From positions 2,455,277 through 2,519,276 of the forward strand of contig NZ_CP060395.1 of NCBI RefSeq assembly GCF_015840335.1: DNA of 64,000 nt. Reading direction: 5' to 3'. The position numbers and the translations under genes are program-made. Positions 1 to 64,000 of this stretch are shown here, in pieces; position 1 is the stretch's first letter; every line of letters starts with the position of its first letter. The notes beneath the pieces were generated by a model. The model was given only the letters and a program-made list of their open reading frames with translations. It was not told the origin of the DNA and made no database searches. Origin of the DNA: Synechococcus sp. CBW1108 (lineage in GTDB: Bacteria > Cyanobacteriota > Cyanobacteriia > PCC-6307 > Cyanobiaceae).

Positions 1-1
1 G

Positions 2-103
2 ATTGGGCTTGAGAAAAACAAAGCATGGTGGGGTCTCAAGAATCTGACATTTAACTTCTTGCGATATCTTCTAAGAGCAAATCGTGCATTTGCACTCGCA
101 TGA
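2..103 (+). CDS. C-terminal end of an unidentified protein (partial)
   Basis: An open frame enters from the left window edge and stops at a TGA at 101-103. It gives 33 residues, basic and aromatic, ending NRAFALA. It lies upstream of, and on the same strand as, the ABC exporter, so it is probably the end of another gene of the polysaccharide locus. Too little is visible to name a family. The 238 bp after it, up to the exporter start, hold no other gene that I can support. Confidence 0.5.
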   Translation: MGLEKNKAWWGLKNLTFNFLRYLLRANRAFALA

Positions 104-341
104 GTAATAATTTTCATGAGGCTGCCTGATTCAATTTAGTCGTTTTGTTGTGCAAATTATTAGATCGTTTGGCGCCGCAAGGCGTTTTTTTTGCAAGCGG
201 CTGTAGGTGTGAAATTCTTGATTTTTCGAGGTCCCCTTAAGCTTGGTAAAAAGCTAGACCCTTTTCGCGTTTTCTTATTGTGAGTATCGTTCAGCCCACT
301 TTGTACGCCCAACCTGCTGTAACTGCTGGTATTTAATTAAC

Positions 342-2198
342 ATGTTAAATATATCTTTTGCCAAGACTAAATTCTTCAAGGATTTATTGTCGCCTTGTTT
401 TAGTAATCAACCTGCTGCCGCATTGATCAGGAAAACTGCGCGACAACAGTGGCGTCTAATTTCTACCAACCTTATAAGTTCTGTTTCTCAAGCTTTTTGT
501 GAAGCATCCACATTAGGGGTTATTTTTTTGGCGGTTGAGGTTCTGTCGGCGCCTTCAAGCGGTTTCAATTGGAACGCAACCCCCTTGGTGGCTTGGCCGC
601 CAGCAGTTTTTTTTCTGAATAAAATACCGGGAACATCTCTGTTTCTACTGCTTTTGGTGCTTGCAGTTCTTCTTAAGGCAATACAGGGTTTTTCTGAATA
701 TTTTAACAATATTAGTATTTCCTACTTTAGTGCAAGATGCAGAGCTTTGATTACCGGAGAGATTCATTCTCGTGTTTTATCTTTCGACTTTCCATGCGTC
801 AGTAAATACAAGATAGGTGATCTTGCTGACTACACCAGAGAAGGCCCCGAGGCAATAAGGATTCAGATCGAGGTCATCAGTAACCTGATAGTTGGCATCC
901 TTCTTGCATCGACATATCTCTTTGTATTGGTTAGATTGTCGCCATGGCTGTTATTAGCCGTTTTGGTGTTGGCAACTTGCATCTCTTTTATCCAAAGTCA
1001 ATTATTGCCAAGGATCCGCGTAGGTTCTTCTAATCTCGTGCACACCCAAGTTGATGTTAGCAGCCGTCTCACTGAAGATTTTCAAGGGATTCGCCTACTT
1101 CATACCAGTGGCCAACTTGGTGTAGCAGTCAATCGCCTAAGAAGTAAAATGGCCTTGCTCGAGTTGCAGTTTCGGCAACAAGCAAGACGCTTAGCTGTTG
1201 TAGCACCAATCTCAGGTTTCCTTCCCATCTTGGCTATTGCCTTTATTGCTGGCTTTAGCGTTTTCTTGCTAGGAGACAAGACAAGTATGTTGGCTAGCCT
1301 TGTTACATTTGTCCTAGCGCTGCAACGGTTAACCCAGCGCTTGAGTATGATTGCTGGTACTTTAAATCAAAGTGCTGACAATAGTGGCAAATTAACGCGA
1401 TTGAATCAAATACTTTCTCCTATTGACAAGCAATTCCGTCGCAGTGGCGGAATCCCTTTTGTAGAGATTCGTCAGAGTATTAGCTTCAATCAGGTTGGCT
1501 TACAATACTCACCCGATTTGCCAGCTTCCCTTATTGACATTTCCTTTTCCTTGCCTAAAGGACAGACGTTAGCGCTCGTGGGACCAAGTGGAGCAGGTAA
1601 GAGCTCTATAGCTGACATGATAACCGGTCTTTATGCACCCACCAGCGGAAAAATACTTATCGATGATGTCGCCTTAGATCAGTTAGATCTAGATTCTTGG
1701 CAGCAGCGATTGGGGGTTGTTAGCCAGGATACTTTTCTTTTTAACGCTACAATAGCTGAAAATATCTCATTCGGTACATCTGGCGTAACCATGACCAAAC
1801 TTAAAGCAGCATGTGATGCAGCCCAGGCAACAGGCTTTATTGAAAGTTTGCCACTCGGTTACAATACTGTGGTAGGTGAACGGGGGTACCGCTTGAGTGG
1901 AGGTCAGCGACAACGTTTGAGTCTGGCACGGGCGATTCTTCGAGATCCAGAGCTGCTTATCCTTGACGAGGCAACGAGCGCACTTGATTCCCAAAGCGAG
2001 TTATTAGTTCAACAGGCAATTGAGAAATTTCAGCGCACCCATACGGTTTTGGTTATCGCCCATCGACTTAGCACTATTACTCGCGCCAATGAAATTCTAG
2101 TTCTTGATCGTGGTCGAGTTATTGAGAGTGGATCTCATGAGCAACTACTAAGAAAGCATGCATTGTATTATAATTTATGGTCCCAGCAGACATCATAG
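342..2198 (+). CDS. ABC transporter with fused membrane and ATPase domains (MsbA/PglK type)
   Basis: This 618-residue protein has the layout of a half-size ABC exporter: an N-terminal membrane domain of about 350 residues with several hydrophobic stretches, then a C-terminal ATPase. The ATPase shows Walker A GPSGAGKSS (about residue 414), the signature LSGGQ (about 518), Walker B LLILDEATSALD (about 538) and a later switch histidine in VIAHRLST. Homodimers of this family flip lipid A, lipid-linked oligosaccharides or peptides across the inner membrane. In a locus full of glycosyltransferases the likely cargo is a lipid-linked glycan, but that is inference; a drug or peptide exporter cannot be excluded. 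The first ATG after an AT-rich leader is taken as start. No Shine-Dalgarno sequence is obvious, which is common in cyanobacteria. Confidence 0.9.
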   Translation: MLNISFAKTKFFKDLLSPCFSNQPAAALIRKTARQQWRLISTNLISSVSQAFCEASTLGVIFLAVEVLSAPSSGFNWNATPLVAWPPAVFFLNKIPGTSLFLLLLVLAVLLKAIQGFSEYFNNISISYFSARCRALITGEIHSRVLSFDFPCVSKYKIGDLADYTREGPEAIRIQIEVISNLIVGILLASTYLFVLVRLSPWLLLAVLVLATCISFIQSQLLPRIRVGSSNLVHTQVDVSSRLTEDFQGIRLLHTSGQLGVAVNRLRSKMALLELQFRQQARRLAVVAPISGFLPILAIAFIAGFSVFLLGDKTSMLASLVTFVLALQRLTQRLSMIAGTLNQSADNSGKLTRLNQILSPIDKQFRRSGGIPFVEIRQSISFNQVGLQYSPDLPASLIDISFSLPKGQTLALVGPSGAGKSSIADMITGLYAPTSGKILIDDVALDQLDLDSWQQRLGVVSQDTFLFNATIAENISFGTSGVTMTKLKAACDAAQATGFIESLPLGYNTVVGERGYRLSGGQRQRLSLARAILRDPELLILDEATSALDSQSELLVQQAIEKFQRTHTVLVIAHRLSTITRANEILVLDRGRVIESGSHEQLLRKHALYYNLWSQQTS

Positions 2199-3040
2199 AC
2201 TTATACCATTTTCTAAGAAGCATTTTCATCTGCGTGTGATATAACTATTCTGCTAGCCGCTTTCCTTCTTTTAACTCCCTTGCTAAGTTCAAATGGATCT
2301 TTTCTGCTTTGTTGTCACCTAGTGTTTAATATCGGGGCAAGCCTTTGTCTGGGGCTGCTATGCGCAATTCATCGTCTATTCCGCAATCTTCCAAATTACT
2401 ATTTACCTCGTATATCCTGCTGGTCTCCTTTTAGAGTTAATACTTCCGGCTAAATGTATCTTTAACGCATAATCAGCTCACGGCTAAGTAGGTGTGTTTT
2501 CCATTTGCTCCGGGTTGAATTATTTAGCTTTGGTTTTGTCCGCATGCCTCGCCACAATCTCTTGGCATCTCCGCTCGAAACCTGGGTCGCTGTAATCGAG
2601 CTGATCAGCTTTCAAAAGGAGCTGAAAGCCAGGCTGCATTTGCACGTCATTACGCGCGAGGGCTTGTGATTTTTGACGGCTATCATGGCCAATTAGCTCT
2701 TCGGAGAAACCTTTCGTCTTGATTATCAAGAGTTTGCTTCTTCGGATGGAGCGTGTTGCTAAGGGCTATCGCGAGACATTCAATTAGCTCTGCAGTACCT
2801 TTGGGGTCACCCCACCATCTTTCTCGTCCTCCGACTGCTACTCTCTCACTTCGATCTCGTAAAAAATTCGAGAATCTGTTGAAATCTTTCTGAATTATGG
2901 CTAACACTTAAGGGTGTGTATCTTGTAATTACCTGACCCTCCTGGTAGATGAATCAACTAAATGACATTTATAAAATATTCGTGTTCAACCCTGTACGCA
3001 GTTAATATAATAATACTCCAAGCGTGTAGAACAACTAAGT
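2199..3040. other. Gap with a possible frameshifted remnant on the minus strand
   Basis: No intact gene is visible. On the minus strand two short open frames (2907 to 2683, then 2729 to 2520) overlap. They read like one hydrophilic protein broken by a frameshift near 2725; the first contains RERWWGDPKG and the second ends near ARHADKTKAK. I recognise no family. The stretch 2199-2500 shows nothing, and 2930-3040 is AT-rich spacer before an IS481 remnant. Confidence 0.25.
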
Positions 3041-3720
3041 CAGTTTATCTAGCAGTGCTTTCAGCAGGTCATTCAGCAAGCAGCGCGACAAGGCGCTGCT
3101 GAGGGCTTAGGAAACCGAGGGCCATGTGACAGCTGCGCCGGTTATAGAGCCCTAGGTGCGAGGAAGCCACCGCTTCCGCTCCTCCGTGGTCTGGAATGGC
3201 ATCCCACAGGACCATTCCCGGCAAAGGGTCTGGATGAACGATCGGCCTTGCCGTTGGTGCGGGGCGTGTATGGCTTGGTGCGGATGGCTTGAGAGCGAGG
3301 GTCTTGCAGGCTTTGCGCTAGGCACCCGAGCGGTAGGCAGAGCCTTTGTCTGAGAGGACGCGCCGGCAGGTGGTTCCCTGCTCGCTGAACCAGTCGACAG
3401 CCCGAGCCAGGAAGCCGACAGTCGTGACCTTCTGCCCATCCGGAAGCACCTCGACATTGTGCAGTCGTATGGTGTCGTCAATGGCGACATGCACCTTCTT
3501 GTATCCAGCGCCCCTCGAACAGCCTTTACGCGTGTCGCCGGTGATGCGGTGGCCAACCCGCTAGAACCTGTCAGTTGTTTGGTGTCGACATGGATCATGT
3601 CGCCCGGCTTCTCCCTCTGCTACCGCTGCATCGAGGGCAGCTTCGCACAAACGCAAGCGCTTGGGTTCCAGGTTCCGCAGCCGCCCGAGCACTAGGGCCT
3701 TCATGACCCGTCCCGCCGGG
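3040..3720 (-). pseudogene. Decayed IS481-family transposase, middle and C-terminal part
   Basis: In several frames of the minus strand this stretch matches the better preserved IS481 transposase at 51.9-52.8 kb. Recognisable pieces are LRNLEP near 3660-3690, MIHVDTKQL near 3590, and a C-terminal block with ERKRWLPR and CHMALG near 3075-3160. IS481 transposases are DDE enzymes with a helix-turn-helix N-terminus, which is missing here. Several frameshifts and stops make it a dead fragment. It abuts an IS256 remnant on its right. Confidence 0.75.
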
Positions 3721-3723
3721 CTG

Positions 3724-4222
3724 CGTCCCTTTGCGTGGTTTAAATTCTGAGGCCCGAATGCCCTGATTAGAGGGTAAACAGGGTGGAATGACTGGCTGTC
3801 ATTCCGGAAGCGCAAGTAAGCCTAGTTCATCCACGATGAATCGGGACGATTGACTTGTCAAGTTTGCGTTAAATCGTGGATGTGTTGAGAGCGGCAGAAG
3901 TTTTCTTTGCAGCCCAGGGGGTTCCAGCACCGGCCCCCAGGCGGCGATCGAGGCCGCTGCGCCCTGAGGGGGCGCTGCAGGCTCGACCACCTGGGACCTG
4001 CGTGTGCCCTTCTCAGGTATCGGATATTTGCAGGGCAGGGAGTGTCTCCAGATCCGGGATGGCGGCCATGCTCTCGGCGGAGAAAATGCGACGGCCCTCC
4101 AGCTGCCAGTGCTCGTGCTGCTCCAGCAGCACCGCGCCCACCAGCCGGGTGATGGCGGCATCATTGGGGAAGATGCCGACGACGTGGGTGCGGCGTTTGA
4201 TCTCACCATTCACACTCTCCAG
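3724..4222 (-). pseudogene. IS256-family transposase, C-terminal remnant with its downstream end
   Basis: The minus strand from about 4213 to 4013 encodes about 66 residues matching the C-terminus of the intact IS256 transposase at 61.3-62.6 kb (NGEIKRRTHVVGIFPND, then LEQHEHWQLEGRRIFSAESMA). The non-coding stretch 3724-4010 also matches 61042-61330, including a palindrome around GGAATGAC/GTCATTCC, so the element's downstream end is kept. An ISAs1 element at 4223 cuts the gene; it continues at 5580. Confidence 0.8.
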
Positions 4223-4573
4223 CAGGGCCGCCTAAATGTGTGTCCACGTGCTGGTGGCGGGGCCTGACAGCATTGGCTTCGGTCGGCGCGAATGGGCCAC
4301 CTCCATGCCCCAAATCCCTGACGCAGCAGCTGATCAGCTTGATTCCAACGACTTAATCAGCTTTTTCAAGGCAATCCCCGACGGACGTTTTCCCCGTGGT
4401 GTGCGCTACCCACAGTGGTTCCTGTTGTTGGTGGCGATGCTCGGCATCCTGAGTGGCAGCAGGAGCTCCCGTGATCTGGAGGCGTTTGCCAAGCGGCTTC
4501 GGCAGGAGTTCAACCAGGCGCTGGGCCTGGATTTCAAACGCTGGCCGTCGGACGCCACATTCCTGTACCTGTA

Positions 4574-4598
4574 CCGCTTCGCGGAAGCCTGACGGCTA
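4574..4598 (-). repeat. Double mini-hairpin element H1
   Basis: Read on the minus strand: stem GCC/GGC with a four-base loop GTCA, linker TT, stem CCGC/GCGG with loop GAA, and TA at the 5' end. It sits in the ISAs1 transposase between codons for LYLY and NKV. The uninterrupted sister copy (48435-49100) shows a net gain of 25 nt, one more than canonical, matching the one-base-longer loop. Confidence 0.85.
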
Positions 4599-4696
4599 CA
4601 ACAAAGTCCACCTGCAGACCTTTGGCGATGTCTTTCAGGCCTGGATGATCAGCCAGATCCCAGTCGTGACAGAGGGTTTAAAGCAGTTGGTGTGCG

Positions 4697-4720
4697 TAGC
4701 CCCGGCTTCCGCGCAGCGGT
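4697..4720 (+). repeat. Double mini-hairpin element H2
   Basis: Stem GCC/GGC with a two-base loop CC, linker TT, stem CCGC/GCGG with loop GCA. Compared with the sister ISAs1 copy, the host codon for D in VCDGKTL is broken by a net gain of 23 nt, one less than canonical, matching the short loop. Confidence 0.85.
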
Positions 4721-4987
4721 TGGAAAGACGCTCAGATGCACAGCGGTGGACACGGAAGACGGCGCTCACCGGTTTGTGGCCCAGGTCACGGTCTATGCCC
4801 GGGCCCTCGGTGTCGCCCTGGCCCAGAAGGCCTACGACACCCACGAATCCAGCGAGAGGGCTGCACTCAAAGAGCTTCTGAGCACCCTTGAGCTGGAGGG
4901 CACCTTGATCCAGGCGGATGCTCTGCACACCACGCAAGCGTTTTTCGCTGGTGCCTCGCCAAGGGGGCCGACGTGCTCTTGACGGTG

Positions 4988-5012
4988 TAGCCGAAGGCTT
5001 CTCCGAAGGAGT
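4988..5012 (+). repeat. Double mini-hairpin element H3
   Basis: Stem GCC/GGC with loop GAA, linker TT, stem CTCC/GGAG with loop GAA. In the transposase frame it begins with TAG and its right edge reads TGA. The diverged ISAs1 copy 2 carries an element at the same codon (48404-48429). Confidence 0.9.
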
Positions 5013-5138
5013 GAGGCAACCAGAAAACCCTGCTGCGCCAGATCCAGTGCCGGTTTCAAGGTAAGCGTCAGATCCCTTTCACTGCAACGGCTCAGAGCAA
5101 AAAACATGGCCGTGAGACTTTATGGGAGATGCGGGCCC

Positions 5139-5164
5139 TAGCCGACGGCTTCCGCGGAGCGGTA
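5139..5164 (+). repeat. Double mini-hairpin element H4
   Basis: Stem GCC/GGC with loop GAC, linker TT, stem CCGC/GCGG with loop GGA, bordered by TA at both ends. ISAs1 copy 2 has an element at the same place (48253-48278) that differs in the first loop (GAA). Confidence 0.9.
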
Positions 5165-5579
5165 GGAAGCCCCGGAACACATCAAAGAGAACTGGCCTGG
5201 CGTCAGCTGGATTATCGAGATGATCAGCACCACCGTGACCCGCAGAGGCCATCAGCCGCCACAGGCCCACTAGTTCCTCACGAGCCTGCGGACCAAGCCA
5301 GAAGCGCTGCTACGACTAATCCGCCAGCGCTGGAGCATTGAAAACGAGTGGCACTGGCCGCGGGATACGCAACTGCACGAGGACGCCCACCGTTACGCCA
5401 ACCGCAAGGGTGCGCCGCTGTTTGCGTTCCTGCGCACGGTGGTGATGAATCTGCTGCGCAACGGCGGCTACCGCTCAGTTCACGCTGGCCAGCAGGAACT
5501 GAGCCACAACATCAGGGGAATGCTCGCCCTGGGAGGCGTGGCAGCAATCACGGGATGAAATTACTTTTAGGCGGCCCTG

Positions 5580-6030
5580 CCCGCTCCAGCAGGTTGGAGC
5601 TCCAGACCTTGCGCCAGTGCTGCTGCGGGAAGTGGCGGAAGGCCAGCACGTCCTCCCGGGCCTCGTGCATCAGCTCAGCGGCTTTGGGAAAGCGCTCGAT
5701 CAACGAAGCGGCCAGGTCATCCCAGCGGCTGAGGATCTCGCCGGCGTTCTCCTGGGCGAACACACTGCGCAGGGCAGCGGTGACCATGCCCTGGTGGGCT
5801 TTGGGGACGCGCTGCAACAGGTTTCTGGCTAAATGAACGCGACAGCGCTGCCAGACGCAACCCTGCAGCTGCCTGCGGATCGCCTTGGTGAGCCCCACGT
5901 GGGCGTCGGATATCACCAGTTTGACCCCAGTGAGGCCACGCTCCCTGAGCGAGGCTAGGAACTCACTCCAGAAGCCCTCAGTCTCACTGTCGCCCACCTT
6001 GAGGCCCAGAAACTCTCGGCGGGTACTGGA
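5580..6030 (-). pseudogene. IS256-family transposase, central remnant
   Basis: This is the other side of the IS256 gene cut by ISAs1 copy 1. The minus strand reads FLGLKVGDSETEGFWSEF, then VISDAHVGLTKAIRRQLQGC (the region holding the second catalytic aspartate), then QHWRKVWSSNLLERAG up to the junction. It matches residues of about 200-370 of the intact transposase at 61.3 kb. The N-terminal third is absent: at about 6030 the match stops where an ISAs1-like fragment begins. Confidence 0.85.
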
Positions 6031-6343
6031 GCCGAGTCTCTGCTGCAGCACGTGCGTGATCGCTGGAGCATCGAGAACTCCTAGCATTGGCCCCGCGACA
6101 CCTAGCTGCGGGAAGACGCGAACCGGTGCCGCGAGACAAACGGCATGCAGATCATGGCCACGCTCCGCAGCCTGGCCATGCAGACGCAGTCGGCCGGGAG
6201 GCCATAGGCCCTGCGAATCGATAGCTTCTGGTCGATCACCGAGGGGCTGGGCGCCCTAGCTCATGACATTTCTGGTTTGCTGTCACTGCTGGTCTGGCAA
6301 AAACCAGCTCAGGTACAGAATTCTGCCTTACTTTTAATCAGCC
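6031..6343 (+). pseudogene. C-terminal fragment of a second ISAs1-type transposase
   Basis: The plus strand reads LLQHVRDRWSIENS, then HWPRDT, LREDANRCRETNG, a hairpin element, and SFWSITEGLGALAHDI, with several stops. This is the conserved C-terminal region of ISAs1-type transposases but of a different subfamily from copy 1. A close relative lies at 60395-60934 on the minus strand, with a hairpin element at the same position. The fragment ends at or near the CTAG target of the adjoining IS1182 element. Confidence 0.75.
6181..6207 (+). repeat. Double mini-hairpin element H5 (variant)
   Basis: Stem GAC/GTC with loop GCA, followed directly by stem GGCC/GGCC with loop GGGA, ending ATAG. The TT linker is missing. 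It fills 27 nt in the transposase frame and ends with TAG. The start reads CAG, where the sister copy at 60533-60559 has TAG. Confidence 0.75.
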
Positions 6344-6347
6344 CTAG

Positions 6348-8133
6348 GAGTGTGTCGCTCGTAGCGCCGCCGCTCACGCCATCCAGCGCAGCTCGGCACT
6401 TCTTTCTTTACCGTCTTCCTTTGAATTTCGGACGCGGTTCGCTGACTTCTGCTCAGCCGTGGGGGTCTGCCCCCCTATCCCGTTGCCATCGCCTCCTGCA
6501 GCCTCTGTTTCTTCAGGTGGCGCCACAGCTTGTTGAGGTTGTGGGTTGTTCCCCAGAGCATCCATTCCCCATTCACCTTGGCCAGCCCGCGCAGCAGGAA
6601 GCGCCGCAGCCCTCGCACTTCTTTGGTTTGACCAAACACCGGCTCCACGATCGTTTTGCGCTTGGCGTAGATCTCTCGGCCTTCTTTCTTGCGTAGCTTG
6701 CGGGCCATCTTGCCTTTGGCATCCAGCCCCTTGGGGATCGGGCCATAGATCGGTGGTAATGGCTGACCGTGCGGCAGCCTGCCCGTCGCGATGTGGGGGT
6801 CGGTGCCTCGCTTTTCGCAGGCAGAAACGTTGTCCTCACTCCAGTAGCCCGCATCAGCAATGAACGTCCTGGGCACCTGGGTGGTGTTGGCCATGGTGCG
6901 CTCCAGCATGGGCACCAGGTGCTCTGGATCCGGCGGTTGGTTGCTGACGCCCATCGCCACGATCACCTGGTGATCGCCATCGACGGCCGCTTGGCAGTTG
7001 TAGCCCTGCAGCAGGTTGCCGTCGCTTTTCATGATGTGGCTGTCTGGATCCGTGTAGTTCCGCTGCGCAGCGGCTGTGGGGCTGCCATCGGCCCGATGGG
7101 CCAGGCCGCGATAAGGCATGGCGTCAGCCGGCTGAGGATCCAATCCTTCCGGCTCAAGGCCTGCCTCCTGGGCCTTCTCGATCGCTAGCTCCTTGGCGGC
7201 CTCTGCTTTCTCCTGCGCCTTGGCTGCTTTGCCAGCCAGCTTCTGCTGTTCGCTGGCATCCGCTACTGCGGCATCGGCAGCAGCAGCAGCATCCGCCACC
7301 GCAGCTTCTGCCTCTGCTGCCTGCTTGGCGCGATCACGGGCAGCGGCGGCCGCTGCTTCTGCCTCCAACGCTTGTCGGGCATGGCGGATCTTCTTCAGCC
7401 GGTCCTCGCGCCGCCGCAGCTCCTTGGGCAGATCACTGCCCAGCTTGCCTTTGCCGTACTTGCCGTCTTCCTGCGCATCAAGGATCTCGGCCCGGCGCAT
7501 CAGCTCCTTGATCTCCTTCTCGAGCTGCGCCTCGGCTTTGAGCATCCGCTCGTGGCTCATCGCTTTGTGTTTGGAGGCATTGGCCTGCACCTTGGTGCCG
7601 TCCAGCGCCACATGGCCCAGGCTGACCATGCCGGCCGCCTGACAGAGGCGCAGGATCTGAACGAACAGCTCGCTCAGGGCCTCAAGGTTGCGGCGCCGGA
7701 ACTCACTGATCCGGCTGTGGTCCGGCTGCTGGTTGCCGGTAAGCACCCGGAAGGCCAGATCCTCGTAGCAGGCCCGCTCAATCTTCCGGGAGGAGACCGT
7801 GCCCACGCAGTAGGCGTAAAGCAGCAATAGCGTCATCATCCTGGGGTCGAAACCCTTCTCGCCACGGGGATCTTTGCTCTGGGCAGGGATCACGATCGCC
7901 GACAGATCCAGCTCATCGACCAGATCGAGCAGGAAATACACCTGATGGTCAGCGGTCAGCCAGTCACTCGGTGAGGCCGGCAGCAAGGAGGTCTGCTCCG
8001 GCTGCCAGGGACGAAAGGTCTTGCGCTTCTGCATGCCCCATTTTATCGCCCAGATCCACTGCTGTCACTGGGATCAGGGCAGATTTGGATACGTCTGTGG
8101 AGTGTCGCTGGGTGATCTACGCGCAACAGCCTC
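6348..8133 (-). mobile_element. IS1182-family insertion sequence, intact copy 1 (1786 bp)
   Basis: The ends are imperfect inverted repeats: GAGTGTGTCGC at 6348, and GAGGCTGTTGCGCG read inward from 8133. A 4-bp palindromic target, CTAG, is duplicated at 6344-6347 and 8134-8137. An element with the same length, ends and transposase sits in the opposite orientation at 17476-19261, so it moved recently. Confidence 0.93.
6475..8034 (-). CDS. IS1182-family transposase
   Basis: This 519-residue DDE transposase starts with MQKRKTFRPWQPEQ and has the N-terminal domain typical of IS1182/IS1380-like enzymes (DFRVLTGNQQPDHS-type region, here LAFRVLTGNQQPDHSRISEF around residue 90-115). A catalytic-type aspartate lies in VALDGTKVQANAS. 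A very alanine- and lysine-rich coiled-coil-like insert spans about residues 215-285. The C-terminus has KTIVEPVFGQTKEVRGL, which carries the expected glutamate. The protein is identical to the one at 17575-19134. The ATG at 8034 follows the element end by 99 bp. Alanine-rich open frames on the opposite strand are shadows of the GC-rich coding sequence. Confidence 0.93.
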   Translation of the reverse strand: MQKRKTFRPWQPEQTSLLPASPSDWLTADHQVYFLLDLVDELDLSAIVIPAQSKDPRGEKGFDPRMMTLLLLYAYCVGTVSSRKIERACYEDLAFRVLTGNQQPDHSRISEFRRRNLEALSELFVQILRLCQAAGMVSLGHVALDGTKVQANASKHKAMSHERMLKAEAQLEKEIKELMRRAEILDAQEDGKYGKGKLGSDLPKELRRREDRLKKIRHARQALEAEAAAAAARDRAKQAAEAEAAVADAAAAADAAVADASEQQKLAGKAAKAQEKAEAAKELAIEKAQEAGLEPEGLDPQPADAMPYRGLAHRADGSPTAAAQRNYTDPDSHIMKSDGNLLQGYNCQAAVDGDHQVIVAMGVSNQPPDPEHLVPMLERTMANTTQVPRTFIADAGYWSEDNVSACEKRGTDPHIATGRLPHGQPLPPIYGPIPKGLDAKGKMARKLRKKEGREIYAKRKTIVEPVFGQTKEVRGLRRFLLRGLAKVNGEWMLWGTTHNLNKLWRHLKKQRLQEAMATG

Positions 8134-8137
8134 CTAG

Positions 8138-8964
8138 GGGGGCTCGGCAAGCCAAAGCAATCAAGAATATGAATGTTATGGTACGAAGCGGGATTCTTAA
8201 TTGTTCGACGTGACTTTGAATGCTGCCTAGAGAGGATAGTCCTTTCTACTAGGCAGTAAGCACGCCTAGAGCATAACCTCTTTAGTTATTCATTGTAATA
8301 TATATCAAGTATTATTATTCAACCTATGAATCTTTTTATCTCCAAAGTGTGAATCTCTTGTTAGCTATTATTCCATAAGATACGATATTAATGCTCAATA
8401 TTTTGCCGGATTATCAAAAGTCAACTTATTATTCTTTATATACACCTAAACTATTCCTTTTTGTCTACTTAAAATGTACTTTAAGTGGTTTTCAATAAAC
8501 TAAGCACCGGTTTAGTTTTGTAATAATCTTGCGTATCCACTTTATCCGTAGCATCCAAGTTTGAAAATTAATACAATTTTGCTCTGTTGATAACTGATCT
8601 ACTGTTGATAAGCGTAAATATAATCATTTTAGCTTTAAATAGTATTTTGCCCGTATAGCATCTTTTATCTTTTCGCTATCAAATTTATTAATACTATTTT
8701 ATAGATCATCGCAATTTGTAAATAAAGCTTTATACCTATTGTTCTGTGTAAGCGTCCTTCGATAAGGAATTAACTTCTTGCAAACAAAACTTTACTCAAC
8801 TCTTATTATTCTTTGCGCTATTCTGTTGTAAATTTCTCCAAAGGCCTTGCTCTTTAGCCCTCTTCTATGCGTTCAGAATCGACTTTTATGCATTTAATGC
8901 ACTATGGATTCTCTATTCGTCTCTTTTTCATTTATTAAACCAACTTTAAACCCTGCTTAATATC
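8138..8964. other. AT-rich intergenic region
   Basis: About 830 bp separate the IS1182 element from the next glycan gene. The sequence is strongly AT-rich from about 8220 on and has no open frame with protein-like composition. The promoter of the 8965-11628 operon should lie in its right part, but no box is convincing by eye. Confidence 0.5.
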
Positions 8965-9651
8965 ATGTCTAGTATTTATTCTTCTGGAGAATACTTCAAT
9001 AAAAATCCAGGCTGGCATCAAGATCACTCACAATGGAAGTCTTCTCTTGTACAACGGGTACTTAAAAATAATTGTATTTTGCCAAGCAGAATATTAGAGG
9101 TGGGCTGTGGTGCTGGAGGTATACTAGAGGATTTATACCTCTCAATTCAGCCTCAGCCTTTCTGTTTGGGGTATGATGTCTCACCACAAGCGTATTCATT
9201 GGCAGCTAAACGCCAAGTCACCGGATTGGAGTTCCGACTCGGATCTCCCGATCAAGATACATCATCATTTGATGTTGTCCTAGCAATGGACGTATTAGAG
9301 CATGTGGAGGATTACCTTGGATTTATTCGAATGTTGAAGTCACTCGGTTCTTGGAAAATATTTCATATTCCCTTGGATCTGAGCATGATTAGTATGTATA
9401 GACCATCCTATTTGCAGCAAGCTCGTGAAGGTGTTGGACATATCCATTATTTTACCCGTGAGACAGCACTTGCATCCTTGGAGCATGCTGGCTTAGTTGT
9501 TAAAGACTGGTTCTTTACATCTGTCCATTTAGAACTTGGTGGTAACGGGCAGAAAAGATTGCAAATGCTGCGAAAGTTTCTCTTCTTTCGTAACCCAGAT
9601 TTATGTTCCCGGCTTTTAGGTGATCTTTCAATTCTCGTATTGGCAGAGTGA
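8965..9651 (+). CDS. Class I SAM-dependent methyltransferase
   Basis: This 228-residue protein has the motif I of class I methyltransferases, ILEVGCGAGG (about residues 46-55), and the motif LAMDVLEHVEDY (about 108-119) common in Methyltransf_11/23-type enzymes. The last part is hydrophobic with basic residues. It opens a three-gene run: its stop overlaps the next start by 4 nt (GTGA), so the genes are translationally coupled. Enzymes like this in glycan loci methylate sugars, lipids or linked residues; the acceptor cannot be read from the sequence. Confidence 0.8.
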   Translation: MSSIYSSGEYFNKNPGWHQDHSQWKSSLVQRVLKNNCILPSRILEVGCGAGGILEDLYLSIQPQPFCLGYDVSPQAYSLAAKRQVTGLEFRLGSPDQDTSSFDVVLAMDVLEHVEDYLGFIRMLKSLGSWKIFHIPLDLSMISMYRPSYLQQAREGVGHIHYFTRETALASLEHAGLVVKDWFFTSVHLELGGNGQKRLQMLRKFLFFRNPDLCSRLLGDLSILVLAE

Positions 9652-10733
9652 ATCTTTCAATTATTTCTGATTCTGATCAAGCTGGTTCAAGCGGCGTAGG
9701 CGACTATGCTTTGCTTCTTGCAGAATCACTTAAAGCTAGAAATATAAATGTATTTTTTCACAAGTTGGGGCCTTCCTATTCCAACTCCCATTCTGACTTT
9801 GCTGAACGTTTGCGACAAGCCAAACCTGATTGGGTGAGTTTGCACTTTGTACCTTATGCATATGCCCATCGCGGGTTTGTAGGTAAGCGGACTCTCCCAT
9901 GGAGGGATCTTCGCGGCCGTTTAGGTACCCACATTCTTTTCCACGAAATCTGGATAGGAGCACATAGAGGCGCGCCATGGAGACAGCGGGCTACCGGTCT
10001 GATTCAGCGGCTCGGTATTCAGCAGGCAATGCAAGAATTGCGACCAGATGTTGTTCATTGTACAAATCCCTTGTATTCAGCTATGCTGAACAGAGCAGGT
10101 ATAGCCAACAAGATTCTGCCGTTGTTTGGAGCTATTCCTATTATTAATAATGGCCATGATCCGTACTCTAGGCTATTTACAAGCCTTGTTGCGGGAAGTA
10201 AAAAATCTGAATGGGTCGTTGCAGCAATGTTTGGATCTATCTATCCATCACAAAATCTGCTAAGAGCCTTGAGTTGGCTTAATGACAGATGTTGTTCTCA
10301 AGCTAAGCGCCTATTATTGGTAAGCTTGGGTAATTCCCCTACTGCATCATCCACCTTTGAAGCATTAGCTGCAGGTTTTTCAGAGCGACGTACACCCTTT
10401 TTTCATACGACTGGCAAACTTGACACTTCAACCCTTTCTTCCTGGATCCTTGGTGCGGACTGTGGCTTTTCAACCACTCCCTTCAACATCATCGAAAAGA
10501 GTAGCTCTGCGATAGCATTTGTCGAACATGGTATTCCTGTGATCGTCATGGATCCCGGCTCCGCTATAGCGGATTTACCATTCCAGCAACTTGACCTTGC
10601 GCCGGAGTTCTGGCTATTTGGCGATAAACGCTTAGAAGAACTAGATCTTCTGCCGCCCCGCCGAGAGCCGTTTCCTCGTCGCGATTTTGTTGTAGATAAA
10701 CTTTTAAATGATTTGAAAATTTATGGGCACTGA
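9648..10733 (+). CDS. Glycosyltransferase-like protein, GT-B type
   Basis: This 361-residue protein starts at a GTG overlapping the previous stop and overlaps the next gene by 11 nt. The N-terminus LSIISDSDQAGSSGVGDYALLLAESL resembles the nucleotide-sugar-transferase start of GT4 enzymes, with a glycine-rich turn before an amphipathic helix. The second half contains FGSIYPSQNLLRAL, and AFVEHGIPVIVMDPGSA in place of the usual E-x7-E region. The usual EGFG-type motif is not clear, so it may be a divergent GT4 or an inactive relative. Context supports a role in surface glycan assembly in the cytoplasm. Confidence 0.6.
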   Translation: MNLSIISDSDQAGSSGVGDYALLLAESLKARNINVFFHKLGPSYSNSHSDFAERLRQAKPDWVSLHFVPYAYAHRGFVGKRTLPWRDLRGRLGTHILFHEIWIGAHRGAPWRQRATGLIQRLGIQQAMQELRPDVVHCTNPLYSAMLNRAGIANKILPLFGAIPIINNGHDPYSRLFTSLVAGSKKSEWVVAAMFGSIYPSQNLLRALSWLNDRCCSQAKRLLLVSLGNSPTASSTFEALAAGFSERRTPFFHTTGKLDTSTLSSWILGADCGFSTTPFNIIEKSSSAIAFVEHGIPVIVMDPGSAIADLPFQQLDLAPEFWLFGDKRLEELDLLPPRREPFPRRDFVVDKLLNDLKIYGH

Positions 10734-11628
10734 TTTAGACCTAAAACCTATCCCGACGAGTGTTCGTACACTTCTTTGCCACAGAGATGTGGATTTAGCA
10801 ATCAATTGTCTAGGTTCGGTACTAAAGTATTCTGTTGATCCAGTTCGACTTGTAATTCATGAAGACGGGTCCCTTACACCCTCTGATCGCATAAAGCTTG
10901 CAGAAGGTCTTCCTGGTTCACGGATATTTGATCGTTCCGAAGCGGATAGCATTATGTCTGTGCGTCTTGCTTCTAGTCCTAATGCGTTAGCTTTTCGGCA
11001 GAGCTCTGTTTGGGGGCTGAAACTGCTGGATGTAGTTATAGCCGAGAGCGGTCTTTGTTTTTACCTTGATTCTGATATTCGTTTTTTTAGGCCGTTTCGC
11101 GGGTTGTTTGTAGATGCTGCTACAAGAGGTCGCTCTGTATTTCTTCGCGATACAGTTTGGCAAGCTTATTCTATTCGACCCTGGCATCTTCTTGACAATC
11201 GGAGATTGCAGGTTGCCTCTGGTATAAATACTGGCTTGACTCTATTTGATCCACAGTTGTTTGATCTCGATTACGTAGATTGGTTTTTGAAACAGTTGGA
11301 CTGGCGTTATTTACCTGCTTGGACTGAACCTACCTGCTGGGCGGCTCTAGCCTTGCGTGCTGATGGCCATGCTGTAGACCCTCGCCAACTATGTAACTTA
11401 TACCCTTCTGCAAGTGTCACCAATTTGACTATCGGTGCTCACTTCCTTTCATCATATCGTGCCAATTGGAACTCCCTACTTCATCAACCTTTGCAGGATA
11501 CAAATGCATTGCCAGAGGATGTAAGGTTCCATCAACTTAAGTCATTGACGCCATTGGCGTTGGCTGCTAATCAAGTTAAGCGTAAACTACAGAATACATT
11601 TGTGAGCTTAACGTCTGCGAATAGTTAG
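10723..11628 (+). CDS. Glycosyltransferase-like protein with DxD motif (GT-A type)
   Basis: This protein has 301 residues. The stretch LCFYLDSDIRFFRP (DxD at about residues 116-118) looks like the metal- and nucleotide-sugar-binding motif of GT-A enzymes. An N-terminal TLLCHRDVDLAINCLGSVLKYS and the later SGINTGLTLFD are typical of glycosyltransferases that read a sugar donor and a bound acceptor. It is the last gene of the 8965-11628 run, overlapping its upstream neighbour by 11 nt. The donor and linkage are unknown. Confidence 0.65.
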   Translation: MGTDLDLKPIPTSVRTLLCHRDVDLAINCLGSVLKYSVDPVRLVIHEDGSLTPSDRIKLAEGLPGSRIFDRSEADSIMSVRLASSPNALAFRQSSVWGLKLLDVVIAESGLCFYLDSDIRFFRPFRGLFVDAATRGRSVFLRDTVWQAYSIRPWHLLDNRRLQVASGINTGLTLFDPQLFDLDYVDWFLKQLDWRYLPAWTEPTCWAALALRADGHAVDPRQLCNLYPSASVTNLTIGAHFLSSYRANWNSLLHQPLQDTNALPEDVRFHQLKSLTPLALAANQVKRKLQNTFVSLTSANS

Positions 11629-11979
11629 TTTTGTTAAAGACTTCATCTTGCCCCTCGAACTTCATACAAGGTCTTTCTACTATTATATATCCATTACCTG
11701 TGCGGGCAAGACCCAAGTATGCGCGTTATAATATAATCTTTGCTTATCTTTTGACATCGGGCTCATATCTTACTTAGTTCCAGTTAGAGATTTCTTTGTA
11801 GAAGAGACACCGGCTGCTATTTCAAAAGCTGACTGGGTTGCTACCAGTTGGCTGCGAACGGATGCCTTCTGATTCTCTCGTATTATTAGGAGCAGAACTA
11901 GGTAACGAAACTTGGCTCACCTCCCTTCCCTGATCACTAATCTGGTAAACCTGCGTTAATAAATCGATCGCAGCTCCCC
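11629..11979. other. Intergenic region before IS110
   Basis: About 350 bp of low-complexity spacer after the operon. No gene, clear terminator or promoter is convincing. The sequence becomes GC-rich near 11970, where the IS110 leader seems to begin. Confidence 0.4.
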
Positions 11980-12255
11980 CAACACCATCTAGCCGCAAGG
12001 CTGTGATGATCCGGGGAACCCCAGAAGTTCAGGTCTGATCCTCCGTAGGCCGACACGACTTCCTGTCGTTGTCTTCCGGAAGATCTGTCGACCTGGATTG
12101 ATGGGGCCGATCAGCAAAGAAGCCAGTGACCTAATATGAGCCTGGTCGAGAGGCCCCAACCGCTGCGCGAAAGCCAAGGGCTATACAGTCCTGTCCGGCT
12201 TCCCAGCTGATCGCTCCTTCCCCACCACCATCAAGAAGCGATGGCATCATTAACC
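11980..12255 (+). ncRNA. Non-coding left end of IS110; possible bridge-RNA locus
   Basis: About 275 GC-rich non-coding bases precede the IS110 transposase ATG. In elements of the IS110 group the long non-coding left end is known to encode the bridge RNA that pairs with donor and target DNA. The length and position here fit, but I have not folded the sequence and identified no loops, so the RNA itself is inference. The transposase is decayed, so any such RNA would need a transposase supplied in trans. Confidence 0.3.
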
Positions 12256-12563
12256 ATGGCACAGGTCTGCAAGGGCCGAGAACCTGACGTCGTGATCGGC
12301 ATCGACACCCACAAAGACATTCACGTGGCCGTCGCACTTCCCCCCAATGGCGGCAGGCTCGGAGAGCACCGTATCCCCTCTACTCGCACGGATACGACGA
12401 TCTGATCGTCTGGACCGAGGAGTTTGGCTCCAACTCCGTCTACGCGATTGAAGGTACAAGCTCCTAAGGGCCGGTCTGACCCGCGAGCTTCTGGATGCTG
12501 GTTTCCCCGTCGTCGAAGTGAACCGAACGGATCGATCTATTAGGCGACGGCTCGGCAAGGACG

Positions 12564-12590
12564 TAGACGCCAGTCTTCCGCGAAGCGGTT
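12564..12590 (+). repeat. Double mini-hairpin element H7
   Basis: Stem GAC/GTC with loop GCCA, linker TT, stem CCGC/GCGG with loop GAA, preceded by TA. It interrupts the IS110 transposase between GKD and the IDAE-type region. Confidence 0.8.
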
Positions 12591-12689
12591 GCCATCGACG
12601 CGGAGCCGGCCGCAAGGTCATACCTGGCGGGTACAGCCACTGCTACACCTAAAACCGGCGCCGACCAAGTGGAGATGATCCGGATGTTC

Positions 12690-12716
12690 TAGCCGTTGGC
12701 TTCTGCGCAGCAGTAG
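12690..12716 (+). repeat. Double mini-hairpin element H8
   Basis: Stem GCC/GGC with loop GTT, linker TT, stem CTGC/GCAG with loop GCA. Read in the IS110 frame it is 27 nt long and begins and ends with TAG, lying between MIRMF and LAKDSA. Confidence 0.9.
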
Positions 12717-13545
12717 CTGGCCAAAGATTCGGCCACGGAGGGCAAGACCTGTGCGATCAACCAGATCAAGGCACTCCTGGTGACGGCACCGGCGGCCCTG
12801 CGGGAGCGACTCGGAAACCTCACCCGGCGGCCTTTGATCGATGCCTGTGCCGCTCTGCGCCCCGGTGTTCTTGATGGGCCCATGGCTGCGGCCAAGCTTG
12901 CACTAAGGACCCTGGCCCGCCGGATTCAATCCCTGTAGCAGGAGATTGGGGTGCTGCGCGGAGACCTCGATTCCCTCACCAAGGCTGTCTGCCCGGGGCT
13001 GCGCCAGACCTACGGCGTGGGCGTCGACAGCGCTGCCACGCTGCTCACCGCCGCCGCTGATAATCTGGAGCTATTTCGCAGCGATGCAGGGTTTGCGGCT
13101 CTCTGTGGAGTCAGTCCGCTACCAGCCAGCTCGGGGAAGACGAATCGGCACCGCCTGAACCGGGGAGGCAACCGCCAAGCCAATGCGCCTCTGCATCGCA
13201 TTGCCGTAGTGAGGCTCCGCTGGGATGAGCAGACCCAGGCCTACGCAGCACGGCGCACTGAGGAAGGCCTTTCAAAACCCGAAATCTGCGCTGCCTCAAA
13301 CGGTTCATTGCCCGGGAGGTTTACTGGATTCTGCTGGGCAGTCCACCGGTACGCACCAGAGGGGCCTGAGAAACCCGGCGCTCAGAAGCCCAGGCTCCCG
13401 CCAAGCAGCCAGCCCGCCCGCTCCCCAGTTTCGGGCTGGCTGCTTGGCGGATTAAGAGCCGGTCGCTGCATCCTCTCGACGTCGGCAAATCGGAAGGCTA
13501 GGGGGGAGTTGACATCTATACGAGCATCTTCTGCCAAGCAATAAA

Positions 13546-14327
13546 AACCTTCTAGTTATGGCCCTTTATTTAATGCCATCCGAACTCAGCTAAGTGTTTG
13601 TCCGTAATTGTGTTACTCTGTATAGGCTATTACGGGTCCGGGGTGTTGCCCTCCTTGGTGCCGATTCTCCTCAGCTCGCACGTACAAGGGACTAAACAGA
13701 TCTTCGTCACGACGAGGAGGTGTCTGGGCTAACTAGCTTGGTTGGTCTCCGCAATCTTGGTTTTGATGGTTTTTATGTCATATATTAATTTAAAAACCCT
13801 TTTCTGAATACTATCATATAGGTTAAGCTAAGTCGTAACATCACTTGTACATTATTTAACTTGAAAAATGCCTGACACCCCGCTTCCTGAAGACCTCTCT
13901 AAATTTATATATTTTCAAACACTTTCTTAATTTTTTAGACTGCTCATGATTGGCGATAGTTTTTGAAAATGATCACCTTATTGATGCCATCACTTGTTCA
14001 CTTAAATAAACAGACGTCTATGTATTTCATCGCAAATGTCAGCAGCATAATCGGTCCACTCCCCGTTTCCCTTGTTTCCTTCATCTCTGAAGCATCGAAG
14101 GATTGAAAGCTTGCAAATTATTTTTTTGTGTTACGCTTCATCCGGATGCCAAGCATGCTGTCATACTTTGTTTGCAATCTCATGTATTTTCGGTTTTGGC
14201 CCCCTCGAAAAACTATTTAAGTCGGCAAGTAAATCTTTACTTTTTACAAGTCTTAACCCGTGAAATTAAATTTCGTTTTTTATAACAGCTAATTTTTATT
14301 CTGCCATTTTCCTTATCTTTAGTATCA
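13546..14327. other. Intergenic region
   Basis: About 780 bp between the IS110 remnant and a methyltransferase gene. 13600-13740 is GC-richer and may be an old IS fragment, but I cannot assign it. The remainder is AT-rich. Short open frames near 14072-14285 look random. Confidence 0.4.
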
Positions 14328-15038
14328 ATGAATAATCAACAAAAGTTAATCCTCAAAAGGATTATTCCGACTTGGGCAGTGTCATTAGTTAGGCGTTCTC
14401 AGATAGTCTTAGCTTTATCAGATCTTGACCCAAATTCCGGTGCAACTCTCGTTGCTCAAGCACGCAACCTTTCAAAGATATATTCCTCTATAAATTCAGT
14501 CGATGATCTCGTCATCAAGTATAAAGCTCCCTTAGGAAAATCAACCATCTCATTGGATCTTGGCTGCGGAGGAAATCCCCGCAACCCCTTTGCAGCAACG
14601 AAGGCGCATGGTGTAGATATCAGAAGCGACCTTGCTAACGAAATACTACAAGCCGACCTTTCAGTGGAACCGATACCATATGAAGGAAATTTTTTCGACT
14701 TCTGCACGGCATTTGACGTGCTTGAACACATACCACGAGTTGCATGGCGAAACGGCACATCTAGGCTGGCATTTTTAGAACTGATGAATGAAATTCATAG
14801 AGTTCTTAAGCCAGGTGGATTATTCCTTCATTCAACCCCAGCTTACCCTTCAAAACAAGCATTCCAAGACCCAACTCACACTAATATAATAACCGAAGAT
14901 ACAATTCCGCTTTACTTTTGCGAGCCAGCTAACTTGGCTAAAAAACTTGGCTACGGTTTCCAAGGAAGTTTTGAGCTGGTAGAGCAGACGTGGCTAGACA
15001 ACTCGCATGTGGTTGGCCTACTGAAAGCCATTAAATAA
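14328..15038 (+). CDS. Class I SAM-dependent methyltransferase
   Basis: This 236-residue protein has LDLGCGGNPRNPF (about residues 76-88) as SAM-binding motif I, an acidic HGVDIRSD as motif II, and FDVLEHIPR with HRVLKPGGLFLHSTPAY as the later motifs of Methyltransf_11-type enzymes. It stands alone between IS elements, with its own AT-rich upstream region. Acceptor unknown; a sugar or polyprenyl-linked intermediate is plausible from context. Length is normal for the family and there is no sign of damage. Confidence 0.8.
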   Translation: MNNQQKLILKRIIPTWAVSLVRRSQIVLALSDLDPNSGATLVAQARNLSKIYSSINSVDDLVIKYKAPLGKSTISLDLGCGGNPRNPFAATKAHGVDIRSDLANEILQADLSVEPIPYEGNFFDFCTAFDVLEHIPRVAWRNGTSRLAFLELMNEIHRVLKPGGLFLHSTPAYPSKQAFQDPTHTNIITEDTIPLYFCEPANLAKKLGYGFQGSFELVEQTWLDNSHVVGLLKAIK

Positions 15039-15059
15039 CAACATGTTTTTTGATTTCTA

Positions 15060-15920
15060 CTTAAACTCAAAGTTGTGTATTCTGCCTAAAATTGTTGAAG
15101 CCTTAAGAGGTTGCGGAAAATCTGCCTGAAAGGCCGTTTTTTCCCCCCAGAGAGCCGATTGTGCTCCGTTTGGGTTGATATGATGTTTCAGCGGTTCAGA
15201 CCGCCCGATTTTAGGCGTTTTGCCCCGGTGGAGCTGCCTGATCGCTGCCGCTTGGGCACACCTCTTGGCAACCACCTGTTCATGCCGCCGCCATCGGCGG
15301 TCACTCCTTCGGAGAAGGCTGCGCCAAGAGCAGGTTGCCCAGCCGGATCAGGTTGTAGGCGATCACGTGCAGGCCCAACACCGCACTCACCTTGTCGGTG
15401 CCGCGCTGCTTGAACTGGCGCAGTCAATCCCACTGTTTGATCCAGCCAAACACCTTCTCGATATCCCGGCGGGCATTGATTGACTTGGCGTAGCTCTCGT
15501 GGCGGGTGGTGCGGCCATCGATGGCGGAGCCACCAAGGCGGCTGGTGTTCTGCGCTACGTGCGGCGTGACGGCGATGCGGCGCATCTCGGCGACAAAGGC
15601 CTTGGTGTCGTAGTTCTTGTCGGCGCCGATGGGCTTTTGGTGGGCACCGGTACGATCAGACGCCATCGCCTTGGCGGCATCCCGCTCCCCGGTGCCCGTC
15701 GCTTGCGTGATCGTGCAATCGACGATGAGGGCATGGCGGTTGTCCATGAGCACATGGCGTCGCACCGAGAGGTGCGCTCACTGACTCGGTAGCTCGGCTG
15801 GGCCGGGTGGGTATTGGACTTGCGCGCCAGAAAAGCTTCGGGATCACTGCCGGAGTGATGGGTCTTGTTGCTGAGCTTGATGCCCCTGAAATCACCCTTG
15901 GCCATCAGCTGCCAACGGCC
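15060..15920 (-). pseudogene. IS5-family transposase, decayed
   Basis: On the minus strand the pieces read, in order: AKGDFRGIKLSNKTHHSGSDPEA, HVLMDNRHALIVDCTITQATGTGERDAA, PIGADKNYDTKAFVAEMRRI, ARRDIEKVFGWIKQWD, and KVSAVLGLHVIAYNLIRLGNLL. This is the DDE domain of an IS5-family enzyme including the terminal E region. A frameshift near 15760, a stop at 15424 and a hairpin element at 15301-15327 break it. The N-terminal part is missing: at about 15920 the sequence turns into an ISAs1 fragment. Confidence 0.8.
15301..15327 (-). repeat. Double mini-hairpin element H9
   Basis: Read on the minus strand: stem GGC/GCC with loop GCA, linker TT, stem CTCC/GGAG with loop GAA. The first stem is swapped relative to the usual GCC/GGC, a two-sided change that keeps pairing. 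It lies at the C-terminus of the IS5 transposase, and its edge supplies a TGA stop. Confidence 0.85.
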
Positions 15921-16226
15921 CACCACTTCCTCACGAGCCTGTGGACCAAGCCTGAAGCGCTGCTAAGACTAATCCGCCAGTGCTGGAGCATTGAAAATGA
16001 GTGGCACTGGACGCGGGATACGCAACTGTACGAGGACGCTCACCGCTACGCCAACCGCAACGGAGCGCCGCTGTTTGCGTTCCTGCGCACGGTGGTGATA
16101 AATCTGCTGCGCAACGGCGGCTACCGCTCAGTCCACGCTGGCCAGCAGAAATGAGCCACGACATCAGGGGAATGCTCGCACGGGGAGGAGTAGCAGCGAG
16201 CACGGGATAAAATTACTTTTGGGCGG
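15915..16226 (+). pseudogene. ISAs1-family transposase, C-terminal fragment with right end
   Basis: The plus strand reads FLTSLWTKPEALLRLIRQCWSIENEWHWTRDT, then YEDAHRYANRNGAPLFAFLRTVVINLLRNGGYRS, closely matching ISAs1 copy 1 (5279-5520). The terminal repeat reading TTTGGGCGGCCCT follows at about 16214-16228. Everything upstream of 15910 is missing, so this is a one-ended fragment abutting IS5 on the left and IS66 on the right. Confidence 0.8.
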
Positions 16227-17475
16227 CCCTGGCAAGGCGGGCCAGTCAATCTTTCCTTCCTTGTAGTGGTGCCAGTGGCCAAACAGCTGCCGCTGCAGGC
16301 CCAGTATCTGGGCTCCAAGCTCAGAGCTGGCGCTCGGGCGTTCGATGACGGCGGCCAGATCGCGGAGCAGGTGCGCCCAAGACAGTTGGCGCTGCTCTAG
16401 GAGTCTGTTGCCGATAGGGCACCAGCCCACTGGTGTCGGCGATTTTCACCCGAGCTCAAAGACCGCAGCAGCTCTGTTCTTATGCCTCGTTGGCCCAATC
16501 TGTGTGGAGTTCAGTCAGCCCTGGCCCTGGCCAGAGGTGCAGGGCTGACTGAACTCATCCCGTCGCCGCCAGCAGCGCCTGCTGCTGTGATCGCCTGAAC
16601 CGGAACAACTTGAGCAGGTTGTGCGTGGCAGCGATCAGGTGCCATTCACCGTCGACCTTCTCCAAGCCCCGCAACAGAAAGCGCCGCAGGCCTCGGCCTT
16701 CCTTGATCTGGCCGTTCACTGGCTCCACGATCGCCTTGCGCTGGGCGTAGATCTTGGATCCCTTCTTACTTCTGATCTTGCGGGCCATGCGGGTCTTGGC
16801 ATCGGCGTCTCTGGGCAGCGGTCCTCGCTGCGGCGGCGGTGGCTGCCCGTGCGGCAGGCGACCAGTGGCCGATGTAGGCATCAATGCCCTGATCGTTGCA
16901 GGCCTTGGCGTTGTCCTCACTCCAGTAGGCCGCACAGCGTCATTACCTCGGGCAGTGCATCGGCTGTGGTTGTGATGCGCTGCAGCATGGGTTCGAGGTG
17001 CTCGACATCGGGTGGCTGGTTGCTCACGCCCACCGCCACGATCACCTGATGGTCGCTGTCGACGGCCAGCTGGCAGTTGTAGCCCTGCAGGTACGACCCA
17101 CCTGACTGCATCAGGTGGCTGTCGAGATCGGTGAAATTGCGCTGGGTCTTCTTGGTTGGCGCGCCATCGGCCTTCCGGGCCAGCCCACGCCTGGGCATCG
17201 CATCACAGGCCACGGGCTCCAGATCTGGCGGTTCCAGGCCTGCATCCTCGGCAGCTTCGTTCGCCTTCTCCCGTGCCGCCTTGGCCTTGGCCGCTGCTCT
17301 CTCGGCCTTTCTGGCCAGCTCGGCCTGCTCAGCGGCCATTGCATCGGCTTTATTCACAGCCGCCGCTTTCGCCCTGGCCTCCTCAGCTGCCTGTTGCCGC
17401 TGACGCGCTGCAGCAGCTCCGGTCTCGGCTTCCATCTCCTTGCGGGCCTGACGGATGCGCGCCAGACGCTCCTAG

Positions 17476-19261
17476 GAGGCTGTTGCGCGTAGATCACCCA
17501 GCGACACTCCACAGACGTATCCAAATCTGCCCTGATCCCAGTGACAGCAGTGGATCTGGGCGATAAAATGGGGCATGCAGAAGCGCAAGACCTTTCGTCC
17601 CTGGCAGCCGGAGCAGACCTCCTTGCTGCCGGCCTCACCGAGTGACTGGCTGACCGCTGACCATCAGGTGTATTTCCTGCTCGATCTGGTCGATGAGCTG
17701 GATCTGTCGGCGATCGTGATCCCTGCCCAGAGCAAAGATCCCCGTGGCGAGAAGGGTTTCGACCCCAGGATGATGACGCTATTGCTGCTTTACGCCTACT
17801 GCGTGGGCACGGTCTCCTCCCGGAAGATTGAGCGGGCCTGCTACGAGGATCTGGCCTTCCGGGTGCTTACCGGCAACCAGCAGCCGGACCACAGCCGGAT
17901 CAGTGAGTTCCGGCGCCGCAACCTTGAGGCCCTGAGCGAGCTGTTCGTTCAGATCCTGCGCCTCTGTCAGGCGGCCGGCATGGTCAGCCTGGGCCATGTG
18001 GCGCTGGACGGCACCAAGGTGCAGGCCAATGCCTCCAAACACAAAGCGATGAGCCACGAGCGGATGCTCAAAGCCGAGGCGCAGCTCGAGAAGGAGATCA
18101 AGGAGCTGATGCGCCGGGCCGAGATCCTTGATGCGCAGGAAGACGGCAAGTACGGCAAAGGCAAGCTGGGCAGTGATCTGCCCAAGGAGCTGCGGCGGCG
18201 CGAGGACCGGCTGAAGAAGATCCGCCATGCCCGACAAGCGTTGGAGGCAGAAGCAGCGGCCGCCGCTGCCCGTGATCGCGCCAAGCAGGCAGCAGAGGCA
18301 GAAGCTGCGGTGGCGGATGCTGCTGCTGCTGCCGATGCCGCAGTAGCGGATGCCAGCGAACAGCAGAAGCTGGCTGGCAAAGCAGCCAAGGCGCAGGAGA
18401 AAGCAGAGGCCGCCAAGGAGCTAGCGATCGAGAAGGCCCAGGAGGCAGGCCTTGAGCCGGAAGGATTGGATCCTCAGCCGGCTGACGCCATGCCTTATCG
18501 CGGCCTGGCCCATCGGGCCGATGGCAGCCCCACAGCCGCTGCGCAGCGGAACTACACGGATCCAGACAGCCACATCATGAAAAGCGACGGCAACCTGCTG
18601 CAGGGCTACAACTGCCAAGCGGCCGTCGATGGCGATCACCAGGTGATCGTGGCGATGGGCGTCAGCAACCAACCGCCGGATCCAGAGCACCTGGTGCCCA
18701 TGCTGGAGCGCACCATGGCCAACACCACCCAGGTGCCCAGGACGTTCATTGCTGATGCGGGCTACTGGAGTGAGGACAACGTTTCTGCCTGCGAAAAGCG
18801 AGGCACCGACCCCCACATCGCGACGGGCAGGCTGCCGCACGGTCAGCCATTACCACCGATCTATGGCCCGATCCCCAAGGGGCTGGATGCCAAAGGCAAG
18901 ATGGCCCGCAAGCTACGCAAGAAAGAAGGCCGAGAGATCTACGCCAAGCGCAAAACGATCGTGGAGCCGGTGTTTGGTCAAACCAAAGAAGTGCGAGGGC
19001 TGCGGCGCTTCCTGCTGCGCGGGCTGGCCAAGGTGAATGGGGAATGGATGCTCTGGGGAACAACCCACAACCTCAACAAGCTGTGGCGCCACCTGAAGAA
19101 ACAGAGGCTGCAGGAGGCGATGGCAACGGGATAGGGGGGCAGACCCCCACGGCTGAGCAGAAGTCAGCGAACCGCGTCCGAAATTCAAAGGAAGACGGTA
19201 AAGAAAGAAGTGCCGAGCTGCGCTGGATGGCGTGAGCGGCGGCGCTACGAGCGACACACTC
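17476..19261 (+). mobile_element. IS1182-family insertion sequence, intact copy 2 (1786 bp)
   Basis: Same length and ends as the copy at 6348-8133 but in the opposite orientation. CTAG is duplicated at 17472-17475 and 19262-19265. It is inserted in the transposase gene of the decayed IS1182 relative. Confidence 0.93.
17575..19134 (+). CDS. IS1182-family transposase
   Basis: The 519-residue product is identical to that of 6475-8034, including the alanine-rich segment and the C-terminal VEPVFGQTKEVRG block. The identical sequence and clean target duplications suggest that this element is, or recently was, active. The diverged element around it could be a relative mobilised by the same enzyme, since their end sequences are alike. 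Confidence 0.93.
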   Translation: MQKRKTFRPWQPEQTSLLPASPSDWLTADHQVYFLLDLVDELDLSAIVIPAQSKDPRGEKGFDPRMMTLLLLYAYCVGTVSSRKIERACYEDLAFRVLTGNQQPDHSRISEFRRRNLEALSELFVQILRLCQAAGMVSLGHVALDGTKVQANASKHKAMSHERMLKAEAQLEKEIKELMRRAEILDAQEDGKYGKGKLGSDLPKELRRREDRLKKIRHARQALEAEAAAAAARDRAKQAAEAEAAVADAAAAADAAVADASEQQKLAGKAAKAQEKAEAAKELAIEKAQEAGLEPEGLDPQPADAMPYRGLAHRADGSPTAAAQRNYTDPDSHIMKSDGNLLQGYNCQAAVDGDHQVIVAMGVSNQPPDPEHLVPMLERTMANTTQVPRTFIADAGYWSEDNVSACEKRGTDPHIATGRLPHGQPLPPIYGPIPKGLDAKGKMARKLRKKEGREIYAKRKTIVEPVFGQTKEVRGLRRFLLRGLAKVNGEWMLWGTTHNLNKLWRHLKKQRLQEAMATG

Positions 19262-20168
19262 CTAGCGGCGCCGGAGTTCATCGGGAAGATCACTGCCGCG
19301 GTTCCCCTTGCCGTAGCGCCTGTCCTCCTGAGCATCCAGGATCTCAGCCTTGCGCATCAAGGCGTTGATCTCCTGCTCCAATTGCTTCTCGGCCCTGAGC
19401 ATCCGCTCGTGGCTCATGGCTTTGCGCTTGGAGGCATTGGCCTGCACCTTGGTGCCATCCAGGGCGACATGACCCAAGCTCACCATCCCCGCCTTCTGGC
19501 ACAGCGCAGAATCTGAACAAACAGATCCTTGAGAGCGTCGAGATTCCGGCGCCGGAACTCACTGATGCGGCTGTGGTCCGGCTGCTGATTCCCCGTCAGC
19601 ACCCGGAAGGCCAGGTCCTTGTGGCAGGCCCGTTCAATCTTGCGGGATGACACCGTGCCCACGCAGTAGGCGTAGAGCAGCAGCAGCGTCATCATCCGCG
19701 GGTCAAACCCCCACCTCGCCACGGGGATCCTTGGCCTGCGCGGGGATCAGGATCTCGGAGAGATCCAGCTCATCCACCAGATCCAGCAGGAGATACACCT
19801 GGTGGTCTTCTGAAAGCCACTCCCTGGGTGATGGTGGCAGCAGGGTGGTCTGGTCCGGCTGCCAGGGACGGAAGGACTTGAGCTTCTGCATGTACCATTC
19901 TATCAGCCAGATCCATTGCTATCACTGTGATCTGGGCAGATTGATGGGCGTCTACGGAGAGGTCGGACGTGGATCTATGCGCAACAGGCTCCTAGAGGGA
20001 GGTGGTTGTAGGCCGAGAAGCGATCGCTCACCACAATCACTCCAAAGGAGCTCCCCAGCAACTCGATGGCGGCGGCTGTGGATCGACTCAGACCTTGGAT
20101 AAATACCGTCACCACAGCGGTGACCATGACCTACTGCCAGCCGAGCTTTCCAGTTGGATTGTTGCCCT

Positions 20169-20192
20169 CCGCTTCGCGGAAGACTGCGTCTA
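20169..20192 (-). repeat. Double mini-hairpin element H10, at the 5' edge of a group II intron
   Basis: Read on the minus strand: TA, stem GAC/GTC with loop GCA, linker TT, stem CCGC/GCGG with loop GAA. It lies in the IS66 gene. Three bases (CTT) separate it from the GTGCC that starts the intron. Confidence 0.88.
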
Positions 20193-20195
20193 CTT

Positions 20196-22057
20196 GTGCC
20201 ACGAGTCAAATGTTCTTTATGAGCACTGACACAACTACATCGAGGATGGGAGTGTGGCCTCCCGGAGCCGGCCTGCAGGGGCAGGCTCCAAACCACCCCA
20301 TGCTGCTGCGGTTAAGAGCTGCGGTAGTGAGCGATGGGGAAAAGGCGGCCTCGAGCTGTCAGGTGAGTGATGGGAAGATGAGCAACAGCGAATCGCCGCT
20401 GACGCATCGAAAAGTCTTCCAGATGCTGTCAAAACGGGTGCAGGTAGGCGGCACCCGGATCAGTGTGGACGTTACCTGCTTACGGTCCACGCGGCAGCCG
20501 GTGTTCAGGCGGCATGAGCCCATCACAGGCCTCGATGTGGAACGTGGGAACCTGGCATGGGGTGTAAAGGAAAAGCCACAAGTGGCCACAACCACGAGGG
20601 CGAATACCAAGACCCATGACAGGGGCGGATCAGCCCGTAGTAGTGATGAAGGAGCTGTAATGGCTCTGGAGCAAAGGGGCTGTGTTATCCCGTCCGGATC
20701 AACTCAACAACTGCCATTGGCAGGAGGTAGGAGATGAGCCCGGACAGGCCGCTACCGATCACCAAGGCGATGGTCTGGAAGGCCTATCAGCAGGTGAAAC
20801 GGAATGGGAATGCGGCCGGCGTGGATGGTCAGAGCCTGGTGACTTCGCCAAGGATCTGGAGAACAATCTCTATAGGCTATGGAATCGGATGGCATCCGGG
20901 AGTTACTTCCCGCCGCCGGTTCGGCGTGTTGAGATTCCCAAATCCAACGGCGGAGTTCGCCCTCTGGGCATTCCGACGGTGGCTGATCGCATCGCGCAGA
21001 TGGTGGTCAAGCAGATGCTGGAGCCCCAGTTGGAGCCGATCTTCGATCAGGACTCCTACGGCTACAGACCGGGCAAGTCGGCCCACCAGGCTGTGGAGAG
21101 CTGCCGTAAGCGCTGCTGGAAGTATGACTGGGTTGTGGATCTCGATATCAAGGGGTTTTTCGATTCGATCGATCATGACCTCCTGATGCGGGCCATCCAG
21201 TTCCATACGTCCGAGCGCTGGGTTGTTCTGTATCTGCGGCGCTGGTTGGAGGCTCCGGTGGAATTGCCGGATGGGCGCCTTCAGCCCCGGACCAGTGGCA
21301 CGCCTCAAGGCGGTGTCATTAGCCCGCTACTGGCCAATCTGTTTCTGCACTACACGTTCGACAAATGGATGCGACGGAGTTTTCCACGCGTCCCGTTTGA
21401 GCGTTATGCAGACGATGTGATCTGTCACTGTCACTGCCGAGCTGAGGCTGAACGGCTCATGGATGCCCTGCAGGAGCGATTTACCTCCTGCGGGTTACAG
21501 CTGCATCCAGAGAAGACCAAAGTAGTCTATTGCAAGGATAGCAGCCGCCGTGGTCAGTTCGATCAGATCCAGTTCACGTTTCTCGGCTTTTGCTTCCGAC
21601 CACGTATGGCCAAGAACCGCTATGGGGAGATCTTTACGAGCTTCCTCCCAGCGGTTAGTCCGCAGGCGCTTAAGCGCATGCGAGAGAGGATCAGGAAAAT
21701 GCATCTGCGTAGGCGGATGTTTTTGCCTTTGGAGGAGATCGCCCGGCTCCTGAATCCGATCCTAGGGGGTTGGATTCAGTATTACGGACGTTTTTATCCA
21801 ACCGAACTGAGGGCCAAGCTATTTGGCTATCTCAATGAGCACCTGAGCGCATGGCTGCGTCAGAAACACAGCCGGCTGTTGCGACATGACCGCCGCAGCC
21901 GGCAAGTTCTGGCGAGGATCGCTCAGGAGAGGCGGGACCTTTTTGCTCACTGGCGTGGTGTTGATGTTGCGGCTGGATGACAGGAGCCGGATGACGCGAG
22001 AGTGTCACGTCCGGATCTGTGGGGGCCTCGGGGGGAAGTTCCCCGGGGCTACCCGGC
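20196..22057 (+). mobile_element. Group II intron, copy A, in an IS66 gene
   Basis: The 5' boundary GTGCC at 20196 fits the group II start consensus. The 3' part holds a good domain V at about 21984-22017 (beginning GAGCCGG, GCGAGAG loop, ending CCGGATCT), followed by a domain VI-like hairpin and an A near 22051. The second copy at 57035 is colinear with a constant offset of 36,839 bases. The two diverge just outside 20191-22060, which bounds the intron to within a few bases; the exact 3' end is uncertain by about 5 nt. It encodes a reverse transcriptase/maturase. The 5' exon is the edge of hairpin element H10. Confidence 0.88.
20734..21980 (+). pseudogene. Group II intron reverse transcriptase/maturase with one frameshift
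   Basis: The expected N-terminus MSPDRPLPITKAMVWKAYQQVK starts at 20734 and reads to GVDGQSL. The frame is then lost near 20839, and the protein continues one frame over as GDFAKDLENNLYRLWNRM through to DLFAHWRGVDVAAG at 21980. The RT domain has GTPQGGVISPLLANLFLHY and the catalytic YADD at about 21404-21415. A maturase-like domain follows (FLGFCFRPRMAKNRYG, then GGWIQYYGRFYP). No HNH endonuclease is present. The sequence resembles endonuclease-free introns such as the RmInt1 type; the class is a judgement by memory. The intron copy at 57 kb has the identical frameshift, so this may not be simple recent decay. A shorter product could start at the ATG near 20889. Confidence 0.85.
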
Positions 22058-22300
22058 GGCGTTGCCGGTGGGGGCGCAAGTTTCGTCGACGTAGGCCACC
22101 GGCACTGACGGGCGGGCCGCAGCGCTTGGGCCATCGGTTCGGCCAACACTGCACTCAGGCGATGGCGGATCACGGCAATTGCTCCACGGCTGATCTACAG
22201 CCCTAACAGCTGATCGAGCAGCGCCTGGGTCTTGCTGAAACTCAACTGGAAGGCACTGCCCAGCAGACCCACCAGAGCACTAAGCCTTGGACCGTCCACA

Positions 22301-22577
22301 AATTTCACTTTAATCACTATACCTTTATAATTTGTTTGCACCTGCAGATGCATTTAGGCCTGAGGCAGATCAAGCCCTTTTTGGCTTTTCTCCTTGGGTA
22401 AGCTAGCTTTTGTATTTGATGTTAATCAAATTACAAAGTAATATTTTGCAATACATTCATCCCTGCCGCTCCTTATTACAATATCTATCGAATGACCGGG
22501 ATCTGCGTCTCTTTTTGTAACCGGACTGCAAAAATATCTTATTCTCAGGCATCTTTTAGCTTTTTTACACAATCCAA
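22301..22577. other. Intergenic region before the glycosyltransferase operon
   Basis: About 280 AT-rich bases follow the IS66 remnant. They should contain the promoter for the 22578-25625 operon, but no motif stands out. Confidence 0.4.
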
Positions 22578-23699
22578 TTGAGTCATCAGTTGCGCATACT
22601 AGTTATTGGTAATTACCTTCCGGATCAACAGCAAAGCATGATTCGATTCGCCTCACTTCTGGTGAGCGTTTATGGGGATTGCGGGGATGTAATTCTTAAA
22701 TCTCCACGAGCCTATATTTCCTTGCTTCCTGGGCTTCCACCTATTGTGCGCAAATATCTCGCGTACATAGATAAGTTGTTGTTGTTTCCTCTCTCGCTTC
22801 TTTTAAATAGCCGGTCTTTTAACCTGGTCCACATCGCAGACCATAGTAACGCATTTTATGCGTTCTGCTTTTCCAGACAGCGATGCATTGTCACTTGCCA
22901 CGACTTGTTGGCAGTGCGTGGAGCCATGGGTGATTCAGCAGCTTCATGTGAGTCTTCGCCTATCGGCATCTTGCTTCAACGACTTATTATGGCTGGGCTT
23001 CGCCGCGCTGATGCCGTCGTATTTGATTCCCAAGCAACCTTCTACGATTATCAGCGTTTGACTGGCATCGCCGGCGACAGCAAGCAATACGCGGTAATTC
23101 CTATCCCTCTAAACGCGCCATTTACCCCCGACCACCAGGCCTTTCGCCTTTCATCAGCCGAGAAGGGCCAAGTACCAGAGCTGCCTTACCTTCTTATGGT
23201 CGGTTCAGCCCTTCCTCGCAAAAACCGAGCTCTTGCTATTAAGGTTTTGATAGCACTTGGTGCAGACAGCCATTATCGGCTTGTATTCGCAGGTGCCCCC
23301 CTTACTGAATCGGAACAGGCTTTCCAAAGAACCCATACGCTCGGATCACGTTTGATTTCTGTCTCTAGACCTAGCCACGCATTGCTAAATATACTTTATT
23401 GCCAAGCTCATGCCCTACTTTTCCCTTCTTTCTCCGAAGGTTTTGGCTGGCCTCTAGTTGAAGCTCAAACCTGCTGTTGCCCCGTGATCGCCAGCACTAC
23501 CACATCAATCCCCGAGGTGGCTGGCGATGGTGCTTTATATGCAGAGCCTACAGATGTGGACACTTTCGCTGCGCACGTTTTGGCCCTAGAGTGTCCAAAT
23601 GAGCGGGAGAGGCTGATCCGTTTGGGGCTCACAAACACCCAACGCTACGATCCTGTATTAATTGGCGAAGCCTACCGTTCCTTCGCTTACCAGCAGTGA
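22578..23699 (+). CDS. Glycosyltransferase family 4 protein
   Basis: This GT-B enzyme of 373 residues starts at a TTG at 22578, or at the TTG four codons later, just before LRILVIGNYLPD. The nucleotide-sugar domain shows LMVGSALPRKNRALAIKVL, and the motif FPSFSEGFGWPLVEAQ (E-x7-E) with VIASTTTSIPEVAGDGALY is diagnostic of GT4. Such enzymes add a sugar from a nucleotide donor to a growing lipid-linked glycan in the cytoplasm. Its stop overlaps the next start by 4 nt. The donor cannot be told from sequence. Confidence 0.85.
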   Translation: MSHQLRILVIGNYLPDQQQSMIRFASLLVSVYGDCGDVILKSPRAYISLLPGLPPIVRKYLAYIDKLLLFPLSLLLNSRSFNLVHIADHSNAFYAFCFSRQRCIVTCHDLLAVRGAMGDSAASCESSPIGILLQRLIMAGLRRADAVVFDSQATFYDYQRLTGIAGDSKQYAVIPIPLNAPFTPDHQAFRLSSAEKGQVPELPYLLMVGSALPRKNRALAIKVLIALGADSHYRLVFAGAPLTESEQAFQRTHTLGSRLISVSRPSHALLNILYCQAHALLFPSFSEGFGWPLVEAQTCCCPVIASTTTSIPEVAGDGALYAEPTDVDTFAAHVLALECPNERERLIRLGLTNTQRYDPVLIGEAYRSFAYQQ

Positions 23700-24382
23700 A
23701 TTTTACCCGCTTGTTGTCCACGCTGGTTAAGGTTTGTATTGTGCCGATGCATTGGTCGCTGAAGCGCCCCATACTTCAAGGCCTCTATCGCTATAATATT
23801 AATCCTAGCGCACGTATTGGGTTTTCTTGGGTATATCCCAATGAATTGACTATGGATGCAGGTTCCCGTATTGGAGATTTCACGGTTGTTGTAAACCTAA
23901 AAACTCTTGTTCTCGGCAAACATGCCACAATTGGTCGTAGTAACTGGATTACAGGTTTTCCAATCGGCAAGCCTTCTCCCCACTTTGCACATCAACCCAA
24001 TCGTCGGGCTGAACTAATTATTGGCGATCACTCCGCTATTACCAAAAACCATCATATTGATGCCACCAATAGCATTGCTATCGGCTCTTACACGACCATA
24101 GCTGGCTATCAATCTCAGTTGCTAAGCCACTCTATTGATTTAAAACTTAACCGTCAAAGTTCTGAGCCAATCACGATAGGTTCATATTGTTTTGTTGGCA
24201 CAAATTGCATAATCCTCGGCGGCAGTACTTTACCAGATTTCAGTGTACTTGGAGCTCTCTCGTTGCTTAATAACTCGTTTGATGAACCCTGGACTCTCTA
24301 TGGCGGGCACCCAGCAAAAAAAATAAAGCAAATTGACAAGGATAGCGCCTTTTTTTGTCGTTCTATAGGTTTTGTTGAGTAA
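23696..24382 (+). CDS. Hexapeptide-repeat acyltransferase
   Basis: This 228-residue protein starts at a GTG overlapping the previous stop. Its middle and end are made of left-handed beta-helix repeats ([LIV]-G-x4): IGDFTVV, LGKHATIGRSN, IIGDHSAITKNHHIDA, IAIGSYTTIAG, TIGSYCFVGTNCIILGG. The end GGHPAKKIKQ is typical of WcaF/maltose-acetyltransferase relatives, and the conserved active-site histidine may be in HHID. It probably O-acetylates a sugar using acetyl-CoA. It sits between two glycosyltransferases in one operon. Confidence 0.78.
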   Translation: MNFTRLLSTLVKVCIVPMHWSLKRPILQGLYRYNINPSARIGFSWVYPNELTMDAGSRIGDFTVVVNLKTLVLGKHATIGRSNWITGFPIGKPSPHFAHQPNRRAELIIGDHSAITKNHHIDATNSIAIGSYTTIAGYQSQLLSHSIDLKLNRQSSEPITIGSYCFVGTNCIILGGSTLPDFSVLGALSLLNNSFDEPWTLYGGHPAKKIKQIDKDSAFFCRSIGFVE

Positions 24383-25625
24383 TCTTATGTTGTTGCTCGC
24401 TCATCCATTAGGAAATACATTTTTCCGTGCCGCATCCCGTGCTTTTTATTCTGCAGGATGGCTGCAGGAGCTTGATAGCTGTATCTGCTGGGATCCTGAT
24501 TCTATTTTAGCCCGTTTTTTGCCGGCTTCTGTTGCAATCCAGCTTGGCCGTCGTACTTTTTACGATGTGCCGTTATCGCTTCAGCACAGCCACCATTGGC
24601 GTGAACTAGGACGCTTGCTCAGCTCCAGTCTGTCCCTGTTCTGGTTGCAACGCCATGAGCATGGCCCTCTTTCGATTGATGCAGTTTTTTATAGCTTTGA
24701 TCGTCATGTAGCCTCCCGCTTGTCTAGCCAAAAAGGACTCCAGGCTATTTATGCCTATGAAGATGCTGCCCTGAGCTCCTTCCAGGCGGCTGAACGCCTT
24801 GGTTTGCGACGTATCTACGACCTGCCCATTGGCTATTGGCAGGCCGGCCAAAGGATTTTTCAGGAAGAGAGTGAGCTCCAGCCTGAATGGGCATGTACAC
24901 TTACTGGTCTGAAAGATAGCACTGCTAAGCTGGCTCGTAAGGATCAGGAGTTGCAACTCGCCGACTTAGTCGTCGTGCCCAGCGAATTTGTGCGCAGTAC
25001 CCTCCAAGATTATAAGATCAACGCCAAGCCGGTTGTTGTGGTACCGTTCGGTTCACCGCCTCCATTGACCGCCTCGCCACACACTCCTACCAGCGGCCCA
25101 TTACGAGTTATCTACGTTGGTTCTCTTGGCCAGCGCAAGGGTCTTTCCTACGCACTTGAAGCAGTTCAATCTCTGGGATCACAGGTTAGCCTAACTCTTA
25201 TAGGCAGGGTGACTCCGCCTGAATGCCGGCCTCTGTTGGCGGCTCTCAGGCGTCATCGCTGGATCGATTCATTGCCTCACCATCAGGTTCTGGAGCAGAT
25301 GCGTCAGCACGATGTACTCGTATTGCCTTCACTTTTCGAGGGTTATGCCCTCGTGATCAGTGAGGCTCTCTCCCAGGGACTACCCGTGATAACGACACCA
25401 AATTCCGGAGCCTCGGTCACCATTCGAAATGGCGTGGAAGGTTTTATTGTACCGATTCGGGACAGCCTTGCTATCGCTGAATGCTTACAACAACTTGCAG
25501 ACAATCGTTCTCAACTTATCGAGATGCGCGAGGCATGCCTACGTAGAGCTGCAGAGCTCAGCTGGTCAGTCTATGAGCAGGGATTAATATCAGCAGTAGG
25601 AAACTTACTATCACAACCTGTCTGA
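24372..25625 (+). CDS. Glycosyltransferase family 4 protein
   Basis: This 417-residue GT-B protein overlaps the previous gene by 11 nt; the start is the TTG at 24372 or the ATG at 24387. The C-terminal domain has RVIYVGSLGQRKGLSYALEAV, then LPSLFEGYALVISEALSQGLPVI (E-x7-E) and ITTPNSGAS. It closes the operon. The N-terminal domain has the long acceptor-side insert seen in many lipid-linked glycan enzymes. Donor and acceptor unknown. Confidence 0.85.
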   Translation: MLSNLMLLLAHPLGNTFFRAASRAFYSAGWLQELDSCICWDPDSILARFLPASVAIQLGRRTFYDVPLSLQHSHHWRELGRLLSSSLSLFWLQRHEHGPLSIDAVFYSFDRHVASRLSSQKGLQAIYAYEDAALSSFQAAERLGLRRIYDLPIGYWQAGQRIFQEESELQPEWACTLTGLKDSTAKLARKDQELQLADLVVVPSEFVRSTLQDYKINAKPVVVVPFGSPPPLTASPHTPTSGPLRVIYVGSLGQRKGLSYALEAVQSLGSQVSLTLIGRVTPPECRPLLAALRRHRWIDSLPHHQVLEQMRQHDVLVLPSLFEGYALVISEALSQGLPVITTPNSGASVTIRNGVEGFIVPIRDSLAIAECLQQLADNRSQLIEMREACLRRAAELSWSVYEQGLISAVGNLLSQPV

Positions 25626-25825
25626 CTGTTTTAACCTTATACGCCCCAACGTACACTACCACCCCCACCACCATATTGCAAGTCTAGCATTTTAATATTG
25701 TCTTTTGGCTTATTATATCATTTCCTTGCTTGTTTTATCTGCTAGTGCTGTAAGGCCTAAATTGTTTTCTTGAATTCCTGGCTATAGTTTAAATTTTCAT
25801 CTGTCCGTTCGTTTCGGTTGTGCTT
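25626..25825. other. AT-rich spacer
   Basis: 200 bp between the operon and an IS3-family element. Nothing recognisable is seen. Confidence 0.4.
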
Positions 25826-25889
25826 CCCCCGGTTTCAGGAAGATGCCACCCCTTTGATCCATCCATCCGGGGGCTTGAGGACATGACCA

Positions 25890-26396
25890 ATGCGCCGATA
25901 CAGCGAGGCCGTTAAGGCTGATGTGAGGAGACGGATGCACCCGCCCCACAGGCAGAGCGTGGCCCGGATTTCAGAGGAGCTGGGCATTCACGTGATGACC
26001 CTCTACAAATGGAGGAAGGCCTGGCGGTTGCAGGGAGAGGTGGTGCCGGCATCCGAGAAGGAACCAGAGGGCTGGAACGCCGCCGACAAGTTCACGGTGG
26101 TGCTGGAAAGCGCCGGGCTCAATGCCACCGAACTCAGCGCCTACTGCCGCGAGCGGGGCCTGTTCCCTGAGCAGGTGAGCCGTTGGCGGCAGGCGGCCCA
26201 GGATGCCAACGCCAAGCCGGTGCTGACGATGGCCGAACAGAAGGAGCTCGAGAAGCTCCGCGCCCAGGACCAGCGGGAGATCAAAGCCCTCAGAAAGGAG
26301 CTGCAGCGCAAGGAGAAGGCCATGGCGGAGATGGCGGCTTTGCTGGTGCTGCAAAAAAAGTGGGATGCCTTCTGTTCGGAGGAAGAGGAAGGCTGA
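25890..26396 (+). CDS. IS3-family OrfA (helix-turn-helix subunit)
   Basis: This 168-residue protein has a helix-turn-helix N-terminus (SVARISEELGIHVMTLYKWRKAW) and a leucine-zipper-like C-terminal coiled coil rich in K and E (AEQKELEKLRAQDQREIKALRKEL). OrfA binds the element ends, and a -1 frameshift fuses it to OrfB. It is identical in copy 2. Here OrfB is interrupted, so only OrfA can be made. Confidence 0.88.
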   Translation: MRRYSEAVKADVRRRMHPPHRQSVARISEELGIHVMTLYKWRKAWRLQGEVVPASEKEPEGWNAADKFTVVLESAGLNATELSAYCRERGLFPEQVSRWRQAAQDANAKPVLTMAEQKELEKLRAQDQREIKALRKELQRKEKAMAEMAALLVLQKKWDAFCSEEEEG

Positions 26397-26693
26397 CCAG
26401 CGCCGTGCACCGGCGGAAGGTGATCGAGCTGATCGGGGAGGCCAATGCTGCGGGCGCCGGCCTGGTGAGGGCCTGTGGTGTGATCGGCATCTGCCTGCGC
26501 ACCCTCAAACGCTGGCGGAAGGCCTTCCTGGGTGATGGGGACGGCGTGGATCGCCGTAAAGGCAGTGCTCGGCTGGTGGGTCACCGCCTGAGCGAGGAAG
26601 AGCGCCAGCGAATCCTGCTGACGTGCAACCAGCCGGAGTACGCCGCGCTGCCGCCAGGGCAGATCGTGCCGGCACTGTCCGATCAAAAGCTCT

Positions 26694-27723
26694 CTTGATT
26701 ACCCAGCTCGCTCCGCGCACCGCGAGCCTGGGCCGTAGACTGGTACGCACATACCAGTTCAGTCATGGCGCGCAACGTCATCCAGTTCCAGAAAGGCCTT
26801 TCACTGCCTGACTTCCAGCGGCTCTACGGCACCGAGGTGCAATGTGAGGCTGCTTTGGAGAAGGCGCGCTGGCCCGGTGGGTTCCGCTGTCCCCGCTGCA
26901 ATGGCCATGAGCATGGGCTGGTCTATGGCCGCAGGCTCAAGCGCTATCAGTGCCGCAGCTGCGGCCATCAGGCCACGCTCACGGCTGGCACGATCATGCA
27001 GGCCACGAAATTGCCTCTGACCACCTGGTTTCTGGCCTTTTACATGATCGGGCAGGCCAAAACAGGGATCTCCTCGCTGGAGCTCAGCCGCCACCTGGGC
27101 GTGAACTACGACACCGCCTGGCTGCTGCACCACAAGATTCTGCGGGCGATGGCTGATCGGGAGGAGGCTTACCTGCTGCGGGGAAAAGTCCAGATCGATG
27201 ATTCCTACCTCGGCGGAGAACTGCCGGGCGGCAAGGCAGGTCGGGGTTCAGAGAACAAGATCCCCATCGTCGCGGCCGTCTCCTTGAATGAGGCGGGCCG
27301 GCTGATTCACGCCAGGATCACAGCCGTGAGTGGCTTCAGCTCAGAGGCCATCGCTGAGTGGGCCAAGCGCCATCTGGCGCCCGGCAGTCAGGTGCTCTCC
27401 GATGGCCTGGCCTGCTTTCGTGCCGTGACCACGGCAGGCTGCAGCCATCACGCCATCGTCACCGGTGGGAAGCACCCAAACGACTTGCCGCAGTTCCGTT
27501 GGATCAACACCGTGCTGGGCAACCTCAAGACCGGCTTCAACGGCACCTTCCACGCTTTCAATTTCGACAAGTACGCCAGGCGCTACCTGGGCGGCTTCTG
27601 CTTCCGGTTCAACCGGCGCTTCTCGATGGTTGCGATGACTGATCGCATTGCCAATGCGGTCTGTTGCTGCATGCCCTGCACGGAGCGGGATCTCAGGGTT
27701 GCGGAGGCTTATGGGTAATCAAG
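26694..27723 (+). mobile_element. IS1595-family insertion sequence, copy 1 (1030 bp)
   Basis: The ends are inverted repeats: CTTGATTACCCA at 26694 and TGGGTAATCAAG ending at 27723. The 8-bp target AAAGCTCT is duplicated at 26686-26693 and 27724-27731, as expected for this family. The same element lies at 50779-51808 in the same orientation. Confidence 0.95.
26765..27718 (+). CDS. IS1595-family transposase (ISXO2-like)
   Basis: This 317-residue protein has an N-terminal zinc ribbon (CPRC at about residue 42, CRSC at about 64), then the ISXO2-type DDE domain with VQIDDSYLGGELPGGKAGRGSENK (first acidic region), VLSDGLACFR (second) and a C-terminal RRYLGGFCFRFNRRF block. The stop overlaps the right terminal repeat. 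The protein is identical to that at 50850-51803. Confidence 0.93.
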   Translation: MARNVIQFQKGLSLPDFQRLYGTEVQCEAALEKARWPGGFRCPRCNGHEHGLVYGRRLKRYQCRSCGHQATLTAGTIMQATKLPLTTWFLAFYMIGQAKTGISSLELSRHLGVNYDTAWLLHHKILRAMADREEAYLLRGKVQIDDSYLGGELPGGKAGRGSENKIPIVAAVSLNEAGRLIHARITAVSGFSSEAIAEWAKRHLAPGSQVLSDGLACFRAVTTAGCSHHAIVTGGKHPNDLPQFRWINTVLGNLKTGFNGTFHAFNFDKYARRYLGGFCFRFNRRFSMVAMTDRIANAVCCCMPCTERDLRVAEAYG

Positions 27724-28718
27724 AAAGCTCTTTATTGGTTCAGAGAGCAGCTTCTATCGGGTGCTGCACCAGGCGGGTCAGTGCCACCGCCGGGGGAGGG
27801 CCAGGCTGCCTCAAGAACCGCGCTCGGTGCCGCGCCTCAGGGCGGATGGCCCGAACCAGGTTTGGAGCTGGGACATCAGCTTCCTGCCGACCACGGTGCG
27901 GGGTGTGTGGCTCTACCTCTACCTGGTGATCGACGTCTGGAGCCGCAAAGTGGTGGCCTGGGATGTGGCCGAGGTGGAGTCGGCTCAGATCGCCGCGGAT
28001 CTGGTGCAGCGGGCCTGCCTCAAGGAGCGCTACCACCGCCCCAACGGCTTTGGCCGCCGCCAGTGCCAGCAGCAGCCACTAATCCTCCACGCCGACAACG
28101 GCAATGCAATGCGCGGGGCGACGCTGGAATCACGGCTCGAGGAGATGGGCGTGCTCAGATCCTTCTCCAGGCCAAGGGTCTCAAACGACAACCCGTACTC
28201 GGAATCCCTTTTCCGTACGGTCAAATACCGCCCCGACTACCCCAGCCGGCCATTCGCCAACAAAGAGGAGGCCTGTGAATGGGTGGCAGCATTTGTGGAT
28301 TGGTACAACCACCGGCACCACCACAGCGCGATCAAATTCGTGACGCCCCACCAGCGCCACAGTGGAGCTGCCAAGGCCATTTGCCAGCAGCGCACTGATG
28401 TCTACGAGGCCGCCCGCCGTGCCAATCCAACGCGCTGGAGCGGTGCCACCCGCTGCTGGAGTCAACCGGCAGAAGTGTGGATAAACAAGCCAACAGAAGA
28501 GCCCGATCCGGTCCTGGCGCTACCCTTAATCAAGGCCGCCTGAATGGCAGCCAAGGAGTGACAACTTTCCTGAAAGTCACCGTACCAGGGATGCAATTAA
28601 CTATCCAAATTATAAGCTATAGTCGCCTCAACGCAAGGGCTGATCGTATTTTTCGAGGTGCCCTACTGTAGATTATATGTTATATTAGAGCTGCATTGAT
28701 TGTTTGTGATTAATTACT

Positions 28719-29261
28719 ATGCCTGCTCATTTAAACTTGCCACCTCGTGGTACATCCCCCTGGACTAGGAAGCAGCGGCTAGGTCTATTGACTTGGGAGA
28801 TCACATGGTCACTCCTCTGCGCTTGGACCCCAAAGCCTCTTAATCGCTGGCGCCTTCTCATCCTTCGTTTATTTGGTGCTAAGGTCGAATGTACCCCCTT
28901 TGTACATCAGCGTGCACGAATACAGGTACCTTGGAATTTAACGCTAGGGTCTGGTGCTAGCTTAGGTGATAGATCTAATATATATTCACTTGATCAGGTT
29001 ATAATAGGAAGGCGCGTTGTTATCGGCCAGGAGTCCTATTTGTGCACTGGAACGCATGACTTAAGCACTGTTGAGCTCCCTCTTGTGACCGCCCCTATAA
29101 TTGTAGATTATGATACGTTTATTGGCGCACGTGTCTTTGTTATGCCTGGTGTAAAAATTGGATGCCGTTCAGTTGTAGGCGCTTGTTCGGTTGTCACACG
29201 TGATGTTTCGCCAGATACAGTGGTAGCTGGTAATCCTGCCCGCCCCCTAAGTAAAACATAG
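28719..29261 (+). CDS. WcaF-type acetyltransferase
   Basis: This 180-residue hexapeptide-repeat protein has the start typical of colanic-acid WcaF relatives (WEITWSLLCAWTPKPLNRWRLLILRLFGAKV), followed by VHQRARIQVPWNLTLGSGASLGDRSNIYSLDQVIIG and GQESYLCTGTHDLS, with the catalytic histidine in THD. The end reads VVAGNPARPLSKT. It probably acetylates a sugar of the repeat unit. A GT2 gene follows 29 bp after its stop on the same strand. Confidence 0.85.
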   Translation: MPAHLNLPPRGTSPWTRKQRLGLLTWEITWSLLCAWTPKPLNRWRLLILRLFGAKVECTPFVHQRARIQVPWNLTLGSGASLGDRSNIYSLDQVIIGRRVVIGQESYLCTGTHDLSTVELPLVTAPIIVDYDTFIGARVFVMPGVKIGCRSVVGACSVVTRDVSPDTVVAGNPARPLSKT

Positions 29262-29290
29262 ACTCTTTGATAATTTATGAGTTTTTTTAA

Positions 29291-30127
29291 TTGCGTATTA
29301 TGAAAGACCTTACTATTGTTGTTTTGACTATGAATGAGGAGGCTGACCTGCCCCGTTGTCTTTTATCGCTAGAAGGCTTTGGTAGACTGGTTGTAGTTGA
29401 CTCCGGCAGTACAGACCAAACGAGGCAGATCGCGATTGATCATGGTTCGTTACTACTCGAGCATCCCTTCGAAGCTTTTGGCGCTCAGCGCAACTGGGCA
29501 CTTGATCAATTGAACCTTAAGTCTCCGGATGATTGGATTTTGTTTCTAGATGCTGATGAAGTTGCCACAATAAATTTCCGTTCAGCTGTTGAGAGAGCCA
29601 TTGACACCGCTTCCAATGAAATCGCAGGTTTTTTCTGTTGCTGTAAGATGCTCTTAAATGGTGTATGGCTTAAGAACTCTGACAATTTTCCTAAGTGGCA
29701 AGTTCGCTTAATACGCAATCAACGAGTACGGTTTATTGACGTAGGGCATGGTCAAAAAGAAGGGACTGTGATTGGGATGCTTCAGTTTTTAAGGGAACCC
29801 TATCTCCATTATGGTTTCAGTAAGGGTTGGTCTGCTTGGATTCACAGGCACAACCGTTACGCAACTCTAGAGGCAAATGAACGATCTTTACACAAGGCAA
29901 GATTCTCCGACATTTTTGTAGCTAGCCCGACTAATCGAAACAAAACCCTTAAGCTCCTGCTTGGGCAGCTACCTGGTTGGCCACTGGGGCGTTTTTTGTT
30001 TACTTACGTATTGCGTGGCGGTTTTCTTGAGGGTCAAGCTGGATTGAGTTATTGCTTAATGTTAGCATATTATGAACTTATTATTCAGCTCAAAATGACG
30101 GAGATCCGCCTGTCTTCTTTGCGTTGA
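29291..30127 (+). CDS. Glycosyltransferase family 2 protein (WaaE/KdtX-like)
   Basis: This 278-residue GT-A protein has the GT2 start LTIVVLTMNEEADLPRCLLSL, then VVVDSGSTDQT and the metal-binding DxD WILFLDADE at about residues 76-84. The following W-K/Q-V-R-L-I-R region and HYGFSKGW resemble LPS core enzymes of the WaaE type, which add a sugar to an inner-core acceptor. Start at the TTG at 29291 or the nearby ATG at 29300 (MKDLT); the ATG looks better. It is the second gene of a short run after the acetyltransferase. Confidence 0.85.
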   Translation: MRIMKDLTIVVLTMNEEADLPRCLLSLEGFGRLVVVDSGSTDQTRQIAIDHGSLLLEHPFEAFGAQRNWALDQLNLKSPDDWILFLDADEVATINFRSAVERAIDTASNEIAGFFCCCKMLLNGVWLKNSDNFPKWQVRLIRNQRVRFIDVGHGQKEGTVIGMLQFLREPYLHYGFSKGWSAWIHRHNRYATLEANERSLHKARFSDIFVASPTNRNKTLKLLLGQLPGWPLGRFLFTYVLRGGFLEGQAGLSYCLMLAYYELIIQLKMTEIRLSSLR

Positions 30128-30360
30128 TAATTTTTCCAGATATGGTGTTTTCGCTGCCATGAGCATGTCCCTTTTTTTAATCTCTTCCCATGCGCACGGG
30201 ATGGGCTAGTATAAATTCATTTACCAAGCTCACCCCTCGTAATTTTTTGCCGGCATCCACACCCTTTGTTATTACGTATTAATTGGCTAAAGCTTAGCAT
30301 TTTGTCTTATTTAGATTTTTATATATCTAGCACCTTTCCCTCTAGCTTACCCCATTTTTA

Positions 30361-31947
30361 ATGTCTATTATTGACCTTGCGCAAGCTAATACTACCTCCG
30401 AGTTTCATTGTGATCTGCTTGTAGTTGGAGCTGGTGTTGCTGGGTTAGTTATTGCAGATCGTTTTAGGTTTGCTGGTTTTACTGTTGATATTCTCGAAAC
30501 GGGTGGACTTACCTACGAACAGACAAGTCATGATATGAACGATGCTGAGATGGCTGGTAAATACCATGCAGGCACTAAAGATGGTCGTTTCCGAATGTAT
30601 GGTGGCTCCACGAGTCGTTGGGGCGCTCAACTTTTAACCATGATGCCGAGCGACTTTGAATTGAAGACCCATATTCCAAACACTGGCTGGCCGCTTAGCT
30701 CTTCTGATTTATCTCCATATCTGCATGCAGCTGAACTTTTGCTGGGGGTCGACCATCTCTCATATTGTTCAGATTTACAAAACTACCTTTCTTCCCCAGT
30801 TCCACCCTTGAGCGAACCAGGCTTACAGTATCGTTTTTCTAAAAGGGCTGGTTATAGATATCGAAATATGGCCCGCACTCTCGGTAAAAAGTGTATTGAC
30901 GATAAAAATACCCGGGTCTTTTTGCATGCCACAGCAACCAACATTTTCACTGATGAATCTGGCTCTAGCGTAAGCTATGTACAAGTCCGAGCAGCCAACG
31001 GAAAAGCTTTTCGCTTTCACGGAAAGCAGGTCGTACTCGCAGCTGGAAGTATCGAAATATGTAGACTTCTACTCGCATCTAGCAGTGTACATAGTAATGG
31101 TATTGGTAATTCATCAGGCCACCTCGGCCGCTGGTTTCACGATCATCTAGCCGTGAATGCGGCCATTCTATGTCCTAAGGATCGAGAGAAGTTCTTGAAT
31201 ATGATCTCTCCTTGGTACCTAGAAAATACACGCCATAATTTAAAATTTTCGACCACAGCTGCATGGCAGGCTCGCAATAAGGTAACAAATATTAGCGGAC
31301 AAATTTTGTTTGAATATAAAAGTTCATCGCTTTTTGCTTGGCTTAGTCATCAGGTGCATTCATATAAATTTGGTTTTGCTCCCCACTGCTTACGCTCTGT
31401 CCCGCTTCTTACGTCTTCTGCAGAAATATTTGACATATTTTACCTAATCTGGATGCGGTTAGCTGCTCGGCGGCTTTGGTGTCCGAAAACTGCAAATATT
31501 ATGCTTAGGATTGATTCTGAGCAATGTCCTACCCCCGATAACAGGATCACCCTCTCTCGTAACTTTGACGTTTTGGGGATGCCAAAAGCCGTTATTCATT
31601 GGCATTGGGGAGAATGCGAACGTAGATCTTTTGCTGCCTACAAGCAGCTATTTGCCGCCCAGTGGAAGGCTTGGAATCTTGGAGAGCTTACCTGGCTTGT
31701 TGATTTTGATGAAAGTAGTGACTGGGAAAAGCATGCCATTGACAGCTATCATATTATGGGCGGCACTCGTATGTCTAAAAATCCTAACTCTGGTGTCGTT
31801 GACTCGGACTTGGCAGTTCATGGAATTGCTAATTTGTCAATTGCAAGCCTTTCGGTTTTCCCTACCGGTGGTTCCGCTAACCCTACGCTGACACTGATGA
31901 TGCTTGCATTGCGACTCGCTGATCGTTTAAAATCTGATATGCGTTAA
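30361..31947 (+). CDS. GMC-type FAD-dependent oxidoreductase
   Basis: This 528-residue flavoprotein has the N-terminal dinucleotide-binding motif VVGAGVAGLVIADRF (GAGVAG at residues 23-28). A GGSTSRWGAQ region matches the GMC substrate/FAD loop. The C-terminus HIMGGTRMSKNPNSGVVDSDLAVHGIANLSIASLSVFPTGG is the GMC_oxred_C signature. Members oxidise alcohols, often sugars or polyols. In this locus oxidation of a sugar alcohol or hydroxyl is plausible but not shown. A paralogue of nearly the same length lies at 46201-47790. An AT-rich 230-bp spacer precedes it. Confidence 0.85.
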   Translation: MSIIDLAQANTTSEFHCDLLVVGAGVAGLVIADRFRFAGFTVDILETGGLTYEQTSHDMNDAEMAGKYHAGTKDGRFRMYGGSTSRWGAQLLTMMPSDFELKTHIPNTGWPLSSSDLSPYLHAAELLLGVDHLSYCSDLQNYLSSPVPPLSEPGLQYRFSKRAGYRYRNMARTLGKKCIDDKNTRVFLHATATNIFTDESGSSVSYVQVRAANGKAFRFHGKQVVLAAGSIEICRLLLASSSVHSNGIGNSSGHLGRWFHDHLAVNAAILCPKDREKFLNMISPWYLENTRHNLKFSTTAAWQARNKVTNISGQILFEYKSSSLFAWLSHQVHSYKFGFAPHCLRSVPLLTSSAEIFDIFYLIWMRLAARRLWCPKTANIMLRIDSEQCPTPDNRITLSRNFDVLGMPKAVIHWHWGECERRSFAAYKQLFAAQWKAWNLGELTWLVDFDESSDWEKHAIDSYHIMGGTRMSKNPNSGVVDSDLAVHGIANLSIASLSVFPTGGSANPTLTLMMLALRLADRLKSDMR

Positions 31948-31958
31948 CTATCGGTTGT

Positions 31959-32975
31959 CTAGGTCCATCTATCCATTAATTCTTTAGCAATTACTTCTTT
32001 AAATATCACTTGTAAAACTACCGCCAGTGGAAGTGCTAAGAGAACCCCGGCAAGACCCAGCAGGGCCCCAAGGCAAAGCTGTGAGATGAGCGCCACAGTT
32101 GGAAGAAGATTAACAGTGCGTCGCAGCATAATCGGCGTTATCAAAAATGCTTCGAAATTTTGCAGTGTTAGACGAAATACCAAAACCTGAATCAGTTTGG
32201 TTGGAGTTCCCAGCAGTGCAATTGATAATGGCAGAAGGGTTGCAGCACTTGGGCCGACCGTGGGGACAAATGTCATTAGACCGCACAGGAGACCGCTTAT
32301 TAGGGCCAATGGAACCCCCAACAGGGCCAGACCTGCCCAGGTGAGCAGAAACACACTTATTGCAGATATTGTCATACCAGCCAGCCAACCGCCTAAGCCC
32401 TCGCGGCACTCGCTGAGCAGCGCGCCCATCTGCGGTCGCCAAAAGGCCGGTGTTAAGTCGAGAATCAACCTCTGGTGGCTGCGAGGATCAAGTGCCAACA
32501 GGATTGCAAGTAGGGCCATTAGCAGCAACTGGATCGTGGCGCTGGCCGCACCACCCGCATAGCCCAACAGTTGGCTGCCAAGAGGTTGTAACCGATCCCA
32601 GGTGCCCAATTCGATCAGCTGTGCTTCCAGATTTGGCAGCCAGGTGACTTGGCTGGCCAGGCTGCTCAGGCGAGCTGCTAGGGCTGGTAGTAGGTCGGTT
32701 AGTTGTTTTAGCTGCTGCATCAATTCCGGCAGTAGCATCTGGGCAAGTAGTCCACTCATTAGCACCAGAACCAACAGCACAACCACTAGTGTCGTTGGCC
32801 TGTTTAGGGGTAATAGCCGGCGTATCGCTGAGATGGGCACATCCAGGGCTACTGCCAACACCACGGCTCCGAACAACACGAGCAGCACCCAGCGCAGTTC
32901 CCAAGTCAGCAGACCCAGAACCAGAAGAGCAAAGGCTCCCAATAGGGTACGACCGCTCAATTCGTTAACACTCAA
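31959..32975 (-). CDS. AI-2E/PerM-type membrane protein
   Basis: This 338-residue protein is very hydrophobic, with about eight membrane segments. It has the family features LLWELRWVLLVLFGAVVLAVALDVPIS near the start and VPTVGPSAATLLPL in the middle (a G-P-rich loop). It ends in a run of small hydrophobic residues (ALPLAVVLQVIFKEV). Family members have been proposed as autoinducer-2 exporters or sodium/proton antiporters; here the substrate is unknown. It overlaps the upstream homologue by 11 nt, so the two are translated together. Confidence 0.8.
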   Translation of the reverse strand: MSVNELSGRTLLGAFALLVLGLLTWELRWVLLVLFGAVVLAVALDVPISAIRRLLPLNRPTTLVVVLLVLVLMSGLLAQMLLPELMQQLKQLTDLLPALAARLSSLASQVTWLPNLEAQLIELGTWDRLQPLGSQLLGYAGGAASATIQLLLMALLAILLALDPRSHQRLILDLTPAFWRPQMGALLSECREGLGGWLAGMTISAISVFLLTWAGLALLGVPLALISGLLCGLMTFVPTVGPSAATLLPLSIALLGTPTKLIQVLVFRLTLQNFEAFLITPIMLRRTVNLLPTVALISQLCLGALLGLAGVLLALPLAVVLQVIFKEVIAKELMDRWT

Positions 32976-34017
32976 CGTTTTTGTGACCTATAGGATCCAG
33001 AATGTCGCTAATCAATACCTCACGCACCAGCACCTGAATACATACAGCTAAGGGCAAAGCGAGTAGCAGCCCAAGTGGTCCGAAAATTACAGTAAAAACA
33101 AGTTGAGCCGTGAGAGTGAGGCCGGGCAGAAGCTTAAGTTGCTTATGCATCACCGCAGGTGTAATTATATAAGACTCAAGATTCTGAATTCCAATGTACA
33201 GTAGCAGTACTGCCAAGGATTTCCAGGGTCCATCGAAAACTGCCACTGACATAGGAAAAACTGTACTTAATGTCGGCCCTATGTTTGGAATTATGTTCAG
33301 CAGACCAGCTAGTAATGCGTTTGCGGCCACAAGTTTAACTCCCAGCAGGCTCAGGCCGATTGCTGACAGTGCGCTTACACAGATTGAGCTTATCAGCACT
33401 CCAACCATCCAGGCGCTGAGGGAGTTGCCGCATTGCACCAACACTTGGCGAAAGCGTCGTCGATAGAAGGAGGGTATTAGCTGAATTCCTACCTCCCGAT
33501 AGGCATTCGGCTGGACTGCAACCATCAAGGATAGTGCAATCACAAATAACAGCTGTACAATTCCAGAACCGGCTTCTTCCGCGAACTTGATTAGACTACT
33601 AGCTAAGGCATTGCCGGCTGCTACGTAGTCGATTCGCAGCTCTTTTAGCCATGTCAAGCTGCCAACATTTTTGCCATTAAAAACCGAGCTTGATTCTTCA
33701 ATCGCATTGCGCAGTAGATCAAGTACGAAGGCACCAGCATGCGGAACTTGGATCAGCAAATGCAAGAACTGATCCACAAACAGCGGGACAACAGCTATCA
33801 GCAATATGGCCAGGATCGTGCCAATTAGGCCGATACTCAGCAATAGGGCTAACGCTCTCGAGCAGTTTAGTCGTTCCCTTACGGATCCAGTAAGTGTGCA
33901 GAGGCCCATGGCCAGTACCAAGGCGCCAAACAAATTGAGCATGCTCTGGCGCAGGCTCCAGAGCAGCACCAGGGATGCCAAAAGCGACACTAGCCCCAGC
34001 CATTGGCCGAATTTCAT
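32965..34017 (-). CDS. AI-2E/PerM-type membrane protein
   Basis: This 350-residue protein is a paralogue of its downstream neighbour, with the same topology and a matching LLNIIPNIGPTLSTVFPMSVAV loop and QNLESYIITPAVMHKQLKLLP block. Tandem duplication is the likely origin. It lies 3 bp downstream of the psb28 stop on the same strand, so co-transcription with psb28 and mnmH is possible. Confidence 0.82.
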   Translation of the reverse strand: MKFGQWLGLVSLLASLVLLWSLRQSMLNLFGALVLAMGLCTLTGSVRERLNCSRALALLLSIGLIGTILAILLIAVVPLFVDQFLHLLIQVPHAGAFVLDLLRNAIEESSSVFNGKNVGSLTWLKELRIDYVAAGNALASSLIKFAEEAGSGIVQLLFVIALSLMVAVQPNAYREVGIQLIPSFYRRRFRQVLVQCGNSLSAWMVGVLISSICVSALSAIGLSLLGVKLVAANALLAGLLNIIPNIGPTLSTVFPMSVAVFDGPWKSLAVLLLYIGIQNLESYIITPAVMHKQLKLLPGLTLTAQLVFTVIFGPLGLLLALPLAVCIQVLVREVLISDILDPIGHKNVEC

Positions 34018-34020
34018 GGC

Positions 34021-34416
34021 TCAGAGCTCTTCTTGCTGACCCCGCACCTGACCCTGAGGCTCCGCCTCCTCCTCGCCCTGGTTGCCTGAAAAGCCAAGAT
34101 CGTGGCCCTCGGCGTAGCGCTGGGCAAAGCGCATGAAGCGCTCGAAGTCTTCTGTGTTCTTCCAGGTGAAGGTGCATTCCAGGGCCGTGGCCTTGCCGTT
34201 GACGAAGCGGGCCTTGACCTCCCGCGTCACCAGTTCTCCCTCCTCATCCACCAAAAACATGCCGGTGATGTCGCCCATGCTCTCCGGGGCCAGGGCATCG
34301 GGCTCTTCGAACACAAACAGGGCTTGGCCGGTGCGGCCGTCACGGGAGCGGGTCAGACGGATATCCGGTACAGCACGCTCTGCTACACCCCGAAAGAATT
34401 GAATGACAGCGCCCAT
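34021..34416 (-). CDS. psb28: Photosystem II assembly protein Psb28
   Basis: The protein begins [27 protein letters not shown]. With [38 protein letters not shown] and [22 protein letters not shown] it matches Psb28 along its length. Psb28 binds the CP47-containing assembly intermediate on the cytosolic side of photosystem II and is also implicated in chlorophyll supply. The start at 34416 removes five upstream residues and fits the family; the protein is 131 residues, slightly long because of a charged C-terminal tail (EEEAEPQGQ). It is the clearest sign that the host is a cyanobacterium. Confidence 0.93.
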
Positions 34417-34440
34417 GGCAAGCGGGAACAAACACCTACC

Positions 34441-35508
34441 TTAGGAGCTTGGCCTGTACCCCTTCTTGGCGGACGACTGCTGCCAGTTTGAGTTGCTGAT
34501 CAGAAGCTCCGCAGCTGCCGCGGGGTCCAGGTCACTCAGATCGAAGCTGCTCAGCAGGGGTCGCTCGCGCCGGGTGAGTTCGTGGTCGTAACAGCGATCG
34601 TAATAATCGAGCATCTGCGCGCAGGCTCCGGCCCAGTCGCTGGCCTCAATCGCAGCGAGGGCGGCTGCGCTGCGCTGGGGGCCCAGGCGGCGTGATATGC
34701 GTGCTGTGGCTGCCCTCAGGGCCTCCTGGCCATGGGGGCCGTAGGTCGCCACCAGCTGCCTGACCCGTTCCTGCTGGGATCGCCGGATCTCAATTGCTGG
34801 CGCCTCCCCCATTTGCCGCCTGAGTGCGGCGGGAATGCGGCAACGCCCCACCTGGGCGCTCTCAGCCTCGAGCCAGATGGGGGAGCGCCCCTGGAGGGCC
34901 AGCAGGGCTGCGGCCAACAGATTTTCATAGTGTTCGCTGCTGGGCTGGGGGGCCATGCCCAGGCCACCAAAACTGCTGCCGCGGTGGTTAGCCAGGCCCT
35001 CCAGGTCCACCACCGCCTGGCCCCGCTGGGCGAGGGCCTCGAGCAGGTTGGTCTTTCCCGTGCCGGTGCGCCCAGCCAGCAGCAGCAGCGGCAAGGGCCG
35101 TTCAAAACTGGCCAGCACCCAGCGCCGGAAGGCCTTGTAGCCACCATGGAGGAGCACTACGGGGAGCTCAAGACTGCTGGCCAGCCAAGCCATGCTGCTC
35201 GAGCGCATACCCCCACGCCAGCAATGCAGGCGCAGGGGTTGGCCCGGCTGGGCAAGGGCGCTGAGCCCCTGGGCCAGCTCCTGGAGCCTGGGGGCCACCA
35301 GGGCTAGCCCCAGCAACACGGCCGCCTGTCTGCCCTGCTGCCCATAGCAGATGCCCACCTGGGCCCGCTGCCCATCGCTAAACAGGGGCAGGTTGATCGC
35401 CTGGGGAATATGGCCCTGGTCAAATTCGCCGGGGCTGCGAACGTCCACCAGCGGGCCGCCGGACGCCAGGAAGGCATCCACGGTCAGCGATAGGGTGCCG
35501 CCTGGCAT
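34441..35508 (-). CDS. mnmH: tRNA 2-selenouridine synthase MnmH
   Basis: The N-terminal rhodanese-like domain has LVDVRSPGEFDQGHIPQAINLP and the catalytic-type cysteine loop HCWRGGMRSSSMAW. The C-terminal part has a P-loop AGRTGTGKTNLLEAL and the family block VVDLEGLANHRGSSFG. MnmH replaces sulfur with selenium in the wobble 2-thiouridine of some tRNAs, through a geranylated intermediate. A start at 35508 (MPGGTLSL) gives 355 residues and avoids overlap with the divergent gun4-type gene; longer starts lie within that gene's leader. It is followed closely by psb28. Confidence 0.9.
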   Translation of the reverse strand: MPGGTLSLTVDAFLASGGPLVDVRSPGEFDQGHIPQAINLPLFSDGQRAQVGICYGQQGRQAAVLLGLALVAPRLQELAQGLSALAQPGQPLRLHCWRGGMRSSSMAWLASSLELPVVLLHGGYKAFRRWVLASFERPLPLLLLAGRTGTGKTNLLEALAQRGQAVVDLEGLANHRGSSFGGLGMAPQPSSEHYENLLAAALLALQGRSPIWLEAESAQVGRCRIPAALRRQMGEAPAIEIRRSQQERVRQLVATYGPHGQEALRAATARISRRLGPQRSAAALAAIEASDWAGACAQMLDYYDRCYDHELTRRERPLLSSFDLSDLDPAAAAELLISNSNWQQSSAKKGYRPSS

Positions 35509-35575
35509 GGCTGAAAGGATTCTCTGCTGACATAGTGGGCCCACGTGGCACCGCATCAGGCTCAATCCCCCATCC

Positions 35576-36322
35576 ATGCTTTCCGGAGCCCCGGTCACCG
35601 CTGCATCCACACCTGAGGCCCTGCTTGAGCGCTTTCAGGCTGCTAACGGGCGGCAACGACGTGCCATGGTTGGCTCCTTGGAAGCCAGTAGCCAGGCTCT
35701 GCGCCCGCTGATTGCAAACCATCTGGAGCGGCTCGATCCGAGCAGTGATGACTGGGCGGCCGGCTTCCTGATCCAGCTGTTGCTGGCGGAGGAGGATGGT
35801 CTCAGCGAGGCCTTTCTCGCCCGCTATGGCGCTGGCTGGCTGGCCAGTGCCAGCGCCGCTGCCCTGTCGTTTGAGCCACTGCAACGGGCCCTGATGTTGC
35901 AGCAGTTTGAACAGGCTGACCGGCTCACCAGCGCCCTGTTGCGCCAGCTGGCGGGCCCCGCTGCCGAGCAGCGGGGTTACGTGTACTACAGCGAAGTGGG
36001 GACCATGCCCGAGCTCGACCTCGAGAGCCTGGATCGGCTTTGGGTGTGTTTCTCCCGGGGCCGCTTTGGCTTTTCGGTGCAGGCGAGGCTGCTGGCTAGC
36101 TGCAATAGGCGCTGGGACCAGCTCTGGCCCAAGCTGGCCTGGAAGCAGGGTCGCCAGTGGACCCGCTACCCCGGATCCTTCCAGTGGACAATTGGGGCCC
36201 CGGAAGGCCACATGCCCCTGGTCAACCAGCTACGCGGGGTGCGCCTGATGGATGCCCTGCTGAGTCACCCGGCCGTGCAACGGCGTATGGGTGGCGGAGC
36301 TGGAGGGCCTGCAACGGCCTAG
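35576..36322 (+). CDS. GUN4-domain protein
   Basis: This 248-residue protein has an N-terminal helical region of about 130 residues (ALLERFQAANGRQRRAMVGSLE) typical of cyanobacterial GUN4, then the GUN4 domain with LDRLWVCFSRGRFGFSVQARL (about 147-167) and a W-x-Y-P region. GUN4 binds protoporphyrin and stimulates Mg-chelatase in chlorophyll synthesis. The length matches cyanobacterial Gun4. It is transcribed away from mnmH, with a 67-bp divergent gap holding both promoters, and overlaps the next gene by 32 nt. Confidence 0.9.
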   Translation: MLSGAPVTAASTPEALLERFQAANGRQRRAMVGSLEASSQALRPLIANHLERLDPSSDDWAAGFLIQLLLAEEDGLSEAFLARYGAGWLASASAAALSFEPLQRALMLQQFEQADRLTSALLRQLAGPAAEQRGYVYYSEVGTMPELDLESLDRLWVCFSRGRFGFSVQARLLASCNRRWDQLWPKLAWKQGRQWTRYPGSFQWTIGAPEGHMPLVNQLRGVRLMDALLSHPAVQRRMGGGAGGPATA

Positions 36323-36803
36323 GGTCAAATCGGCACCTGCGGATTCCCGCCCGATGGCCCTGCGCTGGTCGGATTTCATCCTGCCTTCCACCCTGCAGCT
36401 GGCACCGCTGTTGGAGGTGCTGATCGAACCGGTGTGCTGCCGCCAGATGCAGGGCCAGGTGCAGCTCGGCTTGCATGAGGCCCTGGTCAATGCGGTGCGC
36501 CACGGCAATGGCTGTGATCCAGACAAATATCTGAGGGTACGCCGGATTGAAACCCCCCGCTGGCTGGTCTGGCAGGTGCAGGATCAGGGCCCGGGGGTGG
36601 AGCCGGCAGCGCGCATCGCCGCCCTGCCCCTGCAGCCCGATGCTGCCAGCGGCAGGGGGCTCTATCTGATCCACCACTGCTTCGACGACGTGCGCTGGAG
36701 CAGCCGGGGCAACCGGCTGCAACTGGCCGTCAGTCGGCAGCGGGCCGAACTGCTGACACCGGCCGGTGGCTGGGGCAGCCAGGATCGGCCAGCTCGCCCT
36801 TGA
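36291..36803 (+). CDS. Anti-sigma/RsbW-type HATPase protein
   Basis: This 170-residue protein carries the N-box and G-box of the GHKL ATPase fold: LHEALVNAVRHGN (about residues 61-73), VWQVQDQGPGVEP, and GRGLYLIHHCFDDV. It is short and lacks a histidine-phosphotransfer domain, so it resembles RsbW/SpoIIAB-type kinases, which phosphorylate anti-anti-sigma proteins and bind sigma factors. No STAS-domain partner is visible in the window. The start at 36291 overlaps gun4; 36354 is an alternative. Confidence 0.78.
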   Translation: MAELEGLQRPRVKSAPADSRPMALRWSDFILPSTLQLAPLLEVLIEPVCCRQMQGQVQLGLHEALVNAVRHGNGCDPDKYLRVRRIETPRWLVWQVQDQGPGVEPAARIAALPLQPDAASGRGLYLIHHCFDDVRWSSRGNRLQLAVSRQRAELLTPAGGWGSQDRPARP

Positions 36804-37095
36804 GCCAACCAAGGCCGTTTTCCACAAGTTCAATGGCCGCCAACCTGGCAGGGCCGCTCTGGTTAGCGGCGGGCTCGTCCCCAGCCAGCAGCAGTACCAG
36901 GGCCGCCGCCAGCTGCTCGGCGGCACGCCTGGATCGCTGGCCCTTGAGGGCATGCCAATCTCTATCCCCGAGGGCCAGCTGGCGCTGGAGAGCAACGGCC
37001 TGCCCATGGGCGCCCTCGGGCCAGCGGAAACTAGGCTTTGCCAATTGACCGGTCAAGGAACTTGGCACTGGATGTTTGCACACAGGTAGATCCAT
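36730..37095 (-). CDS. Conserved small cyanobacterial protein (unnamed)
   Basis: From an ATG at 37095 it encodes 121 residues. The helical core AHGQAVALQRQLALGDRDWHALKGQRSRRAAEQLAAALVLLL and the later WLKGELADPGCPSH look like a conserved family seen beside gun4 in picocyanobacteria; I think it is a DUF6439-type protein, from memory only. It is convergent with, and overlaps, the end of the RsbW-type gene by 74 nt. Function unknown. Confidence 0.55.
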   Translation of the reverse strand: MDLPVCKHPVPSSLTGQLAKPSFRWPEGAHGQAVALQRQLALGDRDWHALKGQRSRRAAEQLAAALVLLLAGDEPAANQSGPARLAAIELVENGLGWLKGELADPGCPSHRPVSAVRPAAD

Positions 37096-37138
37096 CTTGG
37101 TGCCAGTTCGCCATGGCTGGGGTGAGGGTGGGACAACT

Positions 37139-37375
37139 ATGAGGCCAATTCGACTTCTGCATCTGCTCGATGCCCTGCTCAGCCAGGCTGGTATGGCCAT
37201 CCAAGGTAGCGGTGTATTTCAGCGGCGCCAGCGGCAGCGCCTCGCCCTAATGCAGCGCATGCTCAACCCCTTGCCCGGCCAACTCCACCACTGCAACCGG
37301 GTAGATGGGCTGTTTTGGCGAGGGATACGTTGGGGCACTTTTGGTATGCTGGCGACTTGGTTGCTGCGCGATTAG
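37139..37375 (+). CDS. Small hypothetical protein
   Basis: A 78-residue frame starts at an ATG at 37139 (MRPIRLLHLLDALLSQAG). It is arginine- and leucine-rich with a hydrophobic tail (GMLATWLL). Its stop overlaps the stop of the convergent methyltransferase by 4 nt, which is compatible with a real gene. I recognise no family. Confidence 0.4.
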   Translation: MRPIRLLHLLDALLSQAGMAIQGSGVFQRRQRQRLALMQRMLNPLPGQLHHCNRVDGLFWRGIRWGTFGMLATWLLRD

Positions 37376-38478
37376 GCAGGTTTGCGAGCTGACCAAACCC
37401 TAGTCATGAAGTGGGATTCAGCGGAGATCTCCTCAAAGCCTCCCTCCCTGAGCTTGGCTACGATGTCATCGGTGATATAATGACGGTAGTAAGGCTCATG
37501 AAAAATCCGCCGGAAGTTCTCCATAACCGGGCTGAACTGAGGTGAATCAGCTAGCTGCACTGAATCCGCTAGCACCATCACACCGCCTGGCTCTAGCAGG
37601 CGGAAGGCCTCTTTAATAACTTGCTGACGGGCTTCGACAGGCAACTCATGGAAGAGAAAAACACAGGTAATAGCCTGAAAAGTACCTGAGCCAAATAGCG
37701 TAGCCTCTGCATTGCCCTGTACGAGCTGGGGAAGTTCGCCAGGCAACTGGCTGAGCCACTTGTTGGCCTGACGCAGGTACGCTGAGGAAAGATCGAGGCC
37801 TACGAGCTGGGCTTTGGGCAGGGCACCGCGAATTTGGCGTAGGGTGCGTCCTGTACCTGTAGCTAGGTCTAGAACCCGTATTCGAGAAGCTGGCCGGCCA
37901 ACAAAAGCTTTAAGACCACGGAGCAACGGCGCCAGCAGTCTGCGCCGCATCGGATCAGCGGTGCCGTTGAAGAGGATTTCAACCTGGAGGTCGTAAAGGT
38001 TTGCGGAGTGGTCGCTCAAATAGCCATCGGTCTGATGGTGGAAATTTTGGAGGTAATATTCTGGAAAAATGCCGGTTTTTGCAAGGGCGGGCAAGTCACG
38101 CACGTTACGCTGGCTGCGGCGATTCCAGATGGACGGCATGTCCAGCCAAATCAATGGATACCTGCTCGCCCAATCAAGCCAAGGAGCATCAAACAGCAGC
38201 GATGTGGGATAGAGGCCCGTCTCAGCCTGAAACCAATCTAGAGAGATCAGCGCATCCATCGATCGACTTAGGGCCTCAAGCAACTCTGGGGGAGTAGGTA
38301 AAGTTGGCGGCAAGCCGGAGGGGCCAACCATCTCCATCAACCGAGAGCTCACCTGCTTGTGGGCCGCTCCCATTAGAACCTTGCTCTGCTGTAGAGTCTT
38401 GTAAGCTATTTTTGTTAGCTGATTTGCAAGTGGATTGGCGGCTGACGCAGGGTAACCTGACAAGATTGTTTTCTGCAT
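37372..38478 (-). CDS. Class I SAM-dependent methyltransferase
   Basis: This 368-residue protein starts at the ATG at 38478 (MQKTILSGYPASAANP); a longer frame to 38703 lies in another gene and is not used. The middle holds VLDLATGTGRTLRQIRGALPKAQLVGLDLS (motif I and II) and FLFHELPVEARQQVIKEAFRLLEPGGVMVLADS. The long N-terminal domain (about 180 residues) is not typical of the small UbiE type and may bind the substrate. It marks the right edge of the core block. Confidence 0.8.
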   Translation of the reverse strand: MQKTILSGYPASAANPLANQLTKIAYKTLQQSKVLMGAAHKQVSSRLMEMVGPSGLPPTLPTPPELLEALSRSMDALISLDWFQAETGLYPTSLLFDAPWLDWASRYPLIWLDMPSIWNRRSQRNVRDLPALAKTGIFPEYYLQNFHHQTDGYLSDHSANLYDLQVEILFNGTADPMRRRLLAPLLRGLKAFVGRPASRIRVLDLATGTGRTLRQIRGALPKAQLVGLDLSSAYLRQANKWLSQLPGELPQLVQGNAEATLFGSGTFQAITCVFLFHELPVEARQQVIKEAFRLLEPGGVMVLADSVQLADSPQFSPVMENFRRIFHEPYYRHYITDDIVAKLREGGFEEISAESHFMTRVWSARKPA

Positions 38479-38780
38479 GATGTTTAGTTTATAATAGGCT
38501 ATGCAGTCATCTGCCTTCAACGGAATACTTCGGCAAAGCGGCGGCGACTTAGCTCGCTTCCAGAGGATAGGCGATCCGCTCATAGCGGCGGGAACATTCC
38601 AGCTACTTGTGGGCCAATACATCCCCGAACCGTCACCGCTGCTGCTCCCCAGCTGGCTATGGGTGCTTGGCCTAACGGCCTTGCTGCTTCCAGGCTCTGG
38701 CATGTATGGAAGTTTCCCCCGGTTTCAGGAAAGATGTCACCCCTTTGATCCATCCATCCGGGGGCTTGAGGACATGACCA

Positions 38781-40396
38781 ATGCGCCGATACAGCGAGGC
38801 CGTTAAGGCTGATGTGAGGAGACGGATGCACCCGCCCCACAGGCAGAGCGTGGCCCGGATTTCAGAGGAGCTGGGCATTCACGTGATGACCCTCTACAAA
38901 TGGAGGAAGGCCTGGCGGTTGCAGGGAGAGGTGGTGCCGGCATCCGAGAAGGAACCAGAGGGCTGGAACGCCGCCGACAAGTTCACGGTGGTGCTGGAAA
39001 GCGCCGGGCTCAATGCCACCGAACTCAGCGCCTACTGCCGCGAGCGGGGCCTGTTCCCTGAGCAGGTGAGCCGTTGGCGGCAGGCGGCCCAGGATGCCAA
39101 CGCCAAGCCGGTGCTGACGATGGCCGAACAGAAGGAGCTCGAGAAGCTCCGCGCCCAGGACCAGCGGGAGATCAAAGCCCTCAGAAAGGAGCTGCAGCGC
39201 AAGGAGAAGGCCATGGCGGAGATGGCGGCTTTGCTGGTGCTGCAAAAAAAGTGGGATGCCTTCTGTTCGGAGGAAGAGGAAGGCTGACCAGCGCCGTGCA
39301 CCGGCGGAAGGTGATCGAGCTGATCGGGGAGGCCAATGCTGCGGGCGCCGGCCTGGTGAGGGCCTGTGGTGTGATCGGCATCTGCCTGCGCACCCTCAAA
39401 CGCTGGCGGAAGGCCTTCCTGGGTGATGGGGACGGCGTGGATCGCCGTAAAGGCAGTGCTCGGCTGGTGGGTCACCGCCTGAGCGAGGAAGAGCGCCAGC
39501 GAATCCTGCTGACGTGCAACCAGCCGGAGTACGCCGCGCTGCCGCCAGGGCAGATCGTGCCGGCACTGTCCGATCAAAAGCTCTTTATTGGTTCAGAGAG
39601 CAGCTTCTATCGGGTGCTGCACCAGGCGGGTCAGTGCCACCGCCGGGGGAGGGCCAGGCTGCCTCAAGAACCGCGCTCGGTGCCGCGCCTCAGGGCGGAT
39701 GGCCCGAACCAGGTTTGGAGCTGGGACATCAGCTTCCTGCCGACCACGGTGCGGGGTGTGTGGCTCTACCTCTACCTGGTGATCGACGTCTGGAGCCGCA
39801 AAGTGGTGGCCTGGGATGTGGCCGAGGTGGAGTCGGCTCAGATCGCCGCGGATCTGGTGCAGCGGGCCTGCCTCAAGGAGCGCTACCACCGCCCCAACGG
39901 CTTTGGCCGCCGCCAGTGCCAGCAGCAGCCACTAATCCTCCACGCCGACAACGGCAATGCAATGCGCGGGGCGACGCTGGAATCACGGCTCGAGGAGATG
40001 GGCGTGCTCAGATCCTTCTCCCGGCCAAGGGTCTCAAACGACAACCCATACTCGGAATCCCTTTTCCGTACGGTCAAATACCGCCCCGACTACCCCAGCC
40101 GGCCATTCGCCAACAAAGAGGAGGCCTGTGAATGGGTGGCAGCATTTGTGGATTGGTACAACCACCGGCACCACCACAGCGCGATCAAATTCGTGACGCC
40201 CCACCAGCGCCACAGTGGAGCTGCCAAGGCCATTTGCCAGCAGCGCACTGATGTCTACGAGGCCGCCCGCCGTGCCAATCCAACGCGCTGGAGCGGTGCC
40301 ACCCGCTGCTGGAGTCAACCGGCAGAAGTGTGGATAAACAAGCCAACAGAAGAGCCCGATCCGGTCCTGGCGCTACCCTTAATCAAGGCCGCCTGA
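38781..40396 (+). CDS. IS3-family transposase OrfAB (OrfA 38781-39287, OrfB 39074-40396)
   Basis: OrfA (168 residues) has the helix-turn-helix and K/E-rich coiled coil described for copy 1. OrfB lies in the -1 frame. Its usable part begins about RLTSAVHRRKVIELIG and carries the DDE integrase core: DISFLP, the second D in HADNGNAM, and the E region in SLFRTVKY. The run of seven A at 39244-39250 followed by G gives the slippery heptamer A AAA AAG (39245-39251) in the OrfA frame, just before OrfA ends. A -1 slip there yields the fusion protein, as known for IS3 elements. Confidence 0.9.
39245..39251 (+). promoter_or_regulatory. Programmed -1 frameshift site A AAA AAG
   Basis: In OrfA the codons read CAA AAA AAG. 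Slipping back one base at AAA AAG continues in the OrfB frame as K-V-G-C. The same heptamer is present in copies 1 and 3. In the decayed copy 4 the run is shortened and changed (CAGAAAAGTG). Confidence 0.85.
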
Positions 40397-41636
40397 ATGG
40401 CAGCCAAGGAGTGACAACTTTCCTGAAAGTCACCGTTTTCGGCAGGGAAGTCTCAAGGATCTCTTTCTCAAGATAGTTAACCGGTGGTTCATTGTAATAA
40501 TGGTGCTGCTGGTATTAACCTACTTCACTAGGTCATCTGAATACTTTGGCAGAACTGGTTTTGTTGCTTGGGCAGCAATAACCTTAGTCTTGCTTGAAAT
40601 TTCTCACGTTGGCTTGCGTAAGTATTTACGCTTGCACAGAATACGAGGAGGCAATCGTCGCTCAATCCTTTACTGGGGTTCTGCTGATGCAGCAGCCAAA
40701 TTTAGCAGTAAATTGATCAATGCCCCCTGGCTTGGCCTCTATATGGAGAAGTGGTTTAGTCCCCATCCGCCTCGGCCAGACTATCAAGCTGGGCATTTGA
40801 TACCTTGCTCAGGCAGTCTTGGTGATATGAGGCGCTGGCTTTCAAGCAACACTGTGGACCTAATTGTTTTCAGTCACCTTCCCAGCAGTGAAATCAATAT
40901 GAATGAAATTCTCGAATTTTTCGGTGACACTTGTCTACCAATAGTTTACGCACCCCATTGGGCTGGCCAAGGTATGCGTTTCCAGGTTGAGCAATTCGGC
41001 GATACCCACTGCCTCAGTCTTTGGGGGGGCGAGCATTCACGTTTTACTGCTAATTTAAAACGTATGTTTGACTTAATAACTTCCGCCGTTGCCCTACTGC
41101 TGCTATCTCCACTCCTGGTCATCATCGCCATCGCGGTGAAGGTCTCCAGCCCTGGGCCCATATTTTTTGCCCAAGACCGCTACGGCATGAATGGTTCAAA
41201 GTTTCGAATGATAAAGTTTAGGTCCATGCGAGTAATGGAAGCAGGTACGACGAAGGGGCTTCGTCAGGCAAGTAAGGATGATCCGCGGGTCACAAAGGTT
41301 GGAAAATTCATACGCAGGTGGAGTCTAGATGAGCTTCCTCAACTCATCAATGTATTAAGAGGTGAAATGAGTATTGTTGGGCCCAGGCCCCATGCAGTCG
41401 ATCACAATGAAAGCTATAGAAAGCTGATTCCTGGTTACATGCAGCGCCATGCTTTTAAGCCTGGCCTTACAGGATTGGCCCAGGTAGAGGGATGGCGAGG
41501 AGAAACCCGCGATCTGTTATCCATGGCCAATCGAGTAGAAGCAGATCTCCGCTATCAGCGGGAATGGAGATTTTCCCTTGATTTAGCAATAATATTACGT
41601 ACTTTTATCAGCCTTTTTTCGCACAAGGCGTATTAA

Positions 41637-42151
41637 ATGCTCAAACGTTATCCAAGACTATAATTGCTTTTGCCTAATGGTTGTCACTAATTTGCCTCGA
41701 TATCATTAATCTAAAATAGTAAGCACATGCATGCTATATTTATTGCAATATCACGAACCAGCTTTAGAGTAAAATCAATGCTACAAGAATTCTATGTACC
41801 GCTCAGCTACCCCATCGAAGCAGTCTACGCAGCTCATAAACTGGTAACTATGAAATAAATCTTAACTTTCTAGCCCCTTATTTTTAGCTTCGGGCAAATA
41901 AGCCTTTCATTAGTGTAAAGATGTAGTCTACTTCCTCCAAGAGCTTAATAATGAGTAAATAATCTTCTCTGAAACAAGCTAATTTCTACAACCTGGACAA
42001 GACTCCAGGTTAAATGGTATTTGAACGCGGACCAGTCAAAGTGCTGTTCTAATAGTTAAAGACTCCATTGCCAAATATAATAATATATAACTGACAACAC
42101 CCTCCGCTTTGCTGGTATAAGGGATAGCATTAGCAATACTTTGATATCAAC
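41637..42151. other. AT-rich intergenic region
   Basis: About 515 bp between convergently transcribed genes (sugar transferase on plus, glycosyltransferase on minus). No open frame is protein-like. Terminators for both genes are expected here, but I see no GC-rich stem with a T run. Confidence 0.5.
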
Positions 42152-43348
42152 TTACCCAGGTAAATCATGTGTACGTTTCTTAGCAATCATCCCTCTTAAT
42201 AATGTCCTATTAATAGATTCAGAAGTCTTTGATATATGGAATCGTTTTTCAAAGCAATCCCTCGCGGCCCTCCTGATGACAGACTTTTGGTTTTGATCAA
42301 GAGCAAGCCATCGCCTGATTAGATTTGCTGTTCCATGAAGATCATCCAATTCAACTAAACCTGCTCGACATTTTTCTATTTCAGTGTATATGTTAATTTT
42401 AGATGAAATTAGGACGGGAAGACTGCACGAAAGGGCCTCGGCAACGGAAATACCAAAGTTTTCTTGGTGGGATGGTAGAATGAATGCATCAGCAGCTTGA
42501 AATGCACCCCACTTTTGATTCCCCGTAATCATGCCAGTCCAGTAAATTGAATCATATACACCAAGTTTATTTGCAATATTGACAAGGTGCCTAGCGTATT
42601 TGCTGTCGGCAGGGCCAGCCATTACAACTTGCATTTTTGCTGGATCCCAATGGCCTTCTTTTTGCAATAATGAAATAGATTTAATAAGCAAGTCTGGCCC
42701 CTTTTTGGGATGGACTCGCCCTAAAAATAGGAAAACTTGCTTATGATCGAGTTGAGGATGCTGGTCTAAAAATTCACGTGAAAAGTCTTCTTCGGGATTA
42801 GGAATTCCTTCTGTACCATAGTCAATAACAACTTCTTGACAATCATAGAGCCAAAAGGATTCGCGAGCTAATAACTTTTCTTGCTCGCAGGTGAATAAAA
42901 GTGCTTCTGCGTCGCGTATTACAGGGTATATAGCCCAAGGCCAAATCAGCCATTTTTTTAAATGTTTGACCGGGTAAGTATTTTTAAACCAAGGGTCAAG
43001 CATGCCATGGCTAAATATGTAGTAAGGAGTGGTTGATTTCCTAAGTGCTAACCAGCTAGCAAGTAGATGGAAGCCCCAAATTCCATCTAAAATTATTGCA
43101 TCGTATCTAGAATGATGCAGTTTAAGCCACTTCAGCAGTGACACTGGAAATATGTTGTCGAAAAATGTTAACTTGCAGGGGTAAACTGGGGTATTAGGAA
43201 AAGCAAGGAAGTTGTCGTCTACGCTGTCAAGGCTCGTTATCTCAACAATGGTTCCTTGGAGTTTGTGTTGTCTTGCCTGTTGGCGGATTCCCTCAATAGG
43301 CCCACCGTGTTGAGGATTTACTGATTGGATCACATGGAGGATCTTCAT
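42152..43348 (-). CDS. Glycosyltransferase family 4 protein
   Basis: From MKILHVIQSVNPQHGGPIEGIRQQAR at 43348 it encodes 398 residues; nine extra upstream residues are possible. The GT-B features are the N-terminal glycine-rich loop NPQHGGPIEG, FLFLGRVHPKKGPDLLIKSI and LPSHQENFGISVAEALSCSLPVLIS (E-x7-E). It is most like enzymes that add mannose or glucose, but the donor is not readable. The membrane protein gene next upstream overlaps its start region by a few bases if the long start is used. Confidence 0.88.
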   Translation of the reverse strand: MKILHVIQSVNPQHGGPIEGIRQQARQHKLQGTIVEITSLDSVDDNFLAFPNTPVYPCKLTFFDNIFPVSLLKWLKLHHSRYDAIILDGIWGFHLLASWLALRKSTTPYYIFSHGMLDPWFKNTYPVKHLKKWLIWPWAIYPVIRDAEALLFTCEQEKLLARESFWLYDCQEVVIDYGTEGIPNPEEDFSREFLDQHPQLDHKQVFLFLGRVHPKKGPDLLIKSISLLQKEGHWDPAKMQVVMAGPADSKYARHLVNIANKLGVYDSIYWTGMITGNQKWGAFQAADAFILPSHQENFGISVAEALSCSLPVLISSKINIYTEIEKCRAGLVELDDLHGTANLIRRWLALDQNQKSVIRRAARDCFEKRFHISKTSESINRTLLRGMIAKKRTHDLPG

Positions 43349-43359
43349 TTGTAGCGGTA

Positions 43360-43839
43360 CTAGATTTGTTTGCAATTTGGCTGTGAACAGGACTCAACTA
43401 AACTTATTTTTTGATCTTGAAGGTATGTTTTCAGTGGAGGAACCGATTGCCACTTATTGTCAGAGCATAGAATAGAGCCGCAATTTGCGCAGGTTTGAAG
43501 CAGTGATTGGAGAGCTTCAATTCTTTTTCTCGATGCGGAAACAGTTATATGATAATTAATATACAAAAAAATCACAGAAAGCATCAATATTGAGCGCACT
43601 ATAATGATGTCTATTTTTAAATTTGCCAGGTTGTGATTCGGTAACGCAAGGAGAACAGTAATGGTAGACGTAGCTATAGCCAAAAATATTGCTATGAGTC
43701 GGTTGCAATTCGTTGCTGTATAGCATAATGGTACTATGTATATAGGATATAAGCCGAAGGAGGGAAACGCAAAGTTAAGTATTGACGCAAAAACAAATAA
43801 AGCTGAAGCAATAAAATACTTTCTTATATGGAATCTCAT
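43360..43839 (-). CDS. Small membrane protein with C-terminal Cys motif
   Basis: This 159-residue protein has four hydrophobic stretches (about residues 8-28, 30-46, 48-68 and 78-98), then a short coiled segment SASRKRIEALQSLLQ, and a cysteine-containing end (TCANCGSILCSDNKW, then ESCSQPNC). The end resembles the C-terminal CxxCKxIRDxxGYW-type module found after membrane or PAS domains in sensor-like proteins. It is probably a truncated or minimal sensor, with the domain inferred from memory. The gene precedes a glycosyltransferase by 11 bp, so it belongs to the same operon. Confidence 0.5.
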   Translation of the reverse strand: MRFHIRKYFIASALFVFASILNFAFPSFGLYPIYIVPLCYTATNCNRLIAIFLAIATSTITVLLALPNHNLANLKIDIIIVRSILMLSVIFLYINYHITVSASRKRIEALQSLLQTCANCGSILCSDNKWQSVPPLKTYLQDQKISLVESCSQPNCKQI

Positions 43840-44459
43840 TGTAGGTGGGGATTGTTGATAATTGAATAGATCTATGGATCTCCAAGCTATCTCCTATTCT
43901 AGCGGATGGCACCAGCAATCAAGTGTCCACCACGACCGCTGTTTGGTGTCTGCCTAGGGATTCACCTACAATTATCAGTGAGTAGCAACCCCGCCTGTCG
44001 AACTTCCCTAGCGTCAATCTCTGATAGGGTCTTTGCAATTTTTTTGAACCAAAAAGTATCTGGTATTAACATGGTATAAAAATCCATAATCTTTATTTGG
44101 TGTTTATCTGTGAGAGCGAATTGTTGACATATTCAGACATAAAACTGTGCGTGGCTACTCGCAACGCTATATTGCTAGAATGCAATTATTCTCCTACCCC
44201 TTTCATAGGGAATATAGTAGCTTTCTTATTATTTAGTGAATTGAGTAGTTCCAACTCAGTTTTGATGTAAGAGTCTTGCGCTATATGGTAAGTAACTGAT
44301 ACCTAGTACATAATTCATGTTAGGATTTGCAAGGGTCAATCATCGCGCCTTCGATACGATACTTTCAAGTACTGACAACGCAATAATCTATAAATTTCAC
44401 CATTATAACAGCTTTGACACATCAATTACTATTTGTACTTATGGGCCGGCATAAGAAGC
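43840..44459. other. AT-rich intergenic region
   Basis: About 620 bp upstream of the 43839-42152 operon and downstream of the glycosyltransferase at 44460. It likely holds the operon promoter. No gene is supported. Confidence 0.5.
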
Positions 44460-45584
44460 TTAGTCTTTGAATTGAGCAGCGAAACAGTTTATAAATTCTT
44501 CTGCAATAGCAGATGGATGGTGGGTTTGCCGTACCTTAAGAGCATTTCTGCTGAGAATACTGCACACCTCTGGACTGTTAGCCAATTTTATGATAGCAGT
44601 AGAAAGTATCGTCACTGCGTCTAGGTGCCTATGATTGAATATTAAACCATTAACTTCAGGCTTTATGAAGTCTTGAAAGCATGCTACAGAGCTCACAATT
44701 GGCACTGCCCCAAACGCCATTGCTTCCAATGGAGCCATACCAAAACTTTCACCGTTATCGGCGAGAGACGGATAGACAAATATGGTCGCCCGACTATATT
44801 GTTCTTGAAGTTCATGCTCGTTATATAATGGACCGAGCCATTCAACTGGCAAACCGTCGCTTGAATACAAGTTAACTAGGCGTTTTATCCACACAGAGCC
44901 TCCTCCGCCTGCTGAGACGTCTGCAGAGCCTACCAAGCGGAGTGACCAATTAGATAATCCTCGCTGACAGGCTAATTGGAAAGCGTGAAGCAATAGGTCA
45001 ATTCCTTTCTCTGGATGGAGTCTTCCACAATAAAGAATAACTTTCTCAGTTTTAGTTGATAACAATGGAGGGGGGTTGTATGGTAGTGGGTTTGGAATGA
45101 CTGCTACTTTATTCGCAAGATTTGGGGCCTCGGCTATAATTGCTTGTTGTACCGATGAACTATTGGCTCTGAGGCATGCTACCGAACTGTAAAAACGAAT
45201 TTGGCCCTTTGGTATTCTTTGTATGTCAACAACAATTCGTCCAAATCTATGCTGGAAAGGAGTAGCCAGTATTGGCGACCAAAAAGTATTTGTTATTAAA
45301 ATATCCGCCTTAGGCAGAGATTTTAATGATCTAAGCGTATAGATAAAATCAAGAAGTTTATGCATCAAGGGATTAGACGGCCAATCATAGCCTTTTATGC
45401 GTATGTGTTTGACTCCTTCAATAGTTTCCGATGCTGGTAACCCTGGGAATCGCCGGGAAACCTGGGTTACCGTATGGCCCTTCGAGCAAAATTGCTTGCC
45501 GAGTTCAAACCACATTTTTTCAACCGCACCACCACGCAAGGTGGGTACGGGTAAGAAAGCACCTTGTAGGATAGTGATTCTCAA
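44460..45584 (-). CDS. Glycosyltransferase family 4 protein
   Basis: This 374-residue GT-B enzyme starts MRITILQGAFLPVPTLRGGAVEKMWFELG, with a GGA acceptor loop. The donor domain has KVILYCGRLHPEKGIDLLLHAF and VYPSLADNGESFGMAPLEAMAFGAVPIVSS (E-x7-E), ending in a normal GT4 helix. It is a standalone gene with AT-rich flanks on both sides. Donor unknown. Confidence 0.88.
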   Translation of the reverse strand: MRITILQGAFLPVPTLRGGAVEKMWFELGKQFCSKGHTVTQVSRRFPGLPASETIEGVKHIRIKGYDWPSNPLMHKLLDFIYTLRSLKSLPKADILITNTFWSPILATPFQHRFGRIVVDIQRIPKGQIRFYSSVACLRANSSSVQQAIIAEAPNLANKVAVIPNPLPYNPPPLLSTKTEKVILYCGRLHPEKGIDLLLHAFQLACQRGLSNWSLRLVGSADVSAGGGGSVWIKRLVNLYSSDGLPVEWLGPLYNEHELQEQYSRATIFVYPSLADNGESFGMAPLEAMAFGAVPIVSSVACFQDFIKPEVNGLIFNHRHLDAVTILSTAIIKLANSPEVCSILSRNALKVRQTHHPSAIAEEFINCFAAQFKD

Positions 45585-46200
45585 ATTCTTATAGCTATGG
45601 TGATTGTGTGTAATTGTGATAATTGTTTGTCTCAGTGTTGCTCAAATGTTTTGATATATTTGCAAGTCTGTGAAGGCGTTACTTGAATAGATAGCATGGA
45701 ATGTACTCATGAATAATAGGCAGGAAGCAAGTTGGCCAAATTGATTGTCAAGATCAGCCCTTTTATGCACAAAGCATTTAGGCTGATGTAGCCAGTTCAT
45801 AATTAGTGTCGCTTTTGGGTTGGCTAAAAGGCATGGGGATGCCCGTTCTTCCAATCTTAGCCAATATTCCGACCTTTGCTTTGCCACCCGAGACGGGAGG
45901 CCATTCCTGCAGTGGAGCAGACCAAGAGGTTGGCACTGAACAGGTCACTTGATGATATAAATATATTAACTTTACACAATTAAACAGGGCAAACACTGCA
46001 GGCGTGATCACGCCTGTGGATTAATAGGTAATGTTTCAACATAGTTGTCATTGCAGCAATGGGGCGGCGTGATCAATTGCATTTGAGACACTACTGGTTC
46101 ATGATCTAAGCATTTAGGGGGTTGGGTGCAGCTCTTAGGAATAATTTCGTATTGATATTGTCTCACAACGTGTGCTGTGGAGCATCTATCGTTTTGTGAA
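45585..46200. other. Intergenic region
   Basis: About 615 bp between two minus-strand genes. Two short overlapping frames on the minus strand (around 45642-46011) have no recognisable motif, and I take them as random. The glycosyltransferase promoter is expected near 45600. Confidence 0.45.
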
Positions 46201-47790
46201 TTATTGTCTACGTGACAAGAGACGGTCTGCCAAGCGTAGAGTCAGCATCATCAAGGTAAAGGTGGGATTTGAACTACCGCCTGTTGGAAACACCGAAAGA
46301 CTAGCCACAGAGAGATTATCAATCCCGTGTACCCTCAATTCCGCGTCGACAATTCCGTCTTTAGGGCCAAGAGACATGCGGGTTCCACCCATCAAATGGT
46401 AGATATCTGAAACACTCTTTTCCCACCCACTGCCAGCCTCAAAGCTTTCATTCCAGTATATTTCACCTAAGTCCCATATGCTCCATTGTCGGTTAAACAA
46501 GTTCCTATATGACTGAAACGCATGGCGCTCAGATTCTCCCCATTGCCATTGCACTACAGCCTTGGGCATACCGATTGCATCGAGTGTCTTCGATAATCGA
46601 ATGCGACTATCAGGGTTTGGTTGCTGTTCGGTATCAATGCATAATTTGATTTCTGCATTTGATGGACACCAGCGTCTTTGACGCACTACTCTTTTCCAAA
46701 TTAGGTAGAGCAAATCAAGAGTTTCCTTGGGTAACTGTTGAAGGCTCGGGTTCGCAAGCTTTTCATTGCTTCCTAAATTGCTCTGTTGAGCCAATAGTTG
46801 TTGTCGAAGCCAGGCAAAAGCGGAGTTTTCGGCTGACTCAAAAACCAAATGACCCATCACGTTGAGGCATGAATGTTTCTCCTGCCAGGCATCGCTGGTT
46901 TCCAGCTTTATAGTGTGCCGTGTATCTCCAATAAACCATGGTGCGAACATATTGAGAAACTTGCGTCTACCGAATGGCATAAGTGTTGCAGCTTTGACGG
47001 AGAGATGATCATGAAACCAGCGTCCCAATTGGTCAGTCAAGTTGCATATCCCGTTGGTGTGAACGCTGCGTGAAGCAAGTAGGAGCCTACTTGTCTCGAT
47101 GCTCCCGGCTGAAATCACTATCTGCTTCCCATGAAAACTATAGATGCTGCCATTCGGTGTAACTGCTCTCAAATATTCAACATGGTGTCCATCTGAGTTC
47201 AACTCTATTGCGCTGACGCAAGCATGTAGAAAGATTCGGAATTTTGGTTCAGCCAGGCATCGCTTCCCCAGCGTGTGAGCTAGGTTCCTACACCGAAAAG
47301 GTGCCCATTTTGAAAAACGTAACAGCAGATCAGGTTCAGTAAGGCTAGGCCTTGGCATAGGCAGTTGCCGTAGTAGATCGGAATTGTACGGTGTATGGTT
47401 AACGCCAAGCAACTCCTCACAGGTTCGTATGTAAGGCTCTAGATCACTAAAGCCTATAGGCCAACCACTGAAGGAAATATGCTGCCTGACATTGAAATCG
47501 CTAGCCCTCAAGGGTAGTAGTTGCCCTCCCCAGCGAATGGATGACCCTCCATATACGCGGAAGCGTCCCTCGGTTGTACCCATATGTAGAACTCCGGCCA
47601 TCTCAGCTTCATAAAGGGCCTGGCTCTCTGGCTCTAACGAGGCCCCCCCTGCCTCCAACACGTCAACAGACATTCCGCTGCCTCGCAGTGCATCCGCAAG
47701 AACAAGACCAGCGACTCCAGCGCCGACAATGACCACATCAGCATTGAAGGTCTGTCCGGCAGGTATTGTTTTAAGGTCAATAAGGCCCAT
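46201..47790 (-). CDS. GMC-type FAD-dependent oxidoreductase
   Basis: This 529-residue paralogue of the protein at 30361-31947 has the same spacing: GAGVAG at residues 23-28, GGSSIRWGGQ, an HDHLSVKAA region with a conserved histidine, and a C-terminal HLMGGTRMSLGPKDGIVDAELRVHGIDNLSVASLSVFPTGG. The two share long identical stretches but differ throughout. They look like an old duplication, or two acquired versions with different substrates. It lies alone on the minus strand next to an ISAs1 remnant. Confidence 0.85.
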   Translation of the reverse strand: MGLIDLKTIPAGQTFNADVVIVGAGVAGLVLADALRGSGMSVDVLEAGGASLEPESQALYEAEMAGVLHMGTTEGRFRVYGGSSIRWGGQLLPLRASDFNVRQHISFSGWPIGFSDLEPYIRTCEELLGVNHTPYNSDLLRQLPMPRPSLTEPDLLLRFSKWAPFRCRNLAHTLGKRCLAEPKFRIFLHACVSAIELNSDGHHVEYLRAVTPNGSIYSFHGKQIVISAGSIETSRLLLASRSVHTNGICNLTDQLGRWFHDHLSVKAATLMPFGRRKFLNMFAPWFIGDTRHTIKLETSDAWQEKHSCLNVMGHLVFESAENSAFAWLRQQLLAQQSNLGSNEKLANPSLQQLPKETLDLLYLIWKRVVRQRRWCPSNAEIKLCIDTEQQPNPDSRIRLSKTLDAIGMPKAVVQWQWGESERHAFQSYRNLFNRQWSIWDLGEIYWNESFEAGSGWEKSVSDIYHLMGGTRMSLGPKDGIVDAELRVHGIDNLSVASLSVFPTGGSSNPTFTLMMLTLRLADRLLSRRQ

Positions 47791-48252
47791 AAGCCAACTG
47801 CAGTGCTACTCCCGATCATAGCTTTTTGTTGTGCAGCGAACTAAAAGTATGTTCAAGGTGCGCTCCTGGCTTTTGTCACTCCTCCCAGCGCCAGCATTCC
47901 CTTGATGTCGTAGGCCAGCTCGCGCAGACCTTGGCGGATCGAGCGGTAACCGCCGCGCCGTAGCAAGTTCATCACGATGGTGCGCAGGAAGGCGAACACT
48001 GGAGCACCGATCCGGTTGGCGTAGCGATGGGCGTCCTCACCCAGTTGGGCGTCGCGGGCCCAGTGCCACTCGTTCTCAATGCTCCAGCGCTGCCGGATCA
48101 GGCGCAGCAAGGCTTCTGGAGTGGTGCGCACGCTGGTGAGGAATAGATGCCGCCGCACGCTGCGCTTGCCCTTGCGGGTCAGCGTGTCGGTGATCACCTC
48201 CACGATCCAGGCGCTGCCAGGCCAGTTGGCCTTGATGTGCTCCGGGGCCTCC

Positions 48253-48278
48253 TACCGCTCCGCGGAAGCCTTCGGCTA
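48253..48278 (-). repeat. Double mini-hairpin element H11
   Basis: Read on the minus strand: TA, stem GCC/GGC with loop GAA, linker TT, stem CCGC/GCGG with loop GGA, TA. Same place in ISAs1 as H4 (5139-5164). Confidence 0.9.
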
Positions 48279-48403
48279 GGGCCTGCAGCTCCCAGACGGT
48301 GTCGTGCCCGTGGCGCTTCTCGCGGTCGGTTGCCGTGAACGGGATGTGACCCTTTCCCTGGAACTGGCTGCCGATCTGGCGGTAGAGGCTCTTCTGGTTG
48401 CTC

Positions 48404-48429
48404 TACTCCTTCGGAGAAGCCTTCGGCTA
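48404..48429 (-). repeat. Double mini-hairpin element H12
   Basis: Read on the minus strand: TA, stem GCC/GGC with loop GAA, linker TT, stem CTCC/GGAG with loop GAA, TA. In the transposase frame it begins with TAG and ends with TAG. Same place as H3 (4988-5012). Confidence 0.9.
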
Positions 48430-48994
48430 GACGGTCAGGAGCACGTCGGCCCCCTGGGAGAGGCACCAGTGAAAAACGACTGCGTCGTGTGGAGCGCGTC
48501 CGCCTGGATCAGCACGCCTTCCAGGTCAAGGCTGCTCAGCAGATCCTTGAGAGCAGCCCGCTCGCTGGATTCGTGAGTGTCGTAGGCCTTCTGGGCCATG
48601 GCGACGCCAAGGGCCCGGGCATAGACCGTCACCTTGGCCACAAAACGGTGGCTGCCCTCCTCCGTCTCGATGGCAGAGCCGCGCAGGGTCTTGCCGTCAC
48701 ACACCAACTGGTCCAGACCATCAGCCCCGCCTGGGATCTGGCTGATCATCCAGGCCTGCAGCACCTGCCCAAATTCCTGCAGGTGGGCCTTGTTGAAGAG
48801 GTAGAGAAAGGTGGCATCCGAGGGCCAGCGCTTGAGCTCCAGGCCGAGCGCCTGATTCAACGCCTCACGGTGCCTCCTGGCGAACGCCTCCAGATCCCGG
48901 GAACTGCGGCAGCCACTCAGGATCCCGAGGACGGCTACCAGCAGCAGGAACCACTGCGGGTAACGAACCCCACGGCGGTATCGCCCGTCCGGAA

Positions 48995-50714
48995 CGGTGA
49001 CTTTCAGGAAAGTTGTCACTCCTTGGCTGCCATTCAGGCGGCCTTGATTAAGGGTAGCGCCAGGACCGGATCGGGCTCTTCTGTTGGCTTGTTTATCCAC
49101 ACTTCTGCCGGTTGACTCCAGCAGCGGGTGGCACCGCTCCAGCGCGTTGGATTGGCACGGCGGGCGGCCTCGTAGACATCAGTGCGCTGCTGGCAAATGG
49201 CCTTGGCAGCTCCACTGTGGCGCTGGTGGGGCGTCACGAATTTGATCGCGCTGTGGTGGTGCCGGTGGTTGTACCAATCCACAAATGCTGCCACCCATTC
49301 ACAGGCCTCCTCTTTGTTGGCGAATGGCCGGCTGGGGTAGTCGGGGCGGTATTTGACCGTACGGAAAAGGGATTCCGAGTATGGGTTGTCGTTTGAGACC
49401 CTTGGCCGGGAGAAGGATCTGAGCACGCCCATCTCCTCGAGCCGTGATTCCAGCGTCGCCCCGCGCATTGCATTGCCGTTGTCGGCGTGGAGGATTAGTG
49501 GCTGCTGCTGGCACTGGCGGCGGCCAAAGCCGTTGGGGCGGTGGTAGCGCTCCTTGAGGCAGGCCCGCTGCACCAGATCCGCGGCGATCTGAGCCGACTC
49601 CACCTCGGCCACATCCCAGGCCACCACTTTGCGGCTCCAGACGTCGATCACCAGGTAGAGGTAGAGCCACACACCCCGCACCGTGGTCGGCAGGAAGCTG
49701 ATGTCCCAGCTCCAAACCTGGTTCGGGCCATCCGCCCTGAGGCGCGGCACCGAGCGCGGTTCTTGAGGCAGCCTGGCCCTCCCCCGGCGGTGGCACTGAC
49801 CCGCCTGGTGCAGCACCCGATAGAAGCTGCTCTCTGAACCAATAAAGAGCTTTTGATCGGACAGTGCCGGCACGATCTGCCCTGGCGGCAGCGCGGCGTA
49901 CTCCGGCTGGTTGCACGTCAGCAGGATTCGCTGGCGCTCTTCCTCGCTCAGGCGGTGACCCACCAGCCGAGCACTGCCTTTACGGCGATCCACGCCGTCC
50001 CCATCACCCAGGAAGGCCTTCCGCCAGCGTTTGAGGGTGCGCAGGCAGATGCCGATCACACCACAGGCCCTCACCAGGCCGGCGCCCGCAGCATTGGCCT
50101 CCCCGATCAGCTCGATCACCTTCCGCCGGTGCACGGCGCTGGTCAGCCTTCCGCGTCCTCCGAACAGAAGGCATCCCACTTTTTTTGCAGCACCAGCAAA
50201 GCCGCCATCTCCGCCATGGCCTTCTCCTTGCGCTGCAGTTCCTTTCTGAGGGCTTTGATCTCCCGCTGGTCCTGGGCGCGGAGCTTCTCGAGCTCCTTCT
50301 GTTCGGCCATCGTCAGCACCGGCTTGGCGTTGGCATCCTGGGCCGCCTGCCGCCAACGGCTCACCTGCTCAGGGAACAGGCCCCGCTCGCGGCAGTAGGC
50401 GCTGAGTTCGGTGGCATTGAGCCCGGCGCTTTCCAGCACCACCGTGAACTTGTCGGCGGCGTTCCAGCCCTCTGGTTCCTTCTCGGATGCCGGCACCACC
50501 TCTCCCTGCAACCGCCAGGCCTTCCTCCATTTGTAGAGGGTCATCACGTGAATGCCCAGCTCCTCTGAAATCCGGGCCACGCTCTGCCTGTGGGGCGGGT
50601 GCATCCGTCTCCTCACATCAGCCTTAACGGCCTCGCTGTATCGGCGCATTGGTCATGTCCTCAAGCCCCCGGATGGATGGATCAAAGGGGTGACATCTTT
50701 CCTGAAACCGGGGG
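48995..50714 (-). mobile_element. IS3-family element, copy 3 (1720 bp, complete)
   Basis: The end sequences match copy 2. The 3-bp target GAA is duplicated at 48992-48994 and 50715-50717. It is inserted in the ISAs1 transposase. Its sequence is close to copy 2 (shared bases that differ from copy 1 at two sites in OrfB), with a few own changes near the end of OrfA. Confidence 0.93.
49034..50649 (-). CDS. IS3-family transposase OrfAB (OrfA 50143-50649, OrfB 49034-50356)
   Basis: OrfA and OrfB are both open, with the same slippery A AAA AAG before the OrfA stop (complement of 50179-50186). OrfA ends SEDAEG instead of SEEEEG. OrfB keeps the integrase core. A functional transposase is expected. 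Confidence 0.9.
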
Positions 50715-50778
50715 GAATGGCCTTGAGGAAGCTGATCAGGTCATCCGGTGCGGGCTGATCTACTGCAGCAAAACGGGT

Positions 50779-51808
50779 CTTGATTACCCAGCTCGCTCCG
50801 CGCACCGCGAGCCTGGGCCGTAGACTGGTACGCACATACCAGTTCAGTCATGGCGCGCAACGTCATCCAGTTCCAGAAAGGCCTTTCACTGCCTGACTTC
50901 CAGCGGCTCTACGGCACCGAGGTGCAATGTGAGGCTGCTTTGGAGAAGGCGCGCTGGCCCGGTGGGTTCCGCTGTCCCCGCTGCAATGGCCATGAGCATG
51001 GGCTGGTCTATGGCCGCAGGCTCAAGCGCTATCAGTGCCGCAGCTGCGGCCATCAGGCCACGCTCACGGCTGGCACGATCATGCAGGCCACGAAATTGCC
51101 TCTGACCACCTGGTTTCTGGCCTTTTACATGATCGGGCAGGCCAAAACAGGGATCTCCTCGCTGGAGCTCAGCCGCCACCTGGGCGTGAACTACGACACC
51201 GCCTGGCTGCTGCACCACAAGATTCTGCGGGCGATGGCTGATCGGGAGGAGGCTTACCTGCTGCGGGGAAAAGTCCAGATCGATGATTCCTACCTCGGCG
51301 GAGAACTGCCGGGCGGCAAGGCAGGTCGGGGTTCAGAGAACAAGATCCCCATCGTCGCGGCCGTCTCCTTGAATGAGGCGGGCCGGCTGATTCACGCCAG
51401 GATCACAGCCGTGAGTGGCTTCAGCTCAGAGGCCATCGCTGAGTGGGCCAAGCGCCATCTGGCGCCCGGCAGTCAGGTGCTCTCCGATGGCCTGGCCTGC
51501 TTTCGTGCCGTGACCACGGCAGGCTGCAGCCATCACGCCATCGTCACCGGTGGGAAGCACCCAAACGACTTGCCGCAGTTCCGTTGGATCAACACCGTGC
51601 TGGGCAACCTCAAGACCGGCTTCAACGGCACCTTCCACGCTTTCAATTTCGACAAGTACGCCAGGCGCTACCTGGGCGGCTTCTGCTTCCGGTTCAACCG
51701 GCGCTTCTCGATGGTTGCGATGACTGATCGCATTGCCAATGCGGTCTGTTGCTGCATGCCCTGCACGGAGCGGGATCTCAGGGTTGCGGAGGCTTATGGG
51801 TAATCAAG
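50779..51808 (+). mobile_element. IS1595-family insertion sequence, copy 2 (1030 bp)
   Basis: Same ends as copy 1. The 8-bp target AAACGGGT is duplicated at 50771-50778 and 51809-51816, splitting the N-terminus of the ISAs1 transposase. Confidence 0.95.
50850..51803 (+). CDS. IS1595-family transposase (ISXO2-like)
   Basis: Identical 317-residue product to 26765-27718: zinc ribbon (CPRC, CRSC), DDSYLGGELPGG block, VLSDGLACF. The two copies have unrelated target sites and full-length frames, which fits recent transposition. Confidence 0.93.
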   Translation: MARNVIQFQKGLSLPDFQRLYGTEVQCEAALEKARWPGGFRCPRCNGHEHGLVYGRRLKRYQCRSCGHQATLTAGTIMQATKLPLTTWFLAFYMIGQAKTGISSLELSRHLGVNYDTAWLLHHKILRAMADREEAYLLRGKVQIDDSYLGGELPGGKAGRGSENKIPIVAAVSLNEAGRLIHARITAVSGFSSEAIAEWAKRHLAPGSQVLSDGLACFRAVTTAGCSHHAIVTGGKHPNDLPQFRWINTVLGNLKTGFNGTFHAFNFDKYARRYLGGFCFRFNRRFSMVAMTDRIANAVCCCMPCTERDLRVAEAYG

Positions 51809-51907
51809 AAACGGGTTTCTGGCATTGGGGGCACTGAGACCCGCCGACCAAACCCAATGCTGACAGCACCGCCAAGGGCTATCGGGAGAGACTTTTAGGC
51901 GGCCCTG

Positions 51908-51943
51908 CCCTTTGTCAGCTGAACAACCTGGTGGGACTACACA
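51908..51943. repeat. 36-bp terminal-type repeat, left copy
   Basis: This stretch (from CCCTTTGTCAGC to GGGACTACACA) recurs in the same orientation at 52808-52843. It looks like the end of an otherwise missing element (inverted-repeat style, TGTGTAGTCCC on the minus strand). It joins the end of ISAs1 copy 2 to the interior of an IS481 gene. Confidence 0.7.
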
Positions 51944-52754
51944 GGTAGGCGATGACGTAGGCCCATTCCTCCAGCAGTGTCTTGATGAATCGTTCGGCCT
52001 TACCATTGGTCTGCGGCGTGTATGCCTTGGTGCGGATGGGTTTCAGGCTCAGTGCCTGACAAGCTTTTCGCCAGTCACCGGAGCGGTAGGCGGAACCATT
52101 GTCCGAGAGAACTCGGCGGCAGGTGATCCCCTGCTCCGAGAACCAGCCGACGGCCCGGGCCAGGAACCCAACAGTCGTCGCCTTCTGCTCGTCGGCGAGC
52201 ACCTCGACGTAGGCCAGGCGGGTGGCGTCATCGATGGCGACGTGCACTTTCTCGTAGCCGGCACCCGGTGAGCAGCCTTGACGGCGGTCGCCGGTGATCC
52301 GATGGCCGACACACTCGAAACGGGCCAGCTGTTTTGTGTCGACATGGATCATGTCGCCCGGGCGCTCCCACTGGTAGCGCTGCACTGGTTTCTTGGGCTC
52401 CAGATTCTTGAGCCGGCCAAGCCCCAGCGAGTTCATCACCCTCCCGACGGTGGAGAGGGACGCCTTGATGGCCCTGGCGATGCGGCGGAGCGTGCAGCGC
52501 TGGTGCCGTAGATCCACGGCCTGTTTCAGTTGCTGCGGATCGAGCGTCCGCCGCTGGGTGCGGCGAACACTCCGTCGATCCGCCAGTGCCGCTACACCGC
52601 CATCACGGAAGCGCGCCAGCCACTTGTAGGCGCTGCGCAAGCTGATCCCGGCTTGCGCCGCAAGGGCCTTTAGCGGCACGCCTTCCTCGAGGTGCCGACG
52701 AATCAGGCGTTCCCGACTGATCGGCGTCAGTCGGGCCAGTGGGTGGCTATGCAT
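51915..52754 (-). pseudogene. IS481-family transposase, C-terminus replaced
   Basis: From MHSHPLARLTPISRERLIRRHLEEG it encodes a helix-turn-helix region (LKALAAQAGISLRSAYKWLARF) and the integrase core: DMIHVDTKQLARFE (first D), VLSDNGSAYRS (second D) and TNGKAERFIKTLLEEWAYV (E region). After VIAYL the frame runs into the 36-bp repeat and stops within it, losing the last 45 or so residues. These are found on the other strand at 52844-52977. The element's left end, TGTGAGGTCGCCAGGG, reads inward from 52806. Confidence 0.85.
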
Positions 52755-52807
52755 GGGATGTGAGGTCTTGGGAAGGGCGGTGACACCCAGACCCTGGCGA
52801 CCTCACA

Positions 52808-52843
52808 CCCCTTTGTCAGCTGAACAACCTGGTGGGACTACAC
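52808..52843. repeat. 36-bp terminal-type repeat, right copy
   Basis: Same orientation as the copy at 51908-51943. It joins the outer left end of IS481 (52806) to the inverted C-terminal piece of IS481. CCTACC next to it matches the IS481 bases beside the left copy, which looks like a 6-bp target duplication now separated by an inversion. Confidence 0.7.
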
Positions 52844-52996
52844 ACCTACCAGACATCGGCTGAACGCAACTGCTGGCTACCCCGCTATCTGGGGATCTAC
52901 AACGGCATCAGGTGCCACATGGCTCTCGGTGGCCTCAGCGATCAGCAGCGCCTCAAGCGGCTGCTGATCGCTGAATGACCTGGTGATAAATCACAC
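52844..52996 (+). pseudogene. IS481-family transposase, C-terminal piece in inverted orientation
   Basis: The plus strand reads YQTSAERNCWLPRYLGIYNG and CHMALGGLSDQQRLKRLLIAE before a stop, the C-terminus missing from the minus-strand gene beside it. CCTGGTGATAAATCACA follows, which resembles the IS481 right terminal repeat. Confidence 0.8.
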
Positions 52997-53205
52997 TTAG
53001 CTTGATGCTGCGGAAATCGCCTCAGTGGCTCCGCCACGCTCGGCCTCTGGCCTCGGTATGTGTCTGCTTCTTGCCCTCCTTGGGAACCCCGAAACCCTCA
53101 CCTGGGCCTGATGGCGGTGGTGGCGGTTCGTCCTGACCATCGATCCGCTCCAGGGAGGCATGGGAGGCCCAGGCCTGCAGCAGGGAGCCATCTACTGAAA
53201 AGTGC
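52997..53205 (-). pseudogene. IS5-family transposase fragment
   Basis: The minus strand reads FSVDGSLLQAWASHASLERIDG near 53130-53200 and then GVPKEGKKQTH. A hairpin-type insertion follows, then GDFRSIKL at the edge. This is the first acidic region of an IS5-type enzyme and fits upstream of the fragment at 15.1-15.9 kb. Confidence 0.7.
53021..53056 (-). repeat. Longer double-hairpin variant H13
   Basis: Read on the minus strand: stem GGCC/GGCC with loop AGA, a short linker, stem GTGGC/GCCAC with loop GGA. It interrupts an IS5 transposase in the same way as the shorter elements but has longer stems and no TT linker, so it may be a related or a separate family. Confidence 0.5.
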
Positions 53206-53690
53206 TCATCGCTGAGCAGCGGCTTTACTGCACCTACCTGATTGTCGCCGTGCAGCGAGCCACAGGGCAGCTGAATACAGCGTCACATGGGTAATGAACG
53301 CGTATCGGCCACCGGCCGTGGGCTCAATCGAGCATCTCAAGGTCTTGCCCTCACAGATCAGCTGATCGAGATCCGCTGCACCACTTGGGATCTGCGCGAT
53401 CTTCCAGTTGCGAATGGCAGCGCTGAGAGCCGCCACGTCCACCTGGCGGAAGAAGTAGCGGGAGGCTGAATCGGAAGGCGGACGGCTGAGTTCGATGGCC
53501 AGTGCCTCGTTCAACACGCTGTGGTGTCGGATGGCAAAACGCTCCTGATCCCGCAGGCTCTGACAGCCACTCATGATGTCAAGCACCGTTACCAGCAGCA
53601 AATTCCAGGCCGGAATACGAACGCCCAGCCGAATACGGGCATTCGGAGTCGCTTTGAGGTAGCTGATCAGATCGAGATCACTTGCGGCTG
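53206..53690 (-). pseudogene. ISAs1-type transposase, N-terminal fragment
   Basis: The minus strand reads DLDLISYLKATPNARIRLGVRIPAWN, LLLVTVLDIMSGCQSLRDQERFAIRHH, then IPSGAADLDQLICEGKTLRCSIEP, and is then lost near 53206. It belongs to a subfamily different from copies 1 and 2. The C-terminal fragments at 6.0 and 60.4 kb may be of the same subfamily, which would make them complementary pieces. Confidence 0.75.
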
Positions 53691-53699
53691 AACGGCTTT

Positions 53700-54482
53700 A
53701 GGGCACAGGAAGGAGGCAGTTCCGCCGAACTCAACGCATGCTCGGCGAGCCCGCCTGTGCCAGACTTAGAAGCAGCCCTGTGAACCGACCGCAATATGCG
53801 TTCAAGTCTGTGGGGGTAGGTCGCCGCGAGCGGAGCAAGTAGGGTAATCAAGAGGTGTAATGGTTTTAAAGTATGTCAGCATATTTATGATTTCCCTCGT
53901 TTTGCTTCCCCTTGCAATTTTTAACAGCTTATCTGAGCTTGTTTGACATTATAAAATTCTTAGGCCTTTATCGGGAGATTAAACATGTCATAAAACGATT
54001 TAGCAGTGCCTCCAGTCCACCCAAAAGATTCTGCATTGTTTTTACGTTGCTGTCGTATTGTCTTCTGTAGTGCATCACGAAAAATTTTGATACTGCACAG
54101 ACCATAACACATGCTGGCCACTTAGTTATTTTGTTTTGAAATTCTACTAATGCAACCGTCTTTCTTCTAGTTGCCTTTTAAAATTTATATGTCATTACAG
54201 TATTGTCTTTGTATATAGGACTCCATAAACAGCTCGATAAGCTCCAAATACAAGCCATGAAACTCTTGTCCTTGTCTACTCAGCTAAGGCGATTCTTTTA
54301 TCAGTGGTTTCTTTCATTATGCCCATCAAGCATATTGATTTGCTTGCAGAATAAATTCTTACTAGGCGTTAGTTTTATTGCTGCATTTTTCCAAACTATT
54401 CCCAATTATGCTTAGGTAAAAGAGACAAGAATTCGGGATTTTTTTAATTCTTATTTTTATTCGAAGAAATTATCTACGTTTT
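53700..54482. other. Intergenic region with an IS end
   Basis: The first 150 bp are GC-rich and probably an IS end. GGGTAATCAAG at 53843-53853 matches the IS1595 right terminus and may be a solo end or chance. From 53860 the sequence is AT-rich spacer leading to the next gene. Short frames at 54203-54415 are not convincing. Confidence 0.4.
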
Positions 54483-55814
54483 TTGGCCTTCATGAACACT
54501 GCAACAGTACAGCGGATACGTTCAGTTTTATGGATATACTTTTTGATGCTGATTTTCGAGGGAGCGTTGCGGAAGTGGTTCCTGCCAAGCTTATCATCTG
54601 TAATTGCGATTATTCGTGATCCAATCGCACTGTATGCCCTGTTTCTCGGCTGGCCTCTAGTTTGGAGACAACCATGGATAAATTGGTTAAAGCCATTATT
54701 CTGCATAGTTATTGTGGGTTTCATCTTGGCGCTGATCGTTGGTCATGGTGATCTTATTGTAGCTTTTTATGGTGCAAGAATCTATCTATTACATTTTCCT
54801 CTGATCTTTTTATATGCTTCTGTTTTTGACCGCAGTGATGTATTGAGGTTTGGAGTTGTCACGCTTATACTGTCTGTTCCACAGGCGTTATTGATTGTTG
54901 CTCAGTCAAATTCCCCTGATACCCATATTTTAAATATTGGACCCGGAGGAGAGGGTATTGCGTCCTTCCAAGGCTCTTTGGGCCGTTCAAGACCCCCAGG
55001 TACTTTTTCATTTATTACAGGTATTGTTTCCTTTTATTCCTTATCGACAGCATCACTGTTCTCTCTTTTGTATGGCTCTAAGCCTGGCCTTTATGCAAAA
55101 ATTCTGGCCGCATGTGCTGGTTTTGCTATTGTGGTAGCAATTCCTGTTTCAATTAGTCGATCTTTGTTGGCCGCGGTAATTATGATTTTAGTTTCTACTT
55201 TAATTGCTCTTGTCTTGGCTCGCATTCCCGTAAGTCGCTTATTGTTCGGTCTTGTTGCATTAGCCCTTGTAACTTATATAGCTACTACTTTGCCAATATT
55301 CCAAGTGACATCTGAAGCTTTTGTGGCTAGATGGACAGATGCAGGGTCTGCAATGGGCTCAGACAGAAGCTCAGATGGGGATATTGGAGTTGCACGCGAC
55401 CAGGTTACTGGGCGAGTTATTCCAGGATTTACTGATCCTGTGGCGCACGCATGGGATGCTCCATTGCTTGGTTATGGTATTGGAATGGGCTCCAACATGG
55501 CCTCACAACGACTACCAGGTGGCCTGCAACCTCTTGGGGAAGGCTCTTGGGAAATCACAATCGGTGAACTTGGCCCCCTGCTTGGTCTTAGTCTTCTTTT
55601 TTGGAGAGTATCACTTGGCATTTGGATAACCCGAGTTTCCTTAAGCGCCGCGCTCCGGCATAATATTTTGCCTATGATCTTTGTTGGCGCAACATTCATG
55701 CCACTTTTGACTGCTCAGGTTACTCAGCCTACCGCCCTTGGTTTTGTGGCAGTCGTAGCTGGCCTCAATCTTGCGGCTGTAAATCAACCTCGAATAACAT
55801 CGCAAAGTCAATAG
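54483..55814 (+). CDS. O-antigen polymerase/ligase-like membrane protein (Wzy/WaaL type)
   Basis: This 443-residue protein has about ten hydrophobic segments. A long hydrophilic loop (about residues 270-360) contains FVARWTDAGSAMGSDRSS, ARDQVTGRVIPGF and LLGYGIGMGSN, which is the large periplasmic loop typical of Wzy and O-antigen ligases. Starts at 54483 (TTG) or the ATG at 54492 are both possible. The neighbours are IS elements, but it fits the end of the polysaccharide pathway: polymerising repeat units at the outer face of the membrane. Polymerase versus ligase cannot be decided from sequence. Confidence 0.7.
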   Translation: MAFMNTATVQRIRSVLWIYFLMLIFEGALRKWFLPSLSSVIAIIRDPIALYALFLGWPLVWRQPWINWLKPLFCIVIVGFILALIVGHGDLIVAFYGARIYLLHFPLIFLYASVFDRSDVLRFGVVTLILSVPQALLIVAQSNSPDTHILNIGPGGEGIASFQGSLGRSRPPGTFSFITGIVSFYSLSTASLFSLLYGSKPGLYAKILAACAGFAIVVAIPVSISRSLLAAVIMILVSTLIALVLARIPVSRLLFGLVALALVTYIATTLPIFQVTSEAFVARWTDAGSAMGSDRSSDGDIGVARDQVTGRVIPGFTDPVAHAWDAPLLGYGIGMGSNMASQRLPGGLQPLGEGSWEITIGELGPLLGLSLLFWRVSLGIWITRVSLSAALRHNILPMIFVGATFMPLLTAQVTQPTALGFVAVVAGLNLAAVNQPRITSQSQ

Positions 55815-56090
55815 TCTCTATTGCTCAGTGCTTTCTGTCTAAAGCGGCTAGTCAGCTTATAGGAATAAAACTGAGGTCACCAGCGCTTGGCGCTGGAGGC
55901 TGAGATCGCGGTCATTGGCGCGCCCGAAAATCCCGAAAACGAAATTCAGCAAGCCCGAGTTAGTTTGATTTGGAAGTCTGGCTAGCTGCACAACGTAAGC
56001 AACAAAGTGCTTAATACAGCACGAAATGATGCCTAAGAGAAGTGCTAAGCTAGCTCCCTAGACCTACACGATTAGTTTCCAGTGCCTACC
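55815..56090. other. Intergenic region
   Basis: About 275 bp with a short perfect hairpin at 55878-55894 (CCAGCGC, loop TTG, GCGCTGG). No T run follows, so a terminator is uncertain. No gene is seen. Confidence 0.4.
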
Positions 56091-56152
56091 TCCCGGCTCA
56101 GTAAGATGTCACCCCTTTGATCCATCCATCCGGGGGCTTGAGGACATGACCA

Positions 56153-56557
56153 ATGCGCCGATACAGCGAGGCCGTTAAGGCTGATGTGAGGAGACGGATG
56201 CACCCGCCCCACAGGCAGAGCGTGGCCCGGATTTCAGAGGAGCTGGGCATCCACGTGATGACCCTCTACAAATGGAGGAAGGCCTGGCGGTTGCAGGGAG
56301 AGGTGGTGCCGGCATCCGAGAAGGAACCAGAGGGCTGGAACGCCGCCGACAAGTTCACGGTGGTGCTGGAAAGCGCCGGGCTCAATGCCACCGAACTCAG
56401 CGCCTACTGCCGCGAGCGGGGCCTGTTCCCTGAGCAGGTGAGCCGTTGGCGGCAGGCGGCCCAGGATGCCAACGCCAAGCCGGTGCTGACGATGGCCGAA
56501 CAGAAGGAGCTCGAGAAGCTCCTCACCCAGGACCAGCGGGTGATCAAAGCCCTCTAG
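56153..56557 (+). pseudogene. IS3-family OrfA, truncated by a hairpin element
   Basis: The first 134 residues match OrfA of copies 1-3 (helix-turn-helix and start of the coiled coil), with L-T instead of R-A near the end. The TAG at 56555-56557, the first three bases of the inserted hairpin element H14, ends the frame. Confidence 0.85.
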
Positions 56558-56579
56558 CCGCAGGCTTCTCCGAAGGAGT
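56555..56579 (+). repeat. Double mini-hairpin element H14
   Basis: Stem GCC/GGC with loop GCA, linker TT, stem CTCC/GGAG with loop GAA. Against the intact IS3 copies the gain is exactly 24 nt, so the frame is kept, but the first codon is TAG. Confidence 0.92.
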
Positions 56580-56655
56580 GGAAAGAGCTGCAGCGCAAGG
56601 AGAAGGCCATGGCGGAGATGGCGGCTTTGCTGGTGCTGCAGAAAAGTGGGATGCC

Positions 56656-56681
56656 TACTCCTGCGGAGAAGCCTGCGGCAA
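56656..56681 (-). repeat. Double mini-hairpin element H15
   Basis: Read on the minus strand: stem GCC/GGC with loop GCA, linker TT, stem CTCC/GGAG with loop GCA, TA edge. The gain against intact IS3 copies is again exactly 24 nt. It lies in the opposite orientation to the host gene. Confidence 0.92.
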
Positions 56682-57005
56682 CTGTTCGGAGGAAGAGGAA
56701 GGCTGACCAGTGCCTTGCACCGGCGGAGGGTGATCGAGATGATCGGGGAGGCCAATGCTGCCGGCGCCGGCCTGGTGAGGGCCTGTGGTGTGATCGGCAT
56801 CTGCCTGCGCACCCTCAAACGCTGGCGGAAGCCTTTGATGGGTGGTGGGGACGGCGTGGATCGCCGTAAAGGCAGTGCTCGCCTGGTGGGTCACCGCCTG
56901 AGCGAGGAAGAGCGCCAGCGAATCCTGCTGACGTGCAACCAGCCGGAGTACGCCGCGCTGCCGCCAGGGCAGATTGTGCCGGCACAGGCGGATCAGAAGC
57001 TGTTT

Positions 57006-57031
57006 TACTCCTGCGGAGAAGACTTCGTCTA
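57006..57031 (-). repeat. Double mini-hairpin element H16, at the 5' edge of a group II intron
   Basis: Read on the minus strand: TA, stem GAC/GTC with loop GAA, linker TT, stem CTCC/GGAG with loop GCA, TA. Three bases (TTT) separate it from GTGCC at 57035, where the intron begins, as with H10. Confidence 0.9.
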
Positions 57032-57034
57032 TTT

Positions 57035-58896
57035 GTGCCACGAGTCAAATGTTCTTTATGAGCACTGACACAACTACATCGAGGATGGGAGTGTGGCCTC
57101 CCGGAGCCGGCCTGCAGGGGCAGGCTCCAAACCACCCCATGCTGCTGCGGTTAAGAGCTGCGGTAGTGAGCGATGGGGAAAAGGCGGCCTCGAGCTGTCA
57201 GGTGAGTGATGGGAAGATGAGCAACAGCGAATCGCCGCTGACGCATCGAAAAGTCTTCCAGATGCTGTCAAAACGGGTGCAGGTAGGCGGCACCCGGATC
57301 AGTGTGGACGTTACCTGCTTACGGTCCACGCGGCAGCCGGTGTTCAGGCGGCATGAGCCCATCACAGGCCTCGATGTGGAACGTGGGAACCTGGCATGGG
57401 GTGTAAAGGAAAAGCCACAAGTGGCCACAACCACGAGGGCGAATACCAAGACCCATGACAGGGGCGGATCAGCCCGTAGTAGTGATGAAGGAGCTGTAAT
57501 GGCTCTGGAGCAAAGGGGCTGTGTTATCCCGTCCGGATCAACTCAACAACTGCCATTGGCAGGAGGTAGGAGATGAGCCCGGACAGGCCGCTACCGATCA
57601 CCAAGGCGATGGTCTGGAAGGCCTATCAGCAGGTGAAACGGAATGGGAATGCGGCCGGCGTGGATGGTCAGAGCCTGGTGACTTCGCCAAGGATCTGGAG
57701 AACAATCTCTATAGGCTATGGAATCGGATGGCATCCGGGAGTTACTTCCCGCCGCCGGTTCGGCGTGTTGAGATTCCCAAATCCAACGGCGGAGTTCGCC
57801 CTCTGGGCATTCCGACGGTGGCTGATCGCATCGCGCAGATGGTGGTCAAGCAGATGCTGGAGCCCCAGTTGGAGCCGATCTTCGATCAGGACTCCTACGG
57901 CTACAGACCGGGCAAGTCGGCCCACCAGGCTGTGGAGAGCTGCCGTAAGCGCTGCTGGAAGTATGACTGGGTTGTGGATCTCGATATCAAGGGGTTTTTC
58001 GATTCGATCGATCATGACCTCCTGATGCGGGCCATCCAGTTCCATACGTCCGAGCGCTGGGTTGTTCTGTATCTGCGGCGCTGGTTGGAGGCTCCGGTGG
58101 AATTGCCGGATGGGCGCCTTCAGCCCCGGACCAGTGGCACGCCTCAAGGCGGTGTCATTAGCCCGCTACTGGCCAATCTGTTTCTGCACTACACGTTCGA
58201 CAAATGGATGCGACGGAGTTTTCCACGCGTCCCGTTTGAGCGTTATGCAGACGATGTGATCTGTCACTGTCACTGCCGAGCTGAGGCTGAACGGCTCATG
58301 GATGCCCTGCAGGAGCGATTTACCTCCTGCGGGTTACAGCTGCATCCAGAGAAGACCAAAGTAGTCTATTGCAAGGATAGCAGCCGCCGTGGTCAGTTCG
58401 ATCAGATCCAGTTCACGTTTCTCGGCTTTTGCTTCCGACCACGTATGGCCAAGAACCGCTATGGGGAGATCTTTACGAGCTTCCTCCCAGCGGTTAGTCC
58501 GCAGGCGCTTAAGCGCATGCGAGAGAGGATCAGGAAAATGCATCTGCGTAGGCGGATGTTTTTGCCTTTGGAGGAGATCGCCCGGCTCCTGAATCCGATC
58601 CTAGGGGGTTGGATTCAGTATTACGGACGTTTTTATCCAACCGAACTGAGGGCCAAGCTATTTGGCTATCTCAATGAGCACCTGAGCGCATGGCTGCGTC
58701 AGAAACACAGCCCGTTGTTGCGGCATGACCGCCGCAGCCGGCAAGTTCTGGCGAGGATCGCTCAGGAGAGGCGGGATCTTTTTGCTCACTGGCGTGGTGT
58801 TGGTGTTGCGGCTGGATGACAGGAGCCGGATGACGCGAGAGTGTCACGTCCGGATCTGTGGGGGCCTCGGGGGGAAGTTCCCCGGGGCTACCCGGC
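57035..58896 (+). mobile_element. Group II intron, copy B, in an IS3 gene
   Basis: It is colinear with copy A (offset 36,839) with only a few base differences near 58710-58800. Domain V lies at about 58823-58856. The left exon is hairpin H16 plus TTT. The right exon resumes IS3 OrfB at about 58897-58902 (GGCTCAGAGAG, where intact copies have GGTTCAGAGAG). Confidence 0.88.
57573..58819 (+). pseudogene. Group II intron reverse transcriptase/maturase with the same frameshift
   Basis: N-terminus MSPDRPLPITKAM at 57573, frame loss near 57678, then the RT and maturase domains to 58819 with YADD near 58243. The frame break is at the same base as in copy A. Differences from copy A are confined to a few codons near the C-terminus (KHSPLLRHD for KHSRLLRHD; GVGVAAG for GVDVAAG). 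Both copies therefore come from an intron that already had the break. Confidence 0.85.
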
Positions 58897-59718
58897 GGCT
58901 CAGAGAGCAGCTTCTATCGAGTGCTGCACCAGGCGGGTCAGTGCCACCGCCGGGGGAGGGCCAGGCCGCCTCAAGAACCGCGCTCGGTGCCGCGCCTCAG
59001 GGCGGATGGCCCGAACCAGGTGTGGAGCTGGGACATCAGCTTCCTGCCGACAACGGTGCGGGGTGTGTGGCTGTACGCCGCAGCGGATGGCTGGCCGGGA
59101 TCCGCTCCTCGATCGACACGTAGGAGAACAGGGAGCCGCTGCGCTCCCGGTGACCTCGCATCTGGACTGGGCGGCTGGTCCATTTTCGCGCAGTCGTGGT
59201 TTTTCAGCAAACTCCTATAACTCCACGCCGACAACGGCAATGCAATGCGTGGGGCCACGCTGGAATCACGGCTCGAGGAGATGGGCGTGCTCAGATCCTT
59301 CTCCCGGCCAAGGGTCTCAAACGACAACCCGTACTCGGAATCCCTTTTCCGTACGGTCAAATACCGCCCCGACTACCCCAGCCGGCCATTCGCCAACAAA
59401 GAGGAGGCCTGTGAATGGGTGGCAGCATTTGTGGATTGGTACAACCACCGGCACCACCACAGCGCGATCAAATTCGTGACGCCCCACCAGCGCCACAGTG
59501 GAGCTGCCAAGGCCATTTGCCAGCAGCGCACTGATGTCTACGAGGCCGCCCGCCGTGCCAATCCAACGCGCTGGAGCGGTGCCACCCGCTGCTGGAATCA
59601 ACCGGCAGAAGTGTGGATAAACAAGCCACCGGAAGAGCACGATCCGCTCCTGGCGCTACCCTTAATCCAGGCCGCCTGAATGGCAGCCAAGGAGTGACAA
59701 CTTTCCTGAAAGTCACCG

Positions 59719-60094
59719 ACAAGGCCATAGCTGTGGAGCTGTTGGAGCCATTGTGCATCATTGATATCAGTCTTTCTGCCTGGTACATTTTTGGCGTTTC
59801 GAGCATTGACCAAAAAGACTTCAATGCCGTGAGCCACAAGTATTTCGTGTAAAGGGACCCAATAGATTCCGGTCGACTCCATCGCTACGGCCGTGATGTT
59901 GAGCCCGCGAGTAACCGCTCGACCATTCGCTTCAGGTCGCTGGTAAAGCTCAGAAACTTACGTACTGGCTCGTCATCGAGCTCTGTGGGTATGGCAACAA
60001 CATGGAATCGACTCTCAATATCAATTCCAGCAGATCTTGGGTTGACTACTTTGAGGCGCGCACGTCGGCGACGTGATGGAGAGTTATCTGGCAT
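59719..60094 (-). pseudogene. IS110-family transposase, N-terminal fragment
   Basis: On the minus strand MPDNSPSRRRRARLKVVNPRSAGIDIESRFHVVAIP (from 60094) and then, after a frame loss near 59890, MESTGIYWVPLHEILVAHGIEVFLVNARNAKNVPGRKTDINDAQWLQQLHSYGLV. This is the RuvC-like start of an IS110-group enzyme (DEDD type, GID-S-STGIYW-DINDAQ). The rest is cut off by IS3 copy 4. It is a different subfamily from the IS110 at 12.3 kb. Confidence 0.85.
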
Positions 60095-60394
60095 TGGTTT
60101 GCGACTTCTGATGATGAAGGGAGGCCTGGCAGGATCCACGCAAAAAAGTGAACAATTTCCTAATCGGGATCAACACTAGTAGAAGGATCCAGCAGTGTTG
60201 TCGCCAGGGCAGGGAGCGCTGTGGGAACCCAAACCACGTTTCCTTTCGGGGTCGAACCTCCAAAGATGTCATCGGTGATGGCCCGGCCTCCCCAAATTCA
60301 GTGTGGCCATGGGCTTTGGATTGGCCGTGGGTGTTTCGGACGCGAGGGCGTGCAGAGCTGTACTGGTACATTTCCTGAAAGTCACCGACCGGCC
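60095..60394. other. Non-coding stretch upstream of the IS110 fragment
   Basis: About 300 bp, possibly the IS110 non-coding left end in part. A solo IS3-type end (TTTCCTGAAAGTCACCG) lies at 60369-60385, so an IS3 copy may have been lost here by recombination. Short open frames have no protein-like features. Confidence 0.4.
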
Positions 60395-60934
60395 AGGGCT
60401 CATTAGATGTACGGCAGAATTCAGTACCTGAGCTGTTTATTGCCAGCCCAGCAGTGACAGCAAACCAGGAATGTCATGAGCCAGGGCGCCCAGCCCCTCG
60501 TTGATCGACCAGAAGCTATCGTTTGGCAGGGCCTATGGCCTCCCGGCCGACTGCGTCTACATTGCCAGGCTGCGGAGCGTGGCCATGATCTGCACGCCGT
60601 TTGTCTCGCGGCACCGGTTCGCGTCTTCCCGCAGCTAGGTGTCGCGGGGCCAATGCTAGGAGTTCTCGATGCTCCAGCGATCACGCACGTGCTTCAGCAG
60701 AGCCTCGGCTCCAGTACGCAAACTCGAGACGTAGTAACGGGTCTCATCGACGGGCTTGCCCTCTCGGATCTCCTTGCAGCGCACCGCCAGGATCGTCGCG
60801 CTACCCGGCCAGTTCTCCATCACCCAGGGCGGTGCCGGAATCCCCCCGCAACGTCCAGCCCCGGTCAAGGCCGCGCGTGCGTTCGCGATGGCTCCATTCA
60901 TGCGGTGCCTTACGGCCATAGGTGAGCCAATCAC
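60395..60934 (-). pseudogene. C-terminal fragment of an ISAs1-type transposase
   Basis: On the minus strand GSATILAVRCKEIREGKPVDETRYYVSSLRTGAEALLKHVRDRWSIENS, then (with stops) HWPRDT, LREDANRCRETNGVQIMATLRSLAM, a hairpin element, and NDSFWSINEGLGALAHDIPGLLSLLGW. The end CAGGGCTCATTAGATGT at 60396 looks like its terminal repeat. Same subfamily as the fragment at 6031-6343, with the same stop codons in HWPRDT, so the two share ancestry after decay began. Confidence 0.75.
60533..60559 (-). repeat. Double mini-hairpin element H6 (variant)
   Basis: Read on the minus strand: TAG, stem GAC/GTC with loop GCA, directly followed by stem GGCC/GGCC with loop GGGA, then ATAG. It is 27 nt, beginning and ending with TAG in the transposase frame. 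Same site as H5. Confidence 0.8.
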
Positions 60935-61328
60935 AGATCACCTGAAAGCCCATGCGGCGACTGTGACTATTTCAACTCATTAGGCCAGAGACCTTTTTCA
61001 GTTCAAGCCGCCTTCGTCGGTATTGTTCGGATGTGGACCGCGTCCCTTTGCGTGGTGTAAAACCCGAGGCCCGAATGCCCTGATCAGAGGGTGAACAGGG
61101 TGGAATGACGGGCTGTCATTCCGGAGGCGCAGATGCACCTCGTTTTTTCACCTTGAATCAAGGGCGATTGACTTGTCAAGTCTTTCGCCCGATCGCGGAT
61201 GTGTTGTGTTCTGGAGTGGCTGGCACCAGCCACAGGTTGTTGCCCCGGCCCCCGGGCGGCGATCAAGACCGCTGCGCCCTGTAGAGGCGCTGCAGCCTCG
61301 ATCACCTGGGGCCTGTTTCCTGCAGCTC
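60935..61328. other. IS256 downstream end and spacer
   Basis: The part from about 61042 matches 3724-4010, the downstream non-coding end of the IS256 remnant, and includes a palindrome GGAATGAC/GTCATTCC around 61102-61122. The part 60935-61040 is unassigned. No gene is seen. Confidence 0.5.
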
Positions 61329-62555
61329 TCAGGCGCCGGCGGCCTGGAGGGTAGGGGTGTCGCCCAGTTCGGGGATGGTCGCCATGCTCTCGGCGGAGAA
61401 CATGCGGCGGCCCTCCAGCTGCCAGTGCTCGTGTTGCTCCAGCAACACCGCCCCGACTAGGCGGATGATCGCAGGGTCGTTGGGAAAAATGCCCACGACC
61501 CTGGTGCGGCGCTTGATCTCCTCGTTCACCCGCTCCAGCAGGTTGGTGCTCCAGATCTTGCGCCAGTGGTCCTTGGGGAAGTGGCGGAAAGCCAGCACGT
61601 CCTCCTTGGCCTCGTGCATGAGCGCAGCGGCCTTGGGGAAGCGCTCCGCCAGCGAGGCCGCCAGATCATCCCAGCGCGACTCGATCTCCTCAGCGGTTTC
61701 TTGGGCGAACACGCTGCGCAGGGCAGCGGTGACCATGCCTTGGTGAGCCCTGGGAACACACTGCAGCAGGTTGCGGGCAAAATGCACCCGGCAGCGCTGC
61801 CAGACGCAGCCCTGCAATTGCCTGCGGATCGCCTTGGTGAGGCCGCTGTGGGCGTCAGAGATCACCAGCTTGACGCCACCCAGACCCCGCTCTTTGAGGT
61901 GGGAGATGAACTCCGCCCAGAAGGGCTCGCTCTCACTGTTACCCACCTTGAGGCCCAGCAACTCCCGGCGCCCGTCCTCGTTGACCCCCATGGCGACGAC
62001 GACAGCGCGGGAGCAGACCTGCTGGGCCTTGCCCAGGCGCCCCTTGAGGTAGGTGGCATCCAGGTAGACGTAGGCGTAGCTGCTGCTCTCCAGCGGCCGG
62101 CCCAGGAACGCCTGCACCTGCTGGTCGATGTCCTGACAGATGCGGCTCACCTGCGACTTGGAGATGCCGCTCTGGGAACCCAGCGCCGCCACTAGGGAAT
62201 CCACCTTGCGGGTCGAGACGCCACTGATGTAGGCCTCCATGATCACCGCGTACAGGGCCTGATCGACCCTGCGGCGGGGCTCGAGGATCGTGGGCAGGAA
62301 GCTGCCGGCTCGCAGTTTGGGGATCTGCAGGGCGAGATCCCCCACCTGGGTGGTCAGGGTGCGAGGCCGGTAGCCATTGCGTTGGTTGACCCGCTCCTCG
62401 CTGCGCTCATGGCGATCGGCACCGACCACAGCGGAGGCCTCCAGTTCGATCAGCTGCTGCAGGCCGTAGCGGGCCAGCTCGGGGATCAGCTCACCGGCGC
62501 TGCTGCCATCGAGTAGCGCCGCCAGTTCAGGCACGGCAGCATGGTGCTTGGGCAT
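61329..62555 (-). CDS. IS256-family transposase
   Basis: From MPKHHAAVPELAALLDG at 62555 it encodes 408 residues, the usual size; 21 further upstream residues are open but lack family character. The Mutator-type DDE motifs are present: YVYLDATYLKGRLG (first D), VKLVISDAHSGLTKAIRRQLQG (second D) and STNLLERVNEEIKRRTRVVGIFPND (E region). The C-terminus RRMFSAESMATIPELG is complete. It is the only intact IS256 copy in the window; a decayed relative spans 3.7-6.0 kb. Confidence 0.92.
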   Translation of the reverse strand: MPKHHAAVPELAALLDGSSAGELIPELARYGLQQLIELEASAVVGADRHERSEERVNQRNGYRPRTLTTQVGDLALQIPKLRAGSFLPTILEPRRRVDQALYAVIMEAYISGVSTRKVDSLVAALGSQSGISKSQVSRICQDIDQQVQAFLGRPLESSSYAYVYLDATYLKGRLGKAQQVCSRAVVVAMGVNEDGRRELLGLKVGNSESEPFWAEFISHLKERGLGGVKLVISDAHSGLTKAIRRQLQGCVWQRCRVHFARNLLQCVPRAHQGMVTAALRSVFAQETAEEIESRWDDLAASLAERFPKAAALMHEAKEDVLAFRHFPKDHWRKIWSTNLLERVNEEIKRRTRVVGIFPNDPAIIRLVGAVLLEQHEHWQLEGRRMFSAESMATIPELGDTPTLQAAGA

Positions 62556-63057
62556 GGTTCGTCTGGTTGAGGTGGTACTCGAACCAGGGAAACGGGCCTG
62601 CCCACCCGGGGTCCCCACGAATCCAGCGCCCGAGGCGCTGAATTCGCGGGGTGCCCCGCCCCTTGCAACGCCAGCCGCTGAGCCGATCGCTTGAGGTGCG
62701 GACGCTCAGCCCCGGCTACGCCGGGGCTGAGGCCCAGGGGAATTACACCACTGCGGGGGACGCAGGCCGGATGTGCTGGAGTGAATTTACAGTGATACTT
62801 AATGGGTGTTGCGTCCTGAGGGGGGCAGGGGATAAGTTTCATCAAATATGTCAAATATCTGCGGAATTATGTTTATTAGGACAAAAAGAAAGAGTATGCT
62901 TAAAAAGTACATGTATGCTTTGCCAGAGGCTAGCAATGTCGTTAAGATCATCTTATCGAGAGTTTGCCACCTATTTTCGCGCACTTCTGGAGATTGGCAA
63001 GCCCTCACTACTCCGGTCTGGGACCTTCTAACCGCCAGGGGCCGGTACGGAGCGCCG
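62556..63057. other. IS256 upstream end and AT-rich spacer
   Basis: 62556-62770 is GC-rich and carries the start-side end of IS256, with a perfect 12-bp-stem hairpin at 62705-62731. From about 62780 the sequence is AT-rich. No gene is supported. Confidence 0.4.
62705..62731. repeat. Perfect hairpin, 12-bp stem, triloop TAC
   Basis: CTCAGCCCCGGC and GCCGGGGCTGAG flank a TAC loop. There is no T run, so a terminator is unlikely. It might be part of the IS256 end or an independent hairpin repeat. Confidence 0.6.
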
Positions 63058-63195
63058 CTAACATAATCCTTGAAGAGCTCTTGTCGGTTTGATTTCAGTC
63101 GGCGTCTCGGGTAGTGATTGCTTGAGCTGTCGGCGCGCATTGACCCTACCTACAATCCAGCTAAGCAGATCCGGTGCTAGATCAATCACGGTCAC
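63058..63195 (-). pseudogene. Short unidentified coding remnant
   Basis: A 45-codon frame from a GTG at 63195 reads VTVIDLAPDLLSWIVGRVNARRQLKQ and stops at 63058. It overlaps the end of a frame on the same strand (ending LPDIAALLAQGEGDRD at about 63182). The overlap and the protein-like sequence suggest two former genes of an operon cut short by the nearby IS256 insertion. No family recognised. Confidence 0.3.
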
Positions 63196-63549
63196 CCTCA
63201 CCCTGCGCTAGCAGGGCCGCGATGTCTGGCAGTTCCTTGAAACTGCCTGGGTACCCATCACCACGGTTGGTCGATGCCATACTTGTTACCTTATTACTTA
63301 GGTCATATGAACAAACAAAGAGTCGTCTCTGACGGCTCAGCGGTAGGCTATAAAGTTTGCATTTGAACGGCGACAAGTTCCGCTTTCTGAATGGATACGG
63401 GAAATTTTGGAAGTGGTTCTGATCATCTTCTGGAGCCCAGTCAAATGTTGCACTTGATGTCATCATTCTTCTCCAATGTGCTATGTGGATTCATGCAAAA
63501 TTGAACTTTGCCTAATGTTTCTTGTCGGTATTATCTGCATATGTGCTAC
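63196..63549. other. Region upstream of the remnant
   Basis: A minus-strand frame (63466-63182) covers most of this region, but only its last 30 residues (from MASTNRGDGYPGSF) look protein-like. The rest is AT-rich spacer. Nothing else is supported. Confidence 0.3.
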
Positions 63550-64000
63550 TTAACTTATTTTGCCTAGTCCCTCGAGTAAATCAGCTTCCATTTTTTCCAG
63601 TAAGGTTTTGCGGCAATATCTCTCCTCAGCCAGCTGCCTCCCCTTGCGACCTAAGCGTGTTCTTAGTTCCCTATCCTTCGACAGCCGTCTAATCGCTGTT
63701 GCAAAGCCTTTTGCATCCCCCGGTTCGACGCGAATCCCTGCTTCTTCAGTCAGCCCTCCTAATTCACTGCTGGCCGGGGAGCTGGCTACCACAGGCCGGC
63801 CACTGGCAAGTATCCCTAATAGCTTTGATGGCATTACCAAGTCTGCTGCATCTGCTTTTTGTGGTAGCAAATGTACATCGGCGAGGTTTAGCCAGTCATT
63901 TATTCTTTTTGCAGGCTGCAAGGGCAATAGCATTACATTGCTTAGACCCTCAACGTATCTTTTTAGCAATGCTTTAGTGGGACCTTCTCCTGCAAGTAGC
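63550..64000 (-). CDS. Glycosyltransferase family 4 protein, WcaI-like (partial)
   Basis: The C-terminal part of a GT-B glycosyltransferase; the frame stays open to the window edge and the start lies outside. It reads LLAGEGPTKALLKRYVEGLSNVMLLPLQPAKRINDWLNLADVHLLPQKADAADLVMPSKLLGILASGRPVVASSPASSELGGLTEEAGI. The LLPQ-AADLVMPSKL block is typical of WcaI and related colanic-acid-type enzymes. It stops at 63550. Confidence 0.85.
   Translation of the reverse strand, partial: LLAGEGPTKALLKRYVEGLSNVMLLPLQPAKRINDWLNLADVHLLPQKADAADLVMPSKLLGILASGRPVVASSPASSELGGLTEEAGIRVEPGDAKGFATAIRRLSKDRELRTRLGRKGRQLAEERYCRKTLLEKMEADLLEGLGKIS

Follow-up and report, generated by a model that had tools for sequence, protein, structure and literature searches.

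In inside-out or alternative transposition, as in IS10/Tn10 and Ac/Ds, the ends of neighbouring copies of an element are used together and the flanking DNA is rearranged. Members of the IS481 family carry terminal inverted repeats of the TGT...ACA type. One of them, ISRe46 of TnRErm46 (Rhodococcus equi), produces a 6-bp NCTAGN duplication of its target, according to the accessible part of its description (PMC6794481). For IS26, the available portions of two reports describe an in-trans replicative inversion which leaves an inverted target duplication together with a further IS copy (PMC5142620, PMC7986276).

We analysed a stretch of 64,000 nucleotides from Synechococcus sp. CBW1108 (NZ_CP060395.1, positions 2,455,277 to 2,519,276), called here the window, from a genome of one contig of 3.23 Mb. 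It carries the body of an IS481-family element on the minus strand and, directly to its right, an IS481 tail on the plus strand. We regard this locus as a well-resolved, self-inflicted IS481 rearrangement lying among decaying mobile elements, ordinary in kind and mildly unusual in its choice of ends.

Identity and relatives of the IS481 element

The reading frame of the truncated transposase occupies 51915..52754 on the minus strand, where the first-pass annotation had placed the main IS481 gene. This assignment was confirmed by profile: despite its truncation the protein scored 234.8 bits against NF033577 (cut-off 224), and Pfam recognized LZ_Tnp_IS481 and rve domains. It is an IS481-family transposase. 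A scan of named genomes found 19 loci encoding relatives, all but one (18/19) in Synechococcus or Cyanobium. Complete relatives in these two genera measure about 1045 bp; their first bases, nearly identical, lie about 90 bp ahead of the start codon, and their last bases are CACA, a short way past the stop codon. The family-type ends are also present here (left, TGTGTAGTCCCACCAGG; complement of the right end, TGTGATTTATCACCAGG).

A 36-bp sequence found twice at the locus had been taken for the terminus of an element foreign to IS481. Compared with eight relatives, it corresponds to bases 1–36 at 94–97% identity in five and to bases 1–30 at 97–100% in three. On this comparison it is the left terminal end, bases 1–36, of this type of IS481 element. 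The 36 bp belong to normal IS481 elements, which is the finding that the first-pass annotation had named as fatal to its reading, and since they form the left end of these relatives, no foreign element is needed. The full element carrying this end, expected elsewhere in the genome, was not recovered: a genome search with the WH 5701 copy as query (40 of 61 candidates scored) gave no full IS481 copy. Besides the three focal pieces, its hits were one decayed piece (bases 461–1037, 76%), a fragment of 163 bp and a left end of 25 bp.

Identical flanking hexamers were found for 11 of 21 distinct complete copies; flanks differ in nine, and one copy (L111) ends at a contig edge. The 6-bp duplications of these relatives are centred on TA and have the core YTAR, which defines a target preference for a picocyanobacterial group of IS481 elements. 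The element resembles ISRe46, as far as the accessible part of its description goes (PMC6794481), in its single gene with an integrase core, its ends starting with TGT and its 6-bp TA-centred duplication. It differs from it in a core that is YTAR and not strictly CTAG and, at the focal locus, in the inversion of body against tail and the truncation of the transposase.

In a family survey that scored two candidates per genome, at least 99 of 400 genomes held a match; this figure concerns the matches listed and is not a tally of rearranged copies. No viral relative was confirmed in the viral collection searched, and the matches among plasmids were all distant, each covering less than 80% of the query. 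One IS481 element (L037) is a mosaic, 95–100% identical to the WH 5701 copy over bases 1–500 and 65–81% thereafter, a shift that we read as a sign of recombination between elements.

Architecture of the locus and target choice

The two 36-bp copies, at 51908–51943 and 52809–52844, are identical and both in plus orientation in the window comparison, so that the report of one sequence marking both breakpoints in direct orientation stands. An identical 36-bp repeat appeared in 0 of 100 dinucleotide shuffles of the window. Compared with the 1045-bp SynAce01 copy (L034), the locus consists of three pieces: 51943–51908 matches bases 1–36 (minus), 52844–51944 matches bases 1–900 (minus) and 52845–52995 matches bases 895–1045 (plus).

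The first piece (51908..51943, minus strand) is a second left terminal end (IRL) with its tip at 51943, 94% identical to bases 1–36 of the SynAce01 element and 100% identical to the focal element's own end. The body (51944..52844, minus strand) holds the left end, the beginning of the transposase and some 270 codons, the integrase core domain among them; its own IRL lies at 52809..52844, and from the tip at 52844 it is 90 bp to the start codon. The tail (52845..52995, plus strand) contains the last 43 residues, the stop codon (52976–52978) and the right end (IRR). The initial description was right to place the C-terminus on the plus strand, which it occupies from 52845, but the part read from the shared Tyr codon has 43 residues, not 45. 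Its right limit also needs adjustment: the right tip is at 52995 instead of 52996, and the plus-strand piece includes the right terminal inverted repeat in addition to the C-terminus.

Bases 895–900 are present in both large pieces and read CCTACC in each, an overlap of exactly 6 bp. GGTAGG (51944..51949) follows the first 36-bp copy and CCTACC (52845..52850) the second, one inverted relative to the other; the hexamer noticed at both breakpoints is an inverted target duplication. At each junction a left-end tip lies directly on the CCTACC hexamer inside the element's own gene. With the symbols L (left end), M, T (CCTACC) and C (tail with right end), the order is ISAs1 tip, -L, -T, -M, -L, +T, +C, flank. 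Beyond the right tip, CTTAGC (52996..53001) fits the target consensus of the element and is probably one half of the original target duplication. No host gene was seen inside the rearranged stretch.

Given the 6-bp overlap and the left-end tips on an internal hexamer, it is very probable that the element's own ends attacked a copy of the same element, within its own type of gene. This holds for both leading routes discussed below, and the locus provides clean sequence evidence of self-targeting in the IS481 family.

In the body the frame stays open up to the Tyr codon; in the tail it runs on from this codon for 43 residues, as far as the stop. The pieces thus came from one open gene, or from two. 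On the body side, the final codons of the frame read into the second left end: 42 residues beyond the Tyr are missing from the protein, and nine encoded by this end have been added. An intact mobile copy has inverted ends around a full-length gene. Here body and tail lie on opposite strands and all three tips (51943, 52844 and 52995) face to the right, so that no unit with two inverted ends is left; the focal copy is probably dead.

Internal sites were scored with a target matrix derived from 11 matched duplications, 18 single flanks of unmatched copies (including the self-hit L032) and five solo-end flanks, each flank being entered also as its reverse complement. We left out the focal locus, the left flank of L106, which is unclear, the flank of L086 that does not fit (CCTGCG), and the flanks of L128 and L021. 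In this matrix, the breakpoint hexamer CCTACC ties with base 755 for fourth place among the 1041 hexamers of the focal pieces, and 1.85% of random hexamers score at least as high. It is without the consensus A/G at position 5.

A scan of the window and 131 loci, several of which show the focal place in overlapping views, brought up two more left-end self-hits; of its five query elements two were entered in reverse orientation, with no effect other than doubled labels. In SynAce01 (L032), a left-end tip lies against a tail fragment, at base 995 of the latter; L032 1822–1911 and its flanks correspond to a complete IS481 copy inside the tail of an older one, with a left flank, CCTAAG, that is the reverse complement of the right one, CTTAGG. 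The site used there, base 990, reads CCTCAG in the L034 copy, where it ranks 17th. In G165 (L127), a left-end tip whose last bases have diverged abuts base 884, equal second in the matrix, of an oppositely oriented tail. This tail fragment is without its own body and the hexamer beyond the other end is unmatched (read by eye), a pattern that suggests an adjacent deletion. A pair of left-end remnants with outward tips, 4 kb apart in G162 (L128), was considered as a mobile unit and rejected, its outer flanks being unmatched.

Routes to the inverted body

A transposase-mediated inversion, as first proposed, is a good reading of the locus; the additional element with a 36-bp terminus is the part of the proposal that is superfluous. 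As in replicative inversion by IS26 and the Tn3 family, within what the available portions of the reports describe, the target duplication is inverted and so is the segment between element and target (PMC5142620, PMC7986276). In these systems two IS copies bracket the inversion (PMC5142620, PMC7986276), whereas at the focal locus both joins involve left ends and no further full copy is present, the breakpoints carrying only bases 1–36, one body and one tail. Plain replicative inversion by one full copy, when worked through step by step, was rejected because a further copy would be left at the second breakpoint; its absence means that a less usual reaction between two left ends is needed. Self-insertion of one excised copy through its left and right ends was also rejected, the second end being a left end and the focal right end being only 61% like left ends. 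The use of two ends from neighbouring copies would be analogous to IS10/Tn10 and Ac/Ds, a likeness derived for IS481 from one footprint. The same footprint for IS481 was not found in the literature searched, of which the coverage is partial.

In the route that we favour, two copies would at the start have stood head to head (-C-T-M-L, spacer, +L+M+T+C). The IS481-family transposase would then have joined two left ends, that of this copy and that of the nearby opposite copy, to CCTACC. By this step the body, with its left end and about 270 codons, would be inverted relative to the tail, the hexamer would be duplicated in inverted orientation and the DNA between the two left ends would be lost. 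The ISAs1-type element, before or after, would have trimmed the second copy to 36 bp. We consider this the best explanation and give it about an even chance of being correct. The inverted body, the inverted duplication and the two ends pointing the same way would all issue from one event. The overlap has the length of the duplications of other copies (exact in 11/21), both joins were found on testing to use left ends, and the hexamer ranks high in a matrix that omits this locus. Self-hits recur (L032, L127), and a possible type of partner exists in the short solo left ends L081–L085. Against it, the genome search yielded nothing more of the second copy, the spacer presumed lost cannot be recognized, the reaction itself would be of a less usual kind, the hexamer deviates from the consensus at position 5, and body and tail have different nearest relatives, as if two copies had contributed.

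The chief alternative, which we judge less probable but a genuine contender, is serial nesting. A second copy would have inserted at CCTACC of a first, in opposite orientation, and a third would have struck this hexamer in the second; a deletion linked to ISAs1 would then have removed everything left of the third copy's base 36, body and tail deriving from different copies. Standard insertions with a 6-bp duplication suffice for this, the hexamer is among the best internal sites, and element ends do abut the interiors of other copies (L032, L127). The relatives also fit, the nearest relative of the body being the WH 5701 copy (90.9%) and that of the tail SynAce01 (90.7%). However, the affinity shift is not at the breakpoint: it starts near base 700, inside the body, and the elements are mosaics. 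The agreement between body and tail affinities is the 8th lowest of 16 elements and the lowest of the 11 close ones, or the 6th and 7th lowest of 16 with wider body stretches; this comparison leans slightly to nesting. Two independent strikes on one hexamer and the loss of most of three copies would nevertheless be required, and the SynAce01 element, used as query against the window, found no further remnant near the locus. We favour the joining of two left ends over serial nesting.

An unlikely mixture of the two would combine a nested insertion in opposite orientation with a subsequent adjacent deletion by another minus-oriented copy at the same hexamer. It has a parallel in G165 (L127), where a left end lies on a body-less tail with an unmatched far hexamer (by eye), but again the same hexamer would have been struck twice. 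An assembly artefact or homologous recombination between repeats is very improbable: the genome is repeat-rich, but neither is expected to put element tips on an exact 6-bp duplication, and the 36-bp copies, as direct repeats, would recombine to give a deletion, not an inversion. Least credible is the proposal of the first-pass annotation that a different mobile element with a 36-bp terminus inserted and inverted the IS481 tail, a reading permitted by the layout of ends and hexamers alone but contradicted by complete IS481 relatives, whose own left ends start with nearly the same 36 bp, and by the left end at 52844, as far from the start codon as in these relatives.

Beyond this locus, and returning to the joining of two left ends, IS481-family transposase might be able to pair the left ends of neighbouring copies, with the chromosome between them acting as the transposon and the element inactivating itself by inversion; we hold this general form tentatively, with slightly less than even confidence. 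If the route is true, dense IS populations would have a way to make inversions and to disable themselves.

Left border and scattered remnants

The left border of the locus is the terminal piece of an ISAs1-type element (51840..51907), whose tip at 51907 directly adjoins the second left end at its base 36. This contact accounts for the odd length of 36 bp, to which no special role need be given. Sequence that stops at 51907 is repeated elsewhere in the genome, where it has an identical tip and other neighbours. One copy of 1260 bp (L154), near 190 kb, carries the tips CAGGGCCGCC...GGCGGCCCTG and is flanked by a direct 10-bp duplication. In the window the element is in pieces, at 47881–48992, 50713–50742 and 51840–51907, and its frame 48435–49100 matches DDE_Tnp_1_assoc, which we take to denote the ISAs1 family. 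This element of the same genome supplied the tip at 51907, and truncation of the second IS481 end was its sole contribution. It is not linked to IS481 sequence by a 10-bp duplication (its diverged left end was placed by eye), so that a deletion probably accompanied or followed its placement here.

Between two of the ISAs1-type pieces lies an IS1595-family element (50778..51808, plus strand), with 13 other near-full copies in the genome at 99–100% identity, a sign of recent expansion in this genome. A gene with an rve domain, apparently IS3-like, also lies between ISAs1-type pieces. Over 47881–51907, the ISAs1-type element is split by this IS3-like region and IS1595, and itself abuts the IS481 pieces. 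Counting the latter, at least four mobile elements are nested or stacked. The right flank, searched across the genus, matched mostly repeated pieces, and no empty site was apparent from the list of matches.

A decayed second IS481 copy lies at 3055–3713 of the window, with body and tail in normal order and about 76% identity to SynAce01. Among the compared loci, five short solo left ends of 25–71 bp were found (L081–L085). Pieces with only a right end also occur, so that the solo left ends may be mere decay. Four of the five (L081, L082, L083 and L084), of 39–71 bp, have an intact tip and NNTANN flanks. The fifth (L085, 1171–1195), from the focal genome itself at about 993.2 kb, is a 25-bp left end located between an apparent ndhD and a lapA-like gene (by eye); the nearest relative retains part of the same sequence. 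This left end seemingly supplies the stop codon of the upstream gene.
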